A stretch of DNA of 64,000 nt from Emticicia sp. C21 (GTDB taxonomy: Bacteria > Bacteroidota > Bacteroidia > Cytophagales > Spirosomataceae). Within the stretch, counting starts at the first letter, position 1, and the number at the start of each line of letters is the position of its first letter. Shown here piece by piece: positions 1-64,000 of the stretch. The notes beneath the pieces are model-generated. The model did no database searches. It saw only the letters and a program-made list of their open reading frames with translations, and was not told the origin of the DNA. A program made the position numbers and the translations under genes. The stretch covers positions 124,001 to 188,000 of the forward strand of contig NZ_QVMT01000010.1 in the NCBI RefSeq assembly GCF_003418935.1, read 5' to 3'.

Positions 1-27
1 AAAGCCGAATCAAATGATTCGGCTTTT
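1..27 (-). terminator. Hairpin terminator after tRNA-Ser
   Basis: Perfect 10-bp inverted repeat (AAAGCCGAAT / ATTCGGCTTT) around a CAAATG loop, lying directly 3' of the leftward tRNA-Ser gene. Any U-tract would lie beyond the window edge, so terminator function is inferred from stem and position. Confidence 0.6.
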
Positions 28-28
28 G

Positions 29-113
29 CAGAGAGAGAGGGATTCGAACCCCCGGACCTGTAACAGTCAACGGTTTTCAAGACCGCCGCATTCGACCACT
101 CTGCCATCTCTCT
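29..113 (-). tRNA. tRNA-Ser (anticodon UGA)
   Basis: The reverse complement folds as an 85-nt class II tRNA. The acceptor stem is AGAGAGA/TCTCTCT with discriminator G. The anticodon stem closes a CTTGAAA loop with anticodon TGA. A long variable arm, as expected for tRNA-Ser, precedes the T arm GGGGG-TTCGAAT-CCCTC. The 3' CCA is not encoded (GCA follows the stem). Anticodon UGA reads UCN serine codons, chiefly UCA. The gene is transcribed leftward, away from purL, with a hairpin at its 3' side. Confidence 0.95.
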
Positions 114-197
114 GTGTCCCTTAATTGTGATGCAAAGATACGGCTTTCAGCAATTAATGTCAACCCTATGTTAAATAATTTTTAGTTTTTTTTTCCT

Positions 198-227
198 TTC
201 AGAAGCTATCGAAAAACCGTAAATTTG
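198..227 (+). promoter_or_regulatory. Bacteroidota-type promoter for purL
   Basis: A -7 box TAAATTTG at 220-227 matches the Bacteroidota consensus TAnnTTTG. A TTTC at 197-200 lies about 19 nt upstream in the position of the -33 element. A start near 234 would give a ~20-nt leader before the GTG at 254. Confidence 0.45.
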
Positions 228-253
228 TGTAATATTTACGAATACTTCTTTTT

Positions 254-2500
254 GTGGAAACAATCGAACAACTTCCTACTTTCGAAACAGCCAAAAAACT
301 TGGCTTATTGCCCGAAGAATTTGACAAAATCAAACAAATCTTAGGACGCACTCCCAACTTTACTGAATTATCTATATTTTCAGTTATGTGGTCGGAGCAC
401 TGCTCATACAAAAATTCTATTGTATGGCTAAAAACATTACCACGTGATTCGGACCGGATGCTGGCAAAAGCGGGTGAAGAGAACGCAGGTTTGGTTGATA
501 TTGGTGATGGTCTGGCATGTAGCTTTAAGATAGAATCACATAATCACCCATCAGCATTGGAGCCTTACCAAGGTGCGGCTACGGGAGTTGGTGGTATTAA
601 CCGTGATATTTTTACCATGGGGGCACGCCCTATTGCGCAGCTTAACTCGCTTCGTTTCGGCAATATTAATTCGCCAAAAACCCAACGTTTGTTGAAAGGT
701 GTGGTAAAAGGAATCGGTGATTATGGCAATGCTTTTGGTATTCCGACAGTAGGTGGAGAAATCTATTTCGATGATTGCTACAATACTAACCCATTGGTTA
801 ATGCTTTTTCGGCAGGAATCGTTGAAGTAGGTAAACAAGCTTCGGCTACTTCTTACGGTGTAGGTAACCCGGTATTTATTGTGGGTTCGGCTACAGGTAA
901 AGATGGTATCCACGGAGCAACTTTTGCTTCTGAAGATATTACCGATAAATCTACAGAAAAACTTCCGGCTGTTCAGGTTGGTGATCCTTTCATGGAAAAA
1001 CTATTATTGGAAGCTACCTTAGAAATTCTTGGTAGCGGATATGTGATTGGTATACAGGATATGGGTGCAGCTGGTATTATTTGCTCTACTTCTGAAATGA
1101 GTGCCAAGGGTGAACACGGGATGATTATAGATTTGGATAAAGTACCAACTCGCCAGGCAAATATGCATGGTTGGGAGATTTTACTCTCAGAATCTCAAGA
1201 AAGGATGTTGGTAGTTGTGCAAAAAGGTAAAGAAGATTTAATTAAAGGTATATTTGATAAATGGGATTTACATTGTGCGCAAATTGGTGAAGTGACCGAT
1301 ACGCAAAGACTTCACTTCTATCAACATGGAAAACTAATTGCTGATGTTCCGGCAGAAGATTTAGTTTTAGGAGGTGGCGCTCCGCAATATCACCGTGAAT
1401 ATCGTGAACCTGCTTATTATCAGGAATTTAAAAAGTTTGATATTAATGCGGTAGCTGATATTAATGGTGCAGCTGAATTGAAAAAAGTAGCTGAGCATTT
1501 ATTGTCTCACCCAAATATCTGTTCTCGTAAATGGATTACAGAACAATATGATTCAACTGTGGGTACTGCTAACCGTAGTACTAACCGTCCATCTGATGCA
1601 GCAGTAGTGAGATTGAGAAACCCTGAAAAAGGAGATTTGAATAAAGCGATTGTTATTACGGTTGATTGTAATGGAAGATACGTAAATGCTGACCCGGAAG
1701 TTGGTTGTCAGATTGCCGTATCGGAAGCTGCTCGTAATATTGTGTGTACCGGTGGCGAGCCATTGGCTATTACGAATAACCTGAATTTTGGTAACCCATA
1801 TAATCCGGAAGTATACTGGCAATTTGTGGGTGCGGTAAAAGGCATGAGTAAAGCTTGTGTAAAATTCAGCACTCCGGTAACTGGTGGTAATGTGAGTTTC
1901 TATAACCAAAGTTCGGATGATGGCCCGGTATTCCCGACTCCTACTATTGGTATGTTAGGGTTACTGGAAAATACTGAAAACCAAATGACTCTGAATTTCA
2001 AAAATGCAGGAGATTTAATTTATCTGGTTGGTGAATCGAAAGATGATATTGCTTCTTCGGAATACTTGTATTCGTACCGTGATGTAAAAGCCTCTCCAGC
2101 CCCTGCGTTTGATTTGGATATGGAGTTTAATGTACAGGAATCTATTAAAGAAATGATTCAAAATAAATTGGTAGAGTCGGTACATGATATTTCGGATGGT
2201 GGTCTTTTCATTACTTTAGCTGAATCTTCTTTTACTAATGGATTAGGCTTTAATATCAAGACTGATGGTAAGTTAAGAACTGATGCTTTCTTATTTGGCG
2301 AAGCTCAAAGCAGAGTGGTAGTTTCTGTAAACAATTCGCAAAAGGATTCGATTGAAAATTTATTACGAAGCAAAAATGTAAGCTTCACTTTATTAGGTGA
2401 GGTAAATGATGGAAGCTTTATAGTAGACGGCGAAACAGTGATCACTACTAAATCGGCCAAAAATCTCTACGATAATGTGATAGGAAGAATCATGAATTAA
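254..2500 (+). CDS. purL: Phosphoribosylformylglycinamidine synthase subunit PurL (small form)
   Basis: Catalyses the ATP-dependent amidation of FGAR to FGAM in de novo purine synthesis. At 748 aa it is the small PurL type, which in known systems works with separate PurQ glutaminase and PurS; neither is in this window. The family's catalytic histidine motif SEHCSYK is visible (His49), as are SHNHPSALEPYQGAATGVGG, the HDISDGG motif near residue 640 and GGGAPQYHREY near 375. Two AIRS-like halves span the protein. The start is GTG, about 20 nt after a plausible transcription start, and the N-terminus METIEQLPTF fits the family. purK and purE lie 16 kb away and are not in the same operon. Confidence 0.95.
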   Translation: METIEQLPTFETAKKLGLLPEEFDKIKQILGRTPNFTELSIFSVMWSEHCSYKNSIVWLKTLPRDSDRMLAKAGEENAGLVDIGDGLACSFKIESHNHPSALEPYQGAATGVGGINRDIFTMGARPIAQLNSLRFGNINSPKTQRLLKGVVKGIGDYGNAFGIPTVGGEIYFDDCYNTNPLVNAFSAGIVEVGKQASATSYGVGNPVFIVGSATGKDGIHGATFASEDITDKSTEKLPAVQVGDPFMEKLLLEATLEILGSGYVIGIQDMGAAGIICSTSEMSAKGEHGMIIDLDKVPTRQANMHGWEILLSESQERMLVVVQKGKEDLIKGIFDKWDLHCAQIGEVTDTQRLHFYQHGKLIADVPAEDLVLGGGAPQYHREYREPAYYQEFKKFDINAVADINGAAELKKVAEHLLSHPNICSRKWITEQYDSTVGTANRSTNRPSDAAVVRLRNPEKGDLNKAIVITVDCNGRYVNADPEVGCQIAVSEAARNIVCTGGEPLAITNNLNFGNPYNPEVYWQFVGAVKGMSKACVKFSTPVTGGNVSFYNQSSDDGPVFPTPTIGMLGLLENTENQMTLNFKNAGDLIYLVGESKDDIASSEYLYSYRDVKASPAPAFDLDMEFNVQESIKEMIQNKLVESVHDISDGGLFITLAESSFTNGLGFNIKTDGKLRTDAFLFGEAQSRVVVSVNNSQKDSIENLLRSKNVSFTLLGEVNDGSFIVDGETVITTKSAKNLYDNVIGRIMN

Positions 2501-2525
2501 GATTAATCAGATTCATATAAATGAT

Positions 2526-2557
2526 AAAGACCTCTTAGTGGAGGTCTTTATTTTTTT
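2526..2557. terminator. Bidirectional terminator between purL and methyltransferase
   Basis: Perfect 9-bp stem AAAGACCTC (2526-2534) / GAGGTCTTT (2541-2549) with a 6-nt loop, followed by a T-run on the + strand. It overlaps the last codons of the convergent methyltransferase gene. It ends purL and can also act on the opposite strand. Confidence 0.8.
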
Positions 2558-3312
2558 GTCATTACCAAAAAGAGGGAACTTCCAAAACCACCATTCCGAA
2601 AAATCTTCTCTTCCAGTTTTACAATTCTGTATAAAGTCGTATTCACAAAATTGCCGGGTACACTTACATCAGATTTTATTTCTGTTCTATTAATTAGATT
2701 GAATTTTAATTGAAATTGTTGAAGTAGTCTTACTGATAAGATCAAAGGTGATAAGAATAAACTCCAATAGGAATGGCTTTGGAGTTTTAATCCGGTTTGG
2801 CTGAGGTATTTTTCAAAATCACTTTTGGTGAATCTTTGTAAACCACCTACAGCAATATCATGTGTACCATAAAAGACATTGAAGGCATTATTATTAGAAA
2901 TTAGAATTCCGTTTGGCTTTAATTTTTTCTCTAAATTTTTTATAGCTTTTACGATAATTTTATCTTCAAATTGATACAATACGTCGTCATTGATAATAAC
3001 ATCAAAAGAGGCATCAATAAATTCACAATCAAAATTAGTCAAGTCAATTTGCTGAACTTTGAGTTTTCGCTCTTTACAGAAGCTCACGGCATCTTCCGAA
3101 AAATCAAAGCCTTCAATATCTTTATATCCTTGCTGAATTAAAAAATTCATCAAGCCTCCTGTGCCACAGCCAGCATCCAGAATTTTTATATATTTATTCT
3201 GTCCAAATTTGGCAGTAATCTCTTTCAGAATTTTCTCGTGTAGAATCTTATACCACCAAAGTTTTTCTTCAGAGTCATACATCATCTGGTATTCTTCTCT
3301 ACTACTTAGCAT
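2548..3312 (-). CDS. Class I SAM-dependent methyltransferase
   Basis: 254-aa soluble protein with a Rossmann SAM-binding fold. Motif I, ILDAGCGTGG, is near residue 43, followed by an acidic residue at the end of strand 2 (EGFDFS) and a DVIINDDVLYQF post-motif. The substrate cannot be told from sequence. It is the last gene of a leftward set: its start overlaps the stop of the GT2 gene by 11 nt, suggesting translational coupling. The two genes before it encode a sugar aminotransferase and a membrane-anchored glycosyltransferase, so methylation of a surface sugar or lipid-linked glycan is a reasonable inference. A small-molecule O- or N-methyltransferase is the alternative. Confidence 0.8.
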   Translation of the reverse strand: MLSSREEYQMMYDSEEKLWWYKILHEKILKEITAKFGQNKYIKILDAGCGTGGLMNFLIQQGYKDIEGFDFSEDAVSFCKERKLKVQQIDLTNFDCEFIDASFDVIINDDVLYQFEDKIIVKAIKNLEKKLKPNGILISNNNAFNVFYGTHDIAVGGLQRFTKSDFEKYLSQTGLKLQSHSYWSLFLSPLILSVRLLQQFQLKFNLINRTEIKSDVSVPGNFVNTTLYRIVKLEEKIFRNGGFGSSLFLVMTKK

Positions 3313-4201
3313 GAGTGGAGTTATATTTTTCTACGAACTGAGGGGTTTCGTTTTGGGTTAAAAATAATTTACCTACGTACTCACCTATAATACCAAGCGC
3401 ACTTAACTGGATACCACCAAAAAAAATAAACATTGGTATTTGCCAATCAGGAATAAGTTTTATAAGGTATAGAAATGTTAGTATTAAGGATAAAAAAATC
3501 AGGAATATGCCCGTTCCTTGTATAAAGCGAATTGGTAAAGTTGAGTAACCAAATATAATGATGATGAAAAGTCGTACTAATTTTTTTATGGTATAATTTG
3601 AATCTCCTTCCATTCTCTCATTATGCTCAACCTGTACTTTACCGACATTGTTGGTATTCCTGAAAATTAAGGCATCGATATATGGATATGGTCCCTTATA
3701 CTTAATAATTTCAGAAATAACCTCTTTATTGATTAGCTTAAAACTTGATAGATATAAGTCACTAGGTTTATGGATAAGCCAAGTAGTAACTCTATTCACG
3801 ACCCAGCTACCCAGATTTCTGAAAAAATGATGTTTTTTGTCAGCATAGTAACTATATACTACATCGTAATTTCCGGTTTGTGCAGTATTAAGCAATTTAA
3901 TTATTTCTGAGGGTGGGTTCTGGAAATCGTCATCAATGATTACCGCGTATTTCCCACCTACATAATTGAGACCGCAAATGACCGCATTAAATTCTCCGAA
4001 ATTTTTGCGAAGTGAGATAAACTGAAGATTTTTATATTTTTCGTTGAGATTTAAGCAAACTTTTTCAGAGTTATCGGGGCTACCATCATTTACCAGTATT
4101 ATCTCAAAGTCATATTTCTTTAACTCATCTTGTAGCTTTTCTACAAGTTTCTCAATTGTTTTTTCTCCTCTATAAACTGGTATAACTACAGATAAGAGCA
4201 T
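3302..4201 (-). CDS. Family 2 glycosyltransferase, polyprenyl-phosphate type (GtrB/DPM1-like)
   Basis: 299 aa from the start chosen here. The N-terminal GT-A domain begins LLSVVIPVYRGEKTIEKLV and carries the nucleotide-sugar motif VNDGSPDNS and the metal-binding IDDDFQNPP. Two hydrophobic helices in the last ~80 residues (about 225-280) match the membrane anchor of the GtrB/ArnC/DPM1 group. These enzymes transfer a sugar from a nucleotide donor to a polyprenyl phosphate at the cytoplasmic membrane. A frame extends ten codons upstream to 4231, but that would overlap the aminotransferase stop; the ATG at 4201 gives the usual family N-terminus and a 7-nt gap. The neighbouring aminotransferase and methyltransferase suggest synthesis or decoration of a surface glycan. 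Confidence 0.85.
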   Translation of the reverse strand: MLLSVVIPVYRGEKTIEKLVEKLQDELKKYDFEIILVNDGSPDNSEKVCLNLNEKYKNLQFISLRKNFGEFNAVICGLNYVGGKYAVIIDDDFQNPPSEIIKLLNTAQTGNYDVVYSYYADKKHHFFRNLGSWVVNRVTTWLIHKPSDLYLSSFKLINKEVISEIIKYKGPYPYIDALIFRNTNNVGKVQVEHNERMEGDSNYTIKKLVRLFIIIIFGYSTLPIRFIQGTGIFLIFLSLILTFLYLIKLIPDWQIPMFIFFGGIQLSALGIIGEYVGKLFLTQNETPQFVEKYNSTHAK

Positions 4202-4208
4202 AAATGGA

Positions 4209-5333
4209 TTAATACTGATTAATTTTTTCAATAATATAACTTACCTCTTCCTCTGTCAATGTAGTATTCAATGGTAAACTTAATACTTCCTGATGAATTT
4301 TTTCTGAAATTGGATACGATTCTGTATTCCATTCTTTATAGGCCAACTGCTTATGCGGTGCAACCGGATAATGAATGTCTGAACCGATTTTATTCTGCAT
4401 TAAAAATTCTCTGAATTTACCTCGATCTTTAGTTCTCACTACAAACAAATGCCAGACATCTTCTTCAACAGTTTCCGCAAATGGCAAAGAAATTGCCGGG
4501 TTCCGTATTTCAGTTAAATATCTATCAGCAATTGATTGACGTATATTATTTTCTTTATCCAGATTTGGCAACTTAACACTTAGAATAGCTGCCTGCATTT
4601 CATCCAATCTACTATTAATACCTTGGTCATCGAAAATATATTTTTCACCTGAACCGTAATTTCTTAAAGCTCTTATCCTACTTGCCAGATTATCATCATT
4701 AGTAGTTATAGCTCCAGCATCACCCATTGCTCCTAGATTCTTTGTTGGATAAAAACTAAACCCCGCTCCATCTGACAAATTGCCTGCTTTTTTGTTTTGA
4801 TATAATGCCCCATGAGATTGGGCTGCATCTTCGAAAACTTTCAGATTATTTTTCTGCGCGATTTTGTTGATGGGCTCCATCTCGCAGCATTTGCCGTACA
4901 AGTGAACCACTAGGATTGCTTTTGTGTTAGGAGTAATTTTTTCTTCAATTTTTTTCGGGTCAATCAGATAAGTATTGATATCTGGCTCAACAAGAACCGG
5001 AGCAAGACCTGCTATTGAAATGGCAAGAATGCTTGCTATATATGTATTTGACGGAACTAATACTTCGGAGCCTGGCGGAAAACCAGAAGCTTTTAACAAA
5101 AGTACTAGGGCATCAAGACCATTCGCTACACCGATACAATATTTTGTTTCGCAATATTCAGCAAATGACTTTTCAAAATTTGTCACTTCTTCACCTAGTA
5201 TGTACCAACCAGAAGAAACTTTTTTTGCTAATACCTCATTAATAGTTTTTTCGTACTCCCTATTGATTAACTTTAAGTCAAGAAAAGGAATATGATTGGT
5301 ACGAGTATTCAATGTATTTTTAAATTTTGTCAT
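4209..5333 (-). CDS. DegT/DnrJ/EryC1/StrS sugar aminotransferase
   Basis: 374-aa PLP-dependent fold-type I aminotransferase of the family that aminates nucleotide-linked keto-sugars. The N-terminal [11 protein letters not shown], the PLP-stacking segment with [11 protein letters not shown], and the Schiff-base lysine in [15 protein letters not shown] are all visible. The family includes FdtB, ArnB and WecE types; the sequence alone does not fix the sugar position. The frame is open to 5372, but the ATG at 5333 is preferred because it lies one nucleotide after the stop of the nuclease gene. It sits with GT2 and methyltransferase genes, consistent with an amino-sugar surface glycan. Confidence 0.88.
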
Positions 5334-5334
5334 T

Positions 5335-8253
5335 TTATCTTCCGCAAATCCCTTTAAAATCGCATCTTTCACAAATCACAAGATTGTTTGTCTGAACAAA
5401 CGGAATTTCAGGATTTAGCATTTCCTTTATTAAATCGGCTAAAATTTGTTCTGATTTTTCTATAAAACCAAAGATAGTTGGGTTATCATTAAAACTCAAA
5501 TTTACCTCTAAATTTTCTTTCATATTTCTGAAAGAATAGATTTTTGCCTTTACTTCATGATTTTCTAAACGTTCTCCTCCTAACAAAAAGCTTTTATCTT
5601 GCGTAATACTCTTCAGCATCAGGTATTGATAAAGCCATAACTGCCGAAGTTTCTCTTTGTCGGGGTCAATTAAGGCTTCTTCTAAAATCTGTTCTTTCGA
5701 TTTTTCAAGCTCTTTCTTCCCTACTCTTCCAGTTTTATAGTCAATTACTTTAATTGTATTACCCTCTTTTTCTATTCTATCAACACGTCCTGCAATTTTC
5801 ACTTTTTGTACTTTTCCAAGAACAGACACATCAAACATAACCTTAACTTCGCGTTCTGTTTCTAAAACATGATAAGGGAAAACCTGGCTTTCTTTTTGCT
5901 GTTTGAAAAAATCTTCCAATAATTGTTCAGCCACTTGCTTTAGCAGATAATTCATGCCTGAATCAATTACATATCCTCCAAATTGTTCAAGATATGCAGT
6001 TTCTAATCTTTTTGGTATTTCACTTACAATCGAATCTATTAATTCTTTTGTAATCATCGGGCCATGGTCAATGTCTATCCTTTCTAAAGTATTGTGCAAC
6101 CATGTCCCAAAAATATCTGCACCAAACTTTTCATCTACTTCTTCCCGCTTTGAAATATTCGCAACTTTATTGAAGTAGAATTTCATGGTACAATGCAGGT
6201 ATTCATTCAAATATGTTGGATAAATACCATTACCTGAAATTAGCTGGCTAATATCTGTTAAAATATCCGATGTTTTATGAATTTCGATCCTATTAACCAC
6301 TTCTATATCACTACTTTTTGCATACTTGATCTTAGGATAAGAAATTTTTATATTTTTATTCTCTTTAGCAAGTTCGTTTTCTATCTGCAAAATAAATCGA
6401 CTCTTTTCTGTTGCTCCACCTCCAACTCCTTCTCCGGTCGGGATTACATACAATAAATCAATGTCTTTTGCTCTCTGCAATAATCTAAAAAAATGATACG
6501 ACATAATAGCATTCTGGTCTGATTGAACGGGTAGACCAAACTCTATCGATGCATCAAAAGGAATCAGAGAGTTTAGATGTCTGGTTGATGGAAGAATGCC
6601 CTCATTGACAGACAGAAAGATAACCTTTTCAAAATCAAGACAACGAGTTTCAAGCATACCCATAATTTGCAGATTTGCAATGGGCTCTCCGCTAAATGGA
6701 ATTTTCTCTTGCTTGATTAATTCATACAAGAAATGTTTGAAGCTTTTAATATTTAATTGGCGATTAGCAAATAGGATTTTTTCAAGGCGATTTAAAATCG
6801 TCAGAAATAAATATAGATACTCGGTCTCGATAGCATCTTTGGTTTCGCGGTAGATACTTCGGAGCTCATCGATTAAATTATAGAATGCTTGTAAGGTTTT
6901 TTTGGGATTATCACCCCACCGAGTGAAAAGGATTTTAAAAAGTTTATCTCCGTTACCAAAAGCCAACATTTCTTCCTCACTGAGATAAACAATGTTTCCT
7001 TGAATAATTTTCCTTAAGCTTTCACGAAAAATATTTGGTTTATTATGGTCTTCCTGATTAATATAATTCATCTGCTCATACTTTCGGCAGAATGGATGAT
7101 TAAGTACTTTGAAAATATGCCTATGACTATACTTTGAGATTTTTACCTTTTCGCCTGACTTATCCTTAAATTCAACAACATTTTGTTGCAACTCAAAAAT
7201 GGCATCAATTAATGTAAACAGCATTGAGCCTCGTAATGATAAGCCCATTGTAATATTGAAATCGGATACAATATTATCAAGCGAGTACATGAGTGGGTAA
7301 AGCAGATTCTCATCACATAAAACTATGGCAGTAGGTACATTCGGGTTTTCGGCTAATAGCTCAGCATAAATAGCTCCGGCTACTTTTGTTTGTAAGGTAG
7401 AATTTTCAACGCCTATAATTCTGACATTTTTCTGTTCGGTCAATAAGCCATTTGTTTGCCAGTTCCATTTACCGAATTTCCCACCGGCTTTATATTTTCT
7501 TAATAGGTTGCCCCCTTTATGATTAAATTTCGGACTCATGAAATAATCATCACAGTCCCAAAGCATTTCTGCAAGATTAGCCTTTATTAATTTTTCAATT
7601 ACTTTTTCTTCTGATTTACTGAAAGCATTGAAGCCAATAAAATAGAACTTTTCAAATATCTGATTTTCAAGTAAAAGTGTGTCTACTTCTTCGGCTAAAA
7701 GTCTATAAGACATCCCTCGATAAGAGTATCCTTTTATACGCAACTCATTATGGAGATCATTGTAGACATTATAAATATTTTCAAAAAGTTTAAAATATCT
7801 ATCTGTGCTAGATGTACTTTCAATAATTGGTTTATTAATTGAAGTTAACTCCAGGTTCCACCGTGCTATAGTTTGAGCTTCGCTGATATAATCAAACAAA
7901 GTCTTTGGGTCACCAAGCAGATACTGGTCTATAGTGTCAAAATCTCTTAACAATGTCGGAGCCCAAGAAATAAACCTATCGAAATCTACTTTAGAATCAT
8001 ATTTGCGGAATGTTTCGTATAGCTCAAATAGCAACCCTACAGAATCAATCTGGTTAAAGCCCGACATCTTGGCAACAAAATCGTCAATAGCAAAAACTTG
8101 AGGAGCCAAAAAAGGCACTTTTGAAACCTGAGCTAAATATCTCTTGAAATAATAAACAGCTCTTCGGTTAGGCAGAATGACACAAATGTTTTTCAGTTGT
8201 GCCAAAGAATGTTTGTCAAAAACGTAACGAGCCGATTGTTCCAGAAATACCAT
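5335..8253 (-). CDS. AddB-like PD-(D/E)XK nuclease / inactivated-helicase protein
   Basis: 972-aa protein resembling AddB/RecB-family exonucleases. The N-terminal part ([19 protein letters not shown]) is a degenerate UvrD-like helicase half without a clear Walker A. The C-terminal nuclease domain has the core motif VIDYKTGRV following VDRI, the usual PD-(D/E)XK arrangement. A cysteine in [10 protein letters not shown] and a terminal [10 protein letters not shown] cluster match the four-cysteine iron-sulfur staple of AddB nucleases. AddB normally pairs with AddA in double-strand-break processing; no addA is in this window. The start at 8253 ([15 protein letters not shown]) is preferred to the upstream ATG at 8274. 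It heads the operon and its stop abuts the aminotransferase start by 1 nt. Confidence 0.82.
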
Positions 8254-8342
8254 TGAAATGATTAATACTATCAATAAATGAGCAGAAGCATCTATTTATT
8301 GTAAAGGGTAGAAACAGTTTATTGATAAGATAAATAATCCTT

Positions 8343-8474
8343 ATGCAAATTACAGATTTTTTACCAGATTCGTTGAATGAAAATTATTATAAGGAGAGAA
8401 ATCTACTTATTAGAATGATAAAATCTCATAGCAATTTAGCAAAATTTCTTATAGAGCAATATGTTGAGGTTTAA
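8343..8474 (+). CDS. Possible 43-aa small protein
   Basis: An ATG-initiated frame of 43 codons (starts MQITDFLPDSLNENYYKERN) occupies most of the 238-bp gap between the nuclease and photolyase genes. The composition is protein-like, with an amphipathic middle segment, but I recognise no family. It may be the remnant of a larger gene or a chance frame. No promoter box is clear. Confidence 0.2.
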   Translation: MQITDFLPDSLNENYYKERNLLIRMIKSHSNLAKFLIEQYVEV

Positions 8475-8511
8475 GAAATAGGACAAAGCGAAGAAATGCA
8501 AATTTACTAGT

Positions 8512-9828
8512 TCACTTCTTGTCTAATGCTTTTTTGTAAGCTTTCAATACTCTCTCTCTGGCAAATGTGTGCTCAACTATTGGTTCGGGATAATCAAAAT
8601 CACTAATTTCCGGTACCCATTTTTTTATATACTTCAAATCGGGGTCAAATTTCTGAGTTTGGGCAGTTGGGTTGAAAATTCTGAAATAGGGAGCTGCGTC
8701 GCAGCCACTTCCTGCTGCCCATTGCCAACCGCCATTGTTCGCAGCAAAATCATAATCCAGTAATTTTTCTGCAAAGTACGCTTCCCCCCAGCGCCAATCA
8801 ATTAAAAGATGTTTTACTAAGAAACTAGCTGTAATCATTCTAACCCGATTATGCATAAATCCGGTTTCGTTTAGTTCGCGCATACCTGCATCAACAATCG
8901 GGTAACCTGTCTTTCCATTACACCAGGCTTGAAACTCTTCTTCATTATTACGCCATACAATCTCGTCATACTCTCTTCTGAATGCTTCGGCATTGTTGAT
9001 ATGTGGGAAATGATACAGGATATTCATATAAAAATCGCGCCATATCAATTCATTCAACCAAGTCTGATTTAATTTTATGGCTTTTTGCACTAATTTTCTG
9101 ATACTTATAGTTCCGAAACGCAAATGAACACTTAATCGGGTTGTTCCACTGATTGACGGTATATTCCTAAGTTCGTTATACCTGCCAATTACATTTTCAT
9201 CAATGAGTTTTTCAGGAAATTCCATTCCGGTTTCAAAGAAACCCATCTCTTCCAAAGTAGGTATTGGTAAACTTGCAGTTTGAAGGAAATTTTTAAAGTA
9301 AGTCTCAGTTGGATAAGACTTTATATAAAAATCATTTAATTGTTCTTTCCACTTTTTGCTATATGGCGTAAAAACGGTATATGGTGTCTTGCTTCCGCTG
9401 AGAACCTCATTCTTTTCAAATATTACCTGGTCTTTATATGTATAAAACCCAATACCTTTTGCGTTGAGTAACTCGCATACCCTTTCGTCTCGGTCAATTG
9501 AGTATTTTTCATAATCGTGGTTGGTGTATACTTCGGTAATTTCAAATGTTGATAGCAGCGATTCCCACACTTCTAATGGCTTACCATATTTCACGATAAT
9601 CGTAGAGCCGAGTTTAGCTAATTGTTGATGTATTTCTGATACGGTTTTATGAATAAAATCTACGCGTGTATCGTGCTTATTATCTAATTTATCCAGAATT
9701 TCTCTGTCAAAAATAAAAAGAGGCAATACAGGGTAAGTGCTCCTGAGCGCATAATAAAGCCCTGCATTATCGTCTAATCTTAAATCTCTTCGGTACCAAA
9801 ATATACTCACTTTTTGCTTCATCTCCAT
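8512..9828 (-). CDS. phrB: Deoxyribodipyrimidine photolyase
   Basis: Light-driven repair of cyclobutane pyrimidine dimers in DNA. The 438-aa protein has the N-terminal photolyase alpha/beta domain (VSIFWYRRDLRLDDNAG), then the helical FAD-binding domain with the hallmark NNGGWQWAAGSGCDAAPYFR and the following RIFNPTAQTQKFDPD. WRDFYMNILYHFP and the segment GYPIVDAGMRELNETGFMHN are also typical of class I CPD photolyases. The length is normal. The start is at MEMKQK (9828) or two codons further in (9822). It is transcribed leftward, alone, and divergent from the secreted-protein gene at 9948. Confidence 0.93.
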   Translation of the reverse strand: MEMKQKVSIFWYRRDLRLDDNAGLYYALRSTYPVLPLFIFDREILDKLDNKHDTRVDFIHKTVSEIHQQLAKLGSTIIVKYGKPLEVWESLLSTFEITEVYTNHDYEKYSIDRDERVCELLNAKGIGFYTYKDQVIFEKNEVLSGSKTPYTVFTPYSKKWKEQLNDFYIKSYPTETYFKNFLQTASLPIPTLEEMGFFETGMEFPEKLIDENVIGRYNELRNIPSISGTTRLSVHLRFGTISIRKLVQKAIKLNQTWLNELIWRDFYMNILYHFPHINNAEAFRREYDEIVWRNNEEEFQAWCNGKTGYPIVDAGMRELNETGFMHNRVRMITASFLVKHLLIDWRWGEAYFAEKLLDYDFAANNGGWQWAAGSGCDAAPYFRIFNPTAQTQKFDPDLKYIKKWVPEISDFDYPEPIVEHTFARERVLKAYKKALDKK

Positions 9829-9947
9829 TTATCAAGCTTTTATCTTCGCTATCAAATTTTTAATCTATATCTTTAAATTAAAACTTTACTTTTAGGTTAA
9901 TTGTTTGTCTAATTCAAAATCAAACGCTCATAAACTTATATAAAACA

Positions 9948-10715
9948 ATGAAAAGAATATTTGTTAGCCTTTTCTCATTTATTGCCCTAGGTAGCTTTGC
10001 TCAGGACACTCCTACTGCCGATGCCATTATTGATAAATACATTACGGCCATCGGTGGAAAAGACGCTATTTCTAAAATTCAGGATATAACTATCAGCAGT
10101 ACAAGTGAAAGCCAAAGAGGTACCGCCGAAACTGAAATTAAGTATAAATTTCCGGATAAATATGCGATGAGCATGTATTTTAATGGTAATCCGGGTATGA
10201 CAACAGTTTATGATGGAAAGAACTTCAAGAGCAGTGGTGGTTTTGGAGGCCGTGGTGGTGGCAACGGCGGCGGAGGTAATGGTGGTGGCGGAGGCGGTAA
10301 TCGTCCTCAGTTAGAAGGTAATGCTGCTAAAATTCAGGCTATGCGCTCAAATCCGTTTTTCGAAACTATGTATAAAGACTTAGGAATTACAGGAACAGTT
10401 CAAGGAACTGAAAAGGTAGGCGATAAAGACGCATATAAAGTTGAGTTTGCTACAACTGACGGCAGAAAATGGACTGACTTTTTTGATGTGGCTTCCGGTT
10501 TAAAAGTAAAAAACTTCACCTCAAATGAAACACCCAGAGGCAAATTTGAACAAACTACTTTGTTTGAGAACTATAAGAAATTCAAAGGTACTGAAGTATT
10601 AATACCAGCTATGAGTAAAAGAAGCGGAGGACAAATGGGAGAAGTAGTATCAGAGGTACAATCGGTAAAAGTGAATAAAGGTCTAAAAGATTCTGAGTTC
10701 GAGATTAAGGAATAA
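9948..10715 (+). CDS. Secreted LolA-like protein with a glycine-rich insert
   Basis: 255 aa with a clear signal peptide (MKRIFVSLFSFIALGSFAQ). The mature part begins with ADAIIDKYITAIGGKDAISK, a start I associate with Bacteroidota proteins annotated as outer-membrane lipoprotein-sorting-like, which adopt the LolA/LppX half-barrel. Between about residues 97 and 125 there is a low-complexity run of glycine with a few asparagines and an arginine. After it the fold resumes (FFDVASGLKVKNF, GTEVLIPA). No lipobox is seen, so it is probably periplasmic and soluble. The role is unknown. It is monocistronic and followed by a strong terminator. Confidence 0.75.
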   Translation: MKRIFVSLFSFIALGSFAQDTPTADAIIDKYITAIGGKDAISKIQDITISSTSESQRGTAETEIKYKFPDKYAMSMYFNGNPGMTTVYDGKNFKSSGGFGGRGGGNGGGGNGGGGGGNRPQLEGNAAKIQAMRSNPFFETMYKDLGITGTVQGTEKVGDKDAYKVEFATTDGRKWTDFFDVASGLKVKNFTSNETPRGKFEQTTLFENYKKFKGTEVLIPAMSKRSGGQMGEVVSEVQSVKVNKGLKDSEFEIKE

Positions 10716-10737
10716 GTATACGTGTTCTGAATAAGTT

Positions 10738-10773
10738 AAATGCAGATAGGTTTTATCTATCTGCATTTTTTTT
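10738..10773. terminator. Strong terminator
   Basis: Perfect 12-bp stem AAATGCAGATAG (10738-10749) / CTATCTGCATTT (10757-10768) with a 7-nt loop, followed by a T-run. It lies between the convergent secreted-protein and cupin genes and can serve both strands. Confidence 0.85.
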
Positions 10774-10786
10774 ACCTGACAATAAA

Positions 10787-11338
10787 CTAGAATTTTACAT
10801 ACTTGGCAGTCAATTGTCTATCGATTCCTACTTTTACTGCTTTTTTTGCATGCCGCCTTAATATCCATTCAAACATACTCATCCATCCAAGAAGGTTACT
10901 TTCACTAATATCAAACAACCAGGCCAAAGCATATCTACTTTTGGGTATACCATTTTTTCTGGTTTCTCCATCACGAGCTAATCCGTAACCAATCTGTAGA
11001 GATTGTTCAAAACCTTTATTTCCCGGACGAAGCTCCACTCTGAAAGTACATACTTCATCAGAGGCATTGAAAAAACGATGGTCTATGGTAGGAAAAGCAG
11101 TAGCACTCATGCCACTTGTCAACGTGTGAATTTTATTTCCTAACTGTACTTTGAGTTCTCCGGTAAGGCAAACAAATTTTTCTAAATATGTTTTGTGTTT
11201 ATGCAATCCTACTCCACCCTTTGGAGCTAGTTCTACTTCTACTAATGTGTATTCGCCATTAGTTTCGTCGGCTGTTTTCAAAAAAGTTACATAATCTTTC
11301 TGAACGGGATTGTAAACTTTCCTTAGGCTATTAGTCAT
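10787..11338 (-). CDS. Cupin-fold protein
   Basis: 183 aa with one cupin barrel. The first motif is seen as a histidine pair in KGGVGLHKHKTYLEKFVCLTGEL, with a following glutamate; the second motif is weaker (TAFPTIDHRFFNASDE). The C-terminal ~60 residues are rich in aromatic and basic residues (WLFDISESNLLGWMSMFEW) and may sit at a membrane. No enzymatic role can be assigned; family members range from sensors to isomerases and dioxygenases. It stands alone, leftward, divergent from namZ across a 313-bp gap. Confidence 0.65.
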   Translation of the reverse strand: MTNSLRKVYNPVQKDYVTFLKTADETNGEYTLVEVELAPKGGVGLHKHKTYLEKFVCLTGELKVQLGNKIHTLTSGMSATAFPTIDHRFFNASDEVCTFRVELRPGNKGFEQSLQIGYGLARDGETRKNGIPKSRYALAWLFDISESNLLGWMSMFEWILRRHAKKAVKVGIDRQLTAKYVKF

Positions 11339-11651
11339 TTTTATAAAAGTTAAAATGGTTTACTTGTTGATTATCAATCTATTAGTTTTCATAAAGGAGT
11401 TCAAAACAAGCATATACACAGCAAACATTCAAAGTCGTGTTTCATAGACTCCCGATAATAAGTATTGAATTGATATATAAAGGGATGGATTGTTTTAAAG
11501 AAATTATCTGCTTTAAAGAAATCAGTTGGCTTTTTCAGTCAGAAGTATAGAATTATAAATTCTATTTGTTTTATATAAAAGTCCTTACATTTTCGTTTAT
11601 TCGCATATAAATCCTTGTTTTCAATCTCCTTATTGTTTTGATTATTGCCAC
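11339..11651. other. Divergent intergenic region, cupin/namZ
   Basis: 313 bp with no gene, very AT-rich. It must hold the promoters of the leftward cupin gene and the rightward namZ gene. The 11-mer TTTAAAGAAAT occurs twice about 18 bp apart (near 11494 and 11512), a possible regulator half-site. I see no exact TAnnTTTG box. Confidence 0.4.
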
Positions 11652-12893
11652 ATGAAAAAAGCTCTTTTCATATTCCTACCTCTCCAGATAGCAATTATTA
11701 GTTTTATTATTTTAGGGAATCCTATTGCTGTATTATCATCCAAACATAATCTGAAGAAAAAGCCCAAAGGAATTATTACAGGTGCAGATCAGGTTTCAGA
11801 ATACCTGCCGTATCTGAAAGATAAACGAATTGCAATGGTGGTGAATCAGACATCTATTATTGGTAAAACACCCAGCGTTGATAGTTTACTGGCCTTAGGA
11901 ATAAATGTGGTAAAAGTTTTTGGTCCTGAACACGGGTTTAGAGGTAATGCCAGCAATGGCGCAAAAGTAGAAGACAATACTGACCCTAAGACGGGTATCC
12001 CGATTATATCGCTATATGGCAAAAACAAAAAGCCATCAAAAGAACACCTGGCTAATGTTGATTTGGTCGTGTTTGATATACAAGATGTAGGCTGCCGCTT
12101 CTATACTTATATTAATACGCTGAACCATGTAATGGAAGCTTGTGCCGAAAACAATAAGGAGTTGGTAATTCTGGACAGACCTAACCCGAATGGGTATATT
12201 GTTGATGGTCCGATACTGGAAGATGATTTACATTCAGGAATTGGCATGCATAGGATTCCGATTACACATGGCATGACTATGGGAGAGTTTGCTCAGATGA
12301 TTAATGGTGAAGGTTGGATTCCGAATAATATGAAATGTAAATTACGTATCATTAAGCTGGCCAACTACAACCATGATATGTCATATGAATTACCGGTTTT
12401 TCCATCACCGAACCTGAATTCACAACAATCCATTCTGCTCTACCCTAGCATCTGTTTATTTGAGGGCACTATCCTAAGTCAAGGTAGAGGCACGTATATT
12501 CCGTTTACAGTTTTAGGTGCACCAGCTTTGAAAGGTAAATATGAATTTCATTTCAAGCCTGTGAGCATAAAGGGCATGAGCGAAACACCCTTACACCAGA
12601 ACGAAGAGTGTTATGGATTAGACCTGAGAAAATATGACACAAGTGAGCTTAGAAAATCTAAGAAACTGAACCTTAAATGGATGATGGAACTATATAAGGC
12701 ATATCCTTATAAAGAGAAGTTCTTTGACAGAAGCCAAAGCAAACAAATGGGTGATATTAATCTACTGGCAGGAACGAGGAATTTTAAGCAACAGATAATT
12801 GATGGAAAATCAGAAGAAGAAATTCGTAAAAGTTGGGAACCAGATTTATCTGAGTATAAGACCGTGAGAAAAAAATATTTATTGTATCCCTAA
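11652..12893 (+). CDS. namZ: NamZ-type exo-beta-N-acetylmuramidase (DUF1343)
   Basis: 413 aa. Family members remove terminal MurNAc from the non-reducing end of peptidoglycan fragments, feeding cell-wall recycling. The sequence shows the DUF1343 landmarks: KRIAMVVNQTS, KVFGPEHGFRG, VVFDIQDVGCRFYTYI, LDRPNPNG and IPITHGMTMGE. An N-terminal hydrophobic segment (residues ~3-28) is a signal peptide or anchor, so it acts in the periplasm. The next gene, an APH-type kinase, starts 3 nt after its stop, so the two are almost certainly one operon. Confidence 0.9.
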   Translation: MKKALFIFLPLQIAIISFIILGNPIAVLSSKHNLKKKPKGIITGADQVSEYLPYLKDKRIAMVVNQTSIIGKTPSVDSLLALGINVVKVFGPEHGFRGNASNGAKVEDNTDPKTGIPIISLYGKNKKPSKEHLANVDLVVFDIQDVGCRFYTYINTLNHVMEACAENNKELVILDRPNPNGYIVDGPILEDDLHSGIGMHRIPITHGMTMGEFAQMINGEGWIPNNMKCKLRIIKLANYNHDMSYELPVFPSPNLNSQQSILLYPSICLFEGTILSQGRGTYIPFTVLGAPALKGKYEFHFKPVSIKGMSETPLHQNEECYGLDLRKYDTSELRKSKKLNLKWMMELYKAYPYKEKFFDRSQSKQMGDINLLAGTRNFKQQIIDGKSEEEIRKSWEPDLSEYKTVRKKYLLYP

Positions 12894-12896
12894 TCC

Positions 12897-13682
12897 ATGA
12901 AAGAAATCCTGGACTTATTTGGGATCAGTGGAAAAACCGAAAAGCTGACAGGCGGGCAGGGACAATCTATCCGGGTTGGTGATTTTGTTTTAAAACCTAT
13001 TGAAGAAACCGCGAAGTATAGTTGGATTGGAGAAGCTTTAGCGTCAATCTCAACTTATGATTTAGCAATAGCAAAACCTATAAAGTCAAAAAATGGTAAT
13101 TTCGTTGAGAGTGGCTATGGTGTCACACAATATTTAACAGGCGATTTTTTTATAGGCCGAATAGAAGAGAAAATCAAGGCGTGCCAAATAATTAATCAAT
13201 TACTGAAATCAATCAAGATACCAGAAGATTGGGTTCATTGGTCTTCGCCCTGGCAATGGGCTAACCGTATAGCGTGGGAGGAAGCCTCTTTGCCAGATAA
13301 TGCAGATAGTAAATCCTGCAAAATAATTGAAGCTATCAAAGCTGAATACAAGCCAATTGATTTACCCGAACAATTAATTCATTCAGATTTAGCAGGCAAT
13401 ATTTTGTTTAACGGCAATACTCCAGTGATTATAGATTTTAGTCCAGAGTTCAGACCGAGTGCCTATGCAGAAATATTATTAATTACAGATTCTATCGCAT
13501 GGCATCAGGAAAAAGCAGAAAGCCTGTGGATTTTACAACACCCTAAAGCACTGATAATGCAATTGGCTGTAAGAGCTATTGTATTCAGGCTGGCGGTTGT
13601 GATTATTTTTAAACCAAAAAATTTTGAGGCATTAATGGCAGAATTAAAAAATTTTCAGCCTATATTAAACATATTGATGTAA
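12897..13682 (+). CDS. Aminoglycoside-phosphotransferase-fold kinase (TIGR02569-like)
   Basis: 261 aa, a small kinase of the APH/choline-kinase superfamily. The Brenner-type catalytic loop HSDLAGNILF and the metal-binding IIDFSPEFRP are visible near residues 161 and 177. The N-terminal lobe begins with a G-rich segment (TGGQGQSIRVGDFVLKP). The family is annotated mostly as hypothetical; I would not call it a resistance gene. The 3-nt spacing to namZ suggests a linked function. One possibility is phosphorylation of a sugar released from peptidoglycan, as AmgK of the same fold does with MurNAc/GlcNAc, but the similarity here is only at fold level. Confidence 0.7.
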   Translation: MKEILDLFGISGKTEKLTGGQGQSIRVGDFVLKPIEETAKYSWIGEALASISTYDLAIAKPIKSKNGNFVESGYGVTQYLTGDFFIGRIEEKIKACQIINQLLKSIKIPEDWVHWSSPWQWANRIAWEEASLPDNADSKSCKIIEAIKAEYKPIDLPEQLIHSDLAGNILFNGNTPVIIDFSPEFRPSAYAEILLITDSIAWHQEKAESLWILQHPKALIMQLAVRAIVFRLAVVIIFKPKNFEALMAELKNFQPILNILM

Positions 13683-13742
13683 ATAAATGTCTAAACTTTA
13701 TAAAGTAAAGCAATTAACCATATTCACTAAACATTTGAAGCC

Positions 13743-14207
13743 ATGAAAAATCTAGTATTAGCTATAACTATTTTATCTTGTAATATGCTTGGGTGCGTAG
13801 GTACACAAACAACCAGTACCACTACTCAAAAACCTTCTGATGCGATCAATACATCTATGAAACTTAATGGTAGTTGGGAGTTAGCAGATATTCCAGGCGC
13901 CAGGGTTTCTGTAGCAGGTATGTATCCCAATAAAAAACCTGTTATTACTTTTGATGTTAATGACAATAAATTTGTAGGTAATACCAGTTGCAATAATTTT
14001 AGTGGACTGTTAGTGGTTTATGGCAACAAGATTAATTTTAATAAATCTATGGCTATGACAAAAATGGCTTGTCAGGGTGAAGGTGAGTCAACTTTTGTAG
14101 AATTATTGAAAAAGATTGATACCTTTACCATTAACGCCGACAACACGCTAAGCCTGAATACCGTAGGTGCTGAAACACTGCGAATGGTAAAGGTAATGAA
14201 GCAATAA
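13743..14207 (+). CDS. META-domain (HslJ-like) lipoprotein
   Basis: 154 aa. The N-terminal hydrophobic stretch ends in a lipobox (NMLGC), giving a predicted acylated Cys18. A linker rich in T/S follows, then a META domain from about residue 42: LNGSWELADIPG, the conserved GNTSCNNFSG and MTKMACQGEGEST. META-domain proteins such as HslJ are envelope proteins of unclear mechanism linked to stress. It follows the kinase by 60 nt and may share its transcript. It converges on the WG-repeat gene with a 2-nt gap. Confidence 0.82.
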   Translation: MKNLVLAITILSCNMLGCVGTQTTSTTTQKPSDAINTSMKLNGSWELADIPGARVSVAGMYPNKKPVITFDVNDNKFVGNTSCNNFSGLLVVYGNKINFNKSMAMTKMACQGEGESTFVELLKKIDTFTINADNTLSLNTVGAETLRMVKVMKQ

Positions 14208-14209
14208 TA

Positions 14210-15409
14210 TTAATCTGCGATATTGGTTAATACGCTGCCTTTATCAAATTTGAAATCTTTGGTAAATAACACCTGCACTTTTGTGCGGTTAGTGTTATCC
14301 AATGTAAAATTTATTCTCTCTTTTCCGTCAATATAGCCAGATACATTTTTGTTACTGTTATCTGCCATATCTGTTGGAACAAGATATTTGCTTGAATAAA
14401 TAATTTTACCCTGGGTATCGATATAATATAAGTTATCTCTTTGTCTTACAGCTGCCATACCTTGGTCGAATGCTGTAGCTTTGTCAAACACGGCCGGAAT
14501 AAACTCTTTTCCGTTATTATCAATAAAGCCGTATTTACCATTGATTTTAAAAGCTGCGATATTATCTCTAAAATCATCTAGTAAATCATATTTTGCTGAT
14601 ACAATTTCTTTACCATTGCGATCTATTATACCATACTTATCGCCTTTCATCATTACAGCCACTCCATTTTCAAAGCTACTAACATTTTGATAAACAGGCT
14701 GAATAATCATATTATCTTTTTGGTCTATCACGCCAGTAAGGTCTCCCACTTTCACGGTGGCTAATCCTTCATGATAAGAGCTTGCAATATCGTACTTGCA
14801 AGGAACCACCTCTTTACCATCTTTATCGATATAACCGAATTTACCATTATTCATTACAACAGCATAATTTTCTGAAAATGGTAAAGAAAACTCATATTTA
14901 AAATCAATTACTACATCTCCTTTAGTATCAATATACCCATTCTTCCCGTTTTTGATAACCATTGCTCTACCGTCAGTAAAGCCCATACCAAAATCAAATT
15001 GTGGATTAATGGCCACTTTTCCTTCTTTATCAATAAAACCATATTTGCCATGAATACTTACTAAAGCATAACCCTCAGAAAATGGCTCGCAGCTATCAAA
15101 TACTAGCGATGACAGCAAAGTGCCGTTTTTACGTATAAAACTAAATTTGTCTTTTTCTCTGACTATGGCGAGGCCATCCTGAAAATTTAAAGCATTGTCA
15201 TACTGGCAAGGAATTTGTAAAAAGCCCTGGCGGTCGATAAAGCCATACTTGCCTCCGATATTGACACGTGCCATATTATCAAAAAAGTAGAGGCCGATAG
15301 TCTCATTCGAGAAAATATATGGTGAAGTCTTTGATTCTTGTCCTTTCAGGGAAGAAGAAATTAGAATAATTATACTGAATAGAATGGTTGTTAAATTAGT
15401 AGTCTTCAT
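14210..15409 (-). CDS. Secreted WG-repeat protein
   Basis: 399 aa from the ATG at 15409, which starts the signal peptide MKTTNLTTILFSIIILISSS; four upstream codons are possible. The mature protein is an array of ~8-10 WG-type repeats of ~33 residues, each with a GKYGFIDK / GKEVIPCKYD pattern and a conserved F/Y-x-x-G-x-A turn. Such repeats build beta-rich surface or periplasmic proteins; molecular function is not known. No sorting domain is seen. It is leftward and single, divergent from the response regulator. Confidence 0.85.
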   Translation of the reverse strand: MKTTNLTTILFSIIILISSSLKGQESKTSPYIFSNETIGLYFFDNMARVNIGGKYGFIDRQGFLQIPCQYDNALNFQDGLAIVREKDKFSFIRKNGTLLSSLVFDSCEPFSEGYALVSIHGKYGFIDKEGKVAINPQFDFGMGFTDGRAMVIKNGKNGYIDTKGDVVIDFKYEFSLPFSENYAVVMNNGKFGYIDKDGKEVVPCKYDIASSYHEGLATVKVGDLTGVIDQKDNMIIQPVYQNVSSFENGVAVMMKGDKYGIIDRNGKEIVSAKYDLLDDFRDNIAAFKINGKYGFIDNNGKEFIPAVFDKATAFDQGMAAVRQRDNLYYIDTQGKIIYSSKYLVPTDMADNSNKNVSGYIDGKERINFTLDNTNRTKVQVLFTKDFKFDKGSVLTNIAD

Positions 15410-15484
15410 AAAGTAAGGCATGATTATACAATTGTTTTACCAAACATTATGCCAAAGAAATCTATTATAACAGTATATAATATT

Positions 15485-15492
15485 TATATTTG
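15485..15492 (+). promoter_or_regulatory. -7 promoter box for response regulator
   Basis: TATATTTG fits TAnnTTTG exactly. The likely start near 15499 leaves a ~15-nt leader to the ATG at 15514 and makes an upstream TTG at 15490 impossible as a start codon. No clear -33 element. Confidence 0.4.
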
Positions 15493-15513
15493 ACTAACGA
15501 TACAAAATATACT

Positions 15514-16149
15514 ATGCCAGTAAAAGTGCTTCTTGCAGATGATCATGAGATCTTACTAGAGAGTCTTGCTACTTCAATTAATAGCAGTAACGAGATTGAA
15601 GTAGTAAGCACGGCTACCAACGGGGAGGAAGTACTGAAAAAACTGGACATCTATGAAGTTGATGTATTGGTATGTGATATGCAGATGCCTATAATGGATG
15701 GTATAAGTACTGTTTTGCAGGTAAGGCAATCCTTCCCGGAAGTCAGAATTCTTATGCTGACTATGTTAGACGATACCCTCCCTATCAAAAAAGCTATTCA
15801 GGCAGGTGCATCCGGGTATTTATTAAAAAAATCAAAGAAAGCTGAATTAGAAAAAGCGATTCTCGCAGTGGCATCTGGTAAAAAATACTTTAATGATGAA
15901 GTGCTCTCCTCCCTTACTCATGAAGAGGAAGAAAATATAATTGAACTACAGCATCAAACATTAACTGAAAGAGAATTGGAGGTTCTAGTTCTGATTGCTC
16001 AGGAATATTCGAGCCAGCAAATTGCCAATAAACTTTTCATTAGTCTTAATACAGTAGAGAGTCATCGTAAAAATATTTTCCGGAAGCTAGACATCAAAAA
16101 TCTTGCAGGTGTTATTCGGTATGCACTTCAACATAAACTCATTCAATAA
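15514..16149 (+). CDS. NarL/FixJ-family response regulator
   Basis: 211 aa. The N-terminal receiver domain has the acidic pair in LLADDHE, phospho-acceptor Asp55 in VLVCDMQMPIMDG, the conserved Thr in MLTML and Lys in YLLKKS. A C-terminal LuxR-type helix-turn-helix follows (LTERELEVLVLIAQ, then IANKLFISLNTVESHRKNIF). It should bind DNA after phosphorylation. The probable partner is the histidine kinase encoded on the opposite strand: the two genes converge with their stop codons touching (TAA at 16147-16149, complement of TAA at 16150-16152). Confidence 0.9.
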   Translation: MPVKVLLADDHEILLESLATSINSSNEIEVVSTATNGEEVLKKLDIYEVDVLVCDMQMPIMDGISTVLQVRQSFPEVRILMLTMLDDTLPIKKAIQAGASGYLLKKSKKAELEKAILAVASGKKYFNDEVLSSLTHEEEENIIELQHQTLTERELEVLVLIAQEYSSQQIANKLFISLNTVESHRKNIFRKLDIKNLAGVIRYALQHKLIQ

Positions 16150-18135
16150 TTAACTTTCATAAATTAGCGTTAATGGTACTGAAACAATAAATTTAGTGCC
16201 ATTGCTACTTGAATCAATAAAAAACTCACCCCCAATATCATCTAAACGGTTTTGAATATTTTTTAAACCCATGCCTTTCTCGGCATTCTTTTGAAGACCT
16301 TTGCCATTGTCTCTCACTTCAAGCCATAATATTTTACCTTTTTCAAAAACTGAGACCTGGGCTTCTGTTGCCTGAGAATGTTTAATGATATTCTGGGTAA
16401 GCTCAAGGCAAATAGCATACATATTCAATTCTATACTCTTGCTTTGACGGCTTAATTGATTGATTATCAAAGAAAATTTAATTTTCTGACTATTATGCAA
16501 CTTCTTGATTAATTTTTCCAAAGCCGTTTTCAATCCTTCTTTTTCTAATTCCTCAGGCAGAAGATTGTGAGACAAGAGCCTTACTTCCGCATAGGCGTTT
16601 TCGGTCATGTCTATTATGCCTGAATAAATTTTCTTTTCTCGTTCTGATAGATTTCCGGGGTTTATATTATCCAAAGATATATTAATAGCCGTCAGCAAAC
16701 TTCCCAGATTATCATGTAGATCAGCGGCCATGCGTTTACGCTCAATCGCCTGCCCTTTTTGCATAGCTTCTTTTATTTCGTCGTAAGCCTGTTGTAAAGC
16801 TATGGTACGCTCTTCTACTTTCTTCTCCAAACCTGAATTCAAGACTTCTATTTCATTTTTCTGACTCTCAACAATTGTATTTTTCTTATTTAGTATTTTA
16901 TAATAATACCACAGGATCGCTAACATTATTAACAATAAACTAATACCAATTACCAGATAGTTCCTTAGTTTTTTCTGCTCCTGAATTTCAACTTCTTCTC
17001 GCCCAATTCTGGCGTTCAACTCTGCATCTTCGATTTTCTTTCTGAGAAAAGACATCTCTAAAGCATTTTTCTGATTAAAATTCCTATCTTTTGCCTCCAT
17101 ATACCTTTCGTAATAAATCAATGCTTTATCAGGTTGATTTTTGGCTTTGTAACATAAATACAATAATTCGTTTGCATTAACGATAATTCTTAAAGGCAAA
17201 GAGTTATTCTGTGTATTGAGTGCTTTAAAAGCGTAATCTATGCTCTTTTCATAGTTTTTCGATTGATAGAATATTTTTGACATGAGAAAATTGGCTTCGC
17301 ACAAACTAAAATAATCGTTACTATTCTCGAAAAACTGCAGGGAAACTTTTACATATTCTTGAGCTTTTTCGGGTTGCTTTAAATCCAAATAAGTACTTGC
17401 TATCTCATTAAAGATATACATTTCTAAATCAGCCAAATGATGCTTTCTTGCAATGCTCAGAATCTCAAATTGTTTTTTCAACGCCTCCCTAATCCGTCCG
17501 CTTACACTAAGTGTCCTAGCCAGATCTATCTGATAATCTATCAGATCTTCTGACATGAAATTTTTAGATTTTTTCAAGAAATCAATGGCTAATAAATTTT
17601 GTTTAATTGAGTTCTCATTATCACCTAGCGTTCTGAGATTCAAGGCATAATATAAGTGCAATTGGGCATGATAATATTCAAAACCCTTTACTCCTACAGA
17701 ATCAGCATACCTCAATCCATTCACGCAATATTCAAGGCTTTTCGGATAATTATGCGCATCACTCATAGCATCAATTTTAAATAACAATCCTTCAAATACT
17801 GCGTGTTTGTTTTTACTCTTTTTTCCTAAATCAATTAGTATATAAGAATACTTTAAGGTAGAATCGGCATTTTTTGCAGGATTGGTATTAGAACCATAAA
17901 GGATACATAATTCGCGAACCGCTTTTATTTTGAGTGAATCAGGTATCTGAATAGAAAGATAATAGTCTTTTAGCAAATAAAGCAAACTGTCAGAATTGAC
18001 TCTTTTATGTTCCAAAGAAGCATTTTTCAGTTCAATGGCAACATTTGGGAAAGGTTTATTTTGGGCCCATGTAAATGTAAGGCATAGAAAACCCGTAAAA
18101 AAAGTAACTACCTTTTGGATTATCTTTTTTTTCAT
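16150..18135 (-). CDS. TPR sensor histidine kinase (HisKA_3 / NarX-like)
   Basis: 661 aa from the ATG at 18135, which begins a signal peptide (MKKKIIQKVVTFFTGF). Periplasmic TPR-like repeats fill about residues 90-370, then a single membrane helix near 400 (NYLVIGISLLLIMLAILWYY). A coiled coil follows, then the HisKA_3 dimerisation domain with the phospho-histidine in MAADLHDNLGSLL (about His474). The HATPase has an N-box (LTQNIIKHS), a G1 box (VRDNGKGL) and a G2 region (GMGLKNIQNRLDDIGG). This topology is common in Bacteroidota kinases paired with NarL-type regulators; the natural partner is the convergent regulator gene. The frame runs to 18252, but that stretch holds the promoters. Confidence 0.9.
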   Translation of the reverse strand: MKKKIIQKVVTFFTGFLCLTFTWAQNKPFPNVAIELKNASLEHKRVNSDSLLYLLKDYYLSIQIPDSLKIKAVRELCILYGSNTNPAKNADSTLKYSYILIDLGKKSKNKHAVFEGLLFKIDAMSDAHNYPKSLEYCVNGLRYADSVGVKGFEYYHAQLHLYYALNLRTLGDNENSIKQNLLAIDFLKKSKNFMSEDLIDYQIDLARTLSVSGRIREALKKQFEILSIARKHHLADLEMYIFNEIASTYLDLKQPEKAQEYVKVSLQFFENSNDYFSLCEANFLMSKIFYQSKNYEKSIDYAFKALNTQNNSLPLRIIVNANELLYLCYKAKNQPDKALIYYERYMEAKDRNFNQKNALEMSFLRKKIEDAELNARIGREEVEIQEQKKLRNYLVIGISLLLIMLAILWYYYKILNKKNTIVESQKNEIEVLNSGLEKKVEERTIALQQAYDEIKEAMQKGQAIERKRMAADLHDNLGSLLTAINISLDNINPGNLSEREKKIYSGIIDMTENAYAEVRLLSHNLLPEELEKEGLKTALEKLIKKLHNSQKIKFSLIINQLSRQSKSIELNMYAICLELTQNIIKHSQATEAQVSVFEKGKILWLEVRDNGKGLQKNAEKGMGLKNIQNRLDDIGGEFFIDSSSNGTKFIVSVPLTLIYES

Positions 18136-18155
18136 AGTGCCGAAACATTCATAAA

Positions 18156-18163
18156 CAAATATA
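18156..18163 (-). promoter_or_regulatory. -7 promoter box for the histidine kinase
   Basis: Reading leftward the sequence is TATATTTG, an exact TAnnTTTG. It lies 21 nt before the kinase ATG at 18135. A -33 candidate (TTTG, at 18188-18191 on the + strand as CAAA) is a little far. Confidence 0.35.
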
Positions 18164-18206
18164 GCAACATATATGAAAAAAGATATGCAAATAGTCTGAT
18201 TCTTGC

Positions 18207-18235
18207 TTGCGCTATTATTTCTTAGTTTATCTTTG
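18207..18235 (+). promoter_or_regulatory. Promoter for purK-purE
   Basis: A -7 box TATCTTTG at 18228-18235 and TTG at 18207-18209 with an 18-nt spacer. A start near 18242 gives a ~13-nt leader before the GTG at 18255 and rules out the upstream TTG as start codon. Confidence 0.5.
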
Positions 18236-18254
18236 CAAAAAAATTCTTCCATTA

Positions 18255-19397
18255 GTGCGATTCGATAACAGAAAAAAACTAGGCATATTGGGTGGCGGAC
18301 AATTAGGCAGAATGCTGATTCAGGCCGCTATAGATTTCGATTTAACTATCAAGACGCTTGACCCTGATAGTGATGCTCCATGTAAATATATCTCTCATGA
18401 GTTTGTTAATGGTTCGCTGAAAGACTATGATACTGTAATAGCTTTTGGACAGGATTGTGATATTATAACAATTGAGATTGAAAACGTGAGTATTGAAGCG
18501 TTAGAGGCATTAGAAAAGCAAGGTAAAGCAGTATTTCCTCAACCATCAGTGTTGCGTATCATTCAGGATAAGCGGGTACAAAAGCAATTTTATCAAGACC
18601 AGAATCTACCAACAGCCGATTTTATTCTTACTGATAATCAGGAGCATACCAAAAGTTTTGCAGAATTTTTACCTGCTGTACATAAACTTGGGAAAGGTGG
18701 ATATGATGGTAAAGGCGTGCAGGTTATAAGAAGTGTTGATGACTTTTCAAAAGCTTTCGACCAACCTGGTGTGTTAGAAAAAATGATTGACTTTGAAAAA
18801 GAGTTGGCGGTAATTGTAGCACGTAATGAGTATGGCGAAACTAAGACTTTTCCTGTAGTCGAAATGGTTTTTCATCCAGAAGCCAATCTGGTAGAATATC
18901 TCTTTAGCCCTGCTAATATTTCTCTTGAAATTGAACAAAAAGCTGAGACTATTGCGATTAAAACCGCTAACTCACTAGGTATTATCGGTTTGCTTGCTGT
19001 AGAAATGTTTCTGACTAAAGATGGTGAGATTCTTATTAATGAGGTAGCTCCACGCCCACATAATAGTGGGCATCAGAGTATCAGAGCCAATGATGTTTCT
19101 CAATTTGAGCAACATCTGAGAGCTATTCTTAATTTACCATTGGGTAGTACCAAAGCACATTCAAAAGCGGCGATGGTTAATTTATTAGGTGAAGAAGGAT
19201 ATTCAGGTGAAGCTGTTTATCAGGGTATGGATGAAGTACTTGCCGTTGAGGGTGTACACCCTTTTCTGTACGGCAAGCGTTTTACCAAACCTTTCAGAAA
19301 AATGGGGCATATCACGATTATCGATCAGGATTTTGAAAAATTAAAAGAAAAAGTCATTTTTGTAAAAGAAAAATTAAAAGTTATAGCCGAAAACTAA
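18255..19397 (+). CDS. purK: N5-carboxyaminoimidazole ribonucleotide synthase PurK
   Basis: 380-aa ATP-grasp enzyme that makes N5-CAIR from AIR, bicarbonate and ATP in purine synthesis. It starts at GTG with the family N-terminus (KKLGILGGGQLGRMLIQAA). The ATP-grasp centre contains KLGKGGYDGKGVQ and the terminal metal-binding motif NEVAPRPHNSGH. The length is normal for PurK. purE follows after 38 nt, giving the standard two-enzyme route from AIR to CAIR. Confidence 0.95.
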   Translation: MRFDNRKKLGILGGGQLGRMLIQAAIDFDLTIKTLDPDSDAPCKYISHEFVNGSLKDYDTVIAFGQDCDIITIEIENVSIEALEALEKQGKAVFPQPSVLRIIQDKRVQKQFYQDQNLPTADFILTDNQEHTKSFAEFLPAVHKLGKGGYDGKGVQVIRSVDDFSKAFDQPGVLEKMIDFEKELAVIVARNEYGETKTFPVVEMVFHPEANLVEYLFSPANISLEIEQKAETIAIKTANSLGIIGLLAVEMFLTKDGEILINEVAPRPHNSGHQSIRANDVSQFEQHLRAILNLPLGSTKAHSKAAMVNLLGEEGYSGEAVYQGMDEVLAVEGVHPFLYGKRFTKPFRKMGHITIIDQDFEKLKEKVIFVKEKLKVIAEN

Positions 19398-19435
19398 TTA
19401 ATTGAATCCTTAATTATTTTAAAAAACAGACAGAA

Positions 19436-19921
19436 ATGGTTGGAATTATTATGGGCAGTTTCTCTGACTGGAAAATCATGGCAGGGGTTGCAGAAATTTT
19501 AGATGAATTAGAGATTCCTTACGAAAAAGAGGTTGTTTCGGCACATCGTACTCCTCAAAAAATGTTCGATTTTGCCCTTACGGCACGTCGTCGTGGTTTG
19601 AAAGTGATAATAGCCGGAGCAGGTGGTGCAGCGCATCTACCAGGTATGGTGGCTTCTAGTACAACGTTGCCAGTGATAGGTGTCCCAATCAAATCAAGTA
19701 ATTCAATTGATGGCTGGGATTCGGTTTTATCAATCCTGCAGATGCCTACGGGTGTGCCTGTAGCAACTGTTGCTTTAAATGGTGCTAAAAATGCTGGTAT
19801 TCTTGCAGCACAAATATTAGGTGTAGGTGATGAAGAGGTTGCTAAGAGATTGAGAACATACCGCGAGGGTTTGAAAGATCTGGTTGAGGAAATGAATGAA
19901 GAATTGAAAAAAAGTATTTAA
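19436..19921 (+). CDS. purE: N5-CAIR mutase PurE (class I)
   Basis: 161 aa, converts N5-CAIR to CAIR. Class I hallmarks are visible: GIIMGSFSDWKIMAG, the catalytic-histidine motif VVSAHRTPQKM and the loop GAGGAAHLPGMVAS with GVPIKS. The presence of PurK next to it supports class I (N5-CAIR mutase) rather than the class II AIR carboxylase. Likely co-transcribed with purK. Confidence 0.96.
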   Translation: MVGIIMGSFSDWKIMAGVAEILDELEIPYEKEVVSAHRTPQKMFDFALTARRRGLKVIIAGAGGAAHLPGMVASSTTLPVIGVPIKSSNSIDGWDSVLSILQMPTGVPVATVALNGAKNAGILAAQILGVGDEEVAKRLRTYREGLKDLVEEMNEELKKSI

Positions 19922-19947
19922 GTATATACAATTAAGTAGGCCATCAT

Positions 19948-19980
19948 TTTGTTAATTATAGCGAAATGATTGTATATTTA
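19948..19980 (+). promoter_or_regulatory. Possible promoter for the LysM gene
   Basis: TTTG at 19948-19951 and TATATTTA at 19973-19980 (one mismatch to TAnnTTTG) with a 21-nt spacer, 82 bp before the LysM ATG. The match is imperfect. Confidence 0.3.
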
Positions 19981-20062
19981 TGCCAAATACATGGCTTCTT
20001 TTAAATTCGAGAATAAAGAATTTGTTTTCCTAATATAATTCGTAACTAAATTTCCTAATACC

Positions 20063-20791
20063 ATGCAGTTCGAAGACCGCGAACAACGTAATGAACGTCC
20101 CAAAGAAGCCTCACGAAATTTACCAATGGCCGTGCTTTTGGTGCTAGTGAGTATCATCTGTGCTTTGCTTTACATCGGTTGGAAATATATGTCTGATGAT
20201 ACATCGACCGCCGATGAACTAACTACTGCTCCTGCTGATTCGGTAGCTAACGCGATTAATACTCAACCATCTGAGGATGAATCTACTGCTCAGGAAGCCA
20301 ATTCTGATGCTTTGCCTGAAGTTTCTGTGCCAACAGTTGGTGATAAAAAAGATAATGCTGCCACAACGGAAACAGATACAAAAACTACTGATACCAAAAC
20401 AAAAGAAGATAAACCTAAGGAAGATAAGGCGAAAGAAGATAAAGCTAAAGATGATAAACCTAAAGTGGTGGTTCCTACAGGGGGTGAAACTTATACTCAT
20501 ACCGTTGGTGAGGGAGAAACTTTTTTTGGCATTGCCAATCGTTTCAATGTAAAGAAAGAAACATTAAAGGCAATGAATGCAAATGTTGATGAAGCAGGCA
20601 TTAAAGTAGGTGCTACCAAATTAAAAGTGAGAATAAAAGCTATTCATACAGTTGGGCCAGGCGATATTCTGAGAGTAGTGGGTAAGAAATATGATGTGCC
20701 AGTATCTCTGATTATGCAAGCGAATAAAAAGACGAAGAATTTTGCTGAACGAGGAGAAAAGCTGATTATTCCTTACGGAACAAAAGAATAA
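20063..20791 (+). CDS. Membrane-anchored LysM-domain protein
   Basis: 242 aa. A short basic/acidic cytoplasmic tail precedes one membrane helix at about residues 21-42 (LPMAVLLVLVSIICALLYIGW). A long flexible linker (~45-145) is rich in T, D, E and K, with repeated KEDK/KDDK units near 110-135. Two LysM modules follow, about 148-192 (YTHTVGEGETFFGIANRFNV) and 196-240 (HTVGPGDILRVVGKKYDV). LysM domains bind peptidoglycan, so this should be an inner-membrane protein reaching into the wall. No catalytic domain is present. It stands alone with its own terminator. Confidence 0.85.
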   Translation: MQFEDREQRNERPKEASRNLPMAVLLVLVSIICALLYIGWKYMSDDTSTADELTTAPADSVANAINTQPSEDESTAQEANSDALPEVSVPTVGDKKDNAATTETDTKTTDTKTKEDKPKEDKAKEDKAKDDKPKVVVPTGGETYTHTVGEGETFFGIANRFNVKKETLKAMNANVDEAGIKVGATKLKVRIKAIHTVGPGDILRVVGKKYDVPVSLIMQANKKTKNFAERGEKLIIPYGTKE

Positions 20792-20798
20792 ATGAGAT

Positions 20799-20823
20799 GA
20801 GGGCTGAAAAGCCCTCTTTTTTT
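20799..20823. terminator. Terminator after LysM gene
   Basis: 6-bp stem GAGGGC / GCCCTC (20799-20804 / 20811-20816) with loop TGAAAA, then a T-run. Its tail touches the stop codon of the convergent secreted-protein gene. Confidence 0.85.
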
Positions 20824-21577
20824 ACAAAGTATTATAATACTGAAATATCTTTGCTAAATCTGTTCGATCTTTCAGACTTAGGCTATTGTCTTTAACAAAT
20901 TTTTCAATTTCAGTCCTTTTGTCTGACATTAGCTCATACAAATCTTTCTTACCCGCATTAAATTTGATTGCTTCTTTCCCTTTTGTAATATATAGTAGTT
21001 TCTCGGTATTAATTTTTACATCTTTACTTCCCACATTCAGTGCCTCTACATAATCAGGCTGATGTATCTTTAATCGGCTATATTCTAACAGTTTCACTTT
21101 CCCATCTGCCAGAATCTCAAAGAATCCTGCTTTTATTTTTTCACTTTCGTCAGTAAATTCCAGCGTGCTTATATAAGTTTTCACCCAAATATTCTGCTTT
21201 CTAGCAGTGAAGCTTTTGATCAAAGTTCCCGAAATAACTTTTATACCCTCTGGGGTATTAAACTCGACATCATTGCCTTTCAATAATACACGCATTTGTA
21301 CATCCGAGACACTATCCAATTTGACTAATCCTTTAGGTGTAGAAATAGTTCTTGGGTAAAATCTTACTGTTCCAACAGACCATTCAGGATCAAGATAAAA
21401 GCTGCCATGTATTTCGCTAGTTCGATTATCGAAACCATACAGCATACTTGAATTGTGTTGACTTATGGTGAGATTTTGATTGAGTGCATCGCGGGTGCTC
21501 TGCATCATAGGTTGTTGGGCAGAGCTTCTCTCCACAATAAGGATAGAAAAGAAGAATAAACAAAAACAGTTTTTCAT
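20822..21577 (-). CDS. Secreted protein of unknown function
   Basis: 251 aa with an N-terminal signal peptide (MKNCFCLFFFSILIVERSSAQ). I do not recognise the family. The mature part is predicted beta-rich in the middle (WSVGTVRFYPRTISTPKGLV) and ends in a helical, charged segment with repeated K-D-L/Y pairs (KKDLYELMSDKRTEIEKF), a layout common among Bacteroidota periplasmic proteins. Its start codon and first codons lie within an inverted repeat (21565-21665), which could fold the leader over the start. It is followed by the convergent LysM gene. Confidence 0.6.
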   Translation of the reverse strand: MKNCFCLFFFSILIVERSSAQQPMMQSTRDALNQNLTISQHNSSMLYGFDNRTSEIHGSFYLDPEWSVGTVRFYPRTISTPKGLVKLDSVSDVQMRVLLKGNDVEFNTPEGIKVISGTLIKSFTARKQNIWVKTYISTLEFTDESEKIKAGFFEILADGKVKLLEYSRLKIHQPDYVEALNVGSKDVKINTEKLLYITKGKEAIKFNAGKKDLYELMSDKRTEIEKFVKDNSLSLKDRTDLAKIFQYYNTL

Positions 21578-21665
21578 AAATAATAGCTATGAGTAAATAT
21601 TGAAAACTGTATTGATTGCATATCATTTTCAGCTTTTGCTTATCAGCTATTTATGAAAAACTGTT
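21565..21665. repeat. Inverted duplication of a gene start (21-24 nt arms)
   Basis: The left arm, 21565-21588, contains the start codon of the leftward secreted-protein gene. The right arm, 21645-21665, is its reverse complement except for a 3-nt indel. So ATGAAAAACTGTT, with its upstream AGCTAT, occurs once on each strand about 57 nt apart. Flanking bits (ATTGATTG / CAATCAAT) are also repeated. In a leader RNA from the right, the arms would pair and bury the start codon. Confidence 0.75.
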
Positions 21666-21675
21666 CAATCAATAT

Positions 21676-21933
21676 TTAAACCATAAAGTTGGCAATCAAA
21701 AGAATGATTGTGAAAAATATTAACACCCAAGACTGAATAATATCGGTTTTTCGATTTCTATTTGGGTCAACTACACTCAGATTAAGAAATTGAAATAATA
21801 AGCATAAAGCCCCTATTACACCTAAGGTTGAATTTCTTAAGGTTGGTGATGGCATCATTCCGGGTACAATAATAATTGCAAGGAAAGTCAGAACGATAAT
21901 CCATCTGTAAGATTGCTTAGAGAAAACTGCCAT
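21676..21933 (-). CDS. Small membrane protein
   Basis: 85 aa from the ATG at 21933 (four upstream codons also possible). Three hydrophobic helices are visible: WIIVLTFLAIIIVPGMM, LGVIGALCLLFQFLNL and SWVLIFFTIILLIANFMV, with a charged loop (DPNRNRKTD) between the second and third. No family recognised. It lies 37 nt downstream of lspA on the same strand and may be co-transcribed with it. Confidence 0.6.
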   Translation of the reverse strand: MAVFSKQSYRWIIVLTFLAIIIVPGMMPSPTLRNSTLGVIGALCLLFQFLNLSVVDPNRNRKTDIIQSWVLIFFTIILLIANFMV

Positions 21934-21970
21934 GATATAATTCAATTGTTGTTATAAAACTGTTGTACTT

Positions 21971-22765
21971 TTACTTCGACTCCTCTTTCAGTTGCTCTGA
22001 ATCATTTTCTGTTTTATGATTCACTACTGTTTGAATATCTTCTTTAGTGGTATTTACCGGAGGTGCTTCATCTTCATTAAATGATGTATTTTCATCACCC
22101 AACATTTTCTGCTCTTCTGTCAGAACTTCCTCATTATCTACTATTGATTTTGTGGGTCTCTCTTCATGAATAAAGAAGCTTTTCTGGAAAATCAGGATAC
22201 TTACTACGCCACAGAAAATACAGGCATCAGCAAAATTAAAAATGGGTGTCGTATTATATTGTCCACCTAAGAATGGAATCCAATCAGGATAATTACCATC
22301 TAAACCATAGGCATAAAACATATCAATTACTTTTCCATGAAACCAGGGAGTAGATGCATCCAGGGGTGAATTCTTAAGCCATACTCCATAAAAAGTACTA
22401 TCAATCACATTACCGATAGCACCGCCAAGCACCGCTGCGATAGACCAAAGCAGACCGTTATGGGCTTTTTTACGGGCAAGGTAAATAAGATACCAACAAA
22501 TACCCACCATGGCAAACAGACGAAAAACCGTCAGCAATAATTTACCGTACTCACCTGCCAGCTCCCAACCGAAAGCCATTCCGGGGTTTTCTACATAATG
22601 CAGTTTAAAGAATCCGGGAATTAAATCTATTTCACCGTAATGGTTAGGAAGCACATCAAAATACATCCATAGTTTGATTCCCTGGTCAATTAAAATCAAC
22701 ACAATTGTAAGCAGTAAATATTTATATGGAGACTTACCTCCTGACGAGCCACTACTTGTAATCAT
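21971..22765 (-). CDS. lspA: Lipoprotein signal peptidase LspA with acidic tail
   Basis: Cleaves the signal peptide of prolipoproteins after lipidation, in the inner membrane. At 264 aa it is longer than the usual 150-200. Four hydrophobic helices and the two catalytic aspartates are present: one in GNVIDSTFYGVW and one in FNFADACIFCG. ENPGMAFG matches the conserved substrate-site motif. The extra length is a hydrophilic, Glu/Asp/Lys-rich C-terminal extension of about 65 residues after the last helix (ERPTKSIVDNEEVLTEEQK and onward), presumably cytoplasmic and disordered. Confidence 0.93.
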   Translation of the reverse strand: MITSSGSSGGKSPYKYLLLTIVLILIDQGIKLWMYFDVLPNHYGEIDLIPGFFKLHYVENPGMAFGWELAGEYGKLLLTVFRLFAMVGICWYLIYLARKKAHNGLLWSIAAVLGGAIGNVIDSTFYGVWLKNSPLDASTPWFHGKVIDMFYAYGLDGNYPDWIPFLGGQYNTTPIFNFADACIFCGVVSILIFQKSFFIHEERPTKSIVDNEEVLTEEQKMLGDENTSFNEDEAPPVNTTKEDIQTVVNHKTENDSEQLKEESK

Positions 22766-22886
22766 TTATTGTTATGTTTAGTATAAAAGCCATTTTATGG
22801 CAGATACTCCTTTCAAATTTTGTGGGATGTTCCTATCATTAAACGATAGGCAGCATAAATTTATTAAAAATATTCTATCTACTCTA

Positions 22887-24086
22887 TTATGAAGCTTTTC
22901 TTCTCTCTTTTTCTTTTTTAATTAACAAGAATTCGCGACTACTTTGTCCGGCAATTGAGGTGTTTTCTTCTGCCCGGCGAAAAAGGTAAGGCATTACTGC
23001 TTCAACCGGGCCATAAGGCACATACTTAGCAACGTTATAGCCTGCATTGGCCAGGTTATAAGAGATATTGTCGCTCATGCCCAATAATTGTGCAAACCAG
23101 ATTCTCTCGTCATTCGCTTTCACACCTTTGTCTTTCATCAATTCGGCACATATCAAACAACTTTCTTCATTATGTGTACCTAAACAGATAGAAAGAACAT
23201 CTAAATTATCAATCGAGAAGTGAATGGCTTTATTGAAATCAATATCGGTTTCATGCTTAGTCACATGAATAGGGTCTTTATACTCTAATTCTGCAGCACG
23301 ACGTCTTTCTTTTTCGATATATGCTCCACGTACTAGTTTTGCCCCTACTTTATAGTTTTCTTTTCTGGCCACTTCGCAGGCATCAATGAGGTGTTGCAGA
23401 CTCTCCCATCTATACAACTGAAAAGTATTATAAACTATGGTTTTGCCATCAATGTTATATTTCTTCATCATTTCGTAGCTCAGGTCATCAATCACATCCT
23501 GAATCCACGATTCCTCTGCATCTAAAAAAATCCTTACATCAGAGGCCGCTGCGTGTGCACACAATTTATCTACCCTGTTTCTCACTCTTTCAAAAGCACT
23601 CTTTTCATCTTCCATCAAATCCTCCGGGTGCTCTTGTACTTTTTCAAGAAGTTCTACCGAGCCAATACCTGATACTTTAAAAACCGAAAACGGAATATCT
23701 CTTGTTCGAGTGGCAGCTTTATCAATCGTTTTTAGTATTTCATTAGTAGTTGCATCAAATGCTTTTTCGTTGTCTTCTCCCTCAACCGAATAGTCTAATA
23801 TAGTACCTACTTTACTTTTTGCCAGACTCTCAATCGTCTTTTGACAGGTTGAGATACTTTCACCTCCGCAAAATTGGGCAAATATGGTATTTTTAATCAG
23901 TAATTTTATAGGTAATCCTAATTTTATTGCGAGTTTTATAAAAAAAGTTCCTATCTTTACAACCCAGTTTTGATTCATCAACGCAAAAATCAAATACGTT
24001 TTACGTAGCTTACTATTTGACTGATGAGCAAAGGCAATAGAAGTATCATCGAAATTTAACGAGCGGTTTTGAATAGCCGTTTTCAT
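22887..24086 (-). CDS. Proline dehydrogenase
   Basis: 399-aa FAD-dependent monofunctional proline dehydrogenase, oxidising proline to pyrroline-5-carboxylate at the inner membrane face. The beta/alpha-barrel motifs are visible: GTILDYSVEGE, the segment IFLDAEESW, the catalytic KVGAKLVRGAYIEKERRRA and, near the end, YVPYGPVEAVMPYLFRRAEEN. No pyrroline-5-carboxylate dehydrogenase domain is fused, so that step must be encoded elsewhere. It is monocistronic, leftward, divergent from the DAHP synthase gene. Confidence 0.93.
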   Translation of the reverse strand: MKTAIQNRSLNFDDTSIAFAHQSNSKLRKTYLIFALMNQNWVVKIGTFFIKLAIKLGLPIKLLIKNTIFAQFCGGESISTCQKTIESLAKSKVGTILDYSVEGEDNEKAFDATTNEILKTIDKAATRTRDIPFSVFKVSGIGSVELLEKVQEHPEDLMEDEKSAFERVRNRVDKLCAHAAASDVRIFLDAEESWIQDVIDDLSYEMMKKYNIDGKTIVYNTFQLYRWESLQHLIDACEVARKENYKVGAKLVRGAYIEKERRRAAELEYKDPIHVTKHETDIDFNKAIHFSIDNLDVLSICLGTHNEESCLICAELMKDKGVKANDERIWFAQLLGMSDNISYNLANAGYNVAKYVPYGPVEAVMPYLFRRAEENTSIAGQSSREFLLIKKEKERRKAS

Positions 24087-24139
24087 TATTTCAAATATTG
24101 GTTTCTTTTAAATTTTTCAGTTCTGATGATGAATTGTAC

Positions 24140-24198
24140 TATTTCAAGAAATAATATCGTTTAAACTACGATTCTTTCTAAAATGGTTTGCAAATATA
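24140..24198 (-). promoter_or_regulatory. Dyads and -7 box upstream of proline dehydrogenase
   Basis: Leftward TATATTTG (24191-24198) fits TAnnTTTG. Between it and the gene are a perfect palindrome TATTTC-AA-GAAATA (24140-24153) and a looser dyad ATCGT-N7-ACGAT (24156-24172). These would lie in the leader and may be regulator sites. Function is inferred. Confidence 0.3.
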
Positions 24199-24345
24199 CG
24201 GCAAAGAAAAGACATTTAATGAAACAATATCAATAATTCGGTAACCTGAACTATTGTCAATGCCCGATTTCAGTAGCTTGCGTAAACACGTTTGATACCT
24301 TTTACAAGCATTGAAAAAATTGACAAAACAAATTTTATTAAAGAA

Positions 24346-25440
24346 ATGAAAGCAAATTTAGATGTACTACCCCTTAACAGTTGGATAGATACAAACGGAA
24401 AACCCTTAATCATTGCCGGGCCGTGTAGTGCCGAGACAGAAGAACAAGTAACCGAAACAGTACGCCGTATTGCTAAAGAAGGTTATGCACACGTAATTCG
24501 TGCAGGTGTTTGGAAACCACGTACTCGTCCGGGTAGTTTTGAGGGTATGGGAGAAGCAGCATTGCCTTGGTTAGCTGCAGTAAAAAAAGAAACAGGGCTA
24601 CCAATTGCAGTGGAAGTAGCAACACCTCAACACATCGAATTGGCTTTAAAATATGGTATTGATATTCTTTGGATTGGTGCCAGAACAACGGTAAACCCTT
24701 TTAACGTACAAGATTTAGCTGATGCTTTGAAAGGTGTTGATGTTCCGGTATTAATCAAAAACCCGGTTAATCCAGACCTTGCCTTATGGGTAGGTGCATT
24801 TGAACGTATTGCTGGTGCAGGTATTAAGAAAATGGCGGCTATCCACCGTGGATTTTCTAATGCGCAAGAAACCAAATACCGCAACTCTCCCATGTGGCAA
24901 TTGGCCGTTGAATTAAAAACCTCTTTCCCGCAATTACCAATCATTGGCGACCCAAGCCATATGGCCGGTAAGAGAGCCTATTTATTCGAGCTGGCTCAAC
25001 GCGCTTTAGACTTGAACTATGATGGTTTGATTATCGAATCACACCGTAGCCCTGATGATGCATGGTCTGATGCTTCTCAACAATTAACTCCTGAAGCCTT
25101 GGGTGAAATGCTCCGTGAGTTAGAGGTACGTAAACCATCCTATGGGGAAGATTTCCAAAGTGAGTTAGATAAACTACGTCAGAAAATTGATAATATCGAC
25201 CGTGAGCTTCTAGAAGTACTGGCTGCACGTATGGCAGTAGTTGAAAAATTAGGAGAATACAAGAGAGATAATAATGTGGCTGTTTTACAATTGGATCGTT
25301 GGAAACAAGTACATAATAGCCGTGCTGAACAAGGTAAGAAACTAAATCTTTATCCTGAAATGGTTGAAGAATTGTTCAAACTGATTCACATGGAATCTAT
25401 CCGTAAACAAACTGAAGTAATGAACCAACAACCTGCTTAA
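24346..25440 (+). CDS. Bifunctional DAHP synthase / chorismate mutase
   Basis: 364 aa from the ATG at 24346 (frame open from a TTG at 24292). The N-terminal ~260 residues are a type I-beta DAHP synthase, condensing PEP and erythrose-4-phosphate at the head of the shikimate pathway. Visible motifs are LIIAGPCSAETEEQV, AGVWKPRTRPGSFEGMG, ILWIGARTTVNPF, IHRGFS and GDPSHMAGKR. The C-terminal ~90 residues are an AroQ-type chorismate mutase (LDKLRQKIDNIDRELLEVLA, then RMAVVEKLGEYK). This fusion order is known in Bacteroidota, where prephenate or chorismate can inhibit the synthase. It is monocistronic, followed by a terminator. Confidence 0.95.
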   Translation: MKANLDVLPLNSWIDTNGKPLIIAGPCSAETEEQVTETVRRIAKEGYAHVIRAGVWKPRTRPGSFEGMGEAALPWLAAVKKETGLPIAVEVATPQHIELALKYGIDILWIGARTTVNPFNVQDLADALKGVDVPVLIKNPVNPDLALWVGAFERIAGAGIKKMAAIHRGFSNAQETKYRNSPMWQLAVELKTSFPQLPIIGDPSHMAGKRAYLFELAQRALDLNYDGLIIESHRSPDDAWSDASQQLTPEALGEMLRELEVRKPSYGEDFQSELDKLRQKIDNIDRELLEVLAARMAVVEKLGEYKRDNNVAVLQLDRWKQVHNSRAEQGKKLNLYPEMVEELFKLIHMESIRKQTEVMNQQPA

Positions 25441-25483
25441 GCGAGTTGAAGTGACTTATTTATAGAAAAATGAAGAATTGAAG

Positions 25484-25515
25484 AAAACGTCAGATATTCA
25501 TCTGGCGTTTTTTTA
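25484..25515. terminator. Terminator after DAHP synthase
   Basis: 10-bp stem AACGTCAGAT / ATCTGGCGTT with one G-T wobble and loop ATTC, then a T-run. It overlaps the stop codon of the convergent small secreted-protein gene. Confidence 0.8.
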
Positions 25516-25878
25516 TTCTCTGAAGTACCGCCACATTTTCATTTTAAAGAACAATTGCTTAGTACGATTTTTCGACCTTTCTAAATCAATTTTATCATTT
25601 ATCTGATTGACATTAAGGTTGGCCATATTGAAGCTATTATCTGCAAAAATAATCGTTCGTGAATATTTACGTTTAGGAATATACTGTAAAAATAAAGTCC
25701 GGTTTTTGGCAAATACAGAATCTACTTTATTACCTGGTAAACCGTTGTTATTTTTAATAGAAGAAGTTTTGTTTTTTGTTGCCAACAGATAAGGATTGTA
25801 GATAGTTTGAATACCCATTTGAGCATTGACTTTAATAATAAACAAAAAAAATCCAATCAACAATAAACTTGTTTTCAT
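25513..25878 (-). CDS. Small secreted protein of unknown function
   Basis: 121 aa with a signal peptide (MKTSLLLIGFFLFIIKVNA). The mature part is basic and rich in Asn, Lys and Arg (KNKTSSIKNNNGLPGNKVDS) and ends RTKQLFFKMKMWRYFRE. No family recognised, no cysteines, no lipobox. It stands alone with a 235-bp upstream gap shared with the methyltransferase gene. Reality as a gene rests on the signal peptide and the terminator at its end. Confidence 0.5.
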   Translation of the reverse strand: MKTSLLLIGFFLFIIKVNAQMGIQTIYNPYLLATKNKTSSIKNNNGLPGNKVDSVFAKNRTLFLQYIPKRKYSRTIIFADNSFNMANLNVNQINDKIDLERSKNRTKQLFFKMKMWRYFRE

Positions 25879-26113
25879 TGCCTAGTAATTGGTTTAGATT
25901 GAAGATTTACTTAGAAATAACCTTTAAAATAACGCTTGGCATGATAGAAAATTTTATAAACTCAGCCTATCATTTTACAAAGGCATAATTTTACTGTAAC
26001 TTTGTAAAAGTAAGCTGAAAATTTAGAAATTCAGATTAAATACCCATTAAAATAGATTATTATCTGGCTGATTTTAATACGAAATCTGTCGGGAAAATAT
26101 ACAAAGCGCGTCT

Positions 26114-26890
26114 ATGAGCAAATACGCAACAACCGAAATTACCAGTGCCGAAATCCCATCGGATAATCCCGTACATCAACGTCTCTATTTCCCCTATGTT
26201 GAATCAGCTAAAATCGTTCATGGCAATGTGCTGGAATTAGGTTGCGGCTGGGGTCGTGGGGTAGAGACTCTGGTTGAAAAATGCGACCATTATACAGGGT
26301 TAGATAAAAATGAGCCATTAATTAATCAGTTGCAGGCCGCCTACCCAAAGCACACTTTCCGTACGGCTGATTTACCTTATCTGACTGAGTTTAAAGATAA
26401 TACCTTTGATTTCGTAGTTACATTTCAGGTAATTGAGCATATTCAGGACGACCACAAGTTTCTTTCGGAAGCAGCGCGTGTTTTAAAGCCGGGTGGTAAG
26501 ATATTGTTGACTACTGTAAATCGTCCCTACTCATTAAGCCGTAATCCCTGGCATATCCGTGAGTATGATACAGCTGAATTACGTTCGTTAATGCAAAAGT
26601 ATTTTTCTAAAGTTGAAACAAAGGGTGTGGGTGGTAACAAGAAAGTGTGGGATTATTACGAAGAAAATAAGCAATCGGTACGCCGTATCATGCGTTTTGA
26701 TATTTTTGATTTGCAACATCGTCTTCCGGCTTGGATGTTGAGAGTACCATATGAATTCCTGAATCGTTTCAATAGAAACAAATTGATGGATCAAACCGGG
26801 GGATTAGCGGCCGAAATTCGTTGGGACGACCATTTCCTCTCAAACGAGCCCGAAAAATGTATTGACTTCTTTTTTATAGGAACAAAATAG
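26114..26890 (+). CDS. Class I SAM-dependent methyltransferase
   Basis: 258 aa. The SAM-binding motif I is VLELGCGWGRG near residue 40, followed by GLDKNEPL and the post-motif FDFVVTFQVIEHIQDD, then VLKPGGKILLTTVN. These are features of the Methyltransf_11/UbiE-like group. The C-terminal 90 residues (RRIMRFDIFDLQHRLPAW) carry no motif that identifies the substrate. It is followed by a strong hairpin terminator and then hemW, so it is probably a single-gene transcript. Confidence 0.82.
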   Translation: MSKYATTEITSAEIPSDNPVHQRLYFPYVESAKIVHGNVLELGCGWGRGVETLVEKCDHYTGLDKNEPLINQLQAAYPKHTFRTADLPYLTEFKDNTFDFVVTFQVIEHIQDDHKFLSEAARVLKPGGKILLTTVNRPYSLSRNPWHIREYDTAELRSLMQKYFSKVETKGVGGNKKVWDYYEENKQSVRRIMRFDIFDLQHRLPAWMLRVPYEFLNRFNRNKLMDQTGGLAAEIRWDDHFLSNEPEKCIDFFFIGTK

Positions 26891-26894
26891 TATC

Positions 26895-26926
26895 TCCGAC
26901 GATTGTGATAATCGTCGGATTATTTC
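26895..26926 (+). terminator. Terminator between methyltransferase and hemW
   Basis: Perfect 10-bp stem TCCGACGATT (26895-26904) / AATCGTCGGA (26910-26919), 5-nt loop, followed by TTATTTCTTT. It ends only 10 nt before the GTG of hemW, so hemW either reads through or uses a promoter overlapping the hairpin. Confidence 0.75.
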
Positions 26927-26935
26927 TTTCGCTTA

Positions 26936-28060
26936 GTGCATTTATATCTTCATATACCTTTTTGTCGGAGAGCCTGTCATTACTGTGATTTTCATTTCAG
27001 CACCAATCTGACTATGAAGAGCACTGTTGTAGAGGCAATTTGTAAAGAAATTGAACTACAAGCCGATTATCTGAACAATAAAGAGCTACAAACGATTTAT
27101 TTTGGTGGCGGTACTCCCTCCCTACTCAATATCAACGAGCTGTATGATATTTTTGAAACAATTAAAAAGTATTATACTTTTTCTGATGATATTGAAATCA
27201 CTTTAGAAGCAAACCCTGACGATATTACTAAAGAGCGGCTAGCGATTTTACAAAGATTTGGTTTTAATCGGTTAAGTATTGGTATTCAGTCATTTAATAA
27301 TGATCATCTTAAAAAACTGAACCGTATTCATGATGGTGCTCAGGCCGAAGGATGTGTTAAACTAGCACAGGATATGGGTTTTGATAATATCACTATCGAT
27401 CTGATTTATGCTATACCATACGAAAATCATCATATCTGGGAAAATGATTTAGCAAGAGCCTTGAAATTGAATGTGCCTCATATTTCTTCTTATTGCCTGA
27501 CTATTGAAGAAAAGACCGTTTTTGGTAAGTGGCTGCAACTCAATAAAATTCCACCGATTAATGAAGACTTTGCTTCAGAGCAATTCCGAATTTTAGTTGA
27601 TACCCTTGAATCAGCTAGATATGAGCAGTATGAAATATCAAATTTTTGTCGGGACGATAAATACTCCCGTCATAACTCTTCTTACTGGAAGCGGCATGAA
27701 TATTTAGGTGTTGGCCCATCTGCGCACTCTTACAATGGTGTATCACGCCAGTATAATGTAGCAAATAACGTAGCGTATCTGAAAGCTATACATTTGGGTC
27801 AGGTACCTGCAGATTACGAGTTATTGTCAAAAGAAGAAAAGCTGAATGATTATATTCTTACTGGGCTTCGCACAAAATGGGGTTGTAATCTGGTAGAAAT
27901 AGAGAAACTGGTAGGTAATGAATGGCGAATTGCGAATCATGCCATACTCACTAAATACTTTAATAGTAAGTTCTTGCAGCTTGACAATCAAACACTTACT
28001 CTCACCCGCCAAGGCAAGCTGTTTGCTGATAGAATTGCCAGTGATTTATTTTTAATCTGA
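26936..28060 (+). CDS. hemW: Radical SAM protein HemW (coproporphyrinogen oxidase-like)
   Basis: 374 aa, GTG start. The N-terminus MHLYLHIPFCRRACHYCDFH holds the CxxxCxxC iron-sulfur motif (Cys10, 14, 17). The family landmarks TIYFGGGTPS, FNRLSIGIQSF and IDLIYAIPYE follow, and a C-terminal HemN-like region is present (LNDYILTGLRTKWG). HemN proper has an extra N-terminal extension and a further cysteine; the short N-terminus here argues for HemW, a heme-binding chaperone that delivers heme, rather than a true oxidase. It is the last gene before a 926-bp gene-free stretch. Confidence 0.9.
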   Translation: MHLYLHIPFCRRACHYCDFHFSTNLTMKSTVVEAICKEIELQADYLNNKELQTIYFGGGTPSLLNINELYDIFETIKKYYTFSDDIEITLEANPDDITKERLAILQRFGFNRLSIGIQSFNNDHLKKLNRIHDGAQAEGCVKLAQDMGFDNITIDLIYAIPYENHHIWENDLARALKLNVPHISSYCLTIEEKTVFGKWLQLNKIPPINEDFASEQFRILVDTLESARYEQYEISNFCRDDKYSRHNSSYWKRHEYLGVGPSAHSYNGVSRQYNVANNVAYLKAIHLGQVPADYELLSKEEKLNDYILTGLRTKWGCNLVEIEKLVGNEWRIANHAILTKYFNSKFLQLDNQTLTLTRQGKLFADRIASDLFLI

Positions 28061-28464
28061 GGAATCGCTTTCTTTCATTTTAACAATTGCCCTATCAAAA
28101 TTTGATAAAGCCCCTTTTAAAGCAAAGTAAAAGCACTTGACAAAAAGCATTGATTGTATGCATAAAAATGGGAATAAATGTTTTTTGAACATATCTCCTA
28201 TAGTAGAAATTTATCCCTATAATGATATTTCTTGGATTGTATAGGCCCTTGGAGACGCCAGCATGTCTTCTCTACAAAAATGGATGCGATAAATTTTTAG
28301 AATGTTCATTCTATGTCGAATTAATTTCGAAGTCGCATTAAATACAATTTTTGATGACTGCCCAACCTAAACTAACTGATTATACTTAGATGCCCTTACA
28401 ACAGATTTCCCCTAATCTAGTTTATTGCAAGACAATAGCATAATCACTATAGAACCACCTATCC

Positions 28465-28860
28465 AACAGTACGATTATACTAAAAACATCTTCAAATACT
28501 TTGAAAAAACAAGTCTAAATCGGAAATTTAGGAGAGGACTAGTCTTGGTTAACTATTCACAAATGGCCGTCCGCTTACTTAACAACTATTGACATGGATA
28601 TAAAATCTTATAATCAGGTAGTTTCAGAGTGTATCAAAGTACCATCTACTAAAATGGGACCAAAAAAGGTTACCAATATGGGGGGAACCTTTTTGAATGA
28701 TAGTAGCGATGGTTTTAAAATATCAGCCACTAAAAAGGGATTGAAAAAGGTTACCAATATAGTGGGAACCTTTTTGACAGACAACAGTATTGGTTTTAGA
28801 ATATCAGCCGCAAAAAGGACTTGGAAAAGGTTACCAATATGGGGGGAACCTTTTTGAATT
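28465..28860 (+). repeat. Long dispersed repeat, left copy
   Basis: This stretch is related to the reverse complement of ~37600-38095. Shared landmarks in the same order are: CAAATACTT, GAAATTTAGG, GGCCGTC, TATTGACA, and a run of over 45 nearly identical bases from GATATAAAATCTTATAATCA (28601) to AAGTACCA. The tandem ~80-bp units follow. The two copies are diverged outside that run. Boundaries are approximate. Confidence 0.7.
28663..28855 (+). repeat. Tandem ~80-bp repeats with hairpins (3 units)
   Basis: Three units, first bases at 28663, 28744 and 28824 (periods 81 and 80). Each opens with an inverted repeat: AAAAAGGTT, a 14-nt loop beginning ACCAATAT and rich in G, then AACCTTTTT. The third unit has GAAAAGGTT. 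The hairpin resembles a bidirectional terminator. A variable part with GGTTTTA-AATATCAGCC completes the unit. An 80-bp period is not a multiple of three, so the array is not maintained as coding sequence. Confidence 0.8.
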
Positions 28861-28986
28861 ACGGTGGAGATGGTCTTCCATTACTTACTATTAAAGTGGA
28901 ATCGTGTTTAAAATTAAATTACCTACAAGTGTAGATAAAACTTTTCAAGAAAAAACTGTGTTCCCTTTACTAACACCTTTATTAAA

Positions 28987-30600
28987 ATGCATTACAACTT
29001 ATTACTTGTCATATCATTACTTTTTGTCATTTTCATGCTGGTTATGCTCGGCCAGAAGTTTAAAATCTCCTCTCCAATCTTTTTGGTAATGGCAGGGTTA
29101 TTTATCAGCTTTATGCCTAAAATTCCGCAGATTGAAATTGACCCTGAGTTGATTTTTCTTATATTTTTACCACCACTGCTGTACGAAGCGGCCTGGTATA
29201 CCTCATGGAATGATTTCTGGAAATGGAAGCGCCCTATAGGGCTGCTGGCTTTTGGGTTAGTGATATTTACATCAACTATAGTTGCCTATGCATCGCAAGC
29301 TATGATTCCTGGTTTCACCCTTGCCTTAGGCTTCTTATTAGGTGGGATTATTTCACCGCCTGATGCGGTTGCTGCGTCATCGGTTTTGAAAGGCATTAAA
29401 GTACCGAAAAGAGTTCTTACCATTTTAGAGGGCGAAAGCCTGATTAATGATGCGTCGAGTTTGATTGTCTTTCGATTTGCCTTAGCTGCACTTGTTACAG
29501 GCCAATTCTCTTTGCAGCAGGCTATTGGTACTTTTTTCTGGGTAGCTGGTATGGGTATTGTTGTAGGATTGATTATTGCGCATATTGCGTATGTGGTGCA
29601 TCGCTTCCTGCCTACTACACCTAGTATAGATGCGGCACTTACTTTGCTCACGCCTTATTTTATGTATATCATTGCTGAGCAGTTTCATTTTTCCGGCGTA
29701 ATGGCAGTAGTGAGTGGTGGGTTATTTTTGTCTTATCGTTCACATGAAATTTTAACACACGGCTCTACTCGCCTGCAAACGATTGGGGTTTGGGCAACGC
29801 TGGCGTTTGTACTAAATGGCCTGGTATTTATTCTGATTGGGCTTGAACTTCCTATGATTATTAAGGGTCTTGAAGGCTATTCTATTTTAGATGCGGTTAA
29901 ATACGCTGTCGTTATAAGTATTCTGACCATAGTTGTCAGGATATTATGGATATACCCTGCTACTTTTATACCAAGATTCTTATTTAAAAGTATCAGAGAG
30001 AATGAGCCAAATCCTGGCTTGAAAAACCCGTTTATTATAGGGTGGGCTGGTATGCGTGGCGTTATTTCATTGGCCTCAGCACTCTCTATTCCTCTTTTAC
30101 TGAATAGTGGTCAGCCGTTTCCTCATAGGAATCTGATATTGTTTATCACTTTTATTGTTATTCTGGTAACATTGGTCTTTCAGGGATTAACACTGCCGTT
30201 TATTGTGAAATGGTTAGGTATAAAAGAAATTGACCATGTTGCTCCGGAGGAAGAGCAAGAGGCAGGTATTAAATTAAGAATTAAAAAAGCAGCGCTTAAT
30301 CAATTGAACGAGAAATATTCGAGTGAGATAAAGAGTAATGAATTGTTGAGTTTTCTGAAGCATGAAATAGAGAGTGATATTTCTTTGACGCACCAACGAT
30401 TAAACTCTATGGAGTGCCAGGTCTGCCAGAAAAAAGAGATTGAGCAATATAATCAGGTGCTAAAGGAGCTTTATAGTACCCAGCGAAAAGAATTATATTC
30501 TATTCGCAAGGAATATGCCTTTAGCGATGAAGAAATTCGCAAGCAAGAAATGCAGTTAGACTTTGATGAGGCCAAAATAACCTGGAATGGTCATTCGTAA
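28987..30600 (+). CDS. Na+/H+ antiporter (CPA1 family)
   Basis: 537-aa inner-membrane antiporter with about 12 hydrophobic helices in the first ~415 residues. The CPA1 motifs are visible: FLPPLLYEAAW, the ion-binding SPPDAVAASSVL, EGESLINDASSLIVFR, and the conserved WAGMRGVISLASALSIP near residue 355. The ~120-residue C-terminal tail is cytoplasmic and charged, with a predicted coiled coil and a CQVCQ pair. It exchanges Na+ (or K+) for protons for pH and salt balance. It is followed after 36 nt by the hydrolase/SGNH gene. Confidence 0.93.
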   Translation: MHYNLLLVISLLFVIFMLVMLGQKFKISSPIFLVMAGLFISFMPKIPQIEIDPELIFLIFLPPLLYEAAWYTSWNDFWKWKRPIGLLAFGLVIFTSTIVAYASQAMIPGFTLALGFLLGGIISPPDAVAASSVLKGIKVPKRVLTILEGESLINDASSLIVFRFALAALVTGQFSLQQAIGTFFWVAGMGIVVGLIIAHIAYVVHRFLPTTPSIDAALTLLTPYFMYIIAEQFHFSGVMAVVSGGLFLSYRSHEILTHGSTRLQTIGVWATLAFVLNGLVFILIGLELPMIIKGLEGYSILDAVKYAVVISILTIVVRILWIYPATFIPRFLFKSIRENEPNPGLKNPFIIGWAGMRGVISLASALSIPLLLNSGQPFPHRNLILFITFIVILVTLVFQGLTLPFIVKWLGIKEIDHVAPEEEQEAGIKLRIKKAALNQLNEKYSSEIKSNELLSFLKHEIESDISLTHQRLNSMECQVCQKKEIEQYNQVLKELYSTQRKELYSIRKEYAFSDEEIRKQEMQLDFDEAKITWNGHS

Positions 30601-30636
30601 ATTGATTTCTTATTTAAAGCTTATTCTAAATCCCTT

Positions 30637-32619
30637 ATGGCAATCCGCTATCAAATCAATCGAATTTTAGCATTTGTTTTAATAAGTCAATTAAGTTTCC
30701 CGCTTTTAGGGCAAAGTGTTATTCCTCAAAAAACAGAAAACTGGCATGGATTTCAGAAAGTGAGTTTTCTGTTAGACGGCACACCGGCACATTATGTAAA
30801 GCCCAATAAGCCAATGCCGGGTAATCCATGGATATGGCGTGCCTATTTTCCGGATTGGCATGTAGAAATGGATAGCATTCTATTAGTGAGAGGTTTTCAT
30901 GTGGCATATATCAATACTGACAATCGTTATGGAGATCCACAGGCCATGCTGAAATGGGATGATTTTTATAATTATCTTACCAAAAATCTGTCTTTTGCCC
31001 CGAAGGTAGCTTTAGAAGGTATAAGCCGTGGAGGATTATATGTATATACCTGGGCGAAACGTAATCCTGAGAAAGTAAGTTGTATTTATACTGAAACACC
31101 CGTTTATGATTTCAAAAGCTGGCCAGGGGGAAGAGGGAAGAGTAAACGACAAGAGAAAGAGTGGAATCAATTATTAGAAGTATATGGATTTACGGAAGAG
31201 CAAGCTTTAGCTTATGACGACAACCCGATTGATCATTTAGAGGGTTTAGCGGCCTATAAAGTTCCTACGCTACATATTATAGGATTAAAAGATAAATTGG
31301 CGCCACCGGATGAAAATACTTTTCTATTGGTTGACAGATACCAGAAATTAGGCGGGCCTGCTTATGTATATAGCATGAGTCAGGGCACTCAAACGTTAGA
31401 AGGACATCATTTCCCGATTGAACACCCAGAATGGTGGGCCGATTTTGTTACTCAGCATTCTACGCCTGTTACCCAACCATTGCCTAAGGCTGACTATGTT
31501 CAGTTACGGGCGGGACTTCCAAATTTTTTCCAAGCTATTCAACAAAAAAAAGAAGTAATTGTAGCTTATTTAGGAGGGTCTATCACTCATAATACAGGCT
31601 GGAGAGATAAAGTAAGTAAATATCTGACAGAGCGATTTCCTAAAAATACTTTCACATTTATTACCGCCGGAATACCATCATTGGGTAGTTTACCTCATGC
31701 TTTTCGTTTTGAACAAGATGTATTGAGTAAAGGCAAACCAGATTTACTATTTTTAGAAGCTGCTGTCAACGACCATACTAATGAAACTGATAGCCTGACA
31801 CAGGTAAGGTCATTAGAAGGAATTGTTCGTCATGCCAGAAAAAATAATCCGGCAATGGATATTATTCTAATGGCCTTTGCTGATCCGGATAAAACAACAG
31901 ACTATCAGAAAGGAATTATTCCATTGGAAATTAAAAATCATGAAGCGGTAGCCAGTCATTATCAGTTACCCTCTATTAATCTGGCTGAAGAAGTTGCTGA
32001 CCGACTTGCAGCCAAAGAATTTAGCTGGGAATATGACTTTAAAGACCTACACCCCTCACCTTTCGGGCAGGAAATCTATTATCAAAGTATCAAATACTTA
32101 TTAAATAGGTCTTTTAAAAACTTTACAAACAGTAATTCAGTTTCTTTGATTAATAGTGAATTACCGAAAGCTTTGGTGGCGAAGAATTTTGAAGGGGGTA
32201 AATACGTAAATATTAATGAGGCTAAAATAGAGAAAGGTTGGCAATTAGTCGAAAAGTGGCAACCGACTGATGGTGTGGGTACAAGAGAGGGTTTTGTCAA
32301 CTGCCCAATTCTGGAAGCTACTTCACCTGATGCGACTTTATCCTTGTCATTTACAGGAAATGCGGTTGGTATTGGGTTAGTTTCCGGACCAGACGCCGGA
32401 GAAATATTATATAGTATTGATAATGGCCCTTATAAAAGTATGGATTTATATACGCAATGGAGTCATTTTTTGCATTTGCCCTGGTATAAATTATTTGCTG
32501 CTAATCTGACAGATAAAAAACATACGCTTCATTTGAAAGTTAGTGAGAACAAAAATGCCAAAAGCAAAGGTACTGCATGCAGGATAGTTTATTTTTTGGT
32601 TAATTCTACCGGAAAATAA
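30637..32619 (+). CDS. Two-domain esterase: alpha/beta hydrolase plus SGNH hydrolase
   Basis: 660 aa with a signal peptide (residues ~1-26, ending LLGQ). The first half (about 40-285) is an alpha/beta hydrolase with nucleophile elbow GISRGGLY. The second half (about 300-500) is an SGNH/GDSL-type hydrolase: block I IVAYLGGSITHNTGW, block III-like LLFLEAAVNDHTNE, and a catalytic Asp/His pair in FKDLHPSPFGQ. A C-terminal beta-sandwich-like region (500-660) may be a carbohydrate-binding module. Such secreted esterases usually remove acetyl or similar groups from polysaccharides. The combination in one chain is notable. Confidence 0.82.
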   Translation: MAIRYQINRILAFVLISQLSFPLLGQSVIPQKTENWHGFQKVSFLLDGTPAHYVKPNKPMPGNPWIWRAYFPDWHVEMDSILLVRGFHVAYINTDNRYGDPQAMLKWDDFYNYLTKNLSFAPKVALEGISRGGLYVYTWAKRNPEKVSCIYTETPVYDFKSWPGGRGKSKRQEKEWNQLLEVYGFTEEQALAYDDNPIDHLEGLAAYKVPTLHIIGLKDKLAPPDENTFLLVDRYQKLGGPAYVYSMSQGTQTLEGHHFPIEHPEWWADFVTQHSTPVTQPLPKADYVQLRAGLPNFFQAIQQKKEVIVAYLGGSITHNTGWRDKVSKYLTERFPKNTFTFITAGIPSLGSLPHAFRFEQDVLSKGKPDLLFLEAAVNDHTNETDSLTQVRSLEGIVRHARKNNPAMDIILMAFADPDKTTDYQKGIIPLEIKNHEAVASHYQLPSINLAEEVADRLAAKEFSWEYDFKDLHPSPFGQEIYYQSIKYLLNRSFKNFTNSNSVSLINSELPKALVAKNFEGGKYVNINEAKIEKGWQLVEKWQPTDGVGTREGFVNCPILEATSPDATLSLSFTGNAVGIGLVSGPDAGEILYSIDNGPYKSMDLYTQWSHFLHLPWYKLFAANLTDKKHTLHLKVSENKNAKSKGTACRIVYFLVNSTGK

Positions 32620-32673
32620 TATTTTTTACAACTAAATGCCTATTATTGCAGTTAATAGATTAAAAACCAAAGA

Positions 32674-32892
32674 ATGAAAGATTTCAATCTCAAATCTTAT
32701 CACATCAGAGCAATGAATGCTTCGTCAGAGGCTGAAAAAACTGCTATTAATCAGGAATTAAAAGACCTTTATGAATCATTGCCTGCAGAAGATAAAAAAG
32801 ATTTTAACGAACAGTTGCAGAGTTTCTTAATCAAAGAAATGGCAACCATTAATTCTTTCTATCAATCAACCAAAGAAGAAAACCTCAACTGA
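32674..32892 (+). CDS. Small conserved-looking protein, unknown function
   Basis: 72 aa, acidic/helical, no signal peptide or cysteines: KDFNLKSYHIRAMNASSEAE, then a predicted helix pair ending in FYQSTKEENLN. I do not recognise a family. The frame has normal codon use, begins with ATG 55 nt after the esterase gene and lies in the same orientation as its neighbours, so it is probably real and possibly co-transcribed. Confidence 0.55.
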   Translation: MKDFNLKSYHIRAMNASSEAEKTAINQELKDLYESLPAEDKKDFNEQLQSFLIKEMATINSFYQSTKEENLN

Positions 32893-32966
32893 TCCACCTT
32901 TACATCCGAGCCTTTACTATCCTGGAATAGCTTAATACGTATTAACCATATTTAATTAAAATCCCA

Positions 32967-33752
32967 GTGAAAATCACTTCCATCACAGTCTTTTGTGTTT
33001 GCTTATCATTTTTTTGTTTCTCGCAAGAGTATAATAAACCAAGTGTAATAAAAGTCAATCTTTCATCATTAGCTTTAGGAGCTTATTCTTTACAATACGA
33101 AAAAGTATTGGGTAACCGAACAAGTTTTGCGCTAGGCGTTGTATATCGACCTGTAAAACAAGTTCCTTTTGCTAAAACAGTAGAAAGATTTGTAGATGCC
33201 GCTGACAGTAGAATTGACTATATAAGCCTTGCCAATGTAAAAAAATCTGAGGCAACTGTAGGTACTTTTGGAATAACTCCTGAGTTTCGCTATTATTTTG
33301 GCAAAAATAAATCAGCTCCAAACGGGGCTTATCTGGCTGTTTTCGGGAGATATAACAGTTATTTTGGGAAAGCCCCTGTATTTGTGGATGTGCTTTACAA
33401 GGATACATTTGCAAGAATTGAGTTACCTGTAGATACACAAATTAAAACCATCTCAGGTGGCTTGATGCTAGGCTATCAGTTCAAACTTGGTAACCGTTTT
33501 ACTTTCGATTGGTTTATTATCGGTGGGCATTATGGAAAAGTAACTGTACATGGAGAATCTAACCAAAACTTTGAAGGATATGACGAACAATTTCTAAAAG
33601 ATATAAAGGCCAGAATTATTGATACTTTTAAAATCAACGAGCAATATCTGTCGGTGGAAGTTGATAAACAGGGAGTAAGAGTAGATAATGCCCGTAATCT
33701 GACATTCTTCAATTTACGTGGGCTAGGATTTAATCTGGGATACAAATTCTAA
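32967..33752 (+). CDS. Outer-membrane beta-barrel protein (DUF3575-like)
   Basis: 261 aa, GTG start. The signal peptide is MKITSITVFCVCLSFFCFS. The mature protein has alternating beta-strands typical of an 8-12-strand barrel: VIKVNLSSLALGAYSLQYEK, TPEFRYYFG, YLAVFGRYNSYF, GGLMLGYQFKLG, FDWFIIGGHYG, ending NLRGLGFNLGYKF with a terminal Phe as expected for outer-membrane insertion. Role unknown; similar proteins are annotated DUF3575. It ends with a strong terminator. Confidence 0.78.
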   Translation: MKITSITVFCVCLSFFCFSQEYNKPSVIKVNLSSLALGAYSLQYEKVLGNRTSFALGVVYRPVKQVPFAKTVERFVDAADSRIDYISLANVKKSEATVGTFGITPEFRYYFGKNKSAPNGAYLAVFGRYNSYFGKAPVFVDVLYKDTFARIELPVDTQIKTISGGLMLGYQFKLGNRFTFDWFIIGGHYGKVTVHGESNQNFEGYDEQFLKDIKARIIDTFKINEQYLSVEVDKQGVRVDNARNLTFFNLRGLGFNLGYKF

Positions 33753-33760
33753 AAAGAGCA

Positions 33761-33790
33761 AGAGCCTTGAATGTTTCAAGGCTCTTTTCT
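33761..33790. terminator. Terminator, bidirectional
   Basis: Stem AGAGCCTTGAA / TTTCAAGGCTCT (from 33761 and to 33785) around a short loop, with T-run to the right and A-run to the left. It separates the convergent barrel-protein and STN-protein genes. Confidence 0.8.
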
Positions 33791-33799
33791 ATATACTAT

Positions 33800-35734
33800 T
33801 TATAGATTACAAATCCTGATTCCTGCTTGATAACCTACCCATGAAGATAGGTTAGCTCTCTCACCAAAATAACTTCCCTCTCTTTCGAAAAACTTAAATT
33901 TACTAAACTGCCCCAAATTGATTTCTGAGTCGTCTGTAGCATGGAAACTGATTGTAGGGGCCACAAATAGGGCTATGCGAGAAGAAAGATGTACTTCCAA
34001 GCCCAGACTACCCCGGATTAACTGATTTAATTCCCAATTATATACATCATTTTGTAGGTGTGAACTGATTACATCAAAATTAAGCCAGAAAGTTCTGTTT
34101 AATCTCCAGGCTGTGCCTAGGCCATAACCAAAGCTGAATAAAGGCTTATCGATTTCATTGAAACTATAACCCGCTGTAAAAATATTATAGAACCTTTTGA
34201 CTCCAGTCTTAAAGGTAATATTAGCCAGGATTACTTCATCATTACTTAGTTCTAAACGACGATACCCTCCTCTTTTTACAAAACTAGCTAAACCTATTGG
34301 TATGGAATTAGACTCTTCTGCAAAGTTGAGTATGCCTACTTGTAGCCCATCATTAACCCTATTGGCAATATTTATAACGCCCATCTGAATACCTTTGAAA
34401 GTTTCCCCGGAATAATTTAAAAATCCGGATGCCTGAACACCATCAAAGTTTCCACCCACCAGGTTTGCAAAACCTGCCGCTTGCACACCGCTTGCATTCC
34501 CAAGTACAAGATTGGCAAATCCTGCACCTTGAACAGTGTTTTTGGTGCTGTGCAGCACGACATTAGCAAATCCAGCACCTTGTACACCACTAAAGTTTCT
34601 GAAAACCAAGTTGCCAAAACCAGCCCCCTGAACACCATAGGCACTCTGACCCACTATATTAACAAAGCCACTCGCTTGTATTCCTTTTACGCTCTCTCCT
34701 ACTAAATTGGCAAACCCTGCTACTTGCCCTCCTGATACTTTGCCTCTGACTAAGTTCAAAAATCCACCTACCTCTAATTTTCTTACGCCTAAGGAATATC
34801 CGGCAATTACATTGACTGAATAATCATTAATTACATTTCCGCTTAAGTGATGATTAGTACCTATAAATGGCAAGAGAGATATTTGTGCAGGTCGATAAAT
34901 CGTGTCTTTGACATTATCTAAGTGAATATTCTGCTTGGTAGTAATTAGCCAGTCTGTTATCTGCCTATGGGTTTCAAGCAGCATATCTTTTGTTTCATTC
35001 AGATAGTCTCTGTAATCGAATTTACTGGCTACAGGGGATACTGAGTCCTTTATGGATAATATTATCGGTGGTGTCTGGATTGGAACAATGGTGTCTATTT
35101 TTTTCAGAGGCAAGGTGTCAGCTTTAAAAGCTACTATAGGCTTTAGCTCTTTCGTTGGTACCTGAATTGGCTTGAAAGGTAATAGAGAAATATTAAGTGT
35201 CGTATTAACTCTGCCTTTCACGGCCAGCTCTTCCTGATGATAATTTTGCTTACGTACCTGAATATTCACATTAGACAGTGTAGTTGGGATTTTCAAGCGA
35301 TAATAACCGTATTGGTTCGTGACGGCAGAAGCAAGAGTTACAGGTTCGTACACACTGGCTTTTTCAATTTTCAAGCCCGTCTCTCCGTCTGAAACGTAGC
35401 CCATCACGAAAAAATCTTTCTTCGGTTCTTCTTCGTTCTTTTTCAGAATAATATAGTTGCCTTTATTCTTAAAAGTAGCAGTATTACCAAAAATCACGTT
35501 CAGTACTTCTCTTACAGGTTGGTTCTGAATCGAAACTGAAACCCTCTTATTGATATCAATTTCATTAGGGTTATACGAAAAACTGAAATTACCTATAGTA
35601 GATACGATTTTTAAGGCATTATCCAGTTTTTCATTATTGATTTTTACACTAATAATCCGTTCGAGTGGAGGGATATTCTGGGCGAATGATTGGGAAAGAT
35701 GTAACAAGAAAATAAATGTTAATAGCTTTTTCAT
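33800..35734 (-). CDS. STN / carboxypeptidase-regulatory / LA_2272-repeat surface protein
   Basis: 644 aa from ATG 35734 (signal peptide MKKLLTFIFLLHLSQSFAQ). Domain order: STN domain (~25-100; ISVKINNEKLDNALKIVST, VSVSIQNQPVREVLNVIFG); a CarboxypepD_reg-like beta-sandwich (~115-190); a Pro/Thr/Ile-rich linker; then about ten GFANLVxxxxxGVQxAGF-type LA_2272 repeats (~310-480); and a C-terminal beta-rich region. The STN domain normally sits on TonB-dependent transducers that signal to FecR, but there is no plug or TonB-dependent barrel here. It lies just downstream of sigma and FecR genes on the same strand, so it may be the outer partner of that pathway. Confidence 0.8.
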   Translation of the reverse strand: MKKLLTFIFLLHLSQSFAQNIPPLERIISVKINNEKLDNALKIVSTIGNFSFSYNPNEIDINKRVSVSIQNQPVREVLNVIFGNTATFKNKGNYIILKKNEEEPKKDFFVMGYVSDGETGLKIEKASVYEPVTLASAVTNQYGYYRLKIPTTLSNVNIQVRKQNYHQEELAVKGRVNTTLNISLLPFKPIQVPTKELKPIVAFKADTLPLKKIDTIVPIQTPPIILSIKDSVSPVASKFDYRDYLNETKDMLLETHRQITDWLITTKQNIHLDNVKDTIYRPAQISLLPFIGTNHHLSGNVINDYSVNVIAGYSLGVRKLEVGGFLNLVRGKVSGGQVAGFANLVGESVKGIQASGFVNIVGQSAYGVQGAGFGNLVFRNFSGVQGAGFANVVLHSTKNTVQGAGFANLVLGNASGVQAAGFANLVGGNFDGVQASGFLNYSGETFKGIQMGVINIANRVNDGLQVGILNFAEESNSIPIGLASFVKRGGYRRLELSNDEVILANITFKTGVKRFYNIFTAGYSFNEIDKPLFSFGYGLGTAWRLNRTFWLNFDVISSHLQNDVYNWELNQLIRGSLGLEVHLSSRIALFVAPTISFHATDDSEINLGQFSKFKFFEREGSYFGERANLSSWVGYQAGIRICNL

Positions 35735-35825
35735 ATAATGAACTTTTTTGAAGCTATGACACCCCATCAATCTTTTTCCCCTAAGTAAGTTTTATTTTTT
35801 CTTGAAGTTTTAACAACAGCTTGGA

Positions 35826-36839
35826 TTATTCAGCACAACCTTCACCATCTATGACATATTTCTCCCCTTTTGAACTTACGGTTAGATTCAATGTTTCAGC
35901 TATGATATTCAGGGCATTGGGAAGTGTTTCATTATCAAATTTAGTAGTCAGGCGACAAGATTTAATTCGGTTGTTATTTAATGATATATTTACCTGATAG
36001 CCTTCGGCTAATACTTTGGCGATGTGTTCCAGGCTCGAATTTTCAAAAATGAAGATTTTGGTTTTGTAAGCAAAGGTATTTTTATCGAGTACCGCTTGTT
36101 TTTTAATCGTATCTTTTTCAGCTTCAAAGGTTGCCTTTTCTCCGGCTATTAATAAGGCAGCTTTCTTTTTATTATTAAACTGTACTTTACCAGTCTCCAC
36201 ACTTACTTCTACGTTTTTATTATATGCTCGTACATTAAAAGAAGTACCCAAAACTTTCACATCAGAGCCATTGGCATGAATGATAAAGGGTTTTGTTTCG
36301 TTTCGTTTAATACTAAAGAATGCTTCGCCAGATAAATTGACCTCACGCATATCTCCGTTAAAATCTTCTGGATAAGTAAGGGTAGTATTAGCATTCAGAA
36401 ATACAATTGAGCCATCAGGAAGAGTTTGTTCTAAAGTATTATGTGTAGTTTTTAATGAAATGATTTCAGGCGATGAATTTTTCAATAGATAGAATACTAT
36501 ACAGACCGTCAATAAAATAGTAATGCTTGCAGCAATGCCTATGGTAAAGAATCTACTTTGCTTTGGCGTAGGCTTTAAAGATACAATTTTAGCTTCTATG
36601 GGAGAATCCATCTTCGATTTGACTTTCAACCAGGCGGCGTCAACATCTACTATTTGTTTTTTTTCTTCCTTGAATCCACCTGTTTTATTCCAGATAAAAG
36701 CATAATCTTTTAGTTCCTTCTGGTTTTCTTCATTCTCTTGAAGCCACTTTTCAATCAAAGCATTCTCATGTGCCTCAGTTTCCTGTGCAAGATATTTGCC
36801 TAAAAGGTCTTCGCTGTTATCAGAATGATTCGTATTCAA
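35826..36839 (-). CDS. FecR-family anti-sigma factor
   Basis: 337 aa. The cytoplasmic N-terminal ~85 residues end with a charged region, then one membrane helix (~95-118, FFTIGIAASITILLTVCIVF). The periplasmic FecR domain has the landmarks LPDGSIVFLNANTTLTYP, REVNLSGEAFFSIKRNETKP, FIIHANGSDVKVLGTSFNVRA and VSVETGKVQ, followed by the C-terminal DUF4974-like region (FENSSLEHIAKVLAEGYQV). It should hold the ECF sigma factor encoded just upstream inactive until a surface signal arrives through an STN domain. A leftward TATATTTG at 36868-36875 could be an internal promoter. Confidence 0.92.
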   Translation of the reverse strand: MNTNHSDNSEDLLGKYLAQETEAHENALIEKWLQENEENQKELKDYAFIWNKTGGFKEEKKQIVDVDAAWLKVKSKMDSPIEAKIVSLKPTPKQSRFFTIGIAASITILLTVCIVFYLLKNSSPEIISLKTTHNTLEQTLPDGSIVFLNANTTLTYPEDFNGDMREVNLSGEAFFSIKRNETKPFIIHANGSDVKVLGTSFNVRAYNKNVEVSVETGKVQFNNKKKAALLIAGEKATFEAEKDTIKKQAVLDKNTFAYKTKIFIFENSSLEHIAKVLAEGYQVNISLNNNRIKSCRLTTKFDNETLPNALNIIAETLNLTVSSKGEKYVIDGEGCAE

Positions 36840-36866
36840 GCTTATTGTTTGTATCTATCCGAATTT

Positions 36867-37469
36867 TCAAATATACAAGTAATCAATTTTAAGCTGAATA
36901 AGGCCATCAACCAATAAAATAATTAATGGCAGATACTCTGCTAATTCAACCCTTAAAATTTTTAAAGCCTTGCCTATCTGATTTTCGACAGTTTTGGGGG
37001 AAATGCCCAATTGCTCAGCAATCTCATGGTATTTCAATTCTTCAAAACGGCTCAATCTGAAAATCAAACGGCATTGTTCAGGTAGTTTATCAATCGCTTC
37101 TTCTATCTTCTGCTCCAGTTCGTTCTTCATAACTGATTGACTAACCGACTCGTAGGAACTCTCATAATAGCTATTGGCATATTGCTGATATTCTTCTCTG
37201 ATTTTCAAGTGCTTAATCCGGTTCAGACAATGATTATGCACGGCTCTGTACAAATACGATTTCAACGAGATGCTAATTTCTAATTCAGTTCTCTTCTCCC
37301 AGATTCCCGAAAATAGATTTTGTACAACTTCCTCAGATTCATCTATCTCTTTGAGCATCGAATTGGCATAATTGCATAAGCTCTGATAGTATTTCCGAAA
37401 AATCACTTCGAAAACACGCTCATTTCCTTGCCTGATTGCACCAACTATTTCTTGCTCCGATAATTGCAC
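36867..37469 (-). CDS. ECF-type RNA polymerase sigma-70 factor
   Basis: 200 aa. Region 2 is seen at about 20-90 (FRKYYQSLCNYANSML, EEVVQNLFSGIWEKR) and region 4 at about 125-180 (IDKLPEQCRLIFRLSRFEEL, YHEIAEQLGISPKTVENQIG). The spacing and sequence match the Bacteroidota FecI-like group. It is first in the leftward set sigma-FecR-STN protein. A leftward TATGTTTG (37493-37500) sits 24 nt before the ATG and fits TAnnTTTG. Its regulon probably includes the STN protein gene. Confidence 0.93.
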   Translation of the reverse strand: MQLSEQEIVGAIRQGNERVFEVIFRKYYQSLCNYANSMLKEIDESEEVVQNLFSGIWEKRTELEISISLKSYLYRAVHNHCLNRIKHLKIREEYQQYANSYYESSYESVSQSVMKNELEQKIEEAIDKLPEQCRLIFRLSRFEELKYHEIAEQLGISPKTVENQIGKALKILRVELAEYLPLIILLVDGLIQLKIDYLYI

Positions 37470-37599
37470 CGAATAAAATTTGAAAGTTTATGCAAACATA
37501 GCTTTTTCTGGTCAAAGTTTTATGGGTGTATATGATAAACGGTTTTTTTTACGTGACAACTCAGTTGACCTTTACCCCCACTTACTTTCAGTAAAAATT

Positions 37600-38095
37600 T
37601 TCTGGTAAAAGGTTCCTCCCATTATGGTAACCTTTTTTGGTTCCGTTTTTGTGGCTGGTATCTGGAAACTATCACTCTCTTCAGTCAAAAGGTTCTCCCC
37701 ATATTGGTAACCTTTTTTGGTTCCGTTTTCGTGGCTGGTACCCGGAAACTATCATTCTCTTTGTTCAAAAAGGTTCCCCCCATATTGGTAACCTTTTTCG
37801 GTTTCGATTAAGTGTTGGATAAGCGGAAATCATCGCTGCCATCAGTCAAAAAGATTGCCACTGTATTGGTCACCTTTTCCGATTCGGTTTTAATAGATGG
37901 TACTTTGATACACTCTGAAACTACCTGATTATAAGATTTTATATCCTTGTCAATAATTGTTATGCAGACGGCCAGTTGTGGATATCCAGTTGTGAATCTT
38001 TCTCTCCGACTGGACGTCTCAACTAGACCTCCCCTAAATTTCACACTTAAGTTTGCATTTTTTAAGTATTTGAGAAGGTTCTTTGAATAATCAGA
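37600..38095 (-). repeat. Long dispersed repeat, right copy (inverted)
   Basis: The reverse complement matches 28465-28860 with the same order of landmarks. Here the flank is somewhat longer between GAAATTTAGG and GGCCGTC, and the tandem array has four units instead of three. Divergence outside the ~50-bp near-identical run shows that the copies are not recent. Confidence 0.7.
37607..37877 (-). repeat. Tandem ~80-bp repeats with hairpins (4 units)
   Basis: Hairpins begin at 37607, 37687, 37767 and 37848 (periods 80, 80, 81). Each pairs AAAAGGTT with AACCTTTT around a pyrimidine-rich loop on this strand (e.g. CCTCCCATTATGGT). The fourth copy is degenerate (AAAAAGATT / GTCACCTTTT). Spacers share GGTTCCGTTTT-GTGGCTGGTA. 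This is the same family as 28663-28855 in the opposite orientation. Confidence 0.8.
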
Positions 38096-38373
38096 CAGTC
38101 AGGTTATTCTTCACGCGAGCACGCCTAGTCGGCCTCCAGGTTGAAGACGCCTGCTAAGTGCCTTACCAGACTTTGCTGGAGTAATACTTGGAAATGGAAG
38201 ATTGTATGATATAGATTTTCATTACTATTTAAAAATTGGGGTGCTCTGAACCAGCCGAATCATTTGATGCAGGTCCATCGTAGTCGAAACAATTTCTTTT
38301 AAAAAAAATATTTTCTCAATAGGGGTATCCTTTTTTTCGTTTGTCATATACACAAATACATAAAAAAACTATT

Positions 38374-39090
38374 ATGAAAAAACTAAGATTAAGCAGTATG
38401 GTAGCCATTACGCTGATAGCTTTCAGTATCAGCTCGTGTGAATTGGTGCAACAAGGCGTAGAACCCCGTAATCCGGAAGATAAAACTTATGATCTGAAAA
38501 ATTTTGATAAGTTAGAAATGGGCAATGCTTTTCATATCAATGTAAAACAAGGCACCGATTTCAAAATAAAAGCCAATGGAGATAGTCGTGACATTGATGA
38601 CCTGATTGTAAAAGTAACCAGTGGAGAATTAAAAATCTACTATTCAAAATGGCGTGTAAGGCGCTATCGAATGGAAATAGAGATTGAAATGCCAACGGTA
38701 AAAGAAATTGATTTTTCTGGAGCTTCTACTTCTTACGTTCAAGGCTTTACTAATCTAGATGAATTAGAGATTGATCTATCTGGCTCCTCTAAGGCAACTT
38801 TATCAGCTGATGCGAGATTTTATGAAATCGACTTATCAGGTGCCTCTGAATTAGATCTGGAGGGAAATGGCAAAGAAATGTCAGTCGATTTATCAGGCGC
38901 TTCAAAATTAAATGCTTTTGATACCATTGTAGACAAAGCTACCTTAGATGTTTCAGGAGCTAGTTCAGGGCGTGTCAATGTAAAAGAGACATTAAGCGTA
39001 AAAGCAAGCGGAGCCAGTAAAGTAAGATACCGTGGGAATCCGCACGTGAGTTCCAATCTATCAGGTAGCAGTAATGTAGAAAAGGATTAA
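38374..39090 (+). CDS. Head-GIN domain lipoprotein (DUF2807)
   Basis: 238 aa from ATG 38374. The signal peptide ends in a lipobox (SISSC), giving an acylated cysteine near residue 23. The remainder is a DUF2807/GIN beta-helix: FDKLEMGNAFHINVKQGTDF starts the domain, followed by repeated LSGAS/DLSGASELDL turns (IDFSGASTSYV, IDLSGSSKATL, VDLSGASKLNA, LDVSGASSGRV). Such proteins are widespread in Bacteroidota and of unknown role. Its stop codon overlaps that of the convergent gene (39087-39090). Confidence 0.85.
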   Translation: MKKLRLSSMVAITLIAFSISSCELVQQGVEPRNPEDKTYDLKNFDKLEMGNAFHINVKQGTDFKIKANGDSRDIDDLIVKVTSGELKIYYSKWRVRRYRMEIEIEMPTVKEIDFSGASTSYVQGFTNLDELEIDLSGSSKATLSADARFYEIDLSGASELDLEGNGKEMSVDLSGASKLNAFDTIVDKATLDVSGASSGRVNVKETLSVKASGASKVRYRGNPHVSSNLSGSSNVEKD

Positions 39091-39725
39091 TTGGGGCTAT
39101 AAAAATGGAGAAAGCTCACTAATCGTTCGTAGTTCAGCAATTCTTCGTCTGAACCATTCTTCAACAAAAAGTGTCGGTAGATATTCGTAATTGTCGTAAA
39201 ACTATGGTTGTCCGTAAGTTTTGCGGCAATTACGCCTTTAAAGCATCTGTGAATCTGATTATATAAATACCTGCAAGGCTTGGTAGGCATATCGTTAAGC
39301 AAATCATCAATCTTTTCTAAGCCAGCAGCCTCTTCTAAAAATCTGAAACCTCGGTGGTTGAAAAAACTCTTAATCTCCTCTAAAATCTTATAGAGTTCGT
39401 CTTCGTCAGTCACTTTAAACCGGAAGTACTTAAGGTTCTGAAATTTGCCAAAACTAATGACTAACGTATTGGCAGAAGAACGGTTACCACGAGTATTATT
39501 CAGAAACTGCTGAGCTAATTGTTCAATAAATTCATACCGTATTCCAAAATTTACTTCTATCCAGAATTCTTTTTGTGTTTCTGAGATAGAAAATATTACA
39601 TTCTGAAATCCGTTTTGTGTAGCTTTGCGAAATTGCTTATTATCTAGATGCAGGTTGAAGTCATGCCCTTGGAAAAACTCTTCCAATTGCTGATAAAATT
39701 TCACTTCAAACTTACTCAGAATCAT
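39087..39725 (-). CDS. Cytoplasmic protein of unknown function
   Basis: 212 aa from ATG 39725 (longer frame to 39767 possible). It has no signal peptide or membrane helix. An N-terminal half with LSKFEVKFYQQLEEFF and a patterned beta region (FQNVIFSISETQKEFWIEVN) is followed by a helical, Phe/Tyr-rich C-terminus (FYSPN end). The first 130 residues could be a DUF4304-like domain, but I cannot confirm this. It stands alone between the head-GIN gene, with which it converges, and the TonB-dependent receptor gene, from which it diverges. Confidence 0.55.
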   Translation of the reverse strand: MILSKFEVKFYQQLEEFFQGHDFNLHLDNKQFRKATQNGFQNVIFSISETQKEFWIEVNFGIRYEFIEQLAQQFLNNTRGNRSSANTLVISFGKFQNLKYFRFKVTDEDELYKILEEIKSFFNHRGFRFLEEAAGLEKIDDLLNDMPTKPCRYLYNQIHRCFKGVIAAKLTDNHSFTTITNIYRHFLLKNGSDEELLNYERLVSFLHFYSPN

Positions 39726-39829
39726 AGTGGTAATTTTAATTTCTACTATTAAACTTTTGCTGTACAAAAATGTTTAATATTTAGGAATAAAGTTCAGGTC
39801 TTTCAAGAAAAATTCAAGTCTCAAAGCAG

Positions 39830-42175
39830 ATGTTAAAAAAATTTACCTTATCACTAATATCCCTTTTTTTCTACGTAAATCTTGCTGCACAAACTACACA
39901 GACGATTCGCGGAAGAATCATTGATACAAATAACGAAAAACCTCTTGCAGGAGCAAATGTTGTCTTAAAAAATACGATACAAGGCGCACAAACCGATGAT
40001 AACGGTTATTTCCGGTTGGAAAAAGTTCAGGTTGGGCGTCATCAGCTTGAAATTAGCTCGGTGGGATTTGAAACCCAGACTATCTCAGAAATATTGGTAG
40101 AGTCAGGCAAGGAAGTAGTTCTGGAAATACGTTTACAGGAAGCTACCAAACAATTGGGCGAGGCTATTGTAAAAGCACCATCAAACAATTTAACGGGTTC
40201 ATTAACGAGTATCCATTCTATTACAACTGAGCAGATATTTCGATATCCCGGCACTTATCTTGATCCTGCCCGTCTGGCATCAGCTTATGCAGGGGTAGCT
40301 AATTCGAACGATCAGGCTAACGGTATGGTTATTCGTGGTAATTCACCTAATAGCATGCAGTGGCGCCTCGAGGGCGTTGAAATTGTGAATCCAAACCATT
40401 TAAGTAATGCTGGTACTTTCAGTGACCGGATTACTCAGAATGCCGGAGGAGTTAATATATTATCAGCACAGCTATTAGGAAACATGAATTTCCTGACAGG
40501 GGCTTTCCCGGCCGAATATGGTAATGCCCTCTCAGGTGTAATGGATATGCGTTTAAGAAAAGGGAATAATCAAAGACATGAATTTACGGCACAGGCTGGT
40601 TTGATAGGTCTTGATCTGGCGGCAGAGGGACCTCTTAGTAATACCAAAAGGAATGGTAGTTATCTGGTAAACTATCGTTATTCATTTACAGGTTTATTAG
40701 GTTTAATGGGTGTAACTTTTGGTGGGGAAGACATTACTTTTCAGGATTTATCGTTCAATGTTTCCTTACCAACAAAAAAGGCCGGTACTTTTACAGTATT
40801 TGGGATGGCCGGGCTAAGTAGTAACTACTTTGCCGGGAAACGGGATACTACTCAATGGGAAGTACAAAAAGATGGATTTGATATTAATTATACCAATAAA
40901 ATGGGAGCTCTAGGGGCTACTCATAGCGTAAATATTGGTGATAAACTTTTATGGAGAAGTACTTTGGTAGGTTCGGGTTTAGAGAGTGTACGCAAAGGAT
41001 ACGTTTTAAGCAAGAGTACTTTCCAAAGATACTTGACTCAAACTGATAGTGTGTCTAAAGGAAGAATTTCGTTGACGAGCTCACTTAGTTATAAAATCAA
41101 TGCTAAAAATTTATTAAAAATCGGAGCATTTATCACGCATCAGTCTGATGCTATCTATTCAGTTACTAATGATAAATCAGCTAAAGGCGAGGGCAAAGGA
41201 TTAGTTCTTCAACCTTATATTAACTGGCAGTTTACGCCTGTCCCAAAACTTACAGCTAATGTAGGCTTGCATTATCTGAATTACACAGTAAGCAAATCAC
41301 AATCTGTTGAACCACGTATGTCTTTAGGTTATCAGCTTACCAATAATCAATCCTTAAGCTTTGCTTATGGTTTGCATAGCCAGTTGCAATTACCACAAGT
41401 TTATTTTGCTTATAGTAATTTGCTACAAAATACGCCTAATGTTTTGCTTGATTTTACCAAAGCACATCATTATGTGCTAAGCCATCAGTATTATTTCAAA
41501 CGGGGTTCGTATCTGAAAACAGAGTTATATTATCAGAAGATATTTAATGTGCCTGTTATTACAGCGTCGCCTTTGGTAACACAGCGGGTTGACCCAGGGT
41601 TTTCAACATTGAATTTAGTGGAGGATTTCATTGATGAACCATTGCAAAACAAAGGCACAGGCCAGAATTATGGCATTGAAATCACCTATCAGCAATATCT
41701 CACTAATGGATTTTATGCTTTGATAAATGGTACCTACTATAACTCGACTTATGTAGGAGGTGATGGGGTAAAAAGAAATACGCGTTATAACGGAAAGCAT
41801 ATTCTAAACCTGACTACAGGTAAGGAATGGGAATATAGTAAGAATCGTATAATTGGTACAAGCATAAGAATTATCTGGTTAGGCGGTTTTTATGAAACTC
41901 CTATTGATGAAAAGGCTTCACAATTGGCCGGCCAGGCAGTTTATAAAGTTACTGAGGCATTTTCGGTTAAACAACCTGATTATTTCCGTCCGGATATTCG
42001 TATCTATCTGAAAAAATCAAAACAGCGATATTCGCGTACTTTAGCATTAGATATACAGAATATAGCCAGTTATAAAAACACTGCCTTTAGTTATTATGAT
42101 ATTTTGCAGAAAAAAGTCGTTAAACAATATCAGTTAGGACTAGTTCCTATATTAAGCTATCGTTGGGAATTCTGA
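39830..42175 (+). CDS. TonB-dependent receptor with carboxypeptidase-like N-domain
   Basis: 781 aa. Signal peptide (to LAAQ), then a CarboxypepD_reg-like domain (~23-110: IRGRIIDTNNEKPLAGANVV, TDDNGYFRLEKVQVGRHQ). A plug domain follows (~120-240, with GMVIRGNSPNSMQWRLEGVE and AFPAEYGNALSGVMDMRLRK), and then a barrel of many beta-strands ending SYRWEF with C-terminal Phe. It takes up an unknown ligand across the outer membrane. No SusD partner is adjacent; instead a secreted M1 peptidase gene begins 12 nt after its stop, suggesting a linked role in peptide or protein breakdown and uptake. Confidence 0.9.
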   Translation: MLKKFTLSLISLFFYVNLAAQTTQTIRGRIIDTNNEKPLAGANVVLKNTIQGAQTDDNGYFRLEKVQVGRHQLEISSVGFETQTISEILVESGKEVVLEIRLQEATKQLGEAIVKAPSNNLTGSLTSIHSITTEQIFRYPGTYLDPARLASAYAGVANSNDQANGMVIRGNSPNSMQWRLEGVEIVNPNHLSNAGTFSDRITQNAGGVNILSAQLLGNMNFLTGAFPAEYGNALSGVMDMRLRKGNNQRHEFTAQAGLIGLDLAAEGPLSNTKRNGSYLVNYRYSFTGLLGLMGVTFGGEDITFQDLSFNVSLPTKKAGTFTVFGMAGLSSNYFAGKRDTTQWEVQKDGFDINYTNKMGALGATHSVNIGDKLLWRSTLVGSGLESVRKGYVLSKSTFQRYLTQTDSVSKGRISLTSSLSYKINAKNLLKIGAFITHQSDAIYSVTNDKSAKGEGKGLVLQPYINWQFTPVPKLTANVGLHYLNYTVSKSQSVEPRMSLGYQLTNNQSLSFAYGLHSQLQLPQVYFAYSNLLQNTPNVLLDFTKAHHYVLSHQYYFKRGSYLKTELYYQKIFNVPVITASPLVTQRVDPGFSTLNLVEDFIDEPLQNKGTGQNYGIEITYQQYLTNGFYALINGTYYNSTYVGGDGVKRNTRYNGKHILNLTTGKEWEYSKNRIIGTSIRIIWLGGFYETPIDEKASQLAGQAVYKVTEAFSVKQPDYFRPDIRIYLKKSKQRYSRTLALDIQNIASYKNTAFSYYDILQKKVVKQYQLGLVPILSYRWEF

Positions 42176-42187
42176 TAACAAAAACAC

Positions 42188-44158
42188 ATGAGAAATCTAC
42201 TTCTATATTTAGTACTTTTATTTTTACCACTAATAGGCCTGGCACAAGAGCACGGCGGAATTAGTTGTGCATTGACTAAACAAAGTGCATTTGCCAGAAA
42301 AGCCCGTTATACGCAAATAGCATATCCGGGTGATGATAAAATTGATATAGGGTATTATAAATTGAACCTGAATATTTCTTATGCTCAACAATACTTGTTG
42401 GGAGAAGCTACGATTAGCTATAAAGCAAAATCTACTATTTCTAGTTGCTTCTTAGACTTACGGAATACGCTTAAAGTAGATTCAATTAAGTTAGGAGCCA
42501 AGACACTTACTTTTACCAGAACAACAGACAAAGTAAACATTACGCTTGATAAATCTTATACTGAAAATCAGGCTGTTACACTTGTTATTTATTATCAGGG
42601 TAGTCCCGTTGCTTCGGCATTTGGTAGTTTCACCTTTAGTACGCATGGAGCTGGTACCCCCTCTCCAGTCGTTTGGACTTTGAGCGAGCCTTATGGAGCA
42701 CCTGATTGGTTTCCATGTAAAGATACTCCTGCCGATAAGGCAGATTCTTCTGATGTGTGGGTGACTATGCCTAAACAATTTGTTTCTGTATCGAATGGAG
42801 TGTTAACGAAAACATTAGATAATAGCAATGGCACTCGTACGTATCAATGGAAGAACCGTTATCCGATTGCGCACTATCTGATTTCTATTGCTTGTAGCAA
42901 CTATACTGAGTACAAAAACTATTTCAAATACTCTGCTACCGATTCAATGGTGGTAACACACTATATCTATCCTGAGAATTTCTCAGCTAATGTAAAGAAT
43001 CAGTTAGACCAGACCCCATTTATGCTTAAACTTTTCTCTGATAAATATGGACTATACCCGTTTATTAAAGAAAAATATGGGCATGCACAATGTGGTTTTG
43101 GTGGTGGTATGGAACATCAGACCTGCAGTTCGATGGGAAGTTTTGGGAGCAGCCTTGTGGCACATGAACTGGCACACCAATGGTTTGGTGATAAAATTAC
43201 CTGCAAAAGCTGGGAACATATCTGGCTTAATGAGGGATTTGCCACTTTCAGCGAAGCTATTTATGATGAAGCGCTGGGAGGCAAAAATGCCTATCAGGCT
43301 AATATAAATAGTAACATGGTCTATGCGAAAAGAGCTGCGGGGAGTTTATTCGTAAAAAACATAAGCAATGAAAACGAAATCTTTAACTTCAATCGGACTT
43401 ACGCTAAAGGTGGTGTTGTGGTGCATATGTTGAGAGGGATTGTTGGAGACGAAAAATTCTTTAAAATTTTACAAAATTATCTGACATCTCCTTTGGCCTA
43501 TAATTCTGCTACAACAGAAGATTTTCAGAAAGTGGCAGAACAAACAACAGGTCTGAATCTAGATTATTTCTTCAAAGAGTGGATATACGGAGAAAGTTAT
43601 CCAAAGTATAATTATGGTTGGACAACCGCAAAAGTTGCTGATGGTTCAACAATAGTTAGTTTAAAAGTTACCCAAACTAAAAATACTTCGCCGGAATATT
43701 TTTCAATGCCTGTTGACATAAAAATCATTACAGCGCAAGGCGAAACCACTACTACCGTTTTTATAGATAAGGCGACTCAGGATATTGAAATCCCTAACAT
43801 TAAAGGCGATGTCACGCAGGTTTTATTTGACCCGGATAATAAGATTCTGAAAGATGCCAAGGAGGTAACATTAAGTCCAACCGGAAAAGAGCCTATCAGC
43901 GAATTGGTTGATTGGAAAATCTCGCCTAATCCAACTACAAGCGAAGTTTTGATTGATTTTACTTTGAAGCAAAATACAATTACACAAATTGCAGTTTATG
44001 ATGTATTAGGAAGAAAGGTAAAAGAGTTACCGGAAGAAAAATTAAGCGCGGACCGCTATACCAGAAATATAAGATTAAATGATTTATCGGCAGGCAATTA
44101 TATTGTGCGTATTAGTTTTGGTAATTATTTCTTAGCCAAAGCTTTAGTAGTGAGGTAA
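42188..44158 (+). CDS. Secreted M1-family metallopeptidase with T9SS sorting domain
   Basis: 656 aa. Signal peptide (MRNLLLYLVLLFLPLIGLA), an aminopeptidase-N-like beta-saddle domain, then the catalytic domain. The zinc motif HELAHQWFGD with the third ligand Glu in WLNEGFATF is intact, preceded by GGGMEHQT in the place of the classical GAMEN. The last ~80 residues are a type IX secretion (Por) sorting domain: WKISPNPTTSEVLIDF, VYDVLGRKVKEL, DLSAGNYIVRIS. It is exported to the cell surface or medium. Co-transcribed with the upstream receptor in all likelihood. Confidence 0.92.
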   Translation: MRNLLLYLVLLFLPLIGLAQEHGGISCALTKQSAFARKARYTQIAYPGDDKIDIGYYKLNLNISYAQQYLLGEATISYKAKSTISSCFLDLRNTLKVDSIKLGAKTLTFTRTTDKVNITLDKSYTENQAVTLVIYYQGSPVASAFGSFTFSTHGAGTPSPVVWTLSEPYGAPDWFPCKDTPADKADSSDVWVTMPKQFVSVSNGVLTKTLDNSNGTRTYQWKNRYPIAHYLISIACSNYTEYKNYFKYSATDSMVVTHYIYPENFSANVKNQLDQTPFMLKLFSDKYGLYPFIKEKYGHAQCGFGGGMEHQTCSSMGSFGSSLVAHELAHQWFGDKITCKSWEHIWLNEGFATFSEAIYDEALGGKNAYQANINSNMVYAKRAAGSLFVKNISNENEIFNFNRTYAKGGVVVHMLRGIVGDEKFFKILQNYLTSPLAYNSATTEDFQKVAEQTTGLNLDYFFKEWIYGESYPKYNYGWTTAKVADGSTIVSLKVTQTKNTSPEYFSMPVDIKIITAQGETTTTVFIDKATQDIEIPNIKGDVTQVLFDPDNKILKDAKEVTLSPTGKEPISELVDWKISPNPTTSEVLIDFTLKQNTITQIAVYDVLGRKVKELPEEKLSADRYTRNIRLNDLSAGNYIVRISFGNYFLAKALVVR

Positions 44159-44167
44159 GCCTCACTA
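44148..44167. terminator. Hairpin at convergent gene ends
   Basis: Perfect 8-bp stem TAGTGAGG / CCTCACTA with loop TAAG. The stop codon of the M1 peptidase gene lies in the stem-loop and the hairpin abuts the stop of the kinase-phosphatase gene. The T-tract is poor, so terminator strength is uncertain. Confidence 0.5.
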
Positions 44168-45049
44168 TTAAAAATCGCCATAATTTACTTGTAGACAAGG
44201 TAAACCTAAATCTAAGCGCCACAAATCAACTACCTGGTTACGGTCGTCTAATACAAACCTTACATAATATTTCCCTTTCACGTATTTTTCATAGAGTTCT
44301 TTTTTTACTATTGAATCTTTACGTGAATCTCCAGTAGCACGCATATACAGTGCATCGTAAGTAATATTGTTGCATTCTAGCCAATTAATGGTTTGTTTTC
44401 GGGCTTTCTCTTCACGACCAGACATAAAGATTACTTTTGTACCTAGTTTATGATAAGTCTGCACAATATCCGCAATTGGTTTATTCAATAAATCGGTTTC
44501 GCAACGCTCCGCATCATACGGGCTTCTTGCATGTAAAATAGCCAGAGTACCGTCTAAGTCACATAGAATAGCTGGTGCAAGACTCTCGTCTTGCTTCTGA
44601 TAATGCGGCCCTCGTTCATTTTTTAAAACATGTTGTCTATACATTTTCATAATCACCTCCCTTCCTACTTTGTTCTCTCTTACTTCATCTCTAGCCAATG
44701 ATTCTTCTAACGAAGTCATCATATCTTTAACTTCTATCCTCACCTCCTCGCCTGTATCTTTTCTATATTGCTCAACTACCTGAGCAATACGTTCAACAGG
44801 TCGGTCTGATAAGTTGGTATCATCAATTACTACATGGTGCCCTGCTTTCAAGGCTTCTACCAACATCATATCACGCACTCTTTCTACAAATTTCTCATTA
44901 TGTGTAGTATGATGAGAATTATCCAGCATCGCACGTAACTCGTCTTTATTCAGACGCTTCCACATACGTCTTTTATCTTCTATCAGGTTTCTGGCAAAAG
45001 TAGATTTCCCGCTTGCAGGTAATCCACGTAATATTAACACGGTTTTCAT
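44168..45049 (-). CDS. T4 Pnkp-type polynucleotide kinase / 3'-phosphatase
   Basis: 293 aa with the same domain order and length as phage T4 PseT/Pnkp. The N-terminal P-loop kinase has GLPASGKST and the NKDELR motif that in T4 supplies the Asp/Arg for the 5'-OH acceptor. The C-terminal acylphosphatase (HAD/DxD) domain has CDLDGTLA, FMSGREEKAR and VLDDRNQVVDLW, matching the T4 phosphatase catalytic residues. It should phosphorylate 5'-OH and remove 3'-phosphate or 2',3'-cyclic phosphate ends, preparing broken RNA for ligation. It lies four genes downstream of an Rnl1-type ligase on the same strand. It is the last gene of the cassette. Confidence 0.9.
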   Translation of the reverse strand: MKTVLILRGLPASGKSTFARNLIEDKRRMWKRLNKDELRAMLDNSHHTTHNEKFVERVRDMMLVEALKAGHHVVIDDTNLSDRPVERIAQVVEQYRKDTGEEVRIEVKDMMTSLEESLARDEVRENKVGREVIMKMYRQHVLKNERGPHYQKQDESLAPAILCDLDGTLAILHARSPYDAERCETDLLNKPIADIVQTYHKLGTKVIFMSGREEKARKQTINWLECNNITYDALYMRATGDSRKDSIVKKELYEKYVKGKYYVRFVLDDRNQVVDLWRLDLGLPCLQVNYGDF

Positions 45050-45065
45050 TTGTTTTGTTATCTTT

Positions 45066-46055
45066 TTAAATTGGCAAAACTGGCACTAATAGTTTGTTTA
45101 TTTCATCAATCATCTTACTCATTCTATCATTCCAGTTCCCATCAATACATATATATTTAATCTGTCGTTTGTCTAGTTCTGCTTTAAAAATCTGATACAT
45201 TTCTACTCTTCTATCGCCTAAATCCCGCAAAGGGTCATCTACCCATTCTACATCAATATCTAATAGAAAATACAAATCGTAATCGAGTTCCTGTTCTAAT
45301 ATTGGGAGTGCCTCCGGTACAAAGCCTAAATAGTGTCGGGCATAAATTTGAGTGGTTATCAGGTCAGTATCACAAAACAAAAGCTTATTAGCCAATGCTG
45401 TTTTTTCCTTTACCAATTCCGTTTGTCTTTCCCCTATTTTCGTAATAATCACTTCATCAATATCATTTGAAGTCAAAATTTCACGAGCAGCTTCCGGTAC
45501 AAAAATAGTATAATAATGTTTTGCTAATTTCTGACTTAGAACTGTTTTCCCTACACTTTCAGGCCCAAAAAGACATACCTTTTTAACAAAATATGGCCGA
45601 ACCACACTTGGAATAAAATCCCAATAGGCAAATGGATTCGCCCTAATTTTACTCGCTGAAACTGGAATTTGCGTACGAGCTTTATCAAACAATATACAGG
45701 GTAATCCTAAATGAAAAGACAATGGCTCTCCGTAATCTTCTGAACAGAAAAAGGCTTCAATATTAGGAAATTCTCTGCGGATAAAATCAGCCCAGAGTTT
45801 GGTTGCTTCAAAAAGTGGTAGACTTTCATCATGAAAATCATCAATCTTTTCAACTAGAATAATATTCGGTTGTCCTTCGAAAATCTTTTGCAACCATCCT
45901 AATCGTAAAGCATGGTCAATCGGATCATTAGGCATAAAGCTCATAGAAACAATAACCTGCTCGCATTGAGATTTTGCAAATTCAATCAGTGCCAGATGTC
46001 CTGCATGAACAGGCATATATTTCCCGAATACCAAGCCTTTCTTTAGTTTAGCCAT
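45066..46055 (-). CDS. nadR: NadR-like NMN adenylyltransferase / ribosylnicotinamide kinase
   Basis: 329 aa in two domains. The N-terminal nucleotidyltransferase has the (H/T)xGH motif in GKYMPVHAGHLALIE and the second motif VSASKIRANPFAYW, the NMN adenylyltransferase signature. The C-terminal P-loop kinase begins VCLFGPESVGKT and continues with EAAREIL and DTDLITT. This is the NadR order without the N-terminal helix-turn-helix repressor domain of enterobacterial NadR. It makes NAD+ from nicotinamide riboside. The gene lies 16 nt before the kinase-phosphatase gene within an RNA-repair gene set, an informative context because some T4-like phages also carry both functions. Confidence 0.88.
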   Translation of the reverse strand: MAKLKKGLVFGKYMPVHAGHLALIEFAKSQCEQVIVSMSFMPNDPIDHALRLGWLQKIFEGQPNIILVEKIDDFHDESLPLFEATKLWADFIRREFPNIEAFFCSEDYGEPLSFHLGLPCILFDKARTQIPVSASKIRANPFAYWDFIPSVVRPYFVKKVCLFGPESVGKTVLSQKLAKHYYTIFVPEAAREILTSNDIDEVIITKIGERQTELVKEKTALANKLLFCDTDLITTQIYARHYLGFVPEALPILEQELDYDLYFLLDIDVEWVDDPLRDLGDRRVEMYQIFKAELDKRQIKYICIDGNWNDRMSKMIDEINKLLVPVLPI

Positions 46056-46062
46056 GTTGTTT

Positions 46063-46542
46063 TCAACCTAAATTTTCAATACTCCATTCGATTCCTTTTA
46101 GTAAGCCATTCTTAGAAATATCCCAACTCTGATTATCACTTTGTTTCCAATCGCTATCAATAAATTCGGGTTGCTGGATTTTATAACTCATGCCCCAGCC
46201 ATAATGCTTATGACTATAAACTATTGATACTCTATATAAAGTAGACTTACTTTTGATAAATTTCTCTAATTTAATAGCGCTTACATATTCGTCAGATAAA
46301 TCAAATACCAAATATGTTTTATCAAGATTCAAATTAACTAAGTTTATTAAATGCTCCAAATACGCCTTAAAACATTCTTTTTTCCATTCAATCTCATCTT
46401 CAATAGTTGATTCGAATTCTAAAAAATCAGGAATAAAATAGAAGTCTGCAATCCAAGGTGCATTTGTGCCTATACCAACATCTATTTTTAGGAATGTATC
46501 CTGATGTGAATTACCAAAGGAGTCGAATATAAATCTTACCAT
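46063..46542 (-). CDS. Unknown protein in RNA-repair cassette
   Basis: 159 aa, acidic, no signal peptide or membrane helix. I recognise no family. Beta-strand-like stretches (WIADFYFIPDFLEF, TYLVFDLSDEYVSAI, YRVSIVYSHKHYGWGMSY) alternate with a helix (ECFKAYLEHLINLVNLNL). The histidine/tyrosine-rich SHKHYGWGMSY is the most distinctive segment. It lies between the nucleotidyltransferase and NadR-like genes (gaps 36 and 7 nt), so co-expression is likely. Confidence 0.65.
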   Translation of the reverse strand: MVRFIFDSFGNSHQDTFLKIDVGIGTNAPWIADFYFIPDFLEFESTIEDEIEWKKECFKAYLEHLINLVNLNLDKTYLVFDLSDEYVSAIKLEKFIKSKSTLYRVSIVYSHKHYGWGMSYKIQQPEFIDSDWKQSDNQSWDISKNGLLKGIEWSIENLG

Positions 46543-46578
46543 TACTATAATCAGATTAATGTTCTTTCTTACAACTTT

Positions 46579-47610
46579 TCACATTACTTCCCGTCTTACT
46601 TTGAGTAACAATTCATTCACAAAGTCATTATCCACTTCCTTAGGCAAGTCGCTTTTTTCAAATAATTCATTCAGTTCCAAAATCTCTTCTTCTGCTTTTT
46701 GCATAAAAGCCGCTAAATCGATTTCTCCTCTTCTGATTTTAAGTAATTCCTGAGCATTTGGTCGTCTGACATTAATGGTTTTCTGAGTAGCAATTTCAAT
46801 AGCCATATCCAGTAATCGTCGACAATGCAAAAGGTTTTTGCCATCAATTTGTTGCTGATGATTAGTTATATCTACATAGCGTTGCACATTTCTATTTTTC
46901 AGCCATGTTTCATACTCTACATAATCTTTACAGTGGGATGAATATCCCTCCTGATTAAAACACATGATGCTAACCGGTTTTTCTCCTTTCGGTACAGAAC
47001 TAAGCTTAACATCATTACCTTTTTCCGAAACAATTCCCTTATAACCCAATTCGTCTGTACCGTCATAATATAACGCATAACAATTTTTGAAGTGGTTCAA
47101 GGCTACCAAGCCACATTTATCTGCCGACCAATTATTTCTTTCCAGGAAATACAAAAGAGGCATTGTTTTACCTTCTTCATAGACATAACAAAAGTCAAAT
47201 GGTGTTTTTCTGGTAATTTTATCATGCTCCCAGTTCATTTTCTTTTCCAGCCCCTTGGCTTTACTGATTTGCGCAATGGCGTATCCCCCGAAAGACTGCA
47301 GACATTTTCTGGTTAAAAAATGAGCCCGATTTTCGATAATAATATCAAAGGCAGGGTGTTTTTCGATAATGCACTCCGGTGGCATATACAATAACTCCAG
47401 CATAGTTGGATTTGCCGATTGAAGCAATTGCAAAAACCGTCGGACTTCAAAATAACATTCGTCTTTTGATACCTCAATCTGCTCTTTATAGGTAAACCCT
47501 ATAAGATCTTCTACTGATTGGGAGTAAACTCCTTTATAATCTATATCCGAATTAGTCGTGTTTGTTCCGTATGCCTGGCTACCTACAATAGCCTTTAATA
47601 ATATTTTCAT
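46579..47610 (-). CDS. Predicted nucleotidyltransferase (COG3541 / YcgL-like, pol-beta fold)
   Basis: 343 aa. The N-terminus AIVGSQAYGTNTTNSDIDYK contains the pol-beta-superfamily GS motif (Gly10-Ser11) and the metal-binding D-x-D (Asp22, Asp24). The remainder matches what I recall of the COG3541 group of stand-alone nucleotidyltransferases, including MLELLYMPPECII and a C-terminal RRPNAQELLKIRRGEID. The substrate of these proteins is not established; end-addition to RNA is an attractive guess here. Its ATG overlaps the stop of the RNA ligase gene (ATGA, 47607-47610), a strong sign of coupling. Confidence 0.82.
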   Translation of the reverse strand: MKILLKAIVGSQAYGTNTTNSDIDYKGVYSQSVEDLIGFTYKEQIEVSKDECYFEVRRFLQLLQSANPTMLELLYMPPECIIEKHPAFDIIIENRAHFLTRKCLQSFGGYAIAQISKAKGLEKKMNWEHDKITRKTPFDFCYVYEEGKTMPLLYFLERNNWSADKCGLVALNHFKNCYALYYDGTDELGYKGIVSEKGNDVKLSSVPKGEKPVSIMCFNQEGYSSHCKDYVEYETWLKNRNVQRYVDITNHQQQIDGKNLLHCRRLLDMAIEIATQKTINVRRPNAQELLKIRRGEIDLAAFMQKAEEEILELNELFEKSDLPKEVDNDFVNELLLKVRREVM

Positions 47611-48626
47611 GTTTCAATATGTGTTGCGAATGGTTTTTCAAATTTTGGTCTCAGCATTTTCCAGATAATCTGGTCATAAGGTTTATCTTCCATCATTTTA
47701 AACAAAACAGCCGGATAGCTACAAGTCTGGTAATAGAGGGCATTTTCTTTTCTTGTATCCAACACTTTAAATTCAGTTTTAGCTCTCGCTTCAATGGCTT
47801 TAAAATTATCTGCTAAATGCTTTTCAGTCATTTTTACCCAATCATAAAACTCGTCTGGCACTCTATCAAGAATATCTGTCAAATCGTTTCCTTCTTTCAG
47901 ATGTTCCCAGATATTCAGACTAGATACACGGGTAATAATCTGATGCACACGTTGATATTCATCAAATTTTACTTTCAATCTCAACCCGCTCACGAATTTT
48001 ATGACATATCCTTCTCTGTTGGCTTCTTCCAGTTTCTTTAACTGATATAAATCGTTGATACCATCATAAAGTTTCACGACTTCAAAACCGATTTGCTCTA
48101 AAGGACACTCCTCCCCTGTTTTGGTATCAATTACGCCTAATAAAACTAAAGCTCTGGTATTTCCATAATCAACTACAATCCTGTTTTCAGGATAGATAAT
48201 TTCGAAGAGATATGTTTTATTTTTATTAAGCAAAGGTATTGAAGTAGCATATGTTGTATGCAACATTTCGGTAGCTACTTTAGCTTGGTCGCTATTGAAA
48301 GAGCCTCTGGTAGCAATATACGGAATTTCATTAATCCAATACAAGATTCCCAGAGAACCATCCATTTTTTCATAGACTTCAAATGGTTCTTGTGGAATTA
48401 CCTGATTTTCTACTTCTCCCCAGTTAAAAAACTTTTTAAATGGACGAGCCATTACTTCATAATCAGCATTCATGATTAAGCCACGACATGCCAGCGTCCA
48501 TTCGTCCCAGACTCTATCGTATTGTGCTTTGGCCGAGTAATTATAAATGTACAAATCAGCATGGTTGTGCTTTTGTACATTGATATAATCGTTGGCAATT
48601 AATTCATGAAGTGCTTGAATGTTCAT
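47607..48626 (-). CDS. T4 Rnl1-type RNA ligase
   Basis: 339 aa. The nucleotidyl-transfer motif I is YEKMDGSLG with the predicted AMP-accepting Lys87. The Rnl1-specific upstream segment ACRGLIM followed by RPFKKFFNWGE is present. Motif IIIa-like YLFEIIYPENRIVVDY, motif IV EGYVIKF and motif V LKVKFDEY are intact, so it should be active. Rnl1 enzymes seal 5'-phosphate to 3'-OH RNA ends; T4 uses it with Pnkp to repair tRNA cut in the anticodon loop. It is the first gene downstream of a 31-bp dyad (48658-48688) that looks like an operator, and it overlaps the nucleotidyltransferase gene. Confidence 0.9.
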   Translation of the reverse strand: MNIQALHELIANDYINVQKHNHADLYIYNYSAKAQYDRVWDEWTLACRGLIMNADYEVMARPFKKFFNWGEVENQVIPQEPFEVYEKMDGSLGILYWINEIPYIATRGSFNSDQAKVATEMLHTTYATSIPLLNKNKTYLFEIIYPENRIVVDYGNTRALVLLGVIDTKTGEECPLEQIGFEVVKLYDGINDLYQLKKLEEANREGYVIKFVSGLRLKVKFDEYQRVHQIITRVSSLNIWEHLKEGNDLTDILDRVPDEFYDWVKMTEKHLADNFKAIEARAKTEFKVLDTRKENALYYQTCSYPAVLFKMMEDKPYDQIIWKMLRPKFEKPFATHIET

Positions 48627-48657
48627 TTTATTTTTGTTTTACACTACAAAATAAAAA

Positions 48658-48688
48658 TATCACTACGCAGTATATTTGCGTAGTGATA
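48658..48688. promoter_or_regulatory. Perfect 12-bp dyad, predicted WYL-regulator operator 1
   Basis: TATCACTACGCA (48658-48669) and its exact complement TGCGTAGTGATA (48677-48688), spacer GTATATT. It lies 31 bp before the RNA ligase ATG and 19 bp after the stop of the RING/TerD gene. The core CTACGCAGTATATTTGCGTA is nearly the same as the site at 51156-51176. A hairpin with no T-run on the gene's strand is a poor terminator, so operator is preferred. Confidence 0.65.
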
Positions 48689-48707
48689 ATAAAGTTTCAA
48701 ACTTTTT

Positions 48708-50948
48708 TTAGTCAACCAATAACTGGGTAACTTTCGCAGAGTCAATGGCCCATTTTTTATCATACACCTCATCTGCATCAGGTGTATCAACCCGTTCCAG
48801 CTTTTGCGCTTCGGCTTTTAATAATAACAGGTCTCCAATATTCAGTTTGCTGCTTAATTTATTTATCAAAGCCTGAACTCCTTTGTAGTCCAATCCTTGC
48901 ACGACCTCACCACTGAATGTCATTTCCAGCCACATAATCTCACGATTTTCAACATCCAAAACTCCAAATACCAATCCTTTAGCCAGATTTTGTGTTACTC
49001 TCACCTGGTGCTGTACGCAGGAAGGATCATAGGCAACTCCTGTCGTTTCTGATATATGCATCGGATATTTACTATCCATCCAACCTACTACTAAGTTAGG
49101 ACTAATATTTCCATAGGTATAAGCATTACATGTAAAACTTACATATTTTGCTTTTGCCTTTGATAGGGCATCCAAGTCTATTTCAATATACTCGGCTGCA
49201 CCTATCTGATCCGGAATAGATTGTATATCTCCGCTATGCATACATCCGGTAGCCACTAAGTTGCTATATGAACAATACTCTGTTTTTGAAGCATAAGCAA
49301 TATTACAGCTTAAATCCATATCCAGGTGTTGTGCAGGCATATCTTTTCCCCACTGCATGAATAGTCTTATACTATTCCCTTCAACCGGAAATCTGGTTCC
49401 CATTAATGCCACAGGTAAATCCTGAATGGTCTGACTTCTATCTCCTATAGCAACTGGCATATTAAAAAGCTGTTCGTCAATAAATATTGTTTTATTATTA
49501 TTTAGAACAGCTGTAAATCTCTTTTTCACAGCTAACAAACAAAGTTCTTCAATATTGTTTTGCATGCTCTCCAATTGTGTCTTACTGTATATTTTCAATA
49601 AAGGGTTTGGAGCTATTCTTTTATTGATTCCGCCCAATGGTCTTACACTTCTTTGAATATTTGTTTCAAAATAATTTTTTGCATACATATTCAATGTAAA
49701 TACCAGGCGAGCCGGTACTTTATCTATAACCTGCGAAAATTCTGCTACTGCCTGCTCAGGTCCAAACCAAAGCATGTTGGCAAATAATGAACGGGCAAAT
49801 AAACCAGGTCTTTGCTTCAACAGTCCAAAGGTCTTTTCGGTATCACATTTTAATCTATAATTGTTAACATTTCCTTGCCAAACATTATACAATTGATTAT
49901 AAAAAACATCCAGCAGTTCTGCCAATTTCTCAAATCCTTTTTTCTTGCTATACTCTGGCAAACGAAGTGCTCTGATAAATCTCACCCACATACCTCTTTT
50001 AGGGTGCATCATCTCGCATATCTTTTCAATATCGAGTTCTAAATTATTAAGCCAGGTCGCAACCATCAGACATTCTGCTCTTGTATACTTCAGTTTGATT
50101 TGAAGTTTCGCTTCTAAAATTGTCGTACCTCCTCCATTCAGGAAAATAAATTTGTTGCTCGGCGGAACTACCTTTTTAACAAAGTTCTTAGGCTCAATAA
50201 TTTGTAAGAAGCCTGTTTTCTTGTACCATAAATATCTAAGAATATCAGTAGGCGATGATAAATACAATTGTGCTTTATCAGACTGATTTTGTTCAATTAA
50301 AGTATCTATTACAACTACCAGTGTTTCCTTCATACTGATGGTTGTTTTTGGCAAAGGAAGATATTTTAATAGCATTTTTAAACTATCAATCTGAGTAGCA
50401 TCAAGAGCAGTTTTAGCCTGTAAAAGCGATAAAAAATATTGAGTAAGGTCCTCATCAGTCCATAATTCCAATACTTTCAATTTGGAAGTTTGTCCATAGC
50501 GCTCAATATTACCAAATACAAAGGGTTTCCCACAGAAAGGGCAACCATTGTATCTCTCCAAAGGGAAAGTATTTTCAGGTATAATATGTCCACATTGTAA
50601 AGTCTTTACTGGGTCGTTTCTAAGAACCTTAATATTGGCAAGCCAGGTAACCAAATGGTCAAATCTGGTTTCACCTGTTGGTATTGACCAGTTTCTAACT
50701 AATGGAGTCCAGTTATTAGTACTTCCCAATACACTATCCAAAGTTTTGAGAATCTCAATTTTGTATCGATAACTGGCATTATTAAGGGCTTTTAACAAAG
50801 GTTCAGAAAAACTAAACCCGTTTTTAGCAACATTTTCTACAAATGTAAATGTTGCACCTGTTAATAACTCGTTTTCTTTAACAATTGCCTCGTTAGGTAC
50901 ATAAATAGCATTTTGTCTTAAGCTGATTTTTAGTAAATCCTGTTTCAT
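48708..50948 (-). CDS. RING-finger / TerD-like protein (MXAN_6230/SCO0854-like)
   Basis: 746 aa from ATG 50948 (KQDLLKISLRQNAIYVPN). A treble-clef zinc site of RING type is visible near residues 138-165: LQCGHIIPENTFPLE followed by GCPFCGKPF. A long helical middle follows (about 170-500). The C-terminal part (about 520-690) looks TerD-like: LDMDLSCNIAYASK, GCMHSGDIQSIP, AAEYIEIDLDAL and SPNLVVGWMDS. I associate this layout with the MXAN_6230/SCO0854 RING proteins found near tellurite-type (Ter) systems, from memory only. Role unknown; possibly a scaffold or sensor. It has its own structured leader and is divergent from the WYL regulator. Confidence 0.7.
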   Translation of the reverse strand: MKQDLLKISLRQNAIYVPNEAIVKENELLTGATFTFVENVAKNGFSFSEPLLKALNNASYRYKIEILKTLDSVLGSTNNWTPLVRNWSIPTGETRFDHLVTWLANIKVLRNDPVKTLQCGHIIPENTFPLERYNGCPFCGKPFVFGNIERYGQTSKLKVLELWTDEDLTQYFLSLLQAKTALDATQIDSLKMLLKYLPLPKTTISMKETLVVVIDTLIEQNQSDKAQLYLSSPTDILRYLWYKKTGFLQIIEPKNFVKKVVPPSNKFIFLNGGGTTILEAKLQIKLKYTRAECLMVATWLNNLELDIEKICEMMHPKRGMWVRFIRALRLPEYSKKKGFEKLAELLDVFYNQLYNVWQGNVNNYRLKCDTEKTFGLLKQRPGLFARSLFANMLWFGPEQAVAEFSQVIDKVPARLVFTLNMYAKNYFETNIQRSVRPLGGINKRIAPNPLLKIYSKTQLESMQNNIEELCLLAVKKRFTAVLNNNKTIFIDEQLFNMPVAIGDRSQTIQDLPVALMGTRFPVEGNSIRLFMQWGKDMPAQHLDMDLSCNIAYASKTEYCSYSNLVATGCMHSGDIQSIPDQIGAAEYIEIDLDALSKAKAKYVSFTCNAYTYGNISPNLVVGWMDSKYPMHISETTGVAYDPSCVQHQVRVTQNLAKGLVFGVLDVENREIMWLEMTFSGEVVQGLDYKGVQALINKLSSKLNIGDLLLLKAEAQKLERVDTPDADEVYDKKWAIDSAKVTQLLVD

Positions 50949-50954
50949 TTTTTT

Positions 50955-51013
50955 AAAAGATAATTGTGTTTCTGAAGTCTGGAAAAGGATTGAAGTAAGA
51001 AACACTTGACCTT
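50955..51013 (-). ncRNA. Structured leader element, copy 1
   Basis: A ~59-nt element directly before the RING/TerD ATG. On the leftward strand it runs AAGGTCAAGT... to AATTATCTTTT. Its 8-bp stem is GTGTTTCT (50966-50973 on +) with AGAAACAC (50998-51005), enclosing 24 nt. Outer and loop sequences match copy 2, while the inner six stem positions differ and are compensated. The strand is assigned by its place in the leader; no direct evidence of transcription. Confidence 0.6.
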
Positions 51014-51037
51014 AAATTTTTAAAAGCTAAAATTTCA

Positions 51038-51101
51038 AAAAGATAATTGTAAAAGTGATAATGAACTTGGAAGGTTATTGAAGTAACTTTTACTTGACCT
51101 T
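51038..51101 (-). ncRNA. Structured leader element, copy 2
   Basis: A ~64-nt element homologous to copy 1. The stem is GTAAAAGT (51049-51056 on +) with ACTTTTAC (51086-51093), enclosing 29 nt, with a possible inner 4-bp stem ATAA/TTAT. Flanks AAAAGATAATT and ACTTGACCTT are identical to copy 1. A leftward GATATTTG (51104-51111, one mismatch to the -7 consensus) sits just before it, so a transcript could begin at this element. Confidence 0.6.
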
Positions 51102-51155
51102 TTCAAATATCAAATCTGCTTCTAAGCGAATTGATGAAACAAAATAAGCGGGCTA

Positions 51156-51176
51156 TTACGCAGTCTATTTGCGCAG
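51156..51176. promoter_or_regulatory. Predicted WYL-regulator operator 2
   Basis: TTACGCAGTCTATTTGCGCA plus G matches the core of the dyad at 48658-48688 at 18 of 21 positions and keeps the ACGCA-N7-TGCG symmetry. It lies 44 bp before the WYL ATG and upstream of the RING/TerD leader. TCTATTTG inside it resembles a rightward -7 box. Confidence 0.6.
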
Positions 51177-51220
51177 ATAAAAATATTTTCATTTTTTTGT
51201 AAAATATTTTTCTAAACACT

Positions 51221-52252
51221 ATGCCTGCAAATAGAAACGCCCTTGTGCGCTATAAAACAATTGATGCCTGTTTAAGAAACAGAAAACGAAAATGGACTCT
51301 GGAAGACCTGGTCGAAAAAGTCTCTGATACGCTTTATGAATACGAAGGTATTGATAAAGGAATTAGTGTGCGAACCATTCAGGCAGACATCCAGATGATG
51401 CGAAGTGATAAACTGGGCTACTTTGCGCCAATCATTGTGATTGATAAAAAATACTATACCTACGAAGATCCTAAATACAGTATTACTAATATTCCTATTT
51501 CCAATGCTGACTTAGGAAGAATGAATGAAGCAGTTGAATTATTGAAACAATTCAAAGGCTTTTCGCATTTCAATCAGTTAAATGAGGTGGTACAGAAACT
51601 GGAAGACCATGTATATGCTACTGCCCATAAGCAACATACGGTTATTAATTTCGAAAAAAATGAAAATCTGAAAGGTTTATCCTATCTGGATTTACTGTAT
51701 CATTCTATCATACAAAAGAAAGCGGTTAAAATGACCTATCAATCATTTAAGGCTCATGAAGCGAATACATTTACTTTCCATGTATGGTGGTTGAAAGAGT
51801 TTAAAAACCGATGGTTTGCAGTAGGTGTCAGAGGTGGGCAAAAAATTGTTAACAATCTAGCTTTAGACCGGATTCAGGATTTAAGTCTCGATGAAACAAT
51901 GGATTATGTCGAAAATGAGGTATATGACTCTGAAAGTTATTATAGAGATATAATTGGAGTAACAGTATCTTCAGGCTTGCAGGCAGAAGAAATTACTTTA
52001 TTCGTAACAAAAGAAGAAGCGCCTTATATGGAAACCAAGCCCCTGCATCACACGCAAAGAATTTTAGAAAGAAATGAGGAAGGTATAATTTTACAGATTA
52101 AAGTACAGATAAACTTTGAATTAGAAAGAGAGATTCTGGGATCTGCTGATAGAATGCAGGTGATTTCCCCGGAAGCATTAAAAAAGAGGATTTACGCTCG
52201 TCTTCACAAAGGAACGCAGAACTATGAAAGAATTCAACTAGTTCAAAGCTAA
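51221..52252 (+). CDS. WYL-domain transcriptional regulator
   Basis: 343 aa. An N-terminal winged helix-turn-helix (about 8-75: RYKTIDACLRNRKRKWTLED, SVRTIQADIQMMRSD) is followed by a WYL domain (about 150-235: LLYHSIIQKKAVKMTYQSF, then FHVWWLKEFKNRWFAVGVR) and a C-terminal WCX-like region (about 250-343: EEITLFVTKEEAPYMETKPL). WYL regulators such as BrxR/CapW and PafBC control stress and phage-defence genes, some sensing nucleic-acid ligands. It is divergent from the RING/TerD gene and probably autoregulated through operator 2. Its last 15 nt overlap the convergent lipoprotein gene. Confidence 0.9.
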   Translation: MPANRNALVRYKTIDACLRNRKRKWTLEDLVEKVSDTLYEYEGIDKGISVRTIQADIQMMRSDKLGYFAPIIVIDKKYYTYEDPKYSITNIPISNADLGRMNEAVELLKQFKGFSHFNQLNEVVQKLEDHVYATAHKQHTVINFEKNENLKGLSYLDLLYHSIIQKKAVKMTYQSFKAHEANTFTFHVWWLKEFKNRWFAVGVRGGQKIVNNLALDRIQDLSLDETMDYVENEVYDSESYYRDIIGVTVSSGLQAEEITLFVTKEEAPYMETKPLHHTQRILERNEEGIILQIKVQINFELEREILGSADRMQVISPEALKKRIYARLHKGTQNYERIQLVQS

Positions 52253-53365
52253 AGCATTCTGCCTTCTGATAAACTGCCGTATTTTCCAGGAGACAGAACT
52301 GCTGAGAGCATCGGTAATATTATCAAATTGTGTCCATCGGGAAGGGGCAATCAATTCCATACCGGAATTAGCTGCCCCTGCAGGTAAGGCTCTTGAATCT
52401 CCTGAAACAGTTACCCATTCGTTTACCCAATTGTCATCGTCATAAAAAGTATCCGTTAAAATGACTCTATCCTGCTGGAAGTCAATTACCTTAAACCATA
52501 CTTTACCCTCCGCCTTAACACTCTTTCCGCACTTAGTAATCTTGCCCGACACTTTTTCGTAGATGGGTTCAACTTTTACACTATCAATCTTTCTTTCTCC
52601 AATTTTAATATCCTTAGAAAAGCTTTCTTCTGAGCAGTTTCTATGCTCGAAGCCTACACTAAGATAATCATAACCGAAACTAACTACATAGTCTGGCTTA
52701 ACATGGTTTTCAGAGGCTTCCTCAGGGCTAAAAAATTGAAAAAATGGTTTTGCCTCCTGCGATCTTGGCAAGACTCTGAATAAATCTTTTTCAATATCCT
52801 GCACATAACTTTTATCGTATCTATAATCTCCTTCTAATACTATTCTAACTGTTCCTATTTCTAAAGATTCGTTAATTAATGAATCAATATCTGTTCTTTC
52901 AGGTGATAATTTTTTCGCAGTCACAAAGCTATAATAAGCTTTTTGTGCATTAAGCTTAGTATTTAAGCCTAATGCCAATAGCCCATCCTCTACCCTTTCG
53001 TCTGTAGCGTTTTTTAATGAAGCCAATTGCTCTGATTCATAGAAAACTGGCGCAACCTCGTTTAGGCAAGAAGTACAGTTCTGAATCTTCCATGCCATTT
53101 CGTTGAGGAGCTTGTATTTATCATGAATTTTCTCCCAATAAAATGGCCTTTTTGCTTGGTGCAAGCTTTCTATTTCAAGCAATAATTTATCTTTTTGTTC
53201 TAGATATGCTAATTGTAGCCGTTGAGTAAATTTATCTTTTGTGGGTTTACGTTCCAATTTTCTGGCATAACTATAGACATCTCTAAAGGAATTTGAGTGC
53301 CAGTTTTTTGAAGAACAGGCAACCAGGACTAACAAAAATGCAAGAAGTGTTAAAAGCTTTTTCAT
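52238..53365 (-). CDS. Lipoprotein of unknown function
   Basis: 375 aa. The signal peptide ends in a lipobox (LVLVACSS), giving acylated Cys17. A helical, TPR-like first half (about 25-160: YSYARKLERKPTKDKFTQRL, LGLNTKLNAQKAYYSFVTA) is followed by a beta-rich second half (VRIVLEGDYRYDKSY, PDYVVSFGYDYLSVGFE, KVWFKVIDFQQDRVILTDTF). Two cysteines in NCTSC are notable. I recognise no named family. It overlaps the WYL gene tail-to-tail and lies downstream of radA on the same strand with a 63-nt gap. Confidence 0.65.
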   Translation of the reverse strand: MKKLLTLLAFLLVLVACSSKNWHSNSFRDVYSYARKLERKPTKDKFTQRLQLAYLEQKDKLLLEIESLHQAKRPFYWEKIHDKYKLLNEMAWKIQNCTSCLNEVAPVFYESEQLASLKNATDERVEDGLLALGLNTKLNAQKAYYSFVTAKKLSPERTDIDSLINESLEIGTVRIVLEGDYRYDKSYVQDIEKDLFRVLPRSQEAKPFFQFFSPEEASENHVKPDYVVSFGYDYLSVGFEHRNCSEESFSKDIKIGERKIDSVKVEPIYEKVSGKITKCGKSVKAEGKVWFKVIDFQQDRVILTDTFYDDDNWVNEWVTVSGDSRALPAGAANSGMELIAPSRWTQFDNITDALSSSVSWKIRQFIRRQNALALN

Positions 53366-53428
53366 AATACAAAGATTATATCATTAAGATGCTTTTTAAA
53401 CCTGAAACGTTTAATTTTCAATTAAACG

Positions 53429-54808
53429 TTATCCAAATAATTCACTGAATACTTCTTCTAACTTACTGGCCGCAAAAATTTCAATTTTATAATTTCTGGT
53501 GTCCAGTCCTTTCTGATTATACTTTGAAATGAATATCTTCTTAAAACCTAATTTTTCAGCCTCAGAAATACGGTTTTCAATTCGGTTTACAGCTCTCACT
53601 TCACCCCCCAAACCTACTTCTGCAGCAAAACAATAGAGGTGTGGGATACTTATATCTTCGAATGAAGAGACAATAGAAGTACATATAGCTAAATCAATAG
53701 CAGGGTCTTCTACTTTTAAGCCTCCGGCGATATTTAAGAAGACATCCTGAGTGCCTATTCTGAATCCGCCACGTTTTTCAAGCACTGCTAAAAGCATTTG
53801 CATGCGTCGACTATCAAAACCATTGCTTGTACGTTGGGGAGTACCATAGGTAGCAGTGCTTACCAAAGATTGGATTTCAATCAGCAGTGGTCTGTTACCC
53901 TCTAGCATTGCTGCAATGGTAATTCCGCTTAAGTCTTCCTCTCTTTGTGAAATCAGAATTTCTGACGGATTGCTTACCTGTCGAAGTCCATCACTTTGCA
54001 TTTCGTATATGCCTAATTCAGAAGTACTTCCGAAGCGGTTTTTGGTTGTGCGTAGTATCCGGTAAGTCATATGACGGTCGCCCTCAAATTGCAGGACAGT
54101 ATCTACCATATGCTCCAGTACTTTTGGCCCGGCTAAGGAACCATCTTTGGTAATATGCCCGATCATAATCACCGGAGTATCTGATTCCTTTGAAAATTTC
54201 ATCAACTCTGCCGTACATTCTTTTACTTGAGATACACTTCCGGCACCTGATTCAATCAAGGGAGAAACCAAGGTCTGAATAGAGTCGATAATCACAATAT
54301 CGGGTTCCATCAATTCTATCTGACGGAAGATATTATCTGTAGCCGTTTCATTCAAAATATAACAGCGTTCGTTTGTAAAATTCATGCGTTCAGCACGCAT
54401 CTTTATCTGTTGTTCGCTCTCCTCGCCTGATACGTATAAAACTGTATAGTCTTTTAAACTTAATGCAATTTGCAACATCAGGGTAGATTTACCTATGCCA
54501 GGCTCTCCTCCTATTAGTACTAATGAGCCTGGTACGATTCCACTTCCTAGTACACGATTCAGCTCTCCATCGTCTGTAATAATCCGATACCTTTCATGTT
54601 TGGTAATCTCGGTGAGGGTTTTCGGTTTGTTGGCTGTCTTAGGGGTACCTGAGGAAGTAAATTTCCAGTTTCCTTTTTCCGGTTCATCTTTGGTAACGAC
54701 CTCCTCTACCATTGTACTCCATTCGCCGCAAGAGGGGCAGCGTCCTAACCATTTGGGTGAATTATATCCACAATTCTGACAGAAATAAGCTGTTTTGACT
54801 TTTGCCAT
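53429..54808 (-). CDS. radA: DNA repair protein RadA
   Basis: 459 aa, full length. N-terminal zinc finger (CQNCGYNSPKWLGRCPSC), then a RecA-like ATPase with Walker A GEPGIGKST and Walker B IVIIDSIQTL, the RadA-specific KNRFG motif (KNRFGSTSELGIYEM), and a C-terminal Lon-protease-like domain (GGLKVEDPAIDLAIC, EVGLGGEVRAV) without a catalytic Ser/Lys dyad. It promotes branch migration in homologous recombination. Leftward, likely its own promoter in the 200-bp gap to the next gene. Confidence 0.96.
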   Translation of the reverse strand: MAKVKTAYFCQNCGYNSPKWLGRCPSCGEWSTMVEEVVTKDEPEKGNWKFTSSGTPKTANKPKTLTEITKHERYRIITDDGELNRVLGSGIVPGSLVLIGGEPGIGKSTLMLQIALSLKDYTVLYVSGEESEQQIKMRAERMNFTNERCYILNETATDNIFRQIELMEPDIVIIDSIQTLVSPLIESGAGSVSQVKECTAELMKFSKESDTPVIMIGHITKDGSLAGPKVLEHMVDTVLQFEGDRHMTYRILRTTKNRFGSTSELGIYEMQSDGLRQVSNPSEILISQREEDLSGITIAAMLEGNRPLLIEIQSLVSTATYGTPQRTSNGFDSRRMQMLLAVLEKRGGFRIGTQDVFLNIAGGLKVEDPAIDLAICTSIVSSFEDISIPHLYCFAAEVGLGGEVRAVNRIENRISEAEKLGFKKIFISKYNQKGLDTRNYKIEIFAASKLEEVFSELFG

Positions 54809-55054
54809 TCAATAAGTTTTAAAGATTAAAAAAGTTTATGCGGATACATTAGTAAGATATATGTTTTAGATACTTATAAAGATAACGAATAAAATGATAA
54901 CAATCAACAGGAAAAAACTGTTAATGTTTCGTTAACCAAATACGATTGTGAGGTTGATATACGTTAATCCAATAAATCCAACAAGCAAGTAACAGGACTA
55001 TGAATTGACGTGTACCTTTTGCAAATCGTTACTAATCATTTAACAAAAAACATC

Positions 55055-55672
55055 ATGAAAAAAATCACAATTCTTAGTCTATTTGCGTTGTTCTGCTCTC
55101 TCTCCACTTCTTTTGCTCAATCTGGTTTTGGTATTAAAGGAGGCATTAATTTTAATAAGGTGTATACAGATGCCGGTTCATTGAACAATAATATTAAAGA
55201 AAGCTTAGATACACAAACAGGCTTTGTTTTAGGTGCTTTTGGAAGAATTGGTAATAAAGTGTATTTACAACCCGAAGTGCTTTTTGCCCAAAGAGGTGGC
55301 GTTGTTGAAACTACTCAATATGGCAAGGTAAAATTCAAATACAGTAATATTGATGTGCCTGTGTTAGTGGGTTTCAGAGTGCTTAAATTCATCCGTATTA
55401 TGGGAGGACCTGTAGCGACTTTCAAACTGGACGAAGACAAGAAATTGGGCGAATCAATCAAAGGTTATACTTCAGGTAGTTTTGATGATGCCATGAAAAA
55501 AGCCACATTTGGCTATCAGGTGGGTGTTGGTGTGAAAATATTAGGCTTTGATATAGATTTAAGAAAAGAAGGAAGTTTATCTGAAATCTCTCAACTAAAT
55601 CTGCAAGGTAATTCACAATTTAGTCAGAAAGCCAGCGGATGGCAAATCACACTGGCTTTGAAGATTATTTAA
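55055..55672 (+). CDS. Outer-membrane beta-barrel protein (PorT-like)
   Basis: 205 aa from ATG 55055 (a frame extends 15 codons upstream). Signal peptide MKKITILSLFALFCSLSTSF ending at AQ. The mature chain has eight-strand-barrel features: FGIKGGINFNKVYTDAG, TGFVLGAFGRIGNKVYLQPE, NIDVPVLVGFRVLKFIRIMG, FGYQVGVGVKILGFDIDLR, and a terminal WQITLALKII. Matches the 'outer membrane beta-barrel' / PorT-like group in Bacteroidota. Monocistronic; role unknown. Confidence 0.82.
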   Translation: MKKITILSLFALFCSLSTSFAQSGFGIKGGINFNKVYTDAGSLNNNIKESLDTQTGFVLGAFGRIGNKVYLQPEVLFAQRGGVVETTQYGKVKFKYSNIDVPVLVGFRVLKFIRIMGGPVATFKLDEDKKLGESIKGYTSGSFDDAMKKATFGYQVGVGVKILGFDIDLRKEGSLSEISQLNLQGNSQFSQKASGWQITLALKII

Positions 55673-55747
55673 GTTATTAAAATATTACAGAAATGTAACT
55701 GTTGGTTAACCCGAGAAAGCTTCTTCTTTTTGGAGAGGCTTTTCTTT

Positions 55748-56428
55748 TTATCGGGCTGCCAGAGTTTTTATATCACTTACTTCTAATATCTGCTTCTCGT
55801 AACCTTTGGTTACTGTATTAATCATAGCTACGCCTATTTCTTTCAACTTCACAACTGCATTAGGGGCAAAAAGCTTGATAATCGGAAAAAGCCAGCTAAA
55901 ATATTTATAATAAGACAAAACATTCTTTTGGCCTTTTGTAGCCTCAATTGCCCCAGGACGGAAATTGTAAACTTGTTTAAAAGGCAATTTCGTCAAATCA
56001 TTTTCTGTTTTGCCTTTTACTCTGGCCCACATCATTCTTCCTTGTTCTGTACTATCGGTACTTGCACCAGACACATAACAGAAAGTCATATCCTGATTAT
56101 ACTTTACTAGTGTATTCGCGACATGCAAGGTTAAGGTATAGGTGAGTTTATAATACTCAACCTCTTTCATACCAACTGAAGAGACTCCCAGGCAAAAGAA
56201 GCATGCATTATAACCTTTCAATTGAGATTCAATCGATGAAAAATCCTGAAAATCTTTATGGATAATCTCTTTGAGTTTTGGATGTTGAAAACCAGAGGGT
56301 TTTCTGTTAATTATCAAAACCTCTTCTATATTATTGTTTGATAAGCATTCCAACAACACACCCTCTCCTACCATTCCTGTTGCTCCCGTGATGATGGCTT
56401 TTACTTTTGTAGCTAATTGCTTGCTCAT
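55748..56428 (-). CDS. NAD(P)-binding Rossmann-fold protein (YbjT/HTATIP2-like)
   Basis: 226 aa from ATG 56428. The dinucleotide-binding motif AIITGATGMVGEGVL is followed by EVLIINRKPSG, a NADP-type pattern. Downstream are FFCLGVSSVGMKEVEYYKL and the short-chain/epimerase-like region FCYVSGASTDSTEQGRMMWA with K in RVKGKTENDL. Close relatives are annotated NAD(P)H-binding or epimerase; no substrate can be named. Single leftward gene, divergent from the Lrp regulator across 228 bp in which I see no further gene. Confidence 0.8.
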   Translation of the reverse strand: MSKQLATKVKAIITGATGMVGEGVLLECLSNNNIEEVLIINRKPSGFQHPKLKEIIHKDFQDFSSIESQLKGYNACFFCLGVSSVGMKEVEYYKLTYTLTLHVANTLVKYNQDMTFCYVSGASTDSTEQGRMMWARVKGKTENDLTKLPFKQVYNFRPGAIEATKGQKNVLSYYKYFSWLFPIIKLFAPNAVVKLKEIGVAMINTVTKGYEKQILEVSDIKTLAAR

Positions 56429-56656
56429 AGAGTATCTGATTAATGGGTATAACAGTTCTATTAACACCGAAAAGAAAGATTACATTCCATACCAAATAAT
56501 CTTTTAAATCCGATAGTACCAATTATTGGTTTTTTGGATTTTACTAAAAAAAAATTTTCTTTTTTGGCAAATATTCCGTATTTTATTATGCTTTTAAAGA
56601 AAAAACCTATAGCTTTGCGCCAAATAATATTTTGCACTTCAAAATAACAATACACA

Positions 56657-57127
56657 ATGAGTATTAATAAACTCGATCCAATCGACCATAAATTGCTGGA
56701 AATACTCCAGAGTAATGGCAAGATTACAAACGCACAGCTTTCAAAAGAAATTGGTTTATCTCCTGCACCCACGCTTGAACGCGTAAAAAAATTAGAATTA
56801 TCTGGTATCATCAAGAGTTATCATGCCCAAATAGATAGAGAAAAAGTTGGCTTAGGTGTTATGACCTTTGTTCAGGTTTCTTTGTCAGGCCATAGAAAAT
56901 CGATTACCGATGCTTTTGTTGAGAAAATTTTACGGGTTCCTGAAATAATTGAGTGTCATCACGTAACAGGTTCTTGCGATTTCTTGTTGAAAGTAATTGC
57001 TAAAGATATAAATTCATATCAGAAATTGATTATGGAAACCATCAATGAAATTGAAGAAGTAGCCAACACACAAACGATGGTGATTCTTTCGAGTTTCAAA
57101 GATAGTCAGGTATTACCAGTACCTTGA
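56657..57127 (+). CDS. Lrp/AsnC-family transcriptional regulator
   Basis: 156 aa. N-terminal helix-turn-helix (INKLDPIDHKLLEILQSNGK, ITNAQLSKEIGLSPAPTLER) and a C-terminal RAM/AsnC ligand domain (VGLGVMTFVQVSLSGH, PEIIECHHVTGSCDFLLKVI). These proteins respond to amino acids or related ligands. No amino-acid gene is adjacent in the same direction; the divergent Rossmann-fold gene is the nearest possible target. Followed by a strong terminator. Confidence 0.93.
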   Translation: MSINKLDPIDHKLLEILQSNGKITNAQLSKEIGLSPAPTLERVKKLELSGIIKSYHAQIDREKVGLGVMTFVQVSLSGHRKSITDAFVEKILRVPEIIECHHVTGSCDFLLKVIAKDINSYQKLIMETINEIEEVANTQTMVILSSFKDSQVLPVP

Positions 57128-57145
57128 AAATAATCAAAAGCATAA

Positions 57146-57183
57146 AAAAAAAGCCTTTTTCTTCCACAGAAAAAGGCTTTTTT
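57146..57183. terminator. Bidirectional terminator
   Basis: Stem AAAAAAGCCTTTTTC / GAAAAAGGCTTTTTT with loop TTCCACA between the convergent Lrp and phosphatase genes; A-run on the left and T-run on the right allow function on both strands. Confidence 0.88.
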
Positions 57184-57199
57184 GATTAATAAAGCGCAA

Positions 57200-59533
57200 T
57201 TACAATTTAGTAATTTTTCTACTTACCTTTAGCGATGAAGTTTTTAAATTAAGTACATAATTGCCCGATGGAATATCCTGCAGAGAAATAATTTCTCTTT
57301 TATCAATCACAAGAGTTTTATTCAATATCCTTTTACCATTTAAATCAACCAGGTGAATTTGAGTTTTGACTGGCTTGTCTGTTTCATTCTCAATGATTAA
57401 ATCGCCGAAGGTAGGATTTGGAAAAATTGAAAATATCCTCGAGTTTTCATTATCAATTGAAAGTGGAGCCAATATCGAAACGTTGGCATCATTGGCAATG
57501 ATTTGTCCGTTTCCACAAACATTTTTTAAACTTTCCAGCGTATAAGCTGTGGCTTGAATAGGCTTTACTTTTATATTTACCTCATTACTTTGCGTTGTAG
57601 TCTCAGACAATTGACTCACTTTGTAAGTATAAGGAGGTGTGCCTGAAAAGCGAAGTGTTAAGTTGACAAGTGTATCAAACGGAATAGTCTTTTCACCGAT
57701 AAAACCTCCTGACGCCGGTTTGCTTATTGTAAAAGTCTGGCTAGAGCGCTCGTCGAAATAATCAACGTTTGGTCTAACTCTAAATTTATAATTGTTCCCC
57801 TCTTTTAAACTATCTGTCAATGTAATTTGAATTGGGCTTGTTGCAGATTTGGCTAATACTAATGGTTTTTTAAATGAACCATTAGCATCTGATAGCTCTA
57901 AAGAATAATTCCATTTTTTAATATCTGTATGCTGAACATCAAAAGCCACGCTTAAAGCCCGACCCGGACAAACTAATGTTGTACTAAAATCGGTATTGAT
58001 AATAGGTTGTGGAGTAACAGTAATTATAAAATCATCTTCTAAAAACCCTAGTGAATCCTTTACTATTACCGTCTCAGATTTAAGAGCCTGGTAATCTATT
58101 TCTTTATCTTTTTTATTTCCGGTCGACCAGATGTGACTACCCCTCCATGAAGAGTTCAGGTGAATTTTTGAGCCATATTCTACATGTAAATCCTCCCTTT
58201 TATTGACATTCTTGAAAACAGTAAAATGGTCTCGCTCTACATTATCAGCACATATCCATCGGCCATCTATCCGGTTGCCGTTGACAGTCAGTAATAATGA
58301 ACCTCCAATTGAAATATTTGAATAAATAGAGGATGGATGAACATCGTGAGAACCATTCCAATCCAACCGACCTGCAGAACCTACAGTACAATAAATTGTC
58401 CCTTCGTCTTTATTTATAAATGGCTTTGAATCCGGATTGGCATCATAACGACCATTTACTTTTTGAACTACGTGCTCATCATAGTTAAATGACATGGAAT
58501 GCCCTGTATGATTTTTCATCAGATACGAACGCTCATAAATATGGCTATGCCCTGCAAGTACTAAATCAACTTTGTATTGATCGAAAAGTAGCACTAGATT
58601 TTCTCTCATGAATTGCAATTCGGGCTCAGCATCTGAATCATGTGAACGTTTCGTATAAGGTGGATGATGAAACATGACTATTGTCCACATGGCCTTATTG
58701 GCGGCTAAATCCTGTTTCAGCCATTGGTATTGCGGGCTTTGTGGGTCGTAGACTCTCTTGCCATTATCAAACCCATCAGAATCAAGGGAAATAACATGAA
58801 TGTTGCCATAATCGTATGAATAATATGCTTTCTGATTAGATGGTACACCGCCCATTTCGCCCTTGCCAGGTACGCTGATAATATCGTAGTAAGGGATTTT
58901 CCTGTCTACTCTACCGGTAGGACTGGCAAAGTATTCATGGTTACCGGGAGATGGAGAGAAAGGGGTATTACCAAAAATACCTGGCCCGTAAAAATCAAAT
59001 ACCTGCTTCTGGTATTCTGCATCTGTACCACAGCAATACGCATTATCGCCTAACCATAACCATAAATCATTAAATGCTGGGCGATTTTTTAGGTAGCTAC
59101 TCCTAATGCCCTGTTGAGTTTCCATATAAATCTTGGTCGATTCATCACCGAAATCTCCCATTGCCCATATATGAATGGGACGTGTACTACCTTTAGGTGG
59201 GCCAGTTACAAAATAAAAATCTTTGCCTGATGCTAATGTGGCTGCATTGGTGCCCACTGAGTAATTATAGCGGGTATCTGCTTTCAGGTCTCTTAACTGA
59301 ACAATATGCTCAGTCGTAAGTGAGGCATCAGAAATGTTGGAGGTCTGGGCAGGGTTGTCCTGGTAGAGTTTAACAACACTTTCAGTTGGAGTATTTGTCC
59401 GCCAACGGATAATTACACCGTTGTTACTAAGTTGTTGAAGATAAGGTCCTCTAGTGATGGTTTGCGCTAGAAGCGTCGGGACAATTAATAAAAAAAGGAG
59501 AAACGTTACTAAGTACTTTTGGGTTCTTTTCAA
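57200..59533 (-). CDS. Secreted purple-acid-phosphatase-like metallophosphoesterase with T9SS domain
   Basis: 777 aa. Signal peptide (to LLAQ), an N-terminal fibronectin-III-like purple acid phosphatase domain (TRGPYLQQLSNNGVIIRWRT), then the dimetal phosphoesterase: MGDFGDE, LWLGDNAY, SPGNHEYF, VMFHHPPY and LAGHSHIYERS supply the usual Asp/Asn/His ligands. Beta-sandwich domains follow (about 450-690). A type IX sorting domain ends the protein (IFSIFPNPTFGDLIIENE, VDLNGKRILN, IPSGNYVLNLKT). It is expected at the cell surface, releasing phosphate from organic esters. Single leftward gene. Confidence 0.92.
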   Translation of the reverse strand: MKRTQKYLVTFLLFLLIVPTLLAQTITRGPYLQQLSNNGVIIRWRTNTPTESVVKLYQDNPAQTSNISDASLTTEHIVQLRDLKADTRYNYSVGTNAATLASGKDFYFVTGPPKGSTRPIHIWAMGDFGDESTKIYMETQQGIRSSYLKNRPAFNDLWLWLGDNAYCCGTDAEYQKQVFDFYGPGIFGNTPFSPSPGNHEYFASPTGRVDRKIPYYDIISVPGKGEMGGVPSNQKAYYSYDYGNIHVISLDSDGFDNGKRVYDPQSPQYQWLKQDLAANKAMWTIVMFHHPPYTKRSHDSDAEPELQFMRENLVLLFDQYKVDLVLAGHSHIYERSYLMKNHTGHSMSFNYDEHVVQKVNGRYDANPDSKPFINKDEGTIYCTVGSAGRLDWNGSHDVHPSSIYSNISIGGSLLLTVNGNRIDGRWICADNVERDHFTVFKNVNKREDLHVEYGSKIHLNSSWRGSHIWSTGNKKDKEIDYQALKSETVIVKDSLGFLEDDFIITVTPQPIINTDFSTTLVCPGRALSVAFDVQHTDIKKWNYSLELSDANGSFKKPLVLAKSATSPIQITLTDSLKEGNNYKFRVRPNVDYFDERSSQTFTISKPASGGFIGEKTIPFDTLVNLTLRFSGTPPYTYKVSQLSETTTQSNEVNIKVKPIQATAYTLESLKNVCGNGQIIANDANVSILAPLSIDNENSRIFSIFPNPTFGDLIIENETDKPVKTQIHLVDLNGKRILNKTLVIDKREIISLQDIPSGNYVLNLKTSSLKVSRKITKL

Positions 59534-59593
59534 AACAATCTATTTTTTTTCAAAAATACACCCAACACTTTAAACATCTCTCCTTTTCAAGAT

Positions 59594-60808
59594 TTATTTC
59601 TTTCTGGCAGATTTCATTAACTTCTTAGTCTCATCTATTTGCCTTTTGGCTTCTTTGTAAGTATCTGATTTTTTTTCAGCATTATTGGCTACGATAGTAA
59701 AATACTCAATCGCCTTTGGATAGTCTTTTTCGCTAACAGCCATTTTACCTAGTGCCAGATTAGCTCCTAAAAAATAGCCCGAATCTTTAGCCTTGCTTTG
59801 CACAGCAAAATCAATGGTTTGCTGATAATATTCTTTGGCTTTAGGTATATTGTTTCTATAATTCATATTAAGATACCCTAAAATATAAGCTGCATAGCGT
59901 CCGGCCGTTGCTTCATAGCCTTGCTTACCAGAATTTACATTATTGAGTAATTCCTGCGCTAAAACTTCTGCTTCGTCTGTCTTCCCTAAAACAAAGGCTG
60001 TGCGGGCCGCATAACGATGGAAAAAAGAGTTATTAGGATACATGCTGTGCATTTGTGAAGCTGTGTAATAGGCTTTTTGATGCTGATTTTCCATCGAATA
60101 AATCTGCATCAAGAAGTACTTAGCTTCCATCCGGGTATAAAAAGCATTTTGTGCTACATACTCTAATTGCTTAATACCATCTTTTTTCTCACCTTTTCTG
60201 AAAAATACCAACATAGGTTTTAAAGAAGGGTAATTTTCAGGAATCCATTTAGAGTAATAGTTATATAACCCGTCTCCAATAGCTAACTCCGGGTTGAAAT
60301 CGCCAAAGCCTCTGCATTTTTCCAAATATTTCATGGCTTGTTTACTTGCCCAGGCTGCTTTAATCCAGTTTTCTCTTTCAGAATGCAAACGGCCTTTTAC
60401 CGCATAGGCTGCTGCCATAAAAAATGCCGCTTCTTTATCTTCACTATCATCGTCCAGCATATCATCGGCCATATCAATGGCTTTATCCATATTATAAAAG
60501 CAAGCATCATCATATTTCTCAACTTTACTATCAGGCAGTATCTTCCACCATTCATTAAGCCCGATTAAGAAATATCCGATCGGGTGCTCAGGATACTTTA
60601 CTGTTAGCCACTTAAAATCACGCTCAGCAGCATCAAAATTAGAATTATACATATTATTGATGGCCTGCGTGGTTTCTATCTGGATGGCACGATTGGCCAG
60701 CAAAACCTCATGATGTTTTTTCTTAGTACTGCCACCAAACCACGAAAATTGTGCTTGTGCTACCTGGGCCACCATCACTAAAATCAACCAGCTATATTTT
60801 AATTTCAT
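59594..60808 (-). CDS. Secreted TPR-repeat protein
   Basis: 404 aa from ATG 60808. Signal peptide (MKLKYSWLILVMVAQVAQA). The rest is helical with tetratricopeptide-like repeats: MYNSNFDAAERDFKWLTVKY, DKEAAFFMAAAYAVKGRLHS, SKQAMKYLEKC, MENQHQKAYYTASQM, YAARTAFVLGKTDEAEVLAQ, IPKAKEYYQQTIDFA and YPKAIEYFTIV. Probably a periplasmic scaffold; no enzymatic motif. Basic C-terminus KLMKSARKK. Leftward, divergent from hpt. Confidence 0.82.
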   Translation of the reverse strand: MKLKYSWLILVMVAQVAQAQFSWFGGSTKKKHHEVLLANRAIQIETTQAINNMYNSNFDAAERDFKWLTVKYPEHPIGYFLIGLNEWWKILPDSKVEKYDDACFYNMDKAIDMADDMLDDDSEDKEAAFFMAAAYAVKGRLHSERENWIKAAWASKQAMKYLEKCRGFGDFNPELAIGDGLYNYYSKWIPENYPSLKPMLVFFRKGEKKDGIKQLEYVAQNAFYTRMEAKYFLMQIYSMENQHQKAYYTASQMHSMYPNNSFFHRYAARTAFVLGKTDEAEVLAQELLNNVNSGKQGYEATAGRYAAYILGYLNMNYRNNIPKAKEYYQQTIDFAVQSKAKDSGYFLGANLALGKMAVSEKDYPKAIEYFTIVANNAEKKSDTYKEAKRQIDETKKLMKSARKK

Positions 60809-60918
60809 TTCTATCAATTTTTCTGATTAACGTATAGAACAAAAATAAAATTGCAAAACTTAAAATTTTCTTAAAATTATTTTTATTCTGCAAAATTACT
60901 AAATTGCGGGCGATATAC

Positions 60919-60936
60919 AGGCAAACTTTTGTTTGC
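60919..60936 (+). promoter_or_regulatory. Hairpin in front of hpt
   Basis: Perfect 7-bp inverted repeat GGCAAAC-TTTT-GTTTGCC, ending 13 nt before the hpt ATG. It may be an RNA hairpin in the leader or a protein site. No T-run follows, so it is not a simple terminator. Confidence 0.4.
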
Positions 60937-60949
60937 CAAATAATTAAAT

Positions 60950-61486
60950 ATGAAACAAATCAAAGACAAAAGCTTTGTTCCTTTCATTGAATCACAAGCA
61001 TTGCAAGCTCGTATCAAAGAACTCGGTCAACAATTAAACAAAGATTATAACGGAAAAAATCCCTTATTAATTGGTGTTTTAAATGGCTCTTTTATGTTTA
61101 TAGGAGACCTGTTTAAATCTATTGAAATTGAGTGCGAAATAACATTTATCAGGGTATCTTCTTACCAGAGTACTGAATCAACAGGACAGGTAAAACAGAT
61201 TCTTGGATTAAAAGAGGATATTAAAAACAGACACGTAATAATAGTAGAAGATATAGTAGATACGGGTATGACCATGCAGGAAGTACTTGGACAATTAGCC
61301 TCACAAAAGCCCGCCTCTATTAAAATCATGACCCTATTGTACAAGCCCGAGGCATTGAAAGTGCCTCTAAAAGTAGATTATTCAGGTTTTGAAATTGAAA
61401 ACAAGTTTGTCATAGGTTATGGTCTTGATTACGATGGCATGGGAAGAAATTTAGATGCCATTTATGTGGTAGCAGAGCAAAGTTAG
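60950..61486 (+). CDS. hpt: Hypoxanthine phosphoribosyltransferase
   Basis: 178 aa. Salvages hypoxanthine (and guanine) to IMP/GMP with PRPP. The PRPP-binding motif HVIIVEDIVDTGMTM is intact, the Ser-Tyr flexible-loop region (RVSSYQSTESTGQV) is present, and the C-terminal purine-specificity part has FEIENKFVIGYGLDYDG. Length is normal. Its terminator overlaps the end of the convergent cytochrome c gene. It complements the de novo enzymes PurL, PurK and PurE found earlier in the window. Confidence 0.94.
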   Translation: MKQIKDKSFVPFIESQALQARIKELGQQLNKDYNGKNPLLIGVLNGSFMFIGDLFKSIEIECEITFIRVSSYQSTESTGQVKQILGLKEDIKNRHVIIVEDIVDTGMTMQEVLGQLASQKPASIKIMTLLYKPEALKVPLKVDYSGFEIENKFVIGYGLDYDGMGRNLDAIYVVAEQS

Positions 61487-61508
61487 ATGATTTAGTTTGA
61501 ACATAGAG

Positions 61509-61538
61509 AAGTCTTAGTCTATGAACTAAGGCTTTTTC
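61509..61538 (+). terminator. Terminator after hpt
   Basis: 10-bp stem AAGTCTTAGT / ACTAAGGCTT with one wobble, loop CTATGA, followed by TTTCTTTCTT. It overlaps the last codons of the convergent cytochrome c gene. Confidence 0.75.
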
Positions 61539-61918
61539 TTTCTTAATGCTTTTACTTCCTCTTCCTTGATGGCATCAGAAGTATTCCCAAAATTAGACCT
61601 GATATAAGTCAGCACATCGGCCACTTGTTTATCTGTAAGAAAACTATGAGCGGCCATCACACGATTATAGGTTTCGCCATTTACTTCAATTTCTTCATCC
61701 AGTCCCTCTAAAATCACTTTTATCAAACGATTTCTGTCACCATTTACCCAATCTGATTTTCTTAAGGGTGGATTAAGGTTTGGTACACCTGTACCATCTT
61801 CCTGATGGCAAGGCAGGCAATATTGTGTGTAAACTCCTTTGCCATCGAGCACTTTTGGTGTTTGAGCAACGGCACAATAAGTACTTAAAACCAAAAAAAT
61901 TACTACTACTTTTTTCAT
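61526..61918 (-). CDS. Periplasmic c-type cytochrome
   Basis: 130 aa from ATG 61918. Signal peptide (MKKVVVIFLVLSTYCAVAQ), then a class I cytochrome c fold: heme motif CLPCH in GVYTQYCLPCHQEDGTG, and a probable axial Met in YNRVMAAHSFL, with C-terminal VADVLTYIRSNFG. The C-tail is lysine/glutamate-rich. It lies 65 nt downstream of the sugar dehydrogenase gene on the same strand, separated by a hairpin, and is its likely electron acceptor. Confidence 0.9.
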   Translation of the reverse strand: MKKVVVIFLVLSTYCAVAQTPKVLDGKGVYTQYCLPCHQEDGTGVPNLNPPLRKSDWVNGDRNRLIKVILEGLDEEIEVNGETYNRVMAAHSFLTDKQVADVLTYIRSNFGNTSDAIKEEEVKALRKKKP

Positions 61919-61934
61919 GAATTGACAAAACAAC

Positions 61935-61966
61935 AAAACCTTACAAGCCAGGACCTGTAAGGTTTT
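61935..61966 (-). terminator. Hairpin between dehydrogenase and cytochrome c genes
   Basis: Perfect 11-bp stem AAAACCTTACA (61935-61945) / TGTAAGGTTTT (61956-61966) with a 10-nt loop. Read leftward it is followed by GTTGTTTTGT. As it lies inside the gene pair it may attenuate rather than fully end the transcript. Confidence 0.6.
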
Positions 61967-61982
61967 GCTTCAGTTAAGATTA

Positions 61983-63275
61983 TTATTTGTTATACATTAC
62001 TCTCCAAACCTTTCCTTTGACAGAATCGGTTATATACAACGATCCGTCAGGGCCCTCTGCTAATCCCATTGGACGAGATTTAGCATCACCAGGGCTCTTA
62101 ATTTCAGGGCCACCCGCAAAGTCTTCTGCGAATACTTCATAAGGACCGGATGGTACCCCATTTTTAAATGGAACAAATGCAACAAAATAGCCGGCCTGAT
62201 TTAATGGAGCACGATTCCATGAACCGTGGAAACAGATAAACGCACCATTTTTATATTTAGCAGGAAACTGATTGCTGTGATAGAATAAAACATCATTAGG
62301 CGCCCAGTGACCCGGAAAACCCATAATAGGTTTTTTGGCTTTAGTGTATGTCTTCTTACCATCACCACCATATTCAGGACACAACATCATTTGTTTTTTA
62401 TCCAGGTCATAATAGCTATACGGCCAACCAAAATCATCCCCCTTTTTTACTGATAGAAATTCTTCAGAAGGGAGTTCTGCACCTTTCTCTGCAGAAAACA
62501 TTTCAGGAAAGTGTTGAAACAACATATCACGGCCATGTTGCAAAGCATATAAAGTCTTAGTATTTGAATCCCAATCCAAGGCAACTGCATTGCGAATACC
62601 TGTGGCAAAACGCACACCGTTTTCCTGCTTCTGATTTAGTTTATCAGCTTTAAACTGCCAGATACCTCCGTTTTTCTCTAATAACGGACAAGGATTCATA
62701 CCCGGCGAACCTTTCTGACGGTCTTTTTCCTGACAAACATTCGATGGTGCTCCGATAGTTACATAAATGTTCCCACTTTCATCAAATGTAAATGGCTTAG
62801 ATTCATGTTGTTTTAAATCAGGCAAACCAGTAATAACTGTTTCAGGATTTTTCTTATCAATCACGTTTCCATTGACATCCAGTTTATAACGGAATACTTC
62901 TGAATTGGAGGAAGCGTATAAATAGCCATTATGTATGTCTATACCAGTGCCCCCATAATTACCAAAATATTCGGTTTCATCAGCCTTGCCATCGCCGTTA
63001 GTATCCTTTAATACAGTAATACCTTTATCATCTTTGGCATTGCTATTTTTGATATAAATAGTGCCGTTTGGCAATACTTTGATATGACGTGCTTTGCCGG
63101 TAGCTTCAGAAACCACAGTAGCTCCAAACCCTGAAGCTAATTTTATACCTCCATTATTATCGTCGGGTTTGATTTTGCTAGTTTTTGGATCATCATTGAA
63201 AGGCTTTTCAAAAAAGGCACTTGTAAGGAGAATTATTCCAAATCCTACGCTTAGGGAATAGACTGTTTTCTTCAT
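61983..63275 (-). CDS. PQQ-dependent sugar dehydrogenase-like (glucose/sorbosone type)
   Basis: 430 aa from ATG 63275. N-terminal hydrophobic signal (KKTVYSLSVGFGIILLTSAF). The remainder is a six-bladed propeller of the GSDH/sorbosone dehydrogenase type: IKLASGFGATVVSEATGKAR, IDIHNGYLYASSNSEVFRYK, GIRNAVALDWDSNTKTLYAL, GDDFGWPYSYYD, GSWNRAPLNQAGYFVAFVPF and MGLAEGPDGSLYITD. This oxidises a sugar or alcohol in the periplasm using PQQ; no PQQ synthesis genes are nearby. Followed by a c-type cytochrome that probably takes its electrons. The true substrate is unknown. Confidence 0.88.
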   Translation of the reverse strand: MKKTVYSLSVGFGIILLTSAFFEKPFNDDPKTSKIKPDDNNGGIKLASGFGATVVSEATGKARHIKVLPNGTIYIKNSNAKDDKGITVLKDTNGDGKADETEYFGNYGGTGIDIHNGYLYASSNSEVFRYKLDVNGNVIDKKNPETVITGLPDLKQHESKPFTFDESGNIYVTIGAPSNVCQEKDRQKGSPGMNPCPLLEKNGGIWQFKADKLNQKQENGVRFATGIRNAVALDWDSNTKTLYALQHGRDMLFQHFPEMFSAEKGAELPSEEFLSVKKGDDFGWPYSYYDLDKKQMMLCPEYGGDGKKTYTKAKKPIMGFPGHWAPNDVLFYHSNQFPAKYKNGAFICFHGSWNRAPLNQAGYFVAFVPFKNGVPSGPYEVFAEDFAGGPEIKSPGDAKSRPMGLAEGPDGSLYITDSVKGKVWRVMYNK

Positions 63276-63325
63276 AAGTTGAATAATTGAATGGCTAAGT
63301 AATAACATGTAAAAATAGAAATTTG

Positions 63326-64000
63326 TTATGGCTTAGCTACCAAAACCACCTGATTTTTATCCGCTTTAACCATTTTCTTTTTAAAGTCTACCCATTCATT
63401 ATACGTAGCCGCTGCATGGCGTCCTTTAAACATACTTACCTCTCTATTATATATAATTACATCATCTTTCATTTCTACCTTTGAGGTATATTTACCAAAT
63501 TTAGTCTCAATTTTTGTAGGCTCCGGTAGATACTCTGCGGCATACCCTTTAGGAATTTTGAAGGCTATATTATCAATATCCAGATAGTTTCCGTCTAATT
63601 CCAACTCTGTTTTCCTATTAGCATTTACTATAGGTAACCTGCGTTGTTGATTCAGGATATTTGGTGTGATAAATAGACGTGAGCCGCTTTTATTGGCTAT
63701 ATTTCTTAAATGCAGATTAAGTTTTTCCTCTACTATTGGCAGTCTTTCTTTTTTCTCATTCAACGAAAAATTGATAATTTCAACACTTGGCAGACTCAGG
63801 TTTTTATACAACCATTTTTTCTGGTCATCGTTGCTTAATGAATGCGCTACCTCTGCATAAATCTCTTGTTGTAACCCTGTATACTCAGTTTTAATATCTG
63901 CTACAGCTTCTCCATTATCCTTTATTTCGATAGTAGCATTTCTTAAAAGCTGATTATCAGTATGTTTATATGTAGGCGTTTTTATTAATTTCCCTCCGTT
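63326..64000 (-). CDS. Transglutaminase-type DUF3857/DUF3858 protein, C-terminal part
   Basis: The leftward frame is open from the stop at 63326 to the window edge (225 residues), so the gene starts outside the window; the first residues seen are NGGKLIKTPTYKHTDNQLLR. The last ~90 residues match the DUF3858-like tail of Bacteroidota transglutaminase proteins: FKIPKGYAAEYLPEPTKIET, KVEMKDDVIIYNREV and AATYNEWVDFKKKMVKADKN. The N-terminal DUF3857 and transglutaminase-like domains are expected upstream. These proteins are probably periplasmic; the activity is unproven. A TTG at 63811 is not the start. Confidence 0.78.
   Translation of the reverse strand, partial: NGGKLIKTPTYKHTDNQLLRNATIEIKDNGEAVADIKTEYTGLQQEIYAEVAHSLSNDDQKKWLYKNLSLPSVEIINFSLNEKKERLPIVEEKLNLHLRNIANKSGSRLFITPNILNQQRRLPIVNANRKTELELDGNYLDIDNIAFKIPKGYAAEYLPEPTKIETKFGKYTSKVEMKDDVIIYNREVSMFKGRHAAATYNEWVDFKKKMVKADKNQVVLVAKP

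What the first reader, a model, noticed from the sequence alone, without database searches (positions are those of the whole stretch)
50955..51101. Two tandem leader elements with covarying 8-bp stems
Copies at 50955-51013 and 51038-51101 share AAAAGATAATT and ACTTGACCTT ends and a TATTGAAGT/GATTGAAGT loop segment. The stems are GTGTTTCT/AGAAACAC in one and GTAAAAGT/ACTTTTAC in the other: five of the six inner pairs are different and all are compensated. This is strong internal evidence for selection on pairing, not on sequence. Reading leftward, copy 1 ends 6 nt before the RING/TerD start codon and copy 2 follows a -7-like GATATTTG. It could be a regulatory leader or a small RNA that the repair enzymes act on or are sensed by, in the way Y RNAs accompany Ro/RtcB loci.
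Basis: seen in the sequence. Interest (0 to 1): 0.85.

Follow-up and report, generated by a model that had tools for sequence, protein, structure and literature searches.

The report
Y-RNA-like hairpins beside RNA-repair genes
The two hairpins are real and belong to an uncatalogued family of small RNAs, related to the tRNA-mimicking Y RNAs, that sits next to one uncharacterised RING/TerD gene in bacteria of several phyla and in large phages, and probably serves as that protein's RNA partner in RNA repair.

Summary
Each copy is GGU-CAA-[8 bp]-UACUUC-loop-[8 bp']-AAUU-AYC.

All 28 Bacteroidota RING/TerD loci examined carry 1-9 such elements upstream of the gene. Helix ends vary freely but pair: 93% of cells, 125 double changes against 36.5 after shuffling. 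A covariance model gives strong hits only in the 8 of 294 genomes that carry the gene. Related elements (GGCYNNN-stem-UCCUUCU...UUUCC) flank RING/TerD homologues in Actinomycetota, Bacillota, Pseudomonadota, Deinococcota and jumbo phages: 21 hits in 26.6 kb of flank against 4 in 292.6 kb elsewhere.

Many relatives carry tRNA-like modules, in tRNA order (anticodon arm replaced by the 8-bp helix) or in the permuted order of YrlA Y RNAs. Y RNAs at the same genome's Rsr/TROVE locus share the stem-UACUUC element. A Rhodococcus phage element combines the RING-type base with a YrlA-type tRNA domain.

Best reading: a TROVE-independent branch of Y-RNA-like RNAs, acting in trans as partner or scaffold of the RING-helical-TerD protein in RNA repair. 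It is not in Rfam. Function is inferred.

The parts
51039..51102 (-).
   Evidence: sequence; minus-strand fold; model R1 69.8 bits (in training set); matches the recurrent first-element type of relatives
50956..51014 (-).
   Evidence: R1 60.6 bits (in training set); helix GTGTTTCT/AGAAACAC recurs in the last element of many relatives
48708..50948 (-). RING - alpha-helical - TerD protein gene, the gene shared by all element-bearing loci; presumed RNA partner
   Evidence: Prok-RING_4 weak in all 14 homologues; TerD fold at C-terminus, Foldseek prob 1.00 to 2qng/2qz7; NCBIfam NF041916 133 bits, below cut-off 600
51157..51175 (.). Operator-like palindrome TGCGCA-N7-TGCGTA between the divergent WYL gene and the elements
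   Evidence: 4 matches on two strands = 2 sites, 0.30 expected; found upstream of the first element in 14 of 26 loci
48664..48682 (.). Second copy of the operator-like palindrome, upstream of the RNA ligase gene
51221..52252 (+). Divergent WYL/WCX-domain regulator
   Evidence: Pfam PF13280, PF25583
47607..48626 (-). T4 Rnl1-type RNA ligase
   Evidence: Pfam PF09511, E 2e-18
46579..47610 (-). RlaP, RNA-repair polymerase-beta nucleotidyltransferase
   Evidence: Pfam PF10127, E 4e-19
44168..45049 (-). PNKP-type kinase-phosphatase
   Evidence: Pfam PF25109, E 6e-51

Best explanation
The two hairpins are small structured RNAs transcribed from the WYL-regulated promoter at the head of an RNA-repair operon, on the same strand as the RING-helical-TerD gene. 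They are members of a Y-RNA-like family in which a basal asymmetric internal loop (GGU-CAA / NAUU-AYC), an exactly 8-bp helix and an adjacent UACUUC strand form a fixed platform. Shown: structure, family, strand, and linkage to the RING/TerD gene. Inferred: the RING-helical-TerD protein binds the basal platform as Rsr/Ro60 binds Y RNAs; the apical part (a complete tRNA-like domain in many relatives, short anticodon-loop-like loops in the window) docks repair or decay enzymes or presents tRNA-like ends; so the RNA acts in trans as scaffold or gate of an RNA-repair particle. The window carries a minimal two-RNA version that lacks the tRNA-like middle elements. Autoregulation by protein binding to its own leader may be an added function.
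For: Helix covariation, unbiased by partner choice and on the full alignment. Strong model hits in exactly the 8 of 294 sampled genomes with the full-length gene, and clustered motif hits in exactly the 5 of 201 family genomes with the gene. The same element kind flanks the gene in other phyla and in phages, on the same strand, upstream or downstream. tRNA-like modules score 41-61 bits with the Rfam tRNA model, with an insertion in the anticodon arm. The tRNA-like RNA of one genome, with the insertion left out, matches that genome's tRNA-Lys(UUU) best outside the array. TROVE-locus Y RNAs of the same genome and of other genomes share stem-UACUUC, with YrlA matches at several of those loci. The Weasels2 element joins a RING-type base to a YrlA tRNA domain. 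Neighbours are RNA ligases (Rnl1, RtcB or Rnl2), RlaP and Pnkp.
Against: No expression or binding data. The helical domain of the RING/TerD protein shows no detectable relation to TROVE (Pfam E <= 1, hhalign prob 0.2%, no Ro60 structure among the 50 best Foldseek matches), although the model is of moderate confidence. The window copies themselves lack T- and D-arms. The last element sits 10 nt from the start codon, as a cis element would.
Confidence: 0.6

Rival explanations
1. Cis-acting leader: the hairpins are read only as part of the RING/TerD mRNA, and a protein (RING/TerD itself or a repair enzyme) bound there controls translation or decay of the operon.
For: In Bacteroidota the elements lie upstream of the gene and the last one ends close to the start codon; the operator and promoter lie upstream of the first element.
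Against: In Niallia, Vibrio, Variovorax, Streptomyces L068/L075 and phages L073/L077 the elements lie downstream of the gene. Arrays of up to 9 elements with whole tRNA-like domains are more than a leader needs.
Confidence: 0.17
2. Bait or decoy: the tRNA-like and anticodon-loop-like parts are sacrificial substrates for tRNA anticodon nucleases, or sensor substrates whose cleavage and religation reports damage.
For: tRNA-like elements carry Lys-UUU, Glu-UUC, Gly-UCC, Asn, Arg-UCU and Pro-like anticodon loops, and neighbours are tRNA-repair enzymes.
Against: Several elements, including the window's, have no complete anticodon arm. The invariant parts are the basal loop, the 8-bp helix and UACUUC, not the anticodon loop. 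Salmonella YrlA, with a tRNA-like domain, was not cut by the induced anticodon nuclease (PMC7790460, read).
Confidence: 0.13
3. Split or intron-bearing tRNA genes: the tRNA-order elements are spliced to working tRNAs by the operon's ligase.
For: Leaving out the insertion gives a plausible tRNA-Lys with an intact anticodon stem.
Against: Most elements (all in the window) are hairpins with no tRNA exons. The insertion point varies and in some cases both halves keep parts of the anticodon loop. The same module occurs as a free-standing hairpin.
Confidence: 0.04

Closest known systems
Bacterial Y RNA (YrlA, Rfam RF02553; Deinococcus Y RNA RF01053) with Rsr/Ro60
   Same: Basal stem with asymmetric internal loop; helix directly followed by UACUUC in TROVE-locus RNAs of Bacteroidota and Rhodococcus; tRNA-like domain with T-arm and D-arm in relatives; encoded with RNA-repair genes, tRNAs or RtcR
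   Different: Basal loop is GGUCAA/NAUUAYC (GGCYNNN/NNUUUCC elsewhere), not the GUGCCGUA/UUUUUGCC base of the local TROVE RNAs; partner gene is RING-helical-TerD; window elements have no tRNA-like domain; arrays of up to 9; some in tRNA order rather than permuted; no RF02553 match in the Bacteroidota RING loci searched
tRNA-like ncRNA reported with SPFH/Band-7 RNA-repair operons (Burroughs and Aravind 2016; recalled from memory, paper not held)
   Same: tRNA-like RNA next to RNA-repair genes
   Different: No SPFH/Band-7 protein among the domains found here; could not be compared in sequence
MXAN_6230/SCO0854 RING domain family (NCBIfam NF041916)
   Same: Same kind of protein as the window's RING/TerD protein; its other-phylum members also carry flanking hairpins
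   Different: Window protein scores 133 bits against a cut-off of 600; no function or RNA partner found in the held literature

Membership tests
Bacterial Y RNA (YrlA type) | Match to the Rfam YrlA model | tested here: not met
   No match in window 50900-51200 up to E 10 nor in Bacteroidota RING arrays; TROVE-locus RNAs do match at E 2e-12 to 1e-4. One phage RING-locus RNA matches the tRNA domain
Bacterial Y RNA (YrlA type) | Encoded beside and bound by a TROVE/Rsr protein | tested here: not met
   No TROVE match to the local RING protein; the genome's TROVE gene is on another contig. Binding not testable
Bacterial Y RNA (YrlA type) | Rsr-binding basal consensus (GNCGAA-like, recalled from memory; GUGCCGUA in the local TROVE RNAs) | tested here: not met
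   Window copies have GGUCAA/AAUUAUC; local TROVE RNAs have GUGCCGUA/UUUUUGCC
Bacterial Y RNA (YrlA type) | Helix followed directly by UACUUC, as in TROVE-locus RNAs | tested here: met
   (Bacteroidota and Rhodococcus TROVE loci; Rhizobium and Pseudomonas have ACUACA instead)
Bacterial Y RNA (YrlA type) | tRNA-like domain with T-, D- and acceptor arms | tested here: inconclusive
   Absent in the two window copies; present in many relatives, in tRNA order or permuted order
RING-TerD-linked RNA family (defined here) | GGUCAA-N8-UACUUC ... N8'-NAUUAYC with N8 paired to N8', beside a RING-helical-TerD gene | tested here: met
tRNA gene with intron or split tRNA | tRNA exons flanking the insertion | tested here: not met
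   ARAGORN finds no tRNA in the element region of the window; only some elements of relatives have exon-like flanks
Any Rfam family | Gathering-score match | tested here: not met
   Only a distant tRNA-Ser in the whole window; only tRNA and tmRNA models match in the other RING loci

The most novel reading that the evidence does not exclude
A second class of Y-RNA ribonucleoprotein exists in which the RING-helical-TerD (MXAN_6230/SCO0854-like) protein replaces Rsr/Ro60. Its RNAs are spread over at least five bacterial phyla and several jumbo phages, and occur in both circular permutations of one tRNA-helix fold.
Probability: 0.55. Interest if true: 0.92.

Novelty: new variant of a known kind. 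Interest (0 to 1): 0.85.

Why it matters
It gives an uncharacterised, widespread RING/TerD protein family a specific candidate RNA partner and hence a testable role in RNA repair. It suggests that Y-RNA-type particles are not tied to Ro60, and links the TerD (tellurite/stress) domain to tRNA damage. The tRNA-order and YrlA-order forms are natural circular permutants of one fold and show how tRNA mimics evolve. The same pairs in jumbo phages point to a use in phage-host conflict over tRNAs.

Tried and rejected
TROVE ancestry of the helical domain: Pfam to E 1, hhalign against a TROVE alignment, and Foldseek of two models were all negative. Known Rfam families: none. Self-cleaving ribozyme: considered because of the two strand orders with a fixed core; no match to a known class, and the Y-RNA relation explains the two orders better. 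DNA operator instead of RNA: rejected because a separate conserved palindrome is present and the elements of relatives hold T-arms and anticodon loops. IMG/VR viral contigs: no confirmed relative of the protein alignment. Four weak model hits in other genomes (26-31 bits): three overlap coding sequence (L121-L123), the fourth (L124) lies near an ORF boundary; none is beside a RING/TerD gene. The key Y RNA papers and Burroughs and Aravind 2016 are not held, so the published YrlA consensus and any earlier mention of this pairing could not be checked.

Full report
WHAT IS THERE. The two copies lie between the start of a RING-helical-TerD gene (48708-50948, minus) and a divergent WYL regulator (51221-52252, plus). 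Read on the minus strand, the strand of the RING/TerD gene, each is GGUCAA - 8 nt - UACUUC - loop - 8 nt complementary - AAUUAUC. GGU pairs with AUC across a 3/4-nt internal loop (CAA/AAUU). Minimum-energy folding of the minus strand gives this structure for copy 2 (outer stem, 3/4 internal loop, 8-bp stem) and for copy 1; the plus strand of copy 2 does not give it. The genes downstream are an Rnl1-type RNA ligase, RlaP, a protein without Pfam match, a NadR-like AAA protein and a PNKP phosphatase-kinase: an RNA-repair operon.

RELATIVES. RING/TerD homologues are rare: 5 of 201 genomes of the family, 13 loci from GTDB contigs, 7 full-length in Flavobacterium-like genomes of a 297-genome phylum sample and three on Bacteroidota plasmid records. 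All 28 Bacteroidota loci, the window included, carry at least one element immediately upstream, most of them several. The helix length is 8 bp throughout. The first and last elements of the arrays are recurrent types; the window has only these two, without the middle, tRNA-like elements.

IS THE PAIRING REAL. To avoid choosing partners by complementarity, strand B was taken as the first ATTAYC after each strand A. 52 of 61 had at least 7 of 8 pairs, against a mean of 8.3 and a maximum of 17 in 10,000 reassignments; sliding by 1-3 nt drops the mean from 7.3 to 3.0-4.0. On 42 aligned hairpins 93.3% of cells pair (66.8% after shuffling), 125 cells have double changes (36.5), and the covariation score is 0.688 (0.190); all eight inner pairs show double changes. 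Partners in that alignment were picked partly by complementarity, so one search is the cleaner test. A covariance model (R1) found elements in five loci outside its training set, beside the RING gene, at E <= 1.1e-5 (L058, L017, L018, L059, L060). In 294 genomes it gave strong hits only in the eight with the full-length gene; four weak hits elsewhere are not beside the gene, and three overlap coding sequence.

OTHER PHYLA AND PHAGES. The protein is distantly related to the MXAN_6230/SCO0854 family. Beside such genes in Streptomyces, Kitasatospora, Embleya, Niallia, Vibrio, Variovorax, Deinococcus and phages XacN1, Weasels2 and others are hairpins of the kind GGCYNNN-stem-U[C/A]CUUCU-loop-stem'-NNUUUCC, or CACC in Weasels2. 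A strict search finds 21 in 26.6 kb of same-strand flank, 4 in the remaining 292.6 kb, and 0.25 expected from shuffles; 12 of 19 loci have one. They lie upstream in some and downstream in others, on the gene's strand. This argues for a trans-acting RNA rather than a leader. The definition was derived from some of the same loci, so the enrichment is descriptive.

tRNA-LIKE FORMS AND THE Y RNA LINK. In many Bacteroidota arrays the two strands occur in reverse order inside a tRNA-like RNA with intact acceptor, D- and T-arms, the helix sitting in the anticodon arm. The Rfam tRNA model scores these at 41-61 bits. In one genome the Lys-like RNA, with the insertion left out, best matches, outside the array, that genome's tRNA-Lys(UUU) at 82%. 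Other elements carry a T-arm, often with a class-II-like variable arm, in the loop. The window's own genome has a TROVE/Rsr gene on another contig among tRNA genes. Between those tRNAs are RNAs with stem-UACUUCG and tRNA-like loops, some in permuted order, but with another base, GUGCCGUA/UUUUUGCC. TROVE loci of other Bacteroidota and of Rhodococcus show the same stem-UACUUC. Rfam YrlA matches RNAs at these TROVE loci but none in the Bacteroidota RING arrays searched. Phage Weasels2, which has a RING/TerD homologue and no annotated TROVE gene in the stretch read, has one RNA with the RING-type base, helix GATTAACT/AGTTAATC, UACUUCG and a YrlA-type T-arm/acceptor/D-arm domain (E 5e-4 in a 161-base search, 0.14 in a broad one). 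The YrlA order and the tRNA order are circular permutations of one fold: a tRNA whose anticodon arm is the 8-bp helix.

HOW IT MOST LIKELY WORKS. Shown: conserved RNA structure, strand, gene linkage. Inferred: the RING-helical-TerD protein, the only gene common to all loci, binds the basal loop and helix. The apical part docks partner enzymes, by analogy with Y RNA that tethers Rsr to PNPase through its tRNA-like domain (PMC8394870, PMC4726728). A TGCGYA-N7-TGCGYA palindrome at 51157-51175 and again upstream of the ligase gene (48664-48682) is the probable operator of the WYL regulator; it lies upstream of the first element in 14 of 26 loci, which suggests that the elements are within the transcript.

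MEMBERSHIP AND NOVELTY. It works like a Y RNA but is not filed as YrlA: the Rfam model, the TROVE partner and the Rsr-type base were tested and not met. It is absent from Rfam 15, and the held literature that was searched does not mention the pairing. The 2016 RNA-repair survey and the YrlA papers could not be read, so an earlier mention is possible.

Noticed in passing
L112 = G000:C6:52500-60500 (same genome, outside the window): A TROVE/Rsr gene inside a cluster of 13 tRNA genes, with about five YrlA-like RNAs between the tRNAs, at least two in permuted tRNA order; a separate RNA-repair island.
   Followed up: partly
window 51157-51175 and 48664-48682: Palindrome TGCGYA-N7-TGCGYA at the divergent WYL promoter and before the RNA ligase gene; conserved in relatives, probably the WYL operator.
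   Followed up: partly
L071 1881-2297 and L078 1687-1993 (Rhodobacter phage RcXuper, Ruegeria phage RpAliso): Phages with a RING/TerD homologue, UACUUC hairpins, many tRNAs and a permuted tmRNA close together.
   Followed up: no
L010 2244-3400 (Tenacibaculum sp. M341): Three near-identical elements, each preceded by the same upstream sequence: tandem duplication of promoter plus element.
   Followed up: no
window 46063-46542 minus: 159-aa protein of the RNA-repair operon without any Pfam match.
   Followed up: no
L008, L009, L010 and other RING/TerD loci: The ligase of the operon is exchanged freely (Rnl1, RtcB, Rnl2; Hen1 and Pnkp pieces in L009) while RING/TerD and the RNAs stay.
   Followed up: partly
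L061 (Variovorax plasmid) 1936-3588: RING/TerD homologue next to RtcR, the regulator of rtcBA-rsr operons; two covarying hairpins at 7530-7680 downstream.
   Followed up: partly
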